Source of the DNA: Candidatus Fermentibacterota bacterium
GTDB lineage: Bacteria; Fermentibacterota; Fermentibacteria; Fermentibacterales; JCC-6
Direction of reading: 5' to 3'
Assembly: GCA_003646025.1 (NCBI GenBank)
Contig: QNDR01000012.1
Span: 1-40,723, forward strand
DNA length: 40,723 nucleotides
A program made the translations under genes and the position numbers. Below are positions 1 through 40,723 of the stretch, piece after piece; positions within the stretch are counted from its first letter, which is position 1, and each line of letters starts with the position of its first letter. The notes beneath the pieces were generated by a model. That model had not been told where the DNA came from. It did no database searches and worked only from the letters and a program-made list of their open reading frames with translations.

Positions 1-563
1 CCCGGTGTTCCCCAGCACACTGCGTCTCCACCGGCATCCGCGGTTGGATTGGCATAGTCTTCCGATGGCTGCCAGTTTGTTGAATCGTTGGGTCCGGCCG
101 GGTCTATTCTTTCAAGAGATGCCCCGTCTCCATCTGCAGGAGAAGGCTCTGTGCCACTTGCTCCCCAGCTCTGGTCGTAACGGATGGATTCCATAACGGT
201 GCCGTCTTCGCTGTAAAGAATCAGCTCATCTGTTGAATTGCGCAGCCTTGTCCACTCTCCACTCCACGGAATCAATCGGATTTCCGTACCATATGCGGCC
301 TTGAAGGAAAGATCGTTGGCACATATCACTCCGTAGGAACCCGGTGAAAGCAGGTAGTGTCCAAGAAAAACCTGATTGTTGCCATCAGAAATCATCATCC
401 CGGCGAGGTTAATACCTTCTGAAGAGGGATTGTATATTTCAATCCATTCCAGGTGCTCATCAAGGCCAAGGGTACTCCCATCCGGATTGTACATAATCTC
501 GTTAAGAATAATGTCACCGGGAGATTGAGAAATCAGCGCAGCACAGACCAGTACAAATATCAT
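1..563 (-). CDS. Secreted lamin-tail-domain protein (C-terminus beyond window)
   Basis: The minus strand reads open from an ATG at 563 to the window edge, giving about 187 residues with no stop. The first 14 or so residues are hydrophobic (MIFVLVCAALIS), consistent with a short signal peptide. The mature part begins with IILNEIMYNPDGS and continues with HLEWIEIYNPS, the conserved opening of the lamin tail domain (LTD). The last visible residues, VCWGTPG, match the usual end of an LTD. LTD proteins of bacteria are typically exported surface or extracellular proteins, often with further repeats or a sorting tail; that part is not visible here. It lies 41 bp downstream of the DUF4126 gene on the same strand. 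No function beyond the fold can be given. Confidence 0.8.
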   Translation of the reverse strand, partial: MIFVLVCAALISQSPGDIILNEIMYNPDGSTLGLDEHLEWIEIYNPSSEGINLAGMMISDGNNQVFLGHYLLSPGSYGVICANDLSFKAAYGTEIRLIPWSGEWTRLRNSTDELILYSEDGTVMESIRYDQSWGASGTEPSPADGDGASLERIDPAGPNDSTNWQPSEDYANPTADAGGDAVCWGTP

Positions 564-603
564 TTTCGCTCCATTCGCTTACGAATTGCCTCACACACTT
601 TCC

Positions 604-1152
604 TTATACCCGGTTTGTCTGTGAGTGTTTCCTTCTAAGAATAATAAATCCCAGGATTCCAAGAAATCCCAGGGCAAGAACCGGAATGGTAACAGCAAGC
701 AGAGATGTTGTAACAGCAGCCCCGTCTTCAACTGCGGCCACAACTCCCGAAGCTCCAGCCGGTGCTACCACAGACCGAACAGACACTGTAGCAAGCTGAA
801 CTCCGCCAGCTACAGCTCCTCCTGCAACAACAGCCAGACTCCACCGAAGAAAAGGGGAGATATCTCCCACAAGCGATGCGGTAAGAACAGTTCCTGCAAC
901 GGCAGCTGCCGGTGTTGCTATCACATCAAGAGCGTTGTTGACTATCGGGATAAAATAGGCTGCGATCTCAAGCACAGTGGCAACACCGAACCCCACGAGA
1001 GCCGGCCAGCTGCCAAGCCACATAAACCCGTCTGAAGGAACAAGATGCCCGGAGTGTACCGCTATGCTCATTACAAGCATGGGGACAAATACACGAAATC
1101 CGCATGCCGCACTCAGAGCGACACCAACAAGTATACTGAGAACCCACTCCAT
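604..1152 (-). CDS. DUF4126 family integral membrane protein
   Basis: This encodes a 182-residue hydrophobic protein of unknown function. It opens with VGVALSAACGFRVFVPML, and a GxVLTASLVGDISPFLRW segment sits in the middle. This arrangement of small-residue-rich helices resembles DUF4126 proteins. About four to five membrane segments are visible, and the last (LLAVTIPVLALGFLGILGF) is followed by a basic tail, RRKHSQTNR. The ATG at 1152 has GGAG eight bases upstream. A GC-rich hairpin (1165-1187) and a dispersed repeat separate it from iorB, so it may be transcribed apart from the ior genes. The family assignment comes from remembered pattern, not a search. Confidence 0.7.
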   Translation of the reverse strand: MEWVLSILVGVALSAACGFRVFVPMLVMSIAVHSGHLVPSDGFMWLGSWPALVGFGVATVLEIAAYFIPIVNNALDVIATPAAAVAGTVLTASLVGDISPFLRWSLAVVAGGAVAGGVQLATVSVRSVVAPAGASGVVAAVEDGAAVTTSLLAVTIPVLALGFLGILGFIILRRKHSQTNRV

Positions 1153-1164
1153 AAACTATCTCCA

Positions 1165-1187
1165 GGGGGGGTGGTCCCCCACCCCCC
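1165..1187. other. Very GC-rich perfect hairpin upstream of the DUF4126 gene
   Basis: Six G then TGG, a four-base loop, then CCA and six C form a perfect 9-bp stem. It sits between the repeat at 1195-1280 and the ribosome binding site of the DUF4126 gene. Read on the minus strand no T tract follows, so it is not a standard intrinsic terminator. It could be a transcription or translation attenuator, or an RNA-processing barrier. Confidence 0.5.
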
Positions 1188-1194
1188 GGCGGTA

Positions 1195-1280
1195 CTAGGA
1201 GCATGTCCGAGAACAGTACACTGGCATTTACATCCACATAATCGGCCACAATACCCGCGTATTCTCAGACAAGCTCCTAG
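1195..1280. repeat. Short dispersed repeat with inverted ends, copy A (internally deleted)
   Basis: This is an 86-bp element beginning CTAGGAGCATGTCCGAGAA and ending TTCTCAGACAAGCTCCTAG. The two ends are imperfect inverted repeats, with about 3 mismatches in 18. Its left two thirds match copy B at 3670-3835 with five differences over 65 bp. It lacks about 80 bp that copy B holds between two short TATT-containing repeats, so A looks like an internal deletion of B. The end facing iorB supplies that gene's TAG stop (1279-1277). No transposase is present. It resembles a MITE-like or REP-like non-autonomous element. Confidence 0.75.
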
Positions 1281-1852
1281 AGAGCTCTACCTCTTCTAAA
1301 AGCCTCCAGGTTTACCTCAAGAGCCTTTGGCGGTACCCTTTCCTCAACAGCCTGGAACCAGTTTTCTTCAGAAATTTCAGGCAGATGTTTTGATGCCGCA
1401 CCAAGAAGAATAATGTTAACAACCCTGTTGTTGCCCAGCTCTTTTGCTATCTCTCTCACTGGCAGCATCAGGTTCGGAATATTCATTTCGTCCATGATCT
1501 TCTCAACATCCGGATAAACAGCAGACCCGGTGTTTACCGTCATGGGTTCTATCTTTACGTCACAGGTTATCAGCTTCCCGTGGGGGGCAAGGTAGCTGAC
1601 CCACCTGAGGCTTTCCATCTTCTCCAGAGCGAGTATTACATCTGCGGCGCCTTTTTCAACAAGAACGCTGTTGACCTTCTCCCCGAATCTCACATGACTG
1701 GACACGGAACCGCCTCTCTGGGCCATACCGTGAACCTCACTTTTCTTCACATCGAACCCGGAGCGCCAGGCCGCACTGCAGAGAACTTCACTTGCCATAA
1801 GAATACCCTGGCCGCCTGTTCCGCAGATTATGATATTTTTTGTCCTTCTCAT
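1277..1852 (-). CDS. iorB: Indolepyruvate:ferredoxin oxidoreductase, beta subunit
   Basis: This 191-residue protein is the gamma-type subunit of the 2-oxoacid:ferredoxin oxidoreductase superfamily. The N-terminal IIICGTGGQGILMASEVL and the HGMAQRGGSVSSHVRFG segment are the family hallmarks. With IorA it oxidises aryl-pyruvates (from Trp, Phe, Tyr) to aryl-acetyl-CoA and reduces ferredoxin in the cytoplasm. Its ATG overlaps the stop of iorA in a TAATG junction, showing translational coupling. Length is normal for IorB. The stop codon lies inside the end of a dispersed repeat (1195-1280), so the last residue or two may have been set by the repeat's insertion. Confidence 0.93.
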   Translation of the reverse strand: MRRTKNIIICGTGGQGILMASEVLCSAAWRSGFDVKKSEVHGMAQRGGSVSSHVRFGEKVNSVLVEKGAADVILALEKMESLRWVSYLAPHGKLITCDVKIEPMTVNTGSAVYPDVEKIMDEMNIPNLMLPVREIAKELGNNRVVNIILLGAASKHLPEISEENWFQAVEERVPPKALEVNLEAFRRGRAL

Positions 1853-3642
1853 TATACAACCCCCTCAAGGTCTTTGGAGAGAGCATCTTTGGGGCACACC
1901 TGTACGCAGAGATTACAGTTAGGCCAGCACAGAGTCTCGTTTATAACAGGAATTCTCTTCTCCGCATCCCAGCTGATTGCCGGACATCCCAGCTTCACAC
2001 ACAGTTTGCAGTGAACACACTTATCCGGATGGTGTACTGCTACAGTTATCCGCTTTGGTTTGTACTGCATTATGCAGGGTCTTCTTGTGATGATTACGCT
2101 GAGTTCTTCCCTGGCGAATTCTTCCTCAAACGCTCTTCTCATTTCAGGAAGATCATGGGGATCCACAACGCGCACATACTTTACGCCACAGGCGAGAACC
2201 ATTTTTTCCAGGTCAAGCACCGGTGCCGGTTCTCCCCGCAGATTTTTGCCTGTTGTGGGGTTTTCCTGTCCTCCGGTCATGGCGGTAAGGCTGTTGTCCA
2301 TTATCATAACCGTACCGGTACTTCCGTTGTAAACCATGTCTATAAGACCTGTTATCCCGGAATGCACAAATGTTGATTCCCCTATGGCACTTACAAGCTT
2401 CGGCATGTCACTTCTGCCCACGGCTTTCTCAATTCCGGAGAGAACACCAATTGAAGCACCCATACACACCACGGTTTCCAGGGCATTGTAGGGAGGCATA
2501 AGACCAAGAGTATAGCAACCTATATCACCGGTTGAACTGGCTTTCATCTTCGAAAGAATGTGAAAAGCCCCTCTGTGCGGACAACCTGGACACAGGGCGG
2601 GAGGTCTTCCGGGAAGTTCAACCCCGGTAAATGTCAGAGGAAGCTCTTCTCCGTTTTTTATCCCTGCTCTTACAAGTTCCGGATTAAGCTCTCCTTCCAC
2701 TGAAATCAATTCGCTGCCGGTTCCGTCAACGAGGAATCTGGAACGGATTCTTTCTTCCAGGTAGGGTTCCCCTTCTTCAACAAACATCACGCTGTCAACC
2801 TGATCTATGAATTCTCCTATAAGTTTCCATGGAAGGGGGTTTGTTAAGCCCAGTTTCAGAACACTGGCTTCCGGATACACCTCCTTCACATACTGATAGC
2901 TGATTCCGCTGGTGATGATACCAATAGACTTGTCTCCCATTTCAATTCTGTTCAGCGGGCTGCTGTATCCCCACTCCTCGATAGCTTTCAGTCTAGCCTC
3001 TACTCTGGAATGCATTTTTCTGGCATTCGCAGGAATTGGTACCCTTTTTGCGATGTCTTTGGTGTAACCCTTTACAGGAACCTCCATGCGGGGACCTGCC
3101 TCAACCAGACTCTTGGAATGACAGATTCTGGTTGTAATCCGAAGAAGCACCGGGGTATCAAATTCTTCGCTGATATCATAGCCCAGAGCAGTAAAATCTT
3201 TGGCTTCCTGACTGTCTGAAGGCTCGAGAATCACTACCTTGGCTGCTCTGCCAAGCAGTCTGTTGTCCTGCTCATTCTGAGACGAGTGCATCCCGGGATC
3301 GTCGGCACTTACTATCACTATGCCTCCGGTTGCACCTATATAGCTTAGAGTGAAAAAGGGATCTGCTGCAACATTAAGACCAACATGCTTCATGGTGGAA
3401 AGAACCCTTGCTCCGGCAAACGATGCTCCGGCAATGACCTCCACCCCAACTTTTTCATTGGGTGCCCACTGGGCATCTATCTCTGGATATTCTTCTCCGA
3501 TAGTTTCCATGATCTCCGTGGAAGGAGTTCCCGGGTATGAGCTTGCAAAATGCACGCCTTTTTCCCACGCGCCTCTGGCAATGGCTTCGTTACCTGACAG
3601 GAACAGTTTTCCGGAATCGACTTCATTGAGCTTCTTCCTCAT
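1852..3642 (-). CDS. iorA: Indolepyruvate:ferredoxin oxidoreductase, alpha subunit
   Basis: This 596-residue, thiamine-diphosphate-dependent catalytic subunit has a normal IorA length. An N-terminal pyrimidine-binding domain carries SSYPGTPSTEI (34-44). The TPP-binding domain shows CPGCPHRG (351-358), GDIGCYTLG (372-380), MGASIG and DNSLTAMTGGQ (449-459). The C-terminal ferredoxin domain has Cys at 542, 545, 548 and 553 and at 572, 576, 579 and 583, enough for two [4Fe-4S] clusters. It starts at an ATG with a weak AAGG site. A dispersed repeat lies between it and the upstream buk gene. The context (ptb-buk-iorA-iorB) suggests that aryl- or branched-acyl-CoA made here feeds substrate-level ATP synthesis. 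Confidence 0.95.
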   Translation of the reverse strand: MRKKLNEVDSGKLFLSGNEAIARGAWEKGVHFASSYPGTPSTEIMETIGEEYPEIDAQWAPNEKVGVEVIAGASFAGARVLSTMKHVGLNVAADPFFTLSYIGATGGIVIVSADDPGMHSSQNEQDNRLLGRAAKVVILEPSDSQEAKDFTALGYDISEEFDTPVLLRITTRICHSKSLVEAGPRMEVPVKGYTKDIAKRVPIPANARKMHSRVEARLKAIEEWGYSSPLNRIEMGDKSIGIITSGISYQYVKEVYPEASVLKLGLTNPLPWKLIGEFIDQVDSVMFVEEGEPYLEERIRSRFLVDGTGSELISVEGELNPELVRAGIKNGEELPLTFTGVELPGRPPALCPGCPHRGAFHILSKMKASSTGDIGCYTLGLMPPYNALETVVCMGASIGVLSGIEKAVGRSDMPKLVSAIGESTFVHSGITGLIDMVYNGSTGTVMIMDNSLTAMTGGQENPTTGKNLRGEPAPVLDLEKMVLACGVKYVRVVDPHDLPEMRRAFEEEFAREELSVIITRRPCIMQYKPKRITVAVHHPDKCVHCKLCVKLGCPAISWDAEKRIPVINETLCWPNCNLCVQVCPKDALSKDLEGVV

Positions 3643-3669
3643 TGTCTGCCTTTCTTGCTGTTTTGTCTA

Positions 3670-3835
3670 CCAGGAGCGTATCCGAGAATAGTACACTGGC
3701 ATTTACATCCACATAATCAGCCACAATACCCGCGTATTATCATCAAATAGCGCTGCTATTTTCTTCAAATCCGCATGTATTCTGACTCGATCCTGCGGCG
3801 TAACTGCACAGCGCTTATTGTCAGACACGCTCCTA
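3670..3835. repeat. Short dispersed repeat with inverted ends, copy B (long form)
   Basis: This 166-bp element lies between iorA and buk. The left end CAGGAGCGTATCCGAGAA and right end TTGTCAGACACGCTCCTA are imperfect inverted repeats and match the ends of copy A. The interior carries an AATAGC-GCT-GCTATT hairpin and an 80-bp segment missing from A. As in copy A, the end facing the upstream minus-strand gene (buk) provides its TAG stop (3835-3833). On the minus strand a short frame reads through most of the unit and ends at TAA (…DDNTRVLWLIMWM). No transposase is seen. Confidence 0.75.
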
Positions 3836-4909
3836 AATGTATTCTTTCTCATCTTCAATGTTGTCCATTACCCTTAAAACCCCTCTGGTGAGGGCTTCAA
3901 GCTCTGCCTCTCCTGGAAAAATAAGAATCTTTCCCAGGTATGACAGATACTCTGTGAGAAGGTCGGTTACCCACGGGTTATACGCAATACCTCCGGTGAT
4001 GACAACGGCATCCACGTCGCCCTGCAGGGCTGCGGCCATGGCCCCTGCTTCCTTGGCCATCTGGTAAACCATCGCCTTCAGAACAAGGTCTGATTTCTTG
4101 TCTCCCGCCTGTGCTTTCTCTCTGATTCTGCCAACGTGCTCTTCCTGAAGGTAGGCAAAAACCCCTCCTTTTTTGAGAAGCATCTTCTTAAGTTCGGAGG
4201 CGGTGTATTTTCCGCTGAAACACAATTTCATGAGACCTGTGACAGGAAGCCCTCCTGTTCGAGTCGAGCTGAAAGGACCATCATCGTTCGCGTTGTTGGT
4301 ATCTATCATTCTGCCTTTTCTAAGGGCGTTTACGCTGATTCCACTTCCCAGATGCATAACCACCAGATTGAGCTCGTTAATTGGTCTGCCCAGCTCTTCT
4401 GCCGCCTTGTAGGCAACCATCCTGATGTTCAATGCGTGACTGAGACTTATTCTCGGCAGCAGGGGATGCCCGCTGAGACGGGCTTCTTCTATCATCTCAT
4501 CCACACACACCGGGTCTACAAAATAGGCAGGAACGCCGGCTTTCTGCGCAATTGCCCAGGCAATGGGAGCTCCCAGATTTGAAGGATGGTCTGCCTGCAG
4601 AGTAGAACCGTCTCTGATATCTTCCAGAAGTTTCTCGTTAACCAGATAGGTACCGCTTTCAAGAGGCTTGAATGTTCCTCCTCTACCCACCACCGCAGAG
4701 AGTTCTTCCGGTCTGTACCCTTTTTCTTCCAGAATTTCCAGAACTATGTCTCTTCGGAAGTTCATCTGGTCAAATGTAGAGGAAAACTTTTCAAGTTCGG
4801 AGGGATCATGGTGCACGCTCTCTTCGAACAACAGATCTTCGTCTCTGTAAAGACCGGCTTTCGTGGAGGTTCCACCTGGGTTTACCGCGAGTATCAGCCT
4901 GTTCTTCAT
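3833..4909 (-). CDS. buk: Butyrate kinase (branched-chain/short-chain fatty acid kinase)
   Basis: This 358-residue member of the acetate/butyrate kinase (ASKHA) family has a normal Buk length. The N-terminal LAVNPGGTSTKAGLY is the phosphate-binding strand-loop. VVGRGGTFKPLESGTYLVN, VMHLGSGISVNA and VVITGGIAYNPWV are the other conserved ASKHA blocks. The enzyme converts acyl-phosphate plus ADP to the acid plus ATP. Its ATG overlaps the TGA of ptb (ATGA), so the pair is coupled. The neighbouring IorAB suggests that aryl-acetyl or branched acyl groups may be substrates as well as butyrate, but the sequence does not settle this. The stop codon falls inside a dispersed repeat. Confidence 0.93.
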   Translation of the reverse strand: MKNRLILAVNPGGTSTKAGLYRDEDLLFEESVHHDPSELEKFSSTFDQMNFRRDIVLEILEEKGYRPEELSAVVGRGGTFKPLESGTYLVNEKLLEDIRDGSTLQADHPSNLGAPIAWAIAQKAGVPAYFVDPVCVDEMIEEARLSGHPLLPRISLSHALNIRMVAYKAAEELGRPINELNLVVMHLGSGISVNALRKGRMIDTNNANDDGPFSSTRTGGLPVTGLMKLCFSGKYTASELKKMLLKKGGVFAYLQEEHVGRIREKAQAGDKKSDLVLKAMVYQMAKEAGAMAAALQGDVDAVVITGGIAYNPWVTDLLTEYLSYLGKILIFPGEAELEALTRGVLRVMDNIEDEKEYI

Positions 4910-5805
4910 TTTCTGCTCCCTGCCACCACTGCGCCAAGAGCAAGACTGTTCAGCTTCGTTGAAGAGGTATCCGACCGGCTCAACATCACTATAGGTGCCG
5001 ATGCTCCGGCAATCAGCCCTCCAACATCTGTGTCTGTCATGTACATGAAACCCTTGGCAAAGATGTTGCCTGTGGCAATATCGTGTGTTACAAGCACATT
5101 TGCCCTGCCGGCAACAGGACCCTGCATTTTCTTTATGGCCGCCGCTTCCGGATCCATTGCCCCGTCAACCGCCACAGGCCCCGCAACATCCATGCCAAGT
5201 ATTCCTTCTTCTGCTATTTCTTTCCAGAGAAGCGTTTCCGGCATTTTATCGTTGGCAACTTCAACTGCGGCCAGAAGTGCAACCCTTGCGCGATCTGCTC
5301 CGAGTTTAAGCATTGTGTCCGCTGCATTGGAGGCTATCTGTATTACCTCCTGTTTGTCTGGACGAATGTTCATTCCTCCATCTGTAATCGCCACAAGGCG
5401 ATCCTGCCTGGGCACATGGACAACAGCGATATGACTGAGAACTCTCCCTGTTCGAAGACCTACTTCCTTATCAAGCACCGCTTTCAGGAAAATGGATGTC
5501 TTGATAAGCCCCTTCATAAGCATACCGGCTTTACCGGAACTCACAAGACCAGCAGCCTTCAGTGCGGCTTCGTGGGGATCTGTGCAGTCTACAACGGAAA
5601 TGTCGCCAGGAAGCTCTCTCCCCAGTTCTGCAAGAGATTTTTTAACCTCTTCTTTGGAGCCTACAATGATGCTTCCGGCAAAACCGGAGTCTGAGGCTTC
5701 TATCAAAGCCTTCAGCGAAGAAACATCATGGCCCATGGGAACTGCAACAGTCGAACCGGAAAGAGCCCTGGCAGCCTCCCTTATCTCAGAAAAATTGGAT
5801 AGCAA
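4906..5805 (-). CDS. ptb: Phosphate butyryltransferase
   Basis: This 299-residue phosphate acyltransferase (Pta/Ptb family) makes acyl-phosphate from acyl-CoA. Visible blocks are GKAGMLMKGLIKTSIFLKAV, RVLSHIAVVHVP and VAITDGGMNIRPD. The C-terminal MYMTDTDVGGLIAGASAPIVMLSRSD is the usual substrate-site end of Ptb. The start is a TTG at 5805 with GGAGG five bases upstream; no ATG is better placed. It is the first gene of the ptb-buk-(repeat)-iorA-iorB run and divergent from the HAD gene. The 95-bp intergenic region is AT-rich but shows no convincing sigma-70 promoter. Confidence 0.93.
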   Translation of the reverse strand: MLSNFSEIREAARALSGSTVAVPMGHDVSSLKALIEASDSGFAGSIIVGSKEEVKKSLAELGRELPGDISVVDCTDPHEAALKAAGLVSSGKAGMLMKGLIKTSIFLKAVLDKEVGLRTGRVLSHIAVVHVPRQDRLVAITDGGMNIRPDKQEVIQIASNAADTMLKLGADRARVALLAAVEVANDKMPETLLWKEIAEEGILGMDVAGPVAVDGAMDPEAAAIKKMQGPVAGRANVLVTHDIATGNIFAKGFMYMTDTDVGGLIAGASAPIVMLSRSDTSSTKLNSLALGAVVAGSRK

Positions 5806-5915
5806 TGGAACCTCCGTTTTCTATGGGATTTACTCACAACAATAGATATGATACTATGATTGAAACTTGCTGATTCTGCCAGACCCCGGGGGGAGATAAT
5901 CTGACACTTACTGAG

Positions 5916-6569
5916 TTGTGGAGTAACGCACAGGCCGTTGTATTTGATTTTGACGGTGTTCTCGCAGACAGCGAACCCTTCTACCGGAGATCATGGAACT
6001 CTGTTCTTGAAGGTTACGGGCATGCAGTTCCCGAAGAAATTTACTGGAAATACTGGGCTTTTCTGGGCCGGGGTCTTGAAGGCGAGATAAGCAGAACCGG
6101 GCTTGTTGTTCCCGATCTGGAAGCCGCACGCGTGCAGCAGCTTTCCATTTACACCGGGTACTGTACAAACGGTGATATCCCGCTGTTTCCGCTGGCGGGG
6201 GAAGTATTAAACAATGTCTCCCGTTTAAAAAAGTGTGTTATTGCTTCAAACACATCCAGCTCCCTTGTGCGATCTGTTCTTGAAAACAGCGTTGATGCAT
6301 TTCCCGGCATCATTGGAGGTGAGGGGCTGAGATCGAAACCCTTTCCTGATATATTCCTCAGAGCGGCTGAATCCCTCTGTGTGGAACCTTCCAGATGCCT
6401 TGTTTTTGAGGACGCCTGGAAGGGCATTAAAGCTGCAGAAGAAGCTGGAATGCCTGCCGTTCTTGTAAGAAACCGTTACAACGCTGGTTTTCAGGCTCCG
6501 GAAGCAGCTTGTGAGATAGCCGGTCTGAGCGAGCTCCATCTCTTTCTGAAAGAAGTCACCAATGGGTGA
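5916..6569 (+). CDS. HAD-superfamily phosphatase/phosphomutase (beta-PGM-like)
   Basis: This is a soluble, about 217-residue HAD hydrolase of subfamily IA. Motif I is VVFDFDGVLADSEP (nucleophile D11 and acid D13 from the TTG start), motif II is IASNTSSS, the motif III lysine is in RSKPFPD, and motif IV is VFEDAWKGIKAAEEAG. This fits beta-phosphoglucomutase-like or sugar-phosphate phosphatases; the substrate cannot be read. The TTG at 5916 is the first standard start but lacks a ribosome site. A strong GGGGGGAG (5888-5895) lies five bases before an in-frame CTG at 5901, so translation may begin there and add five residues. Its 3' end overlaps the next gene by 8 bp. Confidence 0.88.
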   Translation: MWSNAQAVVFDFDGVLADSEPFYRRSWNSVLEGYGHAVPEEIYWKYWAFLGRGLEGEISRTGLVVPDLEAARVQQLSIYTGYCTNGDIPLFPLAGEVLNNVSRLKKCVIASNTSSSLVRSVLENSVDAFPGIIGGEGLRSKPFPDIFLRAAESLCVEPSRCLVFEDAWKGIKAAEEAGMPAVLVRNRYNAGFQAPEAACEIAGLSELHLFLKEVTNG

Positions 6570-7110
6570 GCTGGTCATGTATCACACTTTAATTGTCCCC
6601 GCTGTTCTGCTGGCCGCAGGGCTTGTTCTTTGTTTGTTCGGCAGAAAGATCGTTCCCTTCGCTCTTGTTCTTGCATCGGTAATAACAGCTCTTCTTTATT
6701 CCGGATCACTTCTTTCCGCCATCACAGACAACCCTGATATTCTACGGTTCGGCCCTGTGGTTGTTGCTGTTCTTTTAGCGGTGCTGGTGTCTTTTCTGTA
6801 CAGAGCTGCTTTTTTTGTAGCAGGGCTCTTCATTGGTTTTTTTATCTCTTCCGCTCTGTTCCCCGATGCCCACGCGCTTATTAAGCTTGCTTCTGCCCTT
6901 CTTGCAGGTTCTCTTGTGTATATATCAAGAAATTTTGTATTCTCGGTACTTACTTCTGTTATGGGGGCCGGGCTCGCGGCGACAGGTTCAGTAAACCTGA
7001 TTGCCTGGGCAGGTGTTTCTGCCGGTGTAACTGTTTACTGGGTCGTATTCGCTGTAACTGCTGTCACCGGTGCTGTGTATCAGACCATGGGAAGTAAAGG
7101 AAGGAAATAA
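6562..7110 (+). CDS. Polytopic membrane protein, unknown function
   Basis: This 182-residue protein consists almost entirely of membrane segments, about six or seven, rich in Ala, Val, Leu, Gly and Phe, with a short basic C-terminus (MGSKGRK). The pattern of paired helices (VVVAVLLAVLVSFLYRAAFFVAGLFIGFFIS) recalls DUF4203/TMEM198-type proteins, but I cannot confirm that. The ATG at 6562 overlaps the HAD stop; an in-frame ATG at 6577 preceded by GGGTGAG is an alternative. It forms a tight unit with the following membrane protein (2-bp gap) and the glycosyltransferase, so an envelope role is plausible. Confidence 0.7.
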   Translation: MGELVMYHTLIVPAVLLAAGLVLCLFGRKIVPFALVLASVITALLYSGSLLSAITDNPDILRFGPVVVAVLLAVLVSFLYRAAFFVAGLFIGFFISSALFPDAHALIKLASALLAGSLVYISRNFVFSVLTSVMGAGLAATGSVNLIAWAGVSAGVTVYWVVFAVTAVTGAVYQTMGSKGRK

Positions 7111-7112
7111 TT

Positions 7113-7643
7113 TTGTCTCAACGTTTTACAGACTACGGAATAGTACTTGTTGTGGTTCTCCTTCTCTCGGGACTCTTTCGGCTTTCCCGGTATCTGCTGG
7201 GTGTTTTCATCAGAAGCCGCGAAAAAAACGGGGTAGAATTCTCTTCTGATCAGGCCCTTGTGTGGGGGATGCGCTTCCTGCTGGGAGGGATGCTGCTGCT
7301 GCCTTTTGTAACCAGTATTCTGGCTTTCCTGCAGAATCGTCATCTTATTGGCGGAATGCCTCTGCATCTGGGTTTAACCGCAATATCGGTTGTTCTTTTC
7401 AGCTTTGCAGAAGATCTATTCCGCGATTACAATAAATATCAAACTAAAGTTCTTAAATCTGTAAGCTGGCATGTGCGTATTCTTCTTGTTCCTGTGATTG
7501 TTTTCTGGGTCATTGGCTGCGTTTTTCTCAGCCCGTTGTTTTATTCAGCCTTAACTATCTTACTGGTAATCTTTTACAGGCTCTGTCTTTACTTCAGAAA
7601 AAGACCGGAGCCTTCCGGTAAGAAGAAAAAAAGACACAAATGA
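7113..7643 (+). CDS. Hypothetical membrane protein with basic C-terminal tail
   Basis: I do not recognise this 176-residue protein. It shows an N-terminal helix (YGIVLVVVLLLSGLFRLS), a charged loop, two central helices, then a closely spaced pair (VPVIVFWVIGCVFL and YSALTILLVIFYRLCLYF). A strongly basic tail, KKKKRHK, should be cytoplasmic. The start is TTG at 7113 with AAGGAAGG upstream, inside the end of the preceding gene. The stop overlaps the ATG of the glycosyltransferase in an ATGA junction, so the two are translationally coupled. It may anchor or assist the glycosyltransferase, but that is only inferred from position. Confidence 0.7.
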   Translation: MSQRFTDYGIVLVVVLLLSGLFRLSRYLLGVFIRSREKNGVEFSSDQALVWGMRFLLGGMLLLPFVTSILAFLQNRHLIGGMPLHLGLTAISVVLFSFAEDLFRDYNKYQTKVLKSVSWHVRILLVPVIVFWVIGCVFLSPLFYSALTILLVIFYRLCLYFRKRPEPSGKKKKRHK

Positions 7644-8800
7644 CACAAACCACTGTTCTTCATATAATCACAAAAATGGCTGTTGGCGGTGCTCAGATGA
7701 ATACCCTGATAAGCTGCCGGGAAATAACCAGAATGGGTTATCCCTCTGCCGTTCTTACCGGTCCTGAAATTTCTCCAGAAGGCACTTTCAGCGATCTTTC
7801 AGACAAGTATGGTATCCCTGTCTTTACAGCTCCACACTTGATCAGAAAGCTTTCTCCCTACCATGATTTCAGAGCCTTTTTTGAAATACGTAACATCATA
7901 GACCAGAATCAGTATTCCATAGTTCACACTCATGGCTCAAAAGCAAAATTCCTCGGCAGGCTTGCAGCAGCAAGTGCGAAAACACCGGTAAAAATAGTTC
8001 AGACCGTCCACGGATGGTCTTTTTTTGATACCATGCCTCTTTTACAGAAAGCTTTCTATTCCGTTCTTGAACGTTTTGGTTACAAACTGGCCCACGCCAA
8101 CATTGTTGTCAGCCCTCATGACATCAAAAAGGGTGTTAACTGGGGAATAGGGAAACCTGAAGATTATCAGCTGATACGAAGCGGAGTTGAATTTGAGTCT
8201 TTCCTGGCCCAGCGGGGCAATAACCAGGCGGCAAAGCAAAGGCTTGGCATCCCAAAGTCGTGTCCTGTTGTCGGCACAGTGATAAGGCTGGCCTCCCAGA
8301 AACATCCGGAAGCTATTGTTGATGTTGCCAGTAAAGTACGGAAATTGTTTCCGGATGTGAAGTTCATGATAGTGGGAGACGGCCCTCTGGCCGGCTACAT
8401 GAAACACTATATTGCCGAAATGAACCTGAAAGAAAATTTCATGATGCTGGGCAGCCGAAAGGATGTTGCCGAAATTCTGCCAGCGTTCGACGTTTTTCTG
8501 CTAACCTCAAGAAGCGAAGGTCTGCCCAGGGCCATGCTTGAAGCTCTTGCCGTAAAAATTCCAGTGGTTGCCACTGATGTAGGAGGAATTGCTGAACTTG
8601 TAAACGGTCTTAAAAACGGTTTTTTGTGCAGCCACGGAGACATCGACTGCCTTGCGACAGGAATAAACAACCTTCTTAAATCCCCTGAACTGCGTTCAGA
8701 GCTGCTCTCCACGGTAGATCAGGACCTTGCTCCTTTTTCCGCGAAAATAATGGTGGAACAACTGTTTCAGCTCTACACATTCCTTGTAAAAAACATGTAG
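7640..8800 (+). CDS. Glycosyltransferase family 4 (GT-B fold)
   Basis: This 386-residue retaining glycosyltransferase has the GT4 layout. The N-terminal acceptor domain opens VLHIITKMAVGGAQMNTL with the typical GGA(Q) loop, and HTHGSKAKFLGRLAA follows. The C-terminal donor domain shows VGTVIRLASQKHPE, FMIVGDGPL, MLGSRKDVAEILPAFDVFLL and the E-x7-E region SRSEGLPRAMLEALA. No membrane helix or signal peptide is present, so it acts at the cytoplasmic face, probably in exopolysaccharide or lipid-linked glycan synthesis. Donor and acceptor cannot be read. It is coupled to the upstream membrane gene. A hairpin overlaps its stop codon. Confidence 0.9.
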   Translation: MTQTTVLHIITKMAVGGAQMNTLISCREITRMGYPSAVLTGPEISPEGTFSDLSDKYGIPVFTAPHLIRKLSPYHDFRAFFEIRNIIDQNQYSIVHTHGSKAKFLGRLAAASAKTPVKIVQTVHGWSFFDTMPLLQKAFYSVLERFGYKLAHANIVVSPHDIKKGVNWGIGKPEDYQLIRSGVEFESFLAQRGNNQAAKQRLGIPKSCPVVGTVIRLASQKHPEAIVDVASKVRKLFPDVKFMIVGDGPLAGYMKHYIAEMNLKENFMMLGSRKDVAEILPAFDVFLLTSRSEGLPRAMLEALAVKIPVVATDVGGIAELVNGLKNGFLCSHGDIDCLATGINNLLKSPELRSELLSTVDQDLAPFSAKIMVEQLFQLYTFLVKNM

Positions 8801-8830
8801 CCGCACTGGCATAAAAGCCAGCACGGCTAC
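8797..8830. terminator. Hairpin between convergent genes, likely terminator
   Basis: GTAGCCG-CA-CTGGC pairs with GCCAG-CA-CGGCTAC around an ATAAAA loop, giving stems of 7 and 5 bp separated by a 2x2 internal loop. It begins at the glycosyltransferase stop codon. On the minus strand it is followed by CATGTTTTTTACA, a T6 tract, so it terminates the ferredoxin transcript best. On the plus strand no T run follows. Confidence 0.6.
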
Positions 8831-8846
8831 TTCATATGAAACAAAA

Positions 8847-9014
8847 CTACGGTGCTTCTATAGCACTCACCGGGCATACAGCCGCGCATGCTCCGCAGTC
8901 GATGCAAACTGCAGCATCAATAACATACGGCGTTCCCTCTTTGATGCACTCAACAGGGCATTCTCCCTGACACGCACCGCAACTGATGCAGGTATCGTTA
9001 ATTTTGTAAGCCAT
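8847..9014 (-). CDS. Small 2[4Fe-4S] ferredoxin
   Basis: This is a 55-residue clostridial-type ferredoxin. ATG is at 9014, preceded by GGAGG, and the stop is TAG. Two CxxCxxCxxxCP motifs are visible: Cys 9, 12, 15 and 19, and Cys 37, 40, 43 and 47. Length and symmetry are typical of the low-potential electron carrier used by 2-oxoacid:ferredoxin oxidoreductases, so it could be an electron acceptor for the IorAB encoded 5 kb away; that link is inference. It is a single gene with its own ribosome site, ended by the hairpin at 8797-8830 and separated from upstream parB by 31 bp. Confidence 0.92.
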   Translation of the reverse strand: MAYKINDTCISCGACQGECPVECIKEGTPYVIDAAVCIDCGACAAVCPVSAIEAP

Positions 9015-9045
9015 GAAAACCTCCGTTTTAAACTATCTTCACAAA

Positions 9046-9906
9046 TTACACCGAGTTCCCCCGGCTCCTTAATATACTAAGAATCCTGTCAAGCTCGTCC
9101 AGTGAGCTGTATTCTACTTCCAGTTTGCCTCTCCCGCCAGAGTCTTTAAGAAAAACTCTTGTTCCCAGAATTCTCTGCAGCTCTTTTTCCAGCCGCTTTA
9201 TCTCCGGAATAACGGCAGCCTTCTTCTTTGCAGATTTCTTTCCTGATCCTTTTCTTACCGCGTCTTCCAGCGCCCTTACGCTGTATCCTCTTACTAGACA
9301 AGTCTTTGCATATCTTATCATAGATTCTTCGTTCGGCAGACCAAGCAATGCTCTTCCGTGCCCCATTGAAAGTTTGCCGGACCGCACCATTGTTTTAACA
9401 GTTTCCGGCAGTTCCATGAGCCTTTGAAAATTGGCAACAGCTGAACGGCTGATTCCGACCTGTTTACCCAGTTCCTCCTGGGTCATGCTGAATTCGCTGC
9501 AGAACCTGCTGAATGCCTCGGCCTTTTCCATGGGATTGAGATCCTGCCTCTGTATGTTCTCAATCAGAGCAAGAGCCATCATCTGCCTGTCATCTGCCTC
9601 TCTAACGTAAGCAGGAACGGTTTCAAGCCCTGCGATTATTGATGCTCTCAATCTTCTTTCGCCGGCAATCAGCTGATAACGCTTTCCCTTTTTTCTAAGA
9701 ACAAGCGGCTGGAGAACCCCCTGCTGCCTGATAGACTCCGCCAGGGAAGAAAGCTCGGTATCGTCCCAGTCAATCCGCGGTTGAAAGGGATTGGGATCAA
9801 TGGAACCAACAGGAACATCCGCAGGCACGCCTTTTACCGATTCGGTTTCCGGTGCCGAAGGAAGCAGAGATTCCAAGCCCCGTCCCAATGCTCTTTTCTT
9901 TTTCAT
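9046..9906 (-). CDS. parB: Chromosome-partitioning protein ParB
   Basis: This 286-residue CTP-dependent clamp loads at parS and helps segregate the origin region. The N-terminal basic MKKKRALGRGLESLL is the usual ParA-interacting and nucleating segment. The CTPase core shows PNPFQPR and LIAGERRLRAS. The DNA-binding helix-turn-helix reads MTQEELGKQVGISRSAVANFQRL. A linker rich in Lys/Ala precedes the C-terminal dimerisation domain (DELDRILSILRSRG). Its ATG overlaps the parA stop (ATGA). Two parS sites (11291-11306 and 12531-12546) lie within 3 kb, as expected for a chromosomal system. Confidence 0.96.
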   Translation of the reverse strand: MKKKRALGRGLESLLPSAPETESVKGVPADVPVGSIDPNPFQPRIDWDDTELSSLAESIRQQGVLQPLVLRKKGKRYQLIAGERRLRASIIAGLETVPAYVREADDRQMMALALIENIQRQDLNPMEKAEAFSRFCSEFSMTQEELGKQVGISRSAVANFQRLMELPETVKTMVRSGKLSMGHGRALLGLPNEESMIRYAKTCLVRGYSVRALEDAVRKGSGKKSAKKKAAVIPEIKRLEKELQRILGTRVFLKDSGGRGKLEVEYSSLDELDRILSILRSRGNSV

Positions 9907-10661
9907 CTTGCCAGTACCTCCCTTGCAAGACTCATGTAACTTCTGGCGCCACTGGAAAATGCATCATACAAAATGACAGGCTTTCCGAAACTTGGTGCTT
10001 CGCTGAGCCGGACATTTCTTGGTATTCGGGTCTTGAAAAGGGTCTCCCCGAGATATTCATCCGCCTCCTCTTCCACTTCTCTGCTGAGCCTGAGGCGTTT
10101 GTCATACATTGTAAGAACCACTCCAAAGATGGAGAGAGCCTTGTTCCAGTGAGCTTTGATCCTGTTTATGGTGTCTACAAGATGAGACAGCCCCTCAAGA
10201 GCGTAGTATTCGCTCTGCACCGTAAGGATAACTCCATCCGCTGCAACAAGGGCATTTATGGTAAGCAAACCCAGAGACGGAGGACAATCGATAAGAACAT
10301 AATCGTACTTTGACAGATTTGAGGCTGTGAGAGACTCTGCCAGGAAAAACTCTCTGTTCTCCTGGGATGCCAGCTCTATCTCCGTTCCGGCAAGATGCCT
10401 GGCCCCTCTCACCAGATACAAACCATCCACTTCTGTCTTTACAGTACATTCTTCAAGAGAATGCTCTCCTGAAATAAAACTGTGCACTCCGTAGACGTCT
10501 GCCTCTTTGCTTCCCAGGCCGCTGGTTGCATTAGCCTGCGGATCCAGGTCGATAACCAGCACTTCTTTGTCGTGAACAGCGATGCTGGCTCCGAGGTTGA
10601 TGACAGTGGTTGTTTTACCAACTCCACCTTTCTGGTTAGCCACAGCAAGGATTCTGGTCAT
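9903..10661 (-). CDS. parA: Chromosome-partitioning ATPase ParA (Soj)
   Basis: This 252-residue deviant-Walker ATPase has KGGVGKTTT (residues 11-19), followed by VLVIDLDPQANATSGLG and YDYVLIDCPPSLGLLT (Walker B). It binds DNA non-specifically as an ATP dimer and moves ParB-parS complexes; Soj-type proteins also regulate DnaA. There is no N-terminal DNA-binding extension, which marks it as chromosomal rather than a type Ia plasmid ParA. The ATG has AAAGGTGA upstream. It follows rsmG by 16 bp in the mnmE-mnmG-rsmG-parA-parB run. Confidence 0.96.
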   Translation of the reverse strand: MTRILAVANQKGGVGKTTTVINLGASIAVHDKEVLVIDLDPQANATSGLGSKEADVYGVHSFISGEHSLEECTVKTEVDGLYLVRGARHLAGTEIELASQENREFFLAESLTASNLSKYDYVLIDCPPSLGLLTINALVAADGVILTVQSEYYALEGLSHLVDTINRIKAHWNKALSIFGVVLTMYDKRLRLSREVEEEADEYLGETLFKTRIPRNVRLSEAPSFGKPVILYDAFSSGARSYMSLAREVLAR

Positions 10662-10677
10662 TCGGTCACCTTTCCGC

Positions 10678-11307
10678 TTAATTCAATTTACAGGGGTGTC
10701 GATACTGCAGGATAAACCCGCTGCGGTCAAGCGGCGGGACGGGCAGTATTTCAGATATTGCTGCATTGGAGCATGTTTCAATTTTCGTTGAAATCCTGGT
10801 CACCAGAGAAAATTCACCGGTTGCCGCTGGTTTTATCAGTTCAATCATTTTTTCCGGATCCTTCACCGCCCTTGAAGTAAAGGTAGTGTGTTCCGGAAAA
10901 GGATCCAGATCCTCTATGCGACTGTTGATAATTCTGCAGGAAACACCGCAGATGCGTGCAGCGGTTTCTAAAAAAGCGCACCTTTTTCTTCTGGATTCAA
11001 CCATTGTTATATCAAACCCGCATATGGCAAGGATCATTCCCGGAAAACCTGCTCCTGTTCCAACATCAATTACCTTTCTCGAGTGAAGAAAGGGGATAAA
11101 AGCAACAGATTCCAGAACATGTCTGGTCCAGAGTCTGTTGATCTCCGCAGGTCCTACCAGATTTGTTTTTCCTGCTGTTCTCATGAGAAGATCAAGGAAT
11201 ACTTCGATTTTTCCGTATGAATCCTCTGTGATGCCGGCCCCCAGCGTGGAGCTTTGTATCGAAGCTTCCCGAAAGGTCGCCGGAAGGTCATGTTTCACGT
11301 GAAACAC
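10678..11307 (-). CDS. rsmG: 16S rRNA (guanine527-N7)-methyltransferase RsmG (GidB)
   Basis: This 209-residue SAM-dependent methyltransferase modifies G527 of 16S rRNA. The SAM site VIDVGTGAGFPGMILAI is clear. NLVGPAEINRLWTRHVLESV is the conserved N-terminal block and TFTSRAVKDPEKM follows later. The start is a GTG at 11307. The first codons (MFHVKH) are also the parS site, so coding and partition functions share these bases. The gene overlaps the end of mnmG by 20 bp. It is upstream of parA, the common order near origins. Confidence 0.94.
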   Translation of the reverse strand: MFHVKHDLPATFREASIQSSTLGAGITEDSYGKIEVFLDLLMRTAGKTNLVGPAEINRLWTRHVLESVAFIPFLHSRKVIDVGTGAGFPGMILAICGFDITMVESRRKRCAFLETAARICGVSCRIINSRIEDLDPFPEHTTFTSRAVKDPEKMIELIKPAATGEFSLVTRISTKIETCSNAAISEILPVPPLDRSGFILQYRHPCKLN

Positions 11308-13108
11308 TTCTCTTCATCAGATACAGAGCAAGTCCATCCAGATCGGCCTGGCGAACAGCGGGTATTGACTCTGCCTCCAGCAGTGTTGCCGGTCGCCTTT
11401 CGTTCAGAGCTTCCCTGGCTTCAATGGTAATAGTTTCTACCAGATTGTAATCTTTTATGGACTCAAGAGAAGCACTGCCGTATCTTTTTCTGACACTGTG
11501 TCTCTTTTCGGCTCGCTTCACATAACCGGAATACTTGATATCAAGCACCGCTGTCCTCAGTATCTCTCTTTCATCTATACTCTGCGTCTGCAGGTCTATT
11601 AACCCCCCAGCCTCCTCCGGTGTTATCTCCGGCCTTCTGCATATACTCTCTACTGTTTTTCCATGAATTCTTGTTTCCATCAGTTTTTTTCTCATATGCC
11701 TGTATTTTCTGTCCCGCTTCTGGTACTCCGCTATTTTCTTTTCTGAAAGAACCCCCAGTTTCTCGGCAAACTCAAAAACTCTTCTGTCCGCGTTGTCCTG
11801 TCTCAGACCAAGCCTGTTCTCCGACCTGCTGGAGAAAAGCCTGTATGGCTCTTCTGTGCCTATTGAAACCAGATCATCCACCATTACTCCCAGGTAACTG
11901 TTCAGTCTATCCGGTATCGTCTGTTCTAACCCAAGCGCGCTTCTTGCCGCACATGCACCGGCAAACAACCCCGTTGCTGCTGCTTCTTCGTATCCGGAGG
12001 TTCCCAGAATCTGACCACATACGTAAAGATTCTCTGTTTCCCGCAGTTTCAGAGTATGGTCGAATTCTCCGGTTTCAAAGCATGTGTACTCTACAGTGTA
12101 TCCGTAAGCTGCTATAACAGCGTTGCTGAACCCCGGGAGAGACCTCACGATTTTTTCCTGTATCTCTTCCGGCATACTTGTAGACAGCCCGTTCAGATAC
12201 ATAATTCTTGATGACTTTCCCATTGGTTCCAGGTGTATAGGATGACCTGTTCTCTCCGGGAACTTCGTTACTTTGTCTTCAAAGCTGGGGCAGTATCTCG
12301 GGCCCCTGCCGTGTATTCTGCCTGAGTACAGTGCAGATTTTGTAAGGCTGTCTTTTACAAGTTTTTCCGTTTCTCCTGTTGTTCTTGTTACCCAGCATTT
12401 CTCTGTGTTCGCAACTCCCTGCTTCGATGCCCAGCTGAACCTGAACTGTAAATCATGCGATATCTGTTCCTCTAGAATAGATGTGTCAATTGAGTTTCTC
12501 AGCACCCTGGGAGACGTTCCTGTCTTGAATCGTTTCACGTGAAACATTCTTTTCCGTATATCTCTTTCAAGAGAAACCGACGAAGTGTCTCCTCTTCTGC
12601 CACCGGGCCATGTAACCTGTCCTCTGTGCAGCATACCATCCAGGAATGTTCCAGCAGCAAGAACAAAAGTCTGTGCCTTTATTTCCCTTCCATCCTCAAG
12701 AAGCACCGCTTTTATTCGTTTGTTTGGCCCCACGAGCCTGCGGACAAGACCCTCTACAATATGAACCCCTGCTGCTCTCAACTGCTGTATCTGCTTTACA
12801 GTGTACATGTCAACATCTGATTGTACTCTAGGACCCCACACTGCAGGCCCTTTTTTCATGTTCAACATTCTGAACTGAAGTGCAGTTGCATCTGCGCTCT
12901 CAGCCGTTACTCCTCCCAGTCCATCTATCTCCCGCACCAGTGTTCCCTTTGCTATTCCTCCTATTGCCGGATTGCAGGACATCAGGGATATCTTTTCTGT
13001 GCTCGGCGTTACAAGTACTGTTGTGCATCCAAGTGATGCTGCCGCTGCTGCCGCCTCAACACCTGCGTGCCCTCCCCCTATCACAAGCACCTGATATTTC
13101 TGTTTCAT
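11288..13108 (-). CDS. mnmG: tRNA uridine-5-carboxymethylaminomethyl modification enzyme MnmG (GidA)
   Basis: This 606-residue FAD enzyme acts with MnmE to install cmnm5 groups at U34 of tRNAs. The FAD fold shows VLVIGGGHAGVEAA at the N-terminus, then LMSCNPAIGGIAKG and LVREIDGLGG. The C-terminal blocks include PYRLFSSRSENRLGLRQDNAD and the all-helical end. Residues 188-193 (MFHVKR), where relatives simply run into the KTGT(P/S)PR motif, are encoded by a second parS site. The gene ends with SVSRET in parS site 1. Its ATG overlaps the mnmE stop. Length is typical. Confidence 0.96.
   Translation of the reverse strand: MKQKYQVLVIGGGHAGVEAAAAAASLGCTTVLVTPSTEKISLMSCNPAIGGIAKGTLVREIDGLGGVTAESADATALQFRMLNMKKGPAVWGPRVQSDVDMYTVKQIQQLRAAGVHIVEGLVRRLVGPNKRIKAVLLEDGREIKAQTFVLAAGTFLDGMLHRGQVTWPGGRRGDTSSVSLERDIRKRMFHVKRFKTGTSPRVLRNSIDTSILEEQISHDLQFRFSWASKQGVANTEKCWVTRTTGETEKLVKDSLTKSALYSGRIHGRGPRYCPSFEDKVTKFPERTGHPIHLEPMGKSSRIMYLNGLSTSMPEEIQEKIVRSLPGFSNAVIAAYGYTVEYTCFETGEFDHTLKLRETENLYVCGQILGTSGYEEAAATGLFAGACAARSALGLEQTIPDRLNSYLGVMVDDLVSIGTEEPYRLFSSRSENRLGLRQDNADRRVFEFAEKLGVLSEKKIAEYQKRDRKYRHMRKKLMETRIHGKTVESICRRPEITPEEAGGLIDLQTQSIDEREILRTAVLDIKYSGYVKRAEKRHSVRKRYGSASLESIKDYNLVETITIEAREALNERRPATLLEAESIPAVRQADLDGLALYLMKRSVSRET
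11291..11306. promoter_or_regulatory. parS: parS site 1 (perfect consensus)
   Basis: The 16-mer TGTTTCACGTGAAACA is the perfect palindromic chromosomal parS consensus bound by ParB. It straddles the last codons of mnmG (SVSRET) and the first of rsmG (MFHVKH). The same location is known in other bacteria. Confidence 0.95.
12531..12546. promoter_or_regulatory. parS: parS site 2 (15 of 16) inside mnmG
   Basis: CGTTTCACGTGAAACA differs from the parS consensus only at the first base. It lies within mnmG just before the codons for FKTGTSPR, 1240 bp from site 1. The matching palindrome core and the adjacent parAB genes support a functional ParB nucleation site. Confidence 0.88.
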
Positions 13109-14301
13109 TTTCCCACACAGAATCTCTCCAGAGCCCTTTCAACAGCATCTGCATTTTTTACCGGCTCTTCCGCCTCTCTGAGAACTTCTGATACAATTTC
13201 TGCAGCAAGAGCGACATCACTGTCTGCTGCTTCAATTGCTTTCTTCAGCAGTTCTACCATTTTCTCAAGCCGCCATGATGAACCCTCTTTTTCCGTTGCG
13301 CTTATGAACTCTTCAATCTGTTGCAGTCCCTGTCCGGTTACAGAGGATACGGATAGCCAGCCTGTTTTTTCCATTGTGTTCTTTTTGTCGCACATTGAGC
13401 ACACTCTCAACACTTCATAGCCTTGTTTAATTCTTTCTGGTATATCGTTGCACTGCGGGTCCATCCATACAATTCTGTCCCCCCGCCCAAGAGATTTCTC
13501 TGAAATCGTCAGAGCCTTCCCATCCAGTCTCTGTCCTCCGTATCCTGCACTGTCTGTTATTTCTACTCTCCTGCCGTAAACATTCAGTATTCTTGTTGCT
13601 CCATCTCTTGTTGTTCCCGGTGTGCTTGACACTACTACAGTTTCTTTGCCATACAGCTTGTTGAACAGTGTTGATTTGCCTGCATTCACCGGCCCCATTA
13701 TAAATACCTTCGGCAGTATTTCAGCTCTTTTAACTTTTTCAGCCAGATCATTTGTCCTCTGCAGTATCCTTTTCAGCAGGTCTGATATTTTCTGCTCTTC
13801 GGAAATCTCATGATCTTCATTGAATTCTATAAAACCCTCAATTTCGCTTGTGAGCTCCTGAAGTTCTCTTGATAGATCTTTGTCTTTTCCCGGTCTACCC
13901 CCTCCGCTGAACTGTGATGAAAGCGCCAGCACATCCATTTCTGTTATTCTGCCGTTGATCCATGCTCTTCTTGTAAACTCTCCAGGCTGTGCCTGTCTAG
14001 CTCCCTTTTCCAGCAGTTTTCCAATAATTTTTCCAGCTGTTCCTGGAGAGCCGTGACACATGAGATCAACCATTTCCTCTCCAGTGTAACTCTTTCCCAC
14101 AGCCCATGAAATTGCAACAATGTGATCTATTCCGGCAAAATCACCTACTGCTCTTTTTTTTCCTTTCAGTCTTCCGCTCTTCAGTTTCATTAACAACTCC
14201 ACAACGGCAGAGGCTCCCTTTCCAGAGAGCCTTACCACTGCTATTGCTGAAACTGCGTCCGGCGTTGCCTGTGCAACAATCAGATCATTTTGCTGTTCCA
14301 T
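13105..14301 (-). CDS. mnmE: tRNA modification GTPase MnmE (TrmE), divergent and short
   Basis: At 398 residues this is about 50 shorter than usual MnmE. The N-terminal tetrahydrofolate-binding domain is recognisable ([10 protein letters not shown]…IAVVRLSGKGA, SYTGEEMVDLMCHGSP, QPGEFTRRAWINGRI). The G domain has G1 GPVNAGKST (203-211, with the K+-coordinating Asn), G2 TPGTTRDG (227-234) and G3 DSAG (250-253). No NKxD is found where G4 should be; the equivalent segment reads VCSMCDKKN. The C-terminal FCVGK keeps the catalytic Cys of the CxGK motif. It partners MnmG, with which it is coupled (ATGA). Its start overlaps the end of yidC by 17 bp. Confidence 0.9.
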   Translation of the reverse strand: MEQQNDLIVAQATPDAVSAIAVVRLSGKGASAVVELLMKLKSGRLKGKKRAVGDFAGIDHIVAISWAVGKSYTGEEMVDLMCHGSPGTAGKIIGKLLEKGARQAQPGEFTRRAWINGRITEMDVLALSSQFSGGGRPGKDKDLSRELQELTSEIEGFIEFNEDHEISEEQKISDLLKRILQRTNDLAEKVKRAEILPKVFIMGPVNAGKSTLFNKLYGKETVVVSSTPGTTRDGATRILNVYGRRVEITDSAGYGGQRLDGKALTISEKSLGRGDRIVWMDPQCNDIPERIKQGYEVLRVCSMCDKKNTMEKTGWLSVSSVTGQGLQQIEEFISATEKEGSSWRLEKMVELLKKAIEAADSDVALAAEIVSEVLREAEEPVKNADAVERALERFCVGK

Positions 14302-15916
14302 CAGCCTGATCCGATGCCAGCTTTTTCTTTATAAGTTCCTGGTGTATCAGGGTTAAAATATTGAAGACAAGCCAGTACAGCGTAAGCCCTGATGCAAATC
14401 GCATGAACAAAAATGTCATGAACACCGGCATCATGTACATCATCATCTTCTGCTGCTGTGCAGCCGATCCTGTTCCACTTGTTCCTGTAAGCTTCTGCTG
14501 CAGGAACATTATTACACCCAGCAGAAGAGCCATAAGACCTATTCCCTCCAGCCCCAGTACTTTTGTCTGGAAATGAAGAATCATTTCCGGCCTCGATAAA
14601 TCGTTTATCCACAGGATAAACCCGGCTCCTCTGAGTTCAACCATGTTTGCCAGCACTCTGTACATCGCGAAAAATACAGGCATCTGCAACAGCATTGGAA
14701 GACAGCCTCCAAGAGGATTAACTCCCTTTTCTTTGTACAGTTTCTGCATTTCGGACTGTTGCGTCTTCGGATCTTTTGCGTACTTCTTCTGTATTTCCTG
14801 CATGGCAGGCTGTATCTTCTGCATCTTCTGCATGGATACATAACTTTTCGTAGTCAGCGGAGAAAGCAGAATCTTCAGGGCAAAGGCGAGAATAACTATT
14901 CTCAACCCCCAGTTTGTAACAAAGGAAAGAACAGTTGTAAGAAACAGAAAAATCAATTTTCCTATCCATCTGATGATAGGCCATCCAAAATCAATCATGT
15001 CTGTTGTTGACCTGCCCAGATCACTTAGAAGACCGTATGCCTTAGGCCCGGCATACACGGTTATCATGTTGTCGTCCAAGGCAATATACGCAGATCCTCC
15101 CTCTCCGGGAGCCACGTAACCATCTGCTCTTTCCATGGTTTCCGGCATCAATATAACGGTAAAATACTTACTGCTTGACGCTATCCATGAGACATTACCT
15201 GTGGATTCGAGTCCTTCTATTTTTTCAGAATTCTTTTTCTTGTGTTTGTTTGTATACCATGAAGCAGTAAAATATCCATTTGTTGTTGTCTGCTCCTCTG
15301 TTACCGGGATGGTACCGGCTCCCAGTGAAGAAGTTATATCCAGGCCGCTTTTTTCCAGCCTGAATCCATAGAATTCCTGTTCAAATACAAATGTTTTTGT
15401 TGATGTTCCAGACACAAACGTTACAGTTGCACCTTGTTCACCAACATATACAGTATCTGGTCCGCTGTATTCAAATAGTACAGGCGTTCCGTCCTGATCT
15501 TCTGAAATAAGCCAGGGGTTCTCAACCAGGTCGACAAGCTGATTGATCTGCTGATCCGGATGATCCTTGTAATCCTGCAGTATCCAGGACTCCACAGCAC
15601 CGCCAGTTGTCGATAGTCTGGCCACAACAATGGTTTCTCCAGGATTGTCGCCTGAAACAATAACTGTAACTCTTTTTTGTTCATAATTCTGCGGATCTTC
15701 TGCCGGCTGCATGGGAACAGGGTCATTCTGAATATCCTGTTCTTCAGTGTTTTCCGGTTCCTGTTCCGGAATCTGTGCAACCTGTTGTGTCTGCTGGCTG
15801 GATATAGTCGTTTCGACACTACCCTGACTGCTGTTTTTTCCAGTAACAAACCAGCTTACAAGTAAAACACCCAACATAAGAACTGCAGCTAGAAACAGCC
15901 GGGACTGATCACTCAT
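14285..15916 (-). CDS. yidC: Membrane protein insertase YidC
   Basis: This encodes about 543 residues with the proteobacterial-type layout. An N-terminal anchor ([18 protein letters not shown]) is followed by a Gln/Glu-rich linker, a large periplasmic beta-sandwich domain (about residues 90-325) and the conserved five-helix insertase core. The core includes [25 protein letters not shown], the cytoplasmic coiled-coil hairpin ([19 protein letters not shown]), [20 protein letters not shown] and [10 protein letters not shown] large periplasmic domain points to a diderm cell. I prefer the ATG at 15916, which has GGAGG eight bases upstream; an in-frame ATG at 15943 lies within yidD without a ribosome site. 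No jag/khpB follows yidC. Confidence 0.95.
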
Positions 15917-16136
15917 CTTTTTTAACCTCCGGTACGGGGTCATAGCCCCCTGTATGCCATGGGTGACACCTGAGAATTCTCTTTACAGCAAGAACCGAAC
16001 CTTTAACAGCACCATGTTTCTGAAGAGCCTCCTCGGCATAAGCGCTGCATGTCGGTGTGTAAATACAACTTGGTGGAAGAAGGGGTGATATTGTCTTTCT
16101 GTATACTCTTACTGCGAAAATAAGTATCTTTTTCAA
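15909..16136 (-). CDS. yidD: Membrane protein insertion efficiency factor YidD
   Basis: This 75-residue small protein has the YidD signature: [28 protein letters not shown], then [16 protein letters not shown]. The amphipathic N-terminal helix is thought to associate with the inner membrane and assist YidC. The start is TTG at 16136, overlapping the rnpA stop (TTGA). The stop overlaps the preferred yidC ATG by 8 bp. Gene order rnpA-yidD-yidC is the conserved one. Confidence 0.94.
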
Positions 16137-16471
16137 TTAATATTCTTCTCCGCCTGTTTTACAAGTTTCTCCATATCTGCCTTCACTCCGCGCCAGTTTA
16201 CCTGTTTCAGCGGTTTCACCGGAAAAATCACAGCGTCAAACCCGATATGTACTTTCTTCTCCACAGAGAACTGCCTCAGCCTTCTCTTAAACAGGTTTCT
16301 TTTTACTGCATTACCTGTCTTTGCAGACACAGAAAACCCCAGGCGCACACTGCCCAGGGTGTTCTTCAGATATCTTGCCCTTAAAACATCACCGTGGAAC
16401 CTGTAACCCTGTCTTAAGAGCCTTCTGAACTGCCAGCTGTTTTTTATGCTTTTAAGACAGTGCTTTCCCAA
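16133..16471 (-). CDS. rnpA: Ribonuclease P protein component
   Basis: This 112-residue basic protein binds the RNase P RNA and helps mature tRNA 5' ends. The RNR-type signature appears as [18 protein letters not shown]. The N-terminal block [19 protein letters not shown] and [13 protein letters not shown] also match the family. It begins at a TTG at 16471, the second codon after the rpmH TAA and in the same frame, with no clear ribosome site. Initiation probably depends on coupling to rpmH. It overlaps yidD by 4 bp. Confidence 0.93.
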
Positions 16472-16474
16472 AAC

Positions 16475-16609
16475 TTATGGAACAAGACGCTTGCGACCTT
16501 TGCGCCTTCTTGCGTTAATTACTTTTCTTCCACCCTTTGTCGCCATCCGGGCTCTGAACCCGTGAGTCCTTTTTCTTGAAAGGTTGCTCGGCTGAAATGT
16601 TCTCTTCAT
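16475..16609 (-). CDS. rpmH: 50S ribosomal protein L34
   Basis: This 44-residue L34 reads [20 protein letters not shown], continues through [14 protein letters not shown] and ends with a basic RKGRKRLVP tail. It has the universal KRT(F/Y)QP start and HGFR(A/S)RM core. The ATG at 16609 has GAGGAAG upstream. It is the first gene of the leftward rpmH-rnpA-yidD-yidC-mnmE-mnmG-rsmG-parA-parB run and is divergent from dnaA. The rnpA frame continues in the same phase right after its TAA. Confidence 0.97.
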
Positions 16610-16676
16610 TGTCTTCCTCTTGTATCTGTTTCAGTAATTGCCAAAAGCTCATTTCTGCTTCTTTTCCGGAAGCGGA

Positions 16677-16705
16677 AAGCTATCTAAATAGTGTGCTGTT
16701 GTCAA
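16677..16705 (-). promoter_or_regulatory. Candidate promoter of rpmH
   Basis: On the minus strand a perfect -35 TTGACA (16705-16700) is followed after 17 bases by TAGCTT (16682-16677), a weak -10. It lies about 70 bp upstream of the rpmH ATG. A small CTTTCCG-CTTC-CGGAAA hairpin falls in the predicted leader. The rest of the 197-bp rpmH-dnaA gap is T-rich toward dnaA, with no clear DnaA boxes (only TTATCCGCT at 16721 and TTATCCAGT at 16768). Confidence 0.4.
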
Positions 16706-16806
16706 GTTCTGCCGTATCAATTATCCGCTGCCTTGTTTTTTTTCTGTTTTTATTTATTTTGTGTTGCTTATCCAGTTTGTCACTATACACTTTTGGAGTA
16801 TTCCGG

Positions 16807-18144
16807 ATGCAGTTTTTACCAGAGGATGTGTTTGATCTTTGCCTCGACCGGGCGAAAAAACTCATGGGTCCTGAAAAATACAATTCCTGGCTGGCCAATG
16901 CTTCTTTCCGATCTTTTGAAAAAGGTGTTTTTACCGTTGGTCTCGATTCTGAGATAAGAGTAAACTTTGTAACTCACAATTACAAGGACAACCTCGAGAA
17001 TCTACTCAGAGAATTGTCCGGAGATCCCGATGTCCGGGTTGTTTTTACCCACGAGCCGGAATCACTGTCTCTTGGTAAAATTACAAACTCATCGAGACAC
17101 GAATTGTTCTCAAACTTTCTTAAGCCAGGTTATATTTTTGACAGATTCATCCAGGGACCAAACAACAGACTTGCTTATGCAACAGCTTTTTCTGTGGCCT
17201 GTGAAATGGGACAGGCTTCTTCTAATCCGTTGTTTATATACGGTGGTGTAGGCCTTGGGAAAACACACCTCATTCAGGCTATCGCTCACTATGTAAAAAC
17301 AAACCAGCCGGACAAAACATTCTGTTACATCTCCAGTGAAGAGTTTTTAACTATGTTTCTGAAAGCCATGATACCAAACAAAAATAACTTCATAGAGCTG
17401 GAACACTTCAAAGACCGCTTTCGTAATTCACACTATCTGATAATGGATGATGTTCAGTTTCTGTCTGACAAGGAAACCACACAGGATCTTTTCTTCCATC
17501 TGTTCAACGATCTCTACAATCGCGGTAGACAGATAATAGTAACCTCTGATCGCCCCCCGCACGAACTTGAACCTCTTGCAGAACGTCTGATATCCCGGTT
17601 TCAGTCCGGTATGGTCGTCGATATAAAACCACCGAAACTGGAGACCAGGCTTGTTATATTGAATCAGAAATTAAAAGATGAAAACATACAGCTCAGCAAA
17701 GAAATAGTATTTTATCTTGCGGAAACTGTTAAATCAAACGTAAGACAACTTGAAGGCGCAGTCAACCTTCTGGCGGCAAACATTAGAATACAGAACCTTG
17801 ATCTGACTCTTGATAATGTCCGTTCCATTATTACGGAGTACCTCGGTGCTTCATCCAGACGGCTTAACCCGTCTACGATAACATCTTCCGTGGGGGATTT
17901 CTTTGGTATCAACCCCAACGCTCTCAAAGGTAAAAAAAGAAACAGAGAGATTCTTGTTCCAAGACAGGTTTCCATGTTCCTTCTGCGGGAACTTACCAAC
18001 CTCTCTCTTGAGCAGATTGGAGAATTCTTCGGCCGGGACCATTCCACTGTTCTCAATGCTATCAAGCGAATCAACACACTTATGACCAAAGATTCTGTTT
18101 TCAAAAGAAAGATTCTCGATATACAGGAATCTCTTCTTGGTTGA
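16807..18144 (+). CDS. dnaA: Chromosomal replication initiator DnaA
   Basis: This 445-residue initiator ATPase has a short domain I (FDLCLDRAKKLMGPEKYNSWL), a short linker, and an AAA+ domain. The AAA+ domain carries Walker A GGVGLGKT (146-153), Walker B LIMDD (211-215) and sensor segments. The C-terminal DnaA signature GRDHSTVLNAI starts at residue 409. The start chosen is the ATG at 16807 with GGAG eight bases upstream. The frame is open back to 16576, but that extension overlaps rpmH antisense and is not conserved-looking. It is divergent from rpmH and followed by a 211-bp spacer holding DnaA-box-like repeats. Confidence 0.97.
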   Translation: MQFLPEDVFDLCLDRAKKLMGPEKYNSWLANASFRSFEKGVFTVGLDSEIRVNFVTHNYKDNLENLLRELSGDPDVRVVFTHEPESLSLGKITNSSRHELFSNFLKPGYIFDRFIQGPNNRLAYATAFSVACEMGQASSNPLFIYGGVGLGKTHLIQAIAHYVKTNQPDKTFCYISSEEFLTMFLKAMIPNKNNFIELEHFKDRFRNSHYLIMDDVQFLSDKETTQDLFFHLFNDLYNRGRQIIVTSDRPPHELEPLAERLISRFQSGMVVDIKPPKLETRLVILNQKLKDENIQLSKEIVFYLAETVKSNVRQLEGAVNLLAANIRIQNLDLTLDNVRSIITEYLGASSRRLNPSTITSSVGDFFGINPNALKGKKRNREILVPRQVSMFLLRELTNLSLEQIGEFFGRDHSTVLNAIKRINTLMTKDSVFKRKILDIQESLLG

Positions 18145-18355
18145 TTTCTCTGTTGAAAAAATCTTTACTTGTCTGGTTTCCCGCTGTGTTGTTGAAAACT
18201 CTTATTTTGCTGGAGCGTTTTCCACTTTTTTTGAACATGCTTCCCGCCCGGCTCAGACAACTGAGGGTTACTTTTGAACAGTCTCTGCGGTATAATTACT
18301 ATTACTGTATTTCTGTGTTTTAAGATTTATATATTGAATCTGTGGAGGGCTCCAA
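18145..18355. other. oriC: Probable replication origin (oriC) in dnaA-dnaN spacer
   Basis: Five 9-mers one mismatch from the DnaA box TTWTNCACA lie here. TTTTCAACA occurs on the minus strand at 18151-18159 and 18190-18198; TTTTCCACT is at 18218-18226; TTTTGAACA is at 18229-18237 and 18272-18280. After the last box come a GC-rich GTCTCTGCGG and then AATTACTATTACTG (18294-18307). Read 3'-5' on the complement, that last stretch gives AAT-GAT-AAT-GAC, the DnaA-trio pattern of the bacterial basal unwinding element. AT-rich DNA follows to 18340. The strand switch of core genes and nearby parS sites agree with an origin here. Confidence 0.7.
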
Positions 18356-19474
18356 ATGGTAAAAATGCTAGTCGATCTAAGAACTCTCTTGAACGGTCTG
18401 AATACGGTCTCTGCCGCTCTTCCATCTAAAACCAGTCTTCCTTCTCTTTCAAACATTCTTCTTGAAACAGAAGGTGATCAATTGAGGCTTGCAGCTACTG
18501 ATCTTGACACTACCGTAATTACCCTTATCCCGGCAACTATTTCTACCCAGGGTTCTGTTGCTCTTCCAGGGAAAAAACTTCTGGAAATAGTCAGAGAGCT
18601 TTCAGGTTCAGATGTCAGTATTACCACCAGCGGATCCAGAACTACCATCAGCTGTGACAAAAGTTCTTTTACTCTTCCCAGCAGCAGCAAAGACAGTTAT
18701 CCTTCTCTTCCGTCATCGGTTTTAGAATCCGATAAAATAAGCTTGCCCCATGACGTTGTTAAAAAGGCAATCAGGAAGACTGTTTACGCCGTTGCTGGTG
18801 CCAGTGAAATCCGAGCCTCGCTTACCGGCCTGTTCTGGAAACTCAATTCTGAACATCTTGAGATGGTAGCAACAGACGGTCACCGGCTTGCCAAGGTAAA
18901 AATAACAAGCGTTAACGGCGAGACAGATATGGAAGTAATTCTCGCTCCAAAAGCTCTTAATCTTCTTCTGAAAATAGATTCTGAACAACCTGTGTTTATG
19001 ACTTCTCAGGGTTCTCAGGTAAGTTTTCATATAGAAAATATCAGTATATACAGCAGAATGATTGAGGGTCCTTATCCTCCGTACGAAAAAGTAATTCCGC
19101 AGAACAATACAGATGTTCTTAAGATAAACAGGGAAGATCTGTTCTCTGCTCTGAAGAGAATGCGAATCATCGCAAACCCGGCAACGCACCAGATAATGTT
19201 CACTTTGGAGCGCAATCGTGTTATTCTTCATGCCGAGAATACAGATGCTGGAGAAGCAAAAGAAGAAATAGAGGCAGTATACGAAAAAGATCCTCTTCAG
19301 ATAGCTTTCAACGGTAACCTGATCATGGACATTCTTCGAAACATGAGCAGTGAAGATGTTCTCTTTCACCTGCACGACAGCAGCACAGCTGTGATAATCA
19401 CAGAAGAAGAACTGTCTGACGATACAGATTATCTCACTCTTGTAATGCCTGTGAGACTTCCAGATACCGTCTGA
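18356..19474 (+). CDS. dnaN: DNA polymerase III subunit beta (sliding clamp)
   Basis: This 372-residue clamp has the three-domain beta fold. Recognisable blocks are ALPSKTSLPSLSNILLE near the N-terminus, ATDLDTTV, VATDGHRLAKV in the central domain and the C-terminal LTLVMPVRLPD, which matches the (L/V)MPMR(L) end of clamps. The ring tethers polymerase III and other factors to DNA. The ATG has GGAGG seven bases upstream. It follows the origin spacer, and the DciA-like gene begins 5 bp after its stop. Confidence 0.96.
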   Translation: MVKMLVDLRTLLNGLNTVSAALPSKTSLPSLSNILLETEGDQLRLAATDLDTTVITLIPATISTQGSVALPGKKLLEIVRELSGSDVSITTSGSRTTISCDKSSFTLPSSSKDSYPSLPSSVLESDKISLPHDVVKKAIRKTVYAVAGASEIRASLTGLFWKLNSEHLEMVATDGHRLAKVKITSVNGETDMEVILAPKALNLLLKIDSEQPVFMTSQGSQVSFHIENISIYSRMIEGPYPPYEKVIPQNNTDVLKINREDLFSALKRMRIIANPATHQIMFTLERNRVILHAENTDAGEAKEEIEAVYEKDPLQIAFNGNLIMDILRNMSSEDVLFHLHDSSTAVIITEEELSDDTDYLTLVMPVRLPDTV

Positions 19475-19479
19475 TATCC

Positions 19480-24211
<4,732 letters not shown>

Positions 24212-24212
<1 letters not shown>

Positions 24213-27200
24213 TGACAGCACAGGGGAAGCTTGATCGACGAATCAAAGCCTGGATAGAGATAAAGGAACTGGATCAGATTCCTATCCGAACTCCCTACGT
24301 TAATGTGCCGGATTTTCCAGAGAGCTCCCGGGTAAAATTAAAGGATGTTCCCAAGCTTACAGCTTCGGTAAGGCGGCTGGACATCTCAAAACAGCTGGAC
24401 TCTGGTGTTCCGGCCCTCGCTTCTTTGATTTCTCTGATGGACAGAGCTGATGCTGAAGAGCTGTATAACAACCTGTCATCTTTGAGTTCTCCCATGGATT
24501 TCGATGAATTTACCGCTCTGGAGTGGTTTACAGCATGTCATAATCTGAAGACAGAAACAATAGGCAGCGCGGTTTCCGGATTTTTCCTGCTTGCTGAAAT
24601 TAACTACACAGAGAAAGCCCTTTTTGACTTTTCTGAAGCCCTGGCCTGTTTCTACAAGGTGCTGCAGAACAACAATATAAAGCAGAATAATCGTATAGAG
24701 ATCCTCTTCAGGGTAGCCAGGCTGTTCCCACACAGATTCACTTTTGTCTGTGTAAGAATTGTTTCAGGAGGAAACAAAATTCTTCCTGCTGTAGAAAACA
24801 TGCTTTCACGGCTCAACGAGCTTGACCTGAGCAAAGAAGAGTCTACTTCCGTTCTTGATTTCACTATGGAAACAGGCTGGCTGCTCAGCAGTCAGGACTT
24901 TGATCAGGTCTGGAAGCTCATTTCCAGGAAAGGCAGCAGAATTCAGGGCCGATTAACTGGCGGCATGGTCCCTATGAGCTCAATAAGGTTTTTGGCCGGC
25001 CTTTTCCGCGGGATAGAAGAAAAGAAAGGCATGGATGAATTTCTTGCCGGAGAGAGAAGAGACAGAGTTGGAAGGCTGTTCAACATTTCATCTTCACGAA
25101 GAAAGGAAAAAGCTCTTTCCTCATTTCCTAAGCTGAAACAATTGATAGATCAGCAGATTCAGCTTGATCTTACAGTGGAAGCAATTTCTCACAGAATAGC
25201 AGAGAACAACCATTCAAAGCTTGGTTTTACCGTTATTGTATTTCTTGAGAAAGTATTAAACGGGGTGACGTTCAACAGTTTAATGAAATTTCTCGCTGCA
25301 GCAGCAGGCGAATTATCCTTTGAAGTAATGAAATTTCTGGAAAAGCTTGTTGTTGAATCTACCTCCGAGAACAGGCTTCCTGTTTCAGATTTCATGCTCT
25401 TTACAAGCGTGGTTACAAGAGTTTTCTCCGTGTGCACCATGCGGGAAAGAACAGCTCTCAAGTCGTTTTACAGGGCCCTGACGAATATGGATCAGTTACA
25501 GACAAAATGGGCAGTAGAGCAACTTGATCAGGCCCTGGTCAGTGTCTCTGATGTTTCCAGTGTTCTGTCTGCAACTTCCCTGATTTTAAGGGCTTCAGGA
25601 GAGGAGAGCAGAGGAGAGTTTCTCTCCCGTATCAGTGTGACTGGCAGACTTCTTGACACTTTTTCAGAGTCAGACAGAGAAAAAGCCCTCTCCGGTCTTG
25701 TCCCGGCCTGGGTGGAAATCCTTCTCTCATTCAGTCTGGAAACAGAGGAAAAAGTAATAGAATTTCTTCTGAAGATAAATGATAGGAACAACAGAAGCAG
25801 ATATCTGGAAAAAGTTGTTACCGGCCTTCTGGGCGAAATTCATCCCAATGACACAGTTTTCGATGACTGCCTTGCTTTTGCCGTTGACGGATACAACTCC
25901 TCAGGAGTAATTGAGAAGCTTCGGGAAGTGGAACACGAAGTATTCAAAAAAGTTTTCCGGGCAGGAGGCCGAATCAAAAAGGTTGACGGTTTGATGGTAG
26001 ATCTTCTTGCCATGCCTGGATTTGAAGGAGAAAAAACAGGGCAGCTTATTTCCGGAATCCGCTTGATCTGCAACAGATTCAGCAGGCTTGCAGTGTGGGA
26101 GGAAAGTGGAGATTCCCTGTTTGATGAATTTATCGTTCATGGGGTTGGGGACATTCTCAGATCTTTTGTCGATAATCCGTCTTCGCTTGAATATGTAACG
26201 GAAGAAACAATAGAACTTCTCCTGGATAAACTAATTCAAGACGGGCAGGAGCACACCAGTTCATCGCGGATGGTAAACCCAGGCGGAACAGCCCAGACCT
26301 TTTTTGGCTCCATCCTGCCAGCGGCAATTCACCTCTTCAGCAGAAAAGCACAGGCTCTGCCTGCTTTTCTCTTCGATATCTCCAGTGAGTTTTCAAGAAG
26401 TGTCGGTGGAATGACCGCTGACGAGGATTTCGTAGATTTTCTGGTCGGAAAACTGGAAATGGAGATACAGCAGGACAGAGTAACTGTTCTTGAATCGTGG
26501 CTTTCCCAGAAGACTCCGCCCCCGCTTCAGATACCGGAGAGATGGTCCAATAAGAGACGCAAAGAGTGGAATTCTCTCAGGGTAAGAGAAGATACATCCA
26601 GGATGAAACTGTTTGGTGCCGTCTCGGCCATTGTCGGTTCCTCCGGAAGTAGAGAGAAAGAAGCTATTTTGAGCACGGCAGGCTGTCTCTCAAGACAACT
26701 TGAAAGAGCAGCGGTCCCTGGAGCTTCAGTCCTGTCTCTTAAGTGGGACAGAGCAATGATGGATCAGCTGCTTTCTCTGTGTGGCGAAACACCTTTGTTT
26801 GAGTTTTTCAAAGGTGGTTTTTCTCTCCGCGGGATAGATCCGGATATGTTGTCATATCTGGAATCAATTCCCGGATTTATGGAACAGGATATCTTTCATG
26901 CCTGGCGACAGGCGGCACTGCCCCCCCTGCTTAACTGTGCCATGGAAATTGTTCTGGTCTCCGGAAATTCACAGGCACATGCCATGAAAATGGCAAAGTC
27001 TGCTACAGAAGCGGTGGAATTCCTCGGATATGACAGTGCCAACAGTTTTCTCTCCACGCTGCAGGAAAGTATCCGATATACGTCAAGTTACGAAAACGCT
27101 TCGTCGCAGATGGAAAAGAATTTTCTTCTTCCGCTGTGGAAACGGAATTCAGCTGAAAGGCTGGATCTTCTTATGCTGGGCTTGAAAGACAGCAGATTAC

Positions 27201-27778
27201 TGACAACTATTCTTCACGAAAGATTGTCTCTTGAAGATCGCGTGGTGGGCAAAGTAAGATTTATGAAACACTACGCAACTCTATTCATTACCGTTGAAAA
27301 AGCACTGCTTGGTATACAATCAGATTTTGAGAAATCAAAATTAGCAGACGGACTTATGGATTCCTGGATATTCAGCGGTACAGGTTCCAGCACGAAGAAA
27401 CCTGTCGTTGAGATTTCCGAAACAGTGGAACTCGTCCAGGATGTGTTCAGAAGAGTCAAGTACGGAAGCGGTATTGTAAGTGCCAGTGAAGCCGGTGAAA
27501 TAAGTGCAGATATGCGCCGTAAATACCGTGATAATGCTGATTCTGTAGCTATAATACTGCGGTGGACAGTTGATCCTGCAAGGGAAGGTCTGCTTCAGTT
27601 ACTCGAGGAAAGTCAGCTTCTTCTTCAGGCCGCTGGAACCGATGCTGAACTTATGAAGCTTCTTGATATGCATGGAGCAAGAAGTGGTTTCCTGAAAGAA
27701 GCACAACCCTATTCGGAAAATCCGTCTGCCCTGAAGAAGTATTTGATGACACTGTCTGAAGATGGTGAGCAGGATTGA
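24212..27778 (+). CDS. Large unrecognised alpha-helical protein (1188 aa) in the gyrase unit
   Basis: I do not recognise any domain in this 1188-residue protein. It has no signal peptide and no membrane segment. Sequence texture is that of a long helical protein: Leu, Glu, Lys, Ser and Phe rich, with regularly spaced helix-length blocks such as VIEFLLKIND, SLMKFLAAAAGELSFEVMKF and EGLLQLLEESQLLLQAAG. This suggests an alpha-solenoid or helical-bundle scaffold (inference). No P-loop, zinc cluster or nuclease motif was found. The ATG at 24212 overlaps the gyrA TGA, with GAGGAAGAG upstream, and the stop overlaps the TTG of the asparaginase. It is therefore translated as part of the gyrB-gyrA transcript. 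Confidence 0.85.
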
Positions 27779-28746
27779 AAAAAATACTGATTATTTCCAC
27801 CGGCGGAACTATAGAGATGCAGCCAGACAGCCACGGACTTTCAATAAGCCCTCTATCAAAAGTTGATATAAGCAGCATAGAAGCACTGCAGGATGTGGAA
27901 ATCTTCGTCCGAAAGTTTCTCAGCCTCCCCAGCCCCCATGTTACTCCTGAGATCATGGCAGACCTGGCAAGGGAATTAAGAACCATAGAAAAGTCAGGAG
28001 AATTTGATGGTGTGGTTGTTACCCACGGAACAGATACACTCGAAGAGACCGCATTCATGGTTGATATCTACCTTGAGGGAACTCTTCCTGTTGTTTTTAC
28101 CGCAGCGATGCGCAGCAGCAGTGAGCTGGGTGTAGACGGTCCGCGCAACATCCGCAGTGCAGTGCGTGTTGCCTGTACGGAAAGACAGAATCTGGGAGTT
28201 ACCATTGTGTTGAACGACGAGATTCACGCTGCTGGCAGAGTTACAAAAACCTGTACATCCAATGTAAGCAGTTTCGATTCCCCTGGCTATGGCCCGCTTG
28301 GTTTTGTAGATGATGACAGAGTTATCTACCATCGATTACCAATATGGAGAATGAACCTTCCGGAAGGTCCTCTTGTTCTGGAAAACAGAGTGGGTCTTGT
28401 GAGAACTGCAGCCGGTTTTGGTCACGATGTCATCGATTTTCTCGCTGATAACGGGTACAGGGGAATCGTTGTTGAGGCATTCGGCCGCGGGAATGTTCAT
28501 CCGGATACAGCAGACGCCATTGAAAGAGCGATTAAATCAGGGGTATTGGTAATAATTACCAGCAGGTGCCACGAAGGAAGGGTTCTTGGTGTTTATTCTT
28601 ATCCCGGTGGGGGTAAAGATCTGGAGAACAGGGGCGTTCTCTCCGCCGGGGATATGGCAGGAAATAAAATAAGGATTTTCCTTATGGCCTGTCTTGGCCT
28701 TGGGCTGGGAAAACAGGAGATAGCAGGAATACTTTCAGGTCTGTAG
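27775..28746 (+). CDS. L-asparaginase (type I, cytoplasmic)
   Basis: This 323-residue asparaginase/glutaminase family enzyme hydrolyses Asn to Asp and ammonia. The first active-site block is STGGTIEM (8-15, nucleophile T12). The second is THGTDTLEETAF (T86, D87). The catalytic lysine is K158 in GRVTKTCTSNVSSF, and AAMRSSSELGVDGPRN is the usual substrate loop. No signal peptide is seen, so it is cytoplasmic. The start is a TTG at 27775 overlapping the upstream stop, with AGGA just before it. Supplying Asp and ammonia fits amino-acid fermentation, but its coupling to the 1188-residue gene may simply be positional. Confidence 0.93.
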   Translation: MKKILIISTGGTIEMQPDSHGLSISPLSKVDISSIEALQDVEIFVRKFLSLPSPHVTPEIMADLARELRTIEKSGEFDGVVVTHGTDTLEETAFMVDIYLEGTLPVVFTAAMRSSSELGVDGPRNIRSAVRVACTERQNLGVTIVLNDEIHAAGRVTKTCTSNVSSFDSPGYGPLGFVDDDRVIYHRLPIWRMNLPEGPLVLENRVGLVRTAAGFGHDVIDFLADNGYRGIVVEAFGRGNVHPDTADAIERAIKSGVLVIITSRCHEGRVLGVYSYPGGGKDLENRGVLSAGDMAGNKIRIFLMACLGLGLGKQEIAGILSGL

Positions 28747-28764
28747 CTTCCGGGAATCTACCGT

Positions 28765-28793
28765 TTGACCCTGCGAAACTTCGGTTTTAGATT
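28765..28793 (+). promoter_or_regulatory. Candidate sigma-70 promoter for the anchor protein-bactofilin unit
   Basis: TTGACC (28765-28770), a 17-base spacer and TAGATT (28788-28793) make a good -35/-10 pair. It lies in the 79-bp gap after the asparaginase stop and about 33 bp before the TTG of the next gene. Confidence 0.5.
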
Positions 28794-28825
28794 AGTGCAT
28801 ATTATGGAGGGGACTTGGAGAAATA

Positions 28826-29179
28826 TTGGCCAACAGAGATAAAAGCTTTACGATTAATATAATACCACATGATGCCACCGGAAATAGAAAAGAATGGATA
28901 GTATCCGGCAGGAAGCTTGTAGTTTTTAGAATTCTGGCCGTGCTTATTCTGGTGGCTGTTGCGGGGTCTGTTGCTGTTCTATCAGTTGGAACAGCGGAGT
29001 TTACAAGAACTGCCCGATTGAGGGAGACAAACAGGCTTCTTGCGGATTCTCTTTCTGCATCCAGAGAGTTGAATCTACGGCTTGATGAGGTTGAACAGGA
29101 GTTACAGGAGATACGGAACACAAGAGCGGTTATTGAAAATCTGGCTACCGCCGGAGTGTCCGGGGATTACCCCGAGTAG
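28826..29179 (+). CDS. Small membrane-anchored coiled-coil protein next to bactofilin
   Basis: This is a 117-residue protein. The first 30 residues (SFTINIIPHDATGNRKEWIV) resemble the N-terminus of M23 (lysostaphin-type) peptidases often encoded beside bactofilins. A single membrane helix follows (about 31-54, LVVFRILAVLILVAVAGSVA), then a likely coiled coil (about 58-105, many Leu/Glu/Arg heptads). There is no peptidase domain: the frame stops at TAG and bactofilin starts 14 bp later. The start is TTG at 28826 with GGAG upstream. It may be a membrane adaptor for the bactofilin, either a domain-reduced peptidase or an original partner; which one is not decided by the sequence. Confidence 0.78.
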   Translation: MANRDKSFTINIIPHDATGNRKEWIVSGRKLVVFRILAVLILVAVAGSVAVLSVGTAEFTRTARLRETNRLLADSLSASRELNLRLDEVEQELQEIRNTRAVIENLATAGVSGDYPE

Positions 29180-29193
29180 AAGAGGGAAGTGTT

Positions 29194-29553
29194 ATGTCTA
29201 GAGATGATTCTTACAATGCCATTAATTCTACGATTGGCGGTGGCAGTTCCGTCAACGGCATTCTAAACATCAAAGGTGGTCTTCGGGTCGATGGATTCAT
29301 AGAAGGAGAAGTGAATGTAGCCGGCACTCTGACCGTTGGTCATGAGGGTAGAATTAAAGGTAATGTATCTGTTACGCACGCAATAATAGGTGGAACTGTG
29401 GATGGAACGATCAAGGCTGAAAAACAGCTTGAACTTCAAAATGGTTCCCGTATCGAAGGTGACATAATTACAAAATCCCTTACCATTGAGGAGGGTGTTT
29501 TCTTTGAGGGGCACTGCAGTATGAGCGGTGGAGAGGCAAAGCCTAAACAGTAG
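29194..29553 (+). CDS. Bactofilin
   Basis: This 119-residue member of the bactofilin (DUF583) family forms polymerising right-handed beta-helix filaments at the membrane. The core repeats are visible as GSSVNGILNIKGGLRVDGFIEG, AGTLTVGHEGRIKGNV, HAIIGGTVDGTIKAEKQLEL and GSRIEGDIITKSLTIEEGVFFEG. Short disordered N- and C-terminal tails flank the core. ATG at 29194 has AGAGGGAAG upstream. It follows the small anchor protein, so the two are probably co-expressed and shape the cell wall or position envelope machinery. Confidence 0.93.
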   Translation: MSRDDSYNAINSTIGGGSSVNGILNIKGGLRVDGFIEGEVNVAGTLTVGHEGRIKGNVSVTHAIIGGTVDGTIKAEKQLELQNGSRIEGDIITKSLTIEEGVFFEGHCSMSGGEAKPKQ

Positions 29554-29738
29554 CTGCAAGCCAATTTCAAGACAAATGTTAATAACTTCCACTTTTTGTG
29601 GAGAACGCTCTAACGCAAAGAGCTCATGTCAGTTATGGGGAAGACTTAGAGTGATTTATGGAATGATATCCACAACTTACACGGGGATTGAGAATTCTTT
29701 CATGAGTGGCCGTATGAACAGGACAGGTGGTGAACTTA

Positions 29739-30056
29739 GTGAGCGAAAAATTTAGCGATCTTCTCTCTTCGGAAGACAAGGCTCGGGAGGCAGTGGAGAA
29801 TGCCACGAAGGAAGCCCGGAGAATAAGAACCGGAATTCCGGAAGAGGTTTCCAGGATAGAGAAGGAATACAAATCCGAACTTCAGAAATTTGAGGAAGCC
29901 GGAATGTTGAAGGTTGAGGAAGAAATAGCCGTTCTCCGCGAGAAGCAGGAAAAAATACTTGAAGAAAGAAAAAGTGTCCTGGAAACAAAATCGGCGGAAC
30001 TGGCTCCGGTGGCGCTTGAGCTGATTCACTCTGCCATCAAAGGAGACAGAGGATAA
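29739..30056 (+). CDS. ntpF: V-type ATPase peripheral-stalk subunit (NtpF / subunit G-H type)
   Basis: This 105-residue, highly charged coiled-coil protein is the first gene of the V-ATPase operon. Its position and composition (EDKAREAVENATKEARRIR… VSRIEKEYKSELQKFEEAG) match the peripheral-stalk subunit that pairs with NtpE. In-frame GTG codons occur at 29727, 29730 and 29739; I choose 29739 because AGGTGGTG sits six bases before it. The 185-bp gap after bactofilin shows no convincing promoter or gene. The stop overlaps the ntpI ATG (TAATG). Confidence 0.8.
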   Translation: MSEKFSDLLSSEDKAREAVENATKEARRIRTGIPEEVSRIEKEYKSELQKFEEAGMLKVEEEIAVLREKQEKILEERKSVLETKSAELAPVALELIHSAIKGDRG

Positions 30057-32044
30057 TGGCAAGAGATAAGGTTGTAAAAGCCGAGATACTCTGCCATTCC
30101 ACAAGGAAAGAAGAGGTTCTGGCTGCTCTGGAAAAAACGGGTGGAGTTCATCTCATCGATATATCCGTTGTTGAGGATGCTCCGCTTTCCCGGCCGGAGG
30201 AAATTGAACGGCCTTCTCTTCATACCCTTTCTGCCTCTCTTGATAAGACCATCCCGTTTCTTCAGAGCAGGGAGCTTTCAAAAAAGAGAGAACCCGTTCC
30301 GGCGGTTACCGTTGATGAACTGTCATCCCTGCTGGATAATCACGAAGATCTTGAGGAAAAGACTAACAGGTCTGTTTCCCTCTCGGATGAACTGATCAAT
30401 CTTCATTCAAAGTCAGAAGAGATTCAGAGAAAAATAGCTTTTCTTGAGGAGTGGTCAGATTTTCCCCTGCGTTTTGATCAGCTGGTTCACGGTGATGTTC
30501 TGATAATGAAAGCTGGACACGTGTCTGCTGGAGAGGGCCTTGCTGTTCTTGAAAGACTGGAAAAACAGTACGATCTTTTTCATGTTATTGAGCTTTCAGA
30601 AGACCGATCAGTTGTGGTGTGGCACAAGGAGATCAACGAAGAAATTTCCGCAGGCCTCTCTGAATGCGGCTTTGTCGCGGCGGATTTCACAGGTTTTTCG
30701 GGTACCCCGGAACAAGAGCTGAAAAAGTTCAGGGATAGTCTTTCAGAGGTACAGAAAAGAACACAAGAGCTTTCTGCTGAAGCGGATCTTCTTGTTCAGA
30801 GTCTTCCCCGGCTGAAAACTCTTTTCGATGCCGCAGGGCTTCAAACTCTCAGAGAAGACGCGGCTTCCAGGGGGCGGGTCAGCAGCTCATCGCTGCTTCT
30901 TCATCTCTGGCTCCGGCAGGAGGATGTTGCCAGTATAAAAACAGAGCTGGAAAAGCTTGGCGAAGTGGATGTTTCTCTTACAGAAGCAAAGAGTGAAGAA
31001 ACTCCTCCGGTTTCTCTCACGGAATCTGCTTCTGCTGACCCCTATCTGATGCTTACAGATATGTACGGCAGACCCGACGGAGCCGACCCGGATCCCACAC
31101 CGCTTATGGCGCCATTTTATGCAATATTCTTTGGAATCTGTGTCGGTGATGCCGGGTACGGTATTGCTCTGGCAGCAGGCGCAGCCATAGGATGGTACCT
31201 TACGAGCAGGAAACAGGGAAACACAAGGCTTTTCAGGCTGATGTTCCAGGGTGGCCTTGCCAGTGTTGTCTGGGGGTTTCTTCTGGGTGGCTGGTTCGGA
31301 ATGCCCTTCGACAGTTTACCCACTTTCCTTCAGAATGCAGCTATGCCCCTTAACAACCTGGTCCCAGGATACTCCCGTGGGGAAACAGACGGTTTTGCTC
31401 TTTCGCAGCAGTTCCTCTACCTGACTCTGGGCTTTGGTATTGTTCAGCTGGGCTGGGGAATAATAGTGAACCTTAAGAAAAGGCTTGCGGCTGGAGAGGG
31501 AGTGTGGGCGGTTGTGGATCAAACCGGATGGATGCTGGCACTACTCGGTCTGTTCCCCTGGCTTTTTAATCACTATCTGCTGGACGGAACTCTGTACCCG
31601 CTGGGCACAGTGTGGGACAGCGTATTTCTTGGCATGCTGGCTGTTGGCGCGGTACTTATTTTCATCATGGGAGGAAAAGAGGCTGAAGGTATTGGCGGGA
31701 AAGCCGGTCTTGGTGCCTATGCCTGTTATGGGATAGTGAACCTGCTTGGAGATGTTCTCAGTTATTCCAGGCTGTTTGCTCTTGCCCTGTCCAGTGCGAT
31801 TATTGCTTCTGTTGTTAATGAAATAGCTGGCATGCTTCAGAGCATTCCGGTCTTTGGAATAGTTCTTACTGTTCTGGTTCTGGTTGCCGGGCACCTGTTT
31901 AACCTTGCCATGGCGGTGTTAAGCGGATTTATTCACACAGCCAGGCTTCAATTTGTAGAATTTTTTGGAAAGTTCTATGATGGAACAGGGACTCCATTTA
32001 AAGCTCTTCGATACGAACCCAGATACGTTAGAATAAAAAGATAA
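30056..32044 (+). CDS. ntpI: V-type ATPase membrane stator subunit I
   Basis: This 662-residue a-type stator subunit has an N-terminal cytoplasmic half (about 1-330) that is charged and coiled-coil rich. The C-terminal half has about seven to eight membrane helices, starting near PTPLMAPFYAIFFGICVGDA. The essential arginine of the ion half-channels lies in GDVLSYSRLFALALSSAI. A further conserved helix, GHLFNLAMAVLSGFIHTARL, and the end FFGKFYDGTGTPFKAL match the family. It couples rotation of the K ring to ion flow. The ATG overlaps the ntpF stop. Confidence 0.95.
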   Translation: MARDKVVKAEILCHSTRKEEVLAALEKTGGVHLIDISVVEDAPLSRPEEIERPSLHTLSASLDKTIPFLQSRELSKKREPVPAVTVDELSSLLDNHEDLEEKTNRSVSLSDELINLHSKSEEIQRKIAFLEEWSDFPLRFDQLVHGDVLIMKAGHVSAGEGLAVLERLEKQYDLFHVIELSEDRSVVVWHKEINEEISAGLSECGFVAADFTGFSGTPEQELKKFRDSLSEVQKRTQELSAEADLLVQSLPRLKTLFDAAGLQTLREDAASRGRVSSSSLLLHLWLRQEDVASIKTELEKLGEVDVSLTEAKSEETPPVSLTESASADPYLMLTDMYGRPDGADPDPTPLMAPFYAIFFGICVGDAGYGIALAAGAAIGWYLTSRKQGNTRLFRLMFQGGLASVVWGFLLGGWFGMPFDSLPTFLQNAAMPLNNLVPGYSRGETDGFALSQQFLYLTLGFGIVQLGWGIIVNLKKRLAAGEGVWAVVDQTGWMLALLGLFPWLFNHYLLDGTLYPLGTVWDSVFLGMLAVGAVLIFIMGGKEAEGIGGKAGLGAYACYGIVNLLGDVLSYSRLFALALSSAIIASVVNEIAGMLQSIPVFGIVLTVLVLVAGHLFNLAMAVLSGFIHTARLQFVEFFGKFYDGTGTPFKALRYEPRYVRIKR

Positions 32045-32080
32045 CCAAACGGATAGAAACAAACACAAGGAGGAAATGAA

Positions 32081-32542
32081 TTGAATTACTTAGTTGCATA
32101 CCTGGGCGTTGCCCTTGCCTGTGCTCTTGCTGGAATCGGAAGTGCAGTGGGAGTGGGAATCGCCGCTCAGGCAAGTACAGGAGTAATGAGTGTCGATCCA
32201 AAAAAATTCGGTAAACTTCTTCTTCTCTCCGCCCTTCCAGGTACCCAGGGTATCTACGGATTTGTTATTGCGTTCCTTCTTATACAGAAGATTGCTCTTT
32301 TCACCGGTGATAACCCTCTTACAATGGCAATCGGCTGGAAGATTTTTGCGGCAGGTCTGCCAATTGCTCTGGCCGGTCTTATGTCTGGGATACACCAGGG
32401 TAAAGTATGTGCAGGCGGAGCCATGATGACTGCAAAACAGCCTGATGACAGCGCAAAAGCCCTGATTCTTGCTGTGTTTGTCGAGTTCTACGCTATCCTC
32501 GGATTCCTCGTATCATTCCTCATGCTGGGTCAGATAGGCTAG
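32081..32542 (+). CDS. ntpK: V-type ATPase proteolipid subunit K (c-ring), Na+-type
   Basis: This 153-residue double-hairpin proteolipid has four membrane helices. In Enterococcus hirae NtpK the Na+ site is made by Leu, Thr and Gln of LPGTQG, a Gln in the third helix region and a Glu in the fourth. All are present here: L52, T55 and Q56; Q106 in GIHQGK; and E135 in VEFYAILGF. The first hairpin lacks its own Glu, so there is one carboxylate per subunit. The start is TTG at 32081 with AAGGAGG eight bases upstream; an ATG at 32077 is out of frame and closes after two codons. Confidence 0.95.
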   Translation: MNYLVAYLGVALACALAGIGSAVGVGIAAQASTGVMSVDPKKFGKLLLLSALPGTQGIYGFVIAFLLIQKIALFTGDNPLTMAIGWKIFAAGLPIALAGLMSGIHQGKVCAGGAMMTAKQPDDSAKALILAVFVEFYAILGFLVSFLMLGQIG

Positions 32543-32546
32543 CTGT

Positions 32547-33134
32547 ATGTCACTTCAAGCCATACTGGCGAAGATTGAGAACGACGGAAAAATTCGGGCA
32601 GAGCAGATTATTCAGTCTGCCAGAGATGAAGAAAAAGAGTCTCTTCATCAGGTTAATTCCCGGATAAAAGAAAGACGCCACAGAGATGTAGAAAGAATCA
32701 GGAACCGGATACAGGCCCACTCCAGGCAGATGGACAGCCATGTTCGTAGAGAAATGGAGAAAGCTCTGCTCAGCCACCGCAGAAAGCTTGTTGATCGGGC
32801 GATAAAGGATTCGGTAAAGAAGATTGCGTCTGTTCCTGATTATCTGGAACTCATAGGTGTGCTTCTTGAAGGCTGTGATCTTCAGGGAGAAGTTGAAGTT
32901 CTCATCTGCGCACAAGACAGCAACAGAATAACAGCAGACTATCTGAAGAAGTTTTCTTCTGCGGATCGTCAGTTTGTTCTTTCCAGTGATAACCATGCGG
33001 ACTACGGCGGTATCATAATGCGCTCCGGGGACATAAGCCTTAATGCTACTCTTTCAATGATTGCCGAGCTCAACCATGAATCCATGGTGATGGAGCTTTC
33101 GCGGCTGCTGCCGCTGGAGGGTCAGGAGGAGTAA
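32547..33134 (+). CDS. ntpE: V-type ATPase peripheral-stalk subunit E
   Basis: This 195-residue protein has the subunit-E layout. A long N-terminal helix (ILAKIENDGKIRAEQIIQSA) continues with Lys/Arg/Glu-rich heptads, and a C-terminal globular domain includes GGIIMRSGDISLNATLSMI. It pairs with NtpF to connect the A3B3 head to subunit I. The ATG follows ntpK by 4 bp. The stop lies 1 bp before the ntpC GTG. Confidence 0.9.
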   Translation: MSLQAILAKIENDGKIRAEQIIQSARDEEKESLHQVNSRIKERRHRDVERIRNRIQAHSRQMDSHVRREMEKALLSHRRKLVDRAIKDSVKKIASVPDYLELIGVLLEGCDLQGEVEVLICAQDSNRITADYLKKFSSADRQFVLSSDNHADYGGIIMRSGDISLNATLSMIAELNHESMVMELSRLLPLEGQEE

Positions 33135-33135
33135 A

Positions 33136-34110
33136 GTGTCAGGCAGTTCTTACGCATATGCCAGTGGTAGAGTAAGCGGTCTTGAAGAGACTCTTCTTTC
33201 CGAGAGGATCTGGAGCCAGCTTATCGCCGCAGAAGACAGAGATGAAGTGTTGAGAATTCTGGGTGATTCATGGTACGGGACCCTTCTTCAGGCTGAGGAG
33301 AATCTGGGTGAAGCTCTTAGAAGTGCTGTTTCCCATGCGGAAGAAGAACTCTCCGAGCTCTCCAGTGATCCGGCTTTTACCAGAGGAATTCTTCAGAGAA
33401 GAGATGCCAGGAACGCCAGATATCTTTGGAAGAGTTTCGCTGCGGGAGAAAATGGTGAGGTTGAGGTGGAACCTTCCGGGATGATTCCCACGGAAGAGCT
33501 GAAAAGAGCCTGGGCAGACAGCAATGCCGCTGATTCTCTGCCGACAATATTCAAACAGGCTCTTGAGGAAATACAGGAACTTCACTCGCCATCGGCATCG
33601 GAAACAGATGCGGTTCTTGACAGACTTGCCGCCAGCGTGGAAGCGGATAATCTGGGACAGATGGAAGGACTGATTGCATCTATTCCTGCAGTAAAAATTG
33701 AGTTAAGAAATTTTCTTGCGGCAGCCAGAGGCAGAAGCGAGGAAATGACACCGTCTGCCATTGAGGAAATACTGCTGGATGGCGGATACCACAGCCCATC
33801 AGACATTGCTGAGGCTGTGAGAACTAACAGACTCTCTGCTCTGCTGGGGGAAACACAGGGTTTTGAAGACTCTGCTCTCGCCCTGGAAGAAGGGCTGGAG
33901 TCCGGATCTTTTCTCGGTTTTCAGAAGGAAAGTGACAGGATGACTATGGACATTCTAGAAAAAGTGTCCGGTGACCTGTTCAGTCCGGGTCCCCTTGCCG
34001 CCTATGTTCTTCGCAGAGAGCTGGAGGCGTCTCACCTTAAATTAGTAGCTGCCGGCAAAGCAGCCGGTATTGATTCCAGGCGTCTCAGCGCCAGGATACC
34101 CAGAGGATAG
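33136..34110 (+). CDS. ntpC: V-type ATPase subunit C (d subunit)
   Basis: This 324-residue, all-helical soluble protein is in the position of NtpC, the funnel that links the central stalk to the K ring. The opening SGSSYAYASGRVSGLEETLLS and later PLAAYVLRRELEASHLKLVAAGKAAG match the family, which ends with a helix followed by a short basic tail (SARIPRG). Sequence conservation in this family is low, so the call rests on these blocks, the length and the gene order. The start is GTG at 33136 with GGAGGAG upstream. Confidence 0.87.
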   Translation: MSGSSYAYASGRVSGLEETLLSERIWSQLIAAEDRDEVLRILGDSWYGTLLQAEENLGEALRSAVSHAEEELSELSSDPAFTRGILQRRDARNARYLWKSFAAGENGEVEVEPSGMIPTEELKRAWADSNAADSLPTIFKQALEEIQELHSPSASETDAVLDRLAASVEADNLGQMEGLIASIPAVKIELRNFLAAARGRSEEMTPSAIEEILLDGGYHSPSDIAEAVRTNRLSALLGETQGFEDSALALEEGLESGSFLGFQKESDRMTMDILEKVSGDLFSPGPLAAYVLRRELEASHLKLVAAGKAAGIDSRRLSARIPRG

Positions 34111-34118
34111 GAGGAAGT

Positions 34119-34451
34119 ATGGCAGAGAAGGGCAGACTGGCCTTTGTTGGAGATGCTGATTCCGTGCTGGGTTTCCGGGCTCTGGGAGTGGAGACATACA
34201 CACCGGAATCGGGGACTGAAGCGGTAACAATCTTCAAGTCTCTGGTTAAGGAAAAAGTTTCAGTGATAATGATCACCGAGGATATGCTGGATCACCTCCA
34301 GGGCGAAGTTGATGAGGTTGTCAGTATGCCGGTTCCCGCCGTTGTGGTTCTTCCCGGAGTTTCCGGGTCCAGACACAGAGGAGAGGACACGATCAGAAAC
34401 CTTATCATCAGAGCCGTGGGTGTTGACCTGATGGCGGAGGATGAGCAGTGA
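34119..34451 (+). CDS. ntpG: V-type ATPase central-stalk subunit F (NtpG)
   Basis: This 110-residue protein begins with LAFVGDADSVLGFRALGVETY, the typical start of the V-ATPase F subunit (NtpG in E. hirae). VIMITEDMLDHL and VVVLPGVSG are the other conserved strands of the Rossmann-like fold. It binds subunit D in the rotor. ATG has GGAGGAAG upstream, 8 bp after ntpC. Its 3' end is 13 bp before the ntpA start chosen here. Confidence 0.92.
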   Translation: MAEKGRLAFVGDADSVLGFRALGVETYTPESGTEAVTIFKSLVKEKVSVIMITEDMLDHLQGEVDEVVSMPVPAVVVLPGVSGSRHRGEDTIRNLIIRAVGVDLMAEDEQ

Positions 34452-34464
34452 GTCGGAGGAAGCA

Positions 34465-36231
34465 ATGATACATGGCAGGATTGACAAAATAGCCGGTCCG
34501 CTGGTGGTTGCCACCGGGATGACGGAAGCAAAGATGTTTGATGTGGTCTTTGTTTCCGATTTTCGATTGATCGGTGAGATTATAGAATTAAAGGGAGAAA
34601 AGGCCTCAATTCAGGTTTATGAGGAAACTGGTGGTCTGAAGCCGGGAGATCCGGTTTACCAGACTGGTCACCCTCTTTCGGTTCAACTTGGACCGGGCCT
34701 GTTAACGTCCATCTATGATGGAATTCAGCGCCCTCTGGACAAAGTAAGAGAGCAGGCTGGGGACTGGATTACAAGGGGAATAAACATTCCAGGTCTTGAT
34801 CATGAAAAAAACTGGTCATTTACTCCTGATCTTCAGGAGGGAGCGGAAGTTACCGGTGGAGAAGCAATAGGTTCTGTTCCGGAAACGGAACTTATTAAAC
34901 ACCTGATAATGGTTCCGCCTGGAATTTCCGGTAAGGTTACCTGGGTTGCTCCGGCTGGAGAATACAACATCGACACCGTTGTGGCAAAAGTTCTTACAGA
35001 GTCGGGAAAAACAGCAGAGCTTAACATGTACCAGGAATGGCCCGTACGGAAATCGAGACCCGTTGCAACAAAACTTGCTCCTGATGAGCCTCTTGTAACA
35101 GGTCAGAGGGCTATCGATACCTTTTTTCCCGTCGGAAAGGGTGGAACAGCATGTGTTCCCGGTCCGTTCGGCAGTGGAAAAACGGTTATTCAGCACCAGC
35201 TGGCAAAGTGGGCGGATACAGAAATAGTTATCTATGTGGGGTGTGGAGAACGCGGTAACGAGATGACAGACGTTCTTCAGGAATTCCCGGAGCTTAAGGA
35301 CCCTAAAAGCGGCAAAGCTCTTATTCTGAAAACGGTTCTGGTTGCCAACACATCCAATATGCCTGTTGCTGCCCGCGAGGCAAGCGTGTACACAGGAATA
35401 ACCATTGCAGAGTACTTCCGCGATATGGGTTACTCTGTAGCCCTTATGGCAGACTCTACCAGCCGCTGGGCAGAGGCCATGAGAGAGATGTCCGGAAGGC
35501 TCGAAGAGATGCCTGGAGAAGAGGGTTATCCTGCATACCTTGGAACAAGAATTGCCGAGTTTTATGAAAGAGCAGGCAAGGTGCACTGTCTCGGAGGAGG
35601 CAGAGTGGGAGAACTTACCGTTGTGGGAGCTGTCAGCCCGGCTGGTGGAGATCTGTCCGACCCGGTTGTTCAGTCAACTCTGCGGGTTGTGAAGGTTTTC
35701 TGGAGTCTTCAGGCAGAGCTTGCGTACATGCGTCACTTCCCGGCTATCGGATGGCTGGACAGTTACAGCCTCTACACCAAGAACCTCCGCGAATACTACG
35801 ATAAAGCCCTTGGTACAGACTGGGTTCCTTCAGTGCAAAGAGCAATGGCTCTTCTTCAGGACGAGTCGAACCTTCTGGAAATAGCCAGACTGGTTGGAGC
35901 GGAAAGTCTTTCCCCAGAGGATCAGTTGATTCTGTTTACCTCCAGAAGTCTCAGAGAAGACTATCTGCACCAGAATGCTTTTCACCCCATTGATACATAC
36001 GCTTCCAGCAGGAAGCAGCAGTTGATGCTGACAACAATCCTGCACACTTACGATGAGATGACAAGGGCAATAAATGCAGAGGTGCACCCCAGGGTGCTGT
36101 TTGATTTTCCTCTTTCCGAGGATATAGCGAAGATGCGCTATATGCACGAGGACGACATAGAACAGATTCTGGAGTTGCAGAAAAAGATAACAAAAGCTGT
36201 AAACGAAAAAATACAGCTTGAGAACGCCTAG
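34465..36231 (+). CDS. ntpA: V-type ATPase catalytic subunit A
   Basis: This 588-residue catalytic subunit has P-loop GPFGSGKT (233-240), catalytic Glu E262 in CGERGNEM and [20 protein letters not shown]. The non-homologous bulge region of A subunits lies around residues 115-190. I take the ATG at 34465 ([14 protein letters not shown]), with GGAGGA five bases upstream. An earlier ATG at 34441 overlaps ntpG and lacks a ribosome site. It hydrolyses or makes ATP with subunit B. Length is typical. Confidence 0.96.
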
Positions 36232-36247
36232 AAAAGGAGGTTGTGAA

Positions 36248-37651
36248 ATGATACGGGAGTACAAAACGACCGTGGAGATATCCGGCCCCCTGATGCTGGT
36301 GGATCGGGTAACAGATGTAAGTTACGAAGAGCTTGTGGAAATAGAACTGGCAAGCGGTGAAATTCGTCACGGCAAGGTTCTTGAAATAGACAGCACCCGT
36401 GCCCTGGTCCAGCTGTTTGAGGGCTCAAGCGGTACCGACCTTGAAACAGGGAAGGTAAGATTTCTCGGCAAGGGAGTAGAACTCGGCGTTTCCACGGAGA
36501 TGCTGGGCAGGGTTTTTGACGGACAGGGACGCCCGCGGCCGCCGTTCGACAACGATCCTCCAATTGTTCCGGAAAAGATGAACAACATTAACGGAGCACC
36601 TATAAATCCCTATGCCAGAGATTACCCCGCAGAGTTCATACAGACAGGCTTCAGTTCCATTGATGGAATCAACACACTTGTACGAGGACAGAAGTTGCCT
36701 ATTTTCAGTGCCAACGGTCTGCCCCACGGTGCCGTTGCCGCTCAGATTGCCAGGCAGGCCAAAGTTAAAGGTGGAGAAGGGAACTTTGCCGTTATCTTTG
36801 CCGCCATGGGAATCACATTTGAGGAAGCGGATTATTTCATAAAAGACTTCAGGGCAACGGGAGCCATGGACAGGGCTGTTGTTTTCATGAACCTTGCAGA
36901 TGATCCTGCCATCGAAAGAATCAGTACACCAAGAATGGCACTTACTGCTGCAGAGTACCTCGCCTACGAGAAGGACATGCACATCCTGGTTATCATGACA
37001 GACATGACCAACTACTGTGACGCTCTTCGTGAAATAAGTGCCGCAAGACGGGAAGTCCCCGGCAGAAGAGGTTATCCCGGCTATCTCTACACTGATCTCG
37101 CTTCTCTGTACGAGCGTGCTGGTAGAATCAAGGGGAGAAAGGGTTCAATCACCCAGATCCCTATTCTTACAATGCCGGAAGATGATAAAACCCATCCAAT
37201 CCCGGATCTTACCGGTTACATCACAGAGGGGCAGCTCATCCTGAACAGAGAGCTGCACAAGAAAGGCATCTACCCGCCTATGGATGTGATGGAATCCCTC
37301 AGCCGACTGAAAGACAAGGGAATTGGCAAAGGTAAAACCAGAGAAGACCACGCTGATCTTTTCAACCAGCTTATGGCTGCCTACTCTGCAGGAAAGAATG
37401 CAAGAGAGCTTTCAGTAATTCTGGGAGTGGCAGCACTCAGTGAGCTTGACAGGAAGTATCTGAACTTTGCTGCCGAGTATGAAAAACGCTACATCAGTCA
37501 GGAAGAGCACGAGGAAAGGGATATAATTGAAACCCTTGATCTTGGCTGGGAGCTTCTCAAATTGCTTCCAAGAACAGAAATGAAGCGTGTCCGGCCGGAA
37601 AACCTGGACAAATACTGGCCTGTGGATGAAGGCAGCACAGATGGCGATTGA
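36248..37651 (+). CDS. ntpB: V-type ATPase regulatory subunit B
   Basis: This 467-residue, non-catalytic nucleotide-binding subunit opens [17 protein letters not shown]. In place of a P-loop it has [20 protein letters not shown], and it carries [19 protein letters not shown] and the [21 protein letters not shown] block. ATG at 36248 has AAGGAGG upstream; the open frame further upstream runs into ntpA and is not used. It alternates with A in the hexameric head. It overlaps ntpD by 11 bp. Confidence 0.95.
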
Positions 37652-38270
37652 AGTAAGAGCAACCAGAATGGAGATGCTTCAGCTTAAGAAGCGTCTCAAG
37701 CTGGCGAAAAAGGGGCACAAGCTTCTTAAAGACAAACTCGATGAACTCATGCGTCAGTTCAAGATTCTTATTGGCCAGTACGAAGGAGCCCGGGCGAAAC
37801 TTGAGGATCAGCTGGAAGTAGCCTACGGCGAGTTTCTGTTTGCCAGAGCGGCGATGGAAGAAGAGGGCCTTCTTGATGCTCTTCGATACCCTGGAGCAAG
37901 AGCCGTTGTAAACTCAACCACAAGAAGAGTAATGAATCTTACCCTTCCTGTGTTCAAGGTTTCTATTGAGGGCAGGGTGAGAAATTACGGTATGTATGAC
38001 ACCCCCCCAGAGCTTGATGAAGCCCTGGAAGTTTACAAAAAGGTTCTTCCGGAGATAATCCGCCTGGCTGAACAGGAAAAAGCGATAATTCTTATCGCCC
38101 AGGAGATAGATACCACGCGGCGCAGGGTGAATTCTCTGGAGTATGTAATGATTCCGGAGATCAACCAGGCGATAAGATACATCCGCCTTAAACTTGATGA
38201 GATGGAAAGGGGAAACACCACCCGTCTTATGAAGGTGAAGGAAATGGTAGAGGCGAACAAGTCCTACTGA
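37641..38270 (+). CDS. ntpD: V-type ATPase central-stalk subunit D
   Basis: This 209-residue rotor shaft subunit begins [19 protein letters not shown] with the long N-terminal helix and ends with a matching C-terminal helix ([20 protein letters not shown]); together they form the left-handed coiled coil inside the A3B3 head. The ATG at 37641 lies within the ntpB end; the open frame upstream is a shadow of ntpB. It is the last gene of the operon. No ntpH/ntpJ equivalent follows, and a terminator lies 21 bp downstream. Confidence 0.95.
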
Positions 38271-38291
38271 TACTCAGTCGAGTCATAAACA

Positions 38292-38328
38292 ACAGAAAAG
38301 GGGGTCCGCTATGGACTCCCTTTTCTGT
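38292..38328 (+). terminator. Intrinsic terminator of the V-ATPase operon
   Basis: ACAGAAAAGGGGGTCC pairs with GGACTCCCTTTTCTGT around a GCTAT loop: a 16-bp stem with one mismatch. The GC core is followed by TTTTCT on the plus strand. It lies 21 bp after ntpD. Confidence 0.75.
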
Positions 38329-38380
38329 GCTGGAAATATCAGCAGCACATCCATTCCATAGAATATCTGGCCAGCTGTGT

Positions 38381-38408
38381 AAAAAAGGGGAGAGCCGAAG
38401 CTCTCCCC
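38381..38408 (-). terminator. Intrinsic terminator of the secreted-protein gene
   Basis: On the minus strand a perfect 9-bp stem (GGGGAGAGC / GCTCTCCCC) closed by a TTCG tetraloop is followed by six T. It lies 17 bp beyond the stop of the gene at 38426-39157 and faces the V-ATPase terminator. Confidence 0.88.
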
Positions 38409-38425
38409 ACAAAACAGGAACGATT

Positions 38426-39157
38426 CTAGAAGGAAGCCTTGATTCCACCCCAGGTCTCGCGACTGAGCGCAGTATCTCTCCACATGAAGTTGTAGACATT
38501 TGTCCAGAGATCGTCTGCCTGCGCGGCATAGGCAAGAGTGTATCCATTGACAATGCTGTACCCGTCGTTTGCAACGCAGATGCCTGCTTGCCCTGCTGAT
38601 GCGGAAGCTGTCCACCCGGTAACAGGGACTGCGTCGGTAACAGTGAGTCTGCAGTTAAGAATTCCAAGACCAGGATCTGCCCAGCTCCAGTCGGAGATAC
38701 CACTGCAAATATCGTGTGAAGGTTCCCAGGCATAGTGAGGAATGACGGGAGTACCGAACCCGGCAAAGCTTGAAACACCCATGGCAGCACCAAGAGCGGC
38801 CTGACCGGATGTTCCGGACTGCCACTGCCAGTTGGAAACGTAGAGAATAAAGTCGCCTGCGTTGTAGTGTGCAAGCAGAGAGGCCCAGTCGATGTCGTTG
38901 GTGTTGGCATACCAGCACTCAAGAACAACAATGTCCCAGTCTGTTCCACCATCAAGAGCAGCGTTAAAAGCTGCCTGCTGACCTCCCGGCTGACCAGTGT
39001 AGGATTCAATATTTGCAGAGGACCACAGAGCCTGAGCCGCAGTGTCTACTGTGTCACCGTATCCACCAGATACATCATGGTAGATGAGAATATTGGCTGG
39101 GTCCTGTGCAAAAGCGGCAATGGCGAGCACTGCAAGCAAAGACAATAACAATTTCAT
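38426..39157 (-). CDS. Small secreted Trp-rich protein, unknown function
   Basis: This 243-residue protein has a clear signal peptide (MKLLLSLLAVLAIAAFA, cleavage before QDP). The mature part begins NILIYHDVSGGYGDTVDTAAQALW and contains DWDIVVLECWYANTNDID. This looks like an alternating alpha/beta fold, perhaps distantly like class I glutamine amidotransferase or ThuA domains; I see no catalytic triad to prove it. Trp content is high. The last residues, WGGIKASF, may be a short C-terminal tail. ATG at 39157 has GGGAGG upstream. TTGACA at 39228-39223 on the minus strand is a possible -35 with only a weak -10. The gene stands alone, with its own terminator. Confidence 0.82.
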   Translation of the reverse strand: MKLLLSLLAVLAIAAFAQDPANILIYHDVSGGYGDTVDTAAQALWSSANIESYTGQPGGQQAAFNAALDGGTDWDIVVLECWYANTNDIDWASLLAHYNAGDFILYVSNWQWQSGTSGQAALGAAMGVSSFAGFGTPVIPHYAWEPSHDICSGISDWSWADPGLGILNCRLTVTDAVPVTGWTASASAGQAGICVANDGYSIVNGYTLAYAAQADDLWTNVYNFMWRDTALSRETWGGIKASF

Positions 39158-39326
39158 AAAAACCTCCCTTATTAAGTCACCCACAATGAATGACATTTGA
39201 ACACATAGGTCCCTACTATATTTGTCAATAATCTGAGAGGATGCGAAGGTAGCAGCTTTATTAGGTATTGTATACTCAGGAAGACCCGAAAGACAGTTCA
39301 AAGTAGAGTGCCCCTGGGTAGACGAA

Positions 39327-39346
39327 AACACCCCGCAGGGGGTGTT
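39327..39346 (-). terminator. Intrinsic terminator downstream of tRNA-Glu
   Basis: On the minus strand AACACCCC, loop CTGC, GGGGTGTT forms an 8-bp perfect stem with the last T residues continuing into TTTT. It lies just after the duplicated tRNA 3' fragment and would end a gltX/tRNA-Glu transcript. Confidence 0.7.
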
Positions 39347-39351
39347 GTCTG

Positions 39352-39384
39352 GTTGGCGCTCCCACGGGGAATCGAACCCCGCTT
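39352..39384 (-). repeat. Duplicated 3' end of tRNA-Glu (tRNA fragment)
   Basis: These 33 bases are identical to 39463-39495, the T arm, 3' acceptor strand and CCA of tRNA-Glu(CTC). The two copies are in direct orientation, 111 bp apart start to start. The sequence before this copy does not fold as a tRNA: no matching 5' acceptor or Glu anticodon is found. It is therefore a fragment, either the remnant of a tandem tRNA or an attachment-site-like duplication. Confidence 0.88.
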
Positions 39385-39464
39385 GCCCTCACCACAGAAA
39401 CGGGTGGAGTTGTTTCGGGGACGCGGGGGTAAGGTATGAGCTACAAGGAAGATAAAAGATAAGT

Positions 39465-39539
39465 TGGCGCTCCCACGGGGAATCGAACCCCGCTTTCCGG
39501 CGTGAGAGGCCAGCGTCCTAGCCGATAGACGATGGGAGC
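39465..39539 (-). tRNA. tRNA-Glu (anticodon CTC)
   Basis: This is a 75-nt cloverleaf including an encoded CCA. The acceptor GCTCCCA pairs with TGGGAGC. The D arm (GTCTATCGGCTAGGAC) is typical of tRNA-Glu. The anticodon loop is C-T-CTC-A-C, and the T arm GCGGGG-TTCGATT-CCCCGT is perfect. It lies 40 bp downstream of gltX on the same strand. Confidence 0.95.
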
Positions 39540-39579
39540 ATCCACCGAGGGCGAAATATCTGTCTGGTTTACAATATTG

Positions 39580-40723
39580 TCAAGGTTTGTACTTCTTTTC
39601 CAGTTTCTTCAGTTTCTTCCCGGAAATGCCGCCTAGCACAGTAATTGCTGAAGAAATTCTGGTACGGCACAGGTCACTCCCCAGTACCTCCATTGAATCA
39701 AACAGAGGAGGTGCAACCCTGCTTCCGCAGATGGCGCCGTACAGGGGGGCTGTAAGAGCTTTCAGCTTCAACTGAAAAATCTCGGAAACATCCTTCAATG
39801 CGGCTGAAATAGCCAGGTTGTTCCACTCACGGAGTTTCTCCAGTTTCCACAGAGTTACCTGTAGAAGCTCAAGTACCTGGTCTTTCTCCATATCTTTTAC
39901 TGCAAGAAGGTCTTCTGTAACCGGAACGGAATCACTGAAGAACATTGCCGTGAAGTAGCCCCAGTCGGAAAGGGTCTCAAGCCTTGAAGCAACAACGGCG
40001 GCGACCTTTGATACATACTCGGGGTTGATTGCCCAGCTCTGTAGTTTTTGTGAAAGTTCAGAAACAGTGTTGTCTTCTCTGATGTACCGCCCGTTCAGCC
40101 ATCTGAGTTTTGCTCTGTCAAAAACAGGGCTTCCAAGAGAGATATCCTCCAGTTTGAAGTTGTCTATCATCTGTTGAATTGTAAACTTCTCCGAGCCATC
40201 AGGCATGTGCCAGCCCATCATTCCCAGATAGTTGAGAAGGGCTTCCGGAAGGTATCCGGCCTTTCTGTAGTAGTTGATGGATGTGGGGTTTTTTCTTTTT
40301 GAGAGCTTTGACTTGTCGGGGTTTCGAAGAAGAGGCAGATGGCAGTAAACAGGGGGTTCCCAGCCGAAATCCTCGTACAAAAGCACATGCTTGGGCACAG
40401 AGTTTATCCACTCCTCTCCCCTGATAATGTGGGAAATCTTCATGAGGTGGTCATCTACAACAACGGCGAGATGGTAGGTGGGAAAACCGTCGGCTTTCAT
40501 AATCACCTGATCATCAATGGATGCCCAGTCTTTTTTTACTTCTCCCCGGAGCATGTCGTTAAACAGGCATTCCCCCTGAAGAGGAACCTTCATGCGAATA
40601 ACATAAGGCTCGCCTGCGGCAATTCTTCTTTTGGCTTCCTCTGGTGGTATGTCCCGGCACTTCCTGTCGTAACCTCTGTTAGGAGCTTTTTCCGCAATAA
40701 GTTTTTTCCTTACTTCATCCAGC
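39580..40723 (-). CDS. gltX: Glutamyl-tRNA synthetase (N-terminus beyond window)
   Basis: This is the C-terminal 380 or so residues of a class I GluRS. The frame stays open to the window edge (…LDEVRKKLIAEK), so the catalytic N-terminus with the HIGH motif lies outside. Visible features are GEPYVIRMKVP, DDQVIMKADGFPTYHLAVVVDDHLM, HIIRGEEWINSVPKH and the second ATP motif as KLSKR in DKSKLSKRKNP (KMSKR family), followed by the helical anticodon-binding domain. The stop is TGA at 39582-39580. It charges tRNA-Glu, whose gene lies 40 bp downstream on the same strand. Confidence 0.95.
   Translation of the reverse strand, partial: LDEVRKKLIAEKAPNRGYDRKCRDIPPEEAKRRIAAGEPYVIRMKVPLQGECLFNDMLRGEVKKDWASIDDQVIMKADGFPTYHLAVVVDDHLMKISHIIRGEEWINSVPKHVLLYEDFGWEPPVYCHLPLLRNPDKSKLSKRKNPTSINYYRKAGYLPEALLNYLGMMGWHMPDGSEKFTIQQMIDNFKLEDISLGSPVFDRAKLRWLNGRYIREDNTVSELSQKLQSWAINPEYVSKVAAVVASRLETLSDWGYFTAMFFSDSVPVTEDLLAVKDMEKDQVLELLQVTLWKLEKLREWNNLAISAALKDVSEIFQLKLKALTAPLYGAICGSRVAPPLFDSMEVLGSDLCRTRISSAITVLGGISGKKLKKLEKKYKP

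Follow-up and report, generated by a model that had tools for sequence, protein, structure and literature searches.

A predicted chromosomal replication origin in the dnaA-dnaN spacer of a Candidatus Sabulitectum species, with DnaA boxes carrying A in place of C at position 6

The canonical DnaA box of Escherichia coli and Bacillus subtilis, TTWTNCACA, carries C at position 6 (C6), and a published table of high-affinity boxes includes none with A at this position (A6); the high-affinity box of Mycobacterium tuberculosis, TTGTCCACA, is likewise of the C6 type (PMC4285127). In the Mollicutes, the consensus reads TT(A/T)TC(C/A)ACA, as described for M. pulmonis, Spiroplasma citri, M. capricolum and M. 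genitalium (PMC3322544), and one predicted box of the linear chromosome of Cyanothece is TTATCAACA (PMC4674748). Two further aspects of origin architecture are relevant here. Bipartite origins, with boxes on either side of dnaA, are known from B. subtilis and H. pylori (PMC4285127), and the basal unwinding system of B. subtilis combines boxes 6/7 with DnaA-trios; the rule published to search for such systems asks for a box with at most two mismatches to TTATCCACA (strict) or a species-specific box, a gap of at most 16 bp and at least three NAN trios (PMC8287927). In the literature searched, we found no description of an origin from Fermentibacterota, nor any paper dealing with both Fermentibacter and DnaA.

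The window analyzed here is a whole contig of 40.7 kb from a 2.46-Mb draft genome (2,458,314 bp in 136 unordered contigs), whose nearest named relatives are metagenome-assembled genomes of Candidatus Sabulitectum/Candidatus Fermentibacteraceae. It has the following landmarks:

16807-18144, + strand: dnaA, replication initiator, 445 aa (TIGR00362, 438 bits; PF00308 and PF08299 above cut-off)
18145-18355, no strand: dnaA-dnaN spacer, predicted oriC core (box cluster, skew minimum, unwinding element, conserved blocks in 11 relatives)
18356-19474, + strand: dnaN, DNA polymerase III beta subunit (TIGR00663, 288 bits)
19480-19782, + strand: dciA, predicted replicative-helicase operator (PF05258, 49.9 bits against a cut-off of 24)
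18300-18334, no strand: predicted DNA unwinding element, the least stable 35 bp of the 40.7-kb window

The plus-strand genes run dnaA-dnaN-dciA-gyrB-gyrA, and profile matches place rpmH, yidC and mnmE upstream of dnaA, all on the minus strand and hence in divergent orientation. The MnmE-like protein is short (13105-14301, minus strand, 398 aa), falling under the NCBIfam MnmE cut-offs with a weak helical domain, and an ORF of 1189 aa directly 3' of gyrA (24209-27778, plus strand) has no match in NCBIfam or Pfam. Since the contigs are unordered, the skew can be read only locally; within the window, the cumulative GC-skew minimum falls at 18749, about 0.4 kb from the spacer, and the purine-excess minimum at 18723. 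A skew minimum and a switch in gene orientation beside dnaA and dnaN are joined by a box cluster above chance and an A+T-rich element. The latter, directly downstream of the box array, has a nearest-neighbor duplex energy of -34.9 kcal/mol, as against a window mean of -46.8 (sd 3.2). An earlier, sequence-only reading of this DNA had placed an origin in the spacer and had staked this on a skew minimum not far away; the gene context, the local skew and the adjoining stretch of lowest stability all bear out that placement.

The same reading had noted no visible cluster of perfect boxes in the spacer and had pointed instead to five 9-mers, each one mismatch from TTWTNCACA. All five are found at the positions it gave:

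18151-18159, - strand: predicted DnaA box 1, TTTTCAACA; present in only 3/11 Sabulitectum genomes
18190-18198, - strand: predicted DnaA box 2, TTTTCAACA; A6 in 11/11 genomes, with L010 reading ATATCAACA
18218-18226, + strand: predicted DnaA box 3, TTTTCCACT; orthologous site C6 in 7/11, A6 in 4/11
18229-18237, + strand: predicted DnaA box 4, TTTTGAACA; A6 in 11/11, the site reading TTTTCAACA in 8/11
18272-18280, + strand: predicted DnaA box 5, unwinding-proximal, TTTTGAACA; orthologous site A6 in 4/11, C6 in 7/11

Thus, the spacer contains four exact TTTTSAACA 9-mers plus TTTTCCACT, and a motif search finds no TTWTNCACA, whether in the spacer itself or in the 300 bp preceding dnaA. The sites match the canonical box of E. 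coli and B. subtilis except at position 6, where all four exact TTTTSAACA sites have A for C, and they are faced by a DnaA of the same family with the RDHST recognition helix. Could such 9-mers be chance T-rich repeats devoid of function? The spacer is indeed A+T-rich, but TTTTSAACA occurs only 168 times in 2,458,314 bp, or about once per 14.6 kb, so that about 0.01 copies would be expected in 130 bp, as opposed to the four found; moreover, the only two same-strand pairs of this motif spaced 10-40 bp apart in the entire genome both lie within the spacer. The chance explanation is further ruled out by the relatives, where the boxes are enriched far beyond shuffled expectation (below) and conserved in position in 11 genomes, and we regard its probability as negligible.

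For this comparison, dnaA-dnaN spacers were taken from relatives across the order, with expectations derived from dinucleotide shuffles. The 11 Sabulitectum spacers have 31 A6 boxes versus 1.0 expected and 5 canonical boxes versus 0.6 expected, with all other single-mismatch variants far rarer than A6. The non-standard boxes proposed from the single sequence are thus strongly conserved, four of the five sites being kept in position as boxes within the genus. A second genus of the same family (g2; 17 spacers) has a similar number of A6 boxes (31 versus 1.7 expected) alongside 20 canonical ones (0.9 expected), and the families f3 and f2 together have 7 canonical boxes (0.09 expected) and fewer than 3 of the A6 type. 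In the alignment of the 11 Sabulitectum spacers, boxes 2 and 4 are always A6, while boxes 3 and 5 swap between A and C; similarly, an orthologous site in g2 is TTTTCCACA in L048 but TTTTCAACA in its close relative L049. Given such swaps at orthologous sites of close relatives, A and C look exchangeable at position 6, and the simplest reading would be that they are functionally so. What sets Sabulitectum apart is the near-replacement of C6 by A6. A further possibility, which we consider rather unlikely, is that A6 boxes form a distinct functional class in Sabulitectum, with the invariant boxes 2 and 4 recruiting DnaA at another affinity, or with another dependence on nucleotide, than the exchangeable boxes 3 and 5; were this so, base 6 of each box would encode the firing order of the origin. 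One Sabulitectum spacer (L006/L035) is 417 bp long rather than the usual ~211 bp, additional sequence separating the dnaA stop codon from the conserved boxes.

Taken together, gene context, skew, box enrichment, positional conservation, the A/C exchange and minimum duplex stability support well the reading that the spacer is the chromosomal oriC of this Candidatus Sabulitectum species, at which DnaA on a TTTTN(A/C)ACA array opens the adjacent A+T-rich stretch; we place its probability at about 0.88. Counting against it, part of the sequence conservation near dnaN could be due to transcription. As for the mechanism, we infer from the arrangement of sites that DnaA would bind the array of 9-bp TTTTN(A/C)ACA boxes, its Sabulitectum version presumably tolerating or preferring A instead of C at position 6. 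The left group of boxes points one way and the right group (TTTTCCACT, TTTTGAACA, TTTTGAACA) toward the A+T-rich stretch, such that the array might nucleate a DnaA oligomer growing rightward from box 5. The duplex would then open at 18296-18334, as favored by the lowest duplex stability, and the helicase would be loaded at the opened stretch, probably with the aid of the DciA encoded beside dnaN, a role suggested by its membership in the PF05258 family. The spacer gives Fermentibacterota a concrete predicted oriC, and programs that look for origins by strict matching to TTATCCACA or TTWTNCACA would miss every box in it.

Two candidate elements overlap on the plus strand, in the stretch from box 5 into the unwinding element:

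18296-18307, + strand: candidate DnaA-trios TTA-CTA-TTA-CTG, complement 3'-AAT-GAT-AAT-GAC-5' (in accord with the published rule, statistically near chance)
18268-18296, + strand: possible dnaN promoter, TTACTT, 17 bp, TATAAT (18291-18296), with a conserved -10 and a weak -35

The sequence-only reading had likened the order of box, GC-rich spacer, trios and A+T-rich DNA to the basal unwinding system of Bacillus. If a full system of this type were present here, box 5 and a spacer would be followed by trios guiding a DnaA filament along one strand. There is indeed a likeness to B. subtilis: within the dnaA-dnaN spacer, a box points at an A+T-rich stretch that opens with TTA/CTA triplets. The motif ATTACTATTACTG (18295-18307) is preceded by a 10-bp stretch with 7/10 G+C, a 15-bp gap leads from box 5 to four NAN trios, their position relative to dnaN and the unwinding element fits, and the middle T of the first, second and fourth trios is kept in 11/11 Sabulitectum genomes. 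However, TTTTGAACA, though one mismatch from TTWTNCACA, is three from TTATCCACA, so that the site passes the search rule only when either the degenerate TTWTNCACA or the box typical of the lineage serves as the standard. Unlike in B. subtilis, there are only three strict trios and the second box is degenerate or absent. In shuffles, p is 0.034 for the window's strict run of three and 0.35 for its loose run of four, with the runs in relatives mostly at p 0.07 to 0.6; furthermore, several species have a broken third trio, the alignment of relatives shows no conservation of the GC-rich spacer, and the trios of the sister families are weak or interrupted. The proposed order is thus present and its A+T-rich part well supported, but the trios themselves are near chance, mostly lost in relatives and overlap the conserved TATAAT. 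We would put a full Bacillus-type system at somewhat below even odds.

The overlap brings in the other candidate role, namely that the conserved TATAATTACTATTACTG block is mainly the dnaN promoter with a start just downstream, that box 5 lets DnaA repress dnaN, and that the trio-like appearance is a by-product. A TATAAT at a near-fixed distance from dnaN can be read by eye in 36/37 spacers of the order, among them the ones that lack good trios, and is preceded at 17 bp by TTACTT in Sabulitectum and by TGACAT in g2. In the window, the perfect TATAAT overlaps the first trio and box 5 lies largely between the -35 and -10 hexamers, so that DnaA bound to this box would be predicted to cover the promoter if it is real. 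On the other hand, the -35 is poor, a consensus promoter scan made no call here, and the conservation extends about 11 bp beyond TATAAT, which is more than a -10 element requires. This role, to which we give an even chance, is compatible with that of an origin rather than exclusive of it, and the trio and promoter roles may coexist.

With respect to the bipartite origins of B. subtilis and H. pylori, a parallel might be struck with g2 and related families, in which boxes are conserved upstream of dnaA, at about -75 and/or -166: a conserved TTTTCAACA/TTATCAACA lies near -166 in most genomes of g2 (L020-L030, L041-L049), and many have TTATCCACA-type boxes near -75. This pattern of sites suggests a bipartite origin in that genus. 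Sabulitectum differs, as the 300 bp preceding dnaA contain no TTWTN(C/A)ACA in any of the 12 genomes, which rules out a bipartite origin of this kind there; its origin accordingly looks single-sided.

The A6 box was further supposed by the sequence-only reading to be specific to the lineage. This holds in degree, in that A6 nearly replaces C6, but not as an exclusive property, since such boxes also occur in g2, in unrelated bacteria and in the Mollicutes. Among the single-mismatch boxes of 47 spacers drawn from other bacterial families, the A6 type is the most frequent (31 versus 4.2 expected; present in 23/47 spacers), next to 60 canonical boxes (1.7 expected), and together with the Mollicute literature this rules out exclusivity to Sabulitectum. 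In this panel, A6 boxes with C at position 5 number 13 in forward form versus 2 for the reversed motif, and TTWTAAACA and TTWTTAACA number 8 each, which may be partly chance. The boxes of the window resemble those of the Mollicutes in allowing C or A at position 6 and A or T at position 3, with TTTTCAACA permitted; they differ in that G is also found at position 5 (TTTTGAACA, boxes 4 and 5), that the spacer lacks canonical C6 boxes and that the host phylum is unrelated. The change of box is thus widespread and has published precedent, the surprise being the frequency of A6 outside model species. Given that A6 ranks first among the one-mismatch boxes of the 47 spacers, the prediction of origins in uncultured lineages should benefit from a motif of the form TTWTNMACA.

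Finally, a cause for the preference might be sought in DnaA itself. The domain IV motif of the window protein, IGEFFGRDHSTVLNA, has a helix-turn-helix turn that is one residue short with the RDHST recognition motif intact, and the same deletion is seen in 12/12 Sabulitectum DnaAs (IGxFF-GRDHST versus FFSGRDHST in g2). That this deletion causes the A6 preference might seem favored by its constancy within the genus and by the fact that the only other panel lineage in which it was detected (1/95 sequences, of which 8 could not be scored) likewise has an origin rich in A6. However, g2 has a normal turn and yet equally many A6 boxes, and the DnaA of M. tuberculosis (3pvp) has an equally short turn and nevertheless uses the C6 box noted above; since a short turn goes with C6 in one case and a normal turn with A6 in the other, we reject the deletion as the cause and hold it to be very improbable. 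The substitutions T435S and H439N (E. coli numbering) are order-wide, with one exception at 439, and are also found in f3, whose boxes are C6. An AlphaFold2 model of the window DnaA displays an ordinary helix-turn-helix (pLDDT ~90 in domain IV), which has no bearing on base preference. In g2, the DnaAs of L048 and L049 read GRHHSTI instead of GRDHSTV, a change at D433, a recognition-helix residue that is invariant elsewhere, and A6 and C6 boxes remain in these genomes. The second short-turn lineage, L147, L153-L156 (four genomes, one genus, another class, 28-29% GC), has the DnaA motif IGEYFGRDHSTV, and its downstream region displays TTATCAACA and TTATCCACA mixed at orthologous sites, followed by CTATTATTATTACT.
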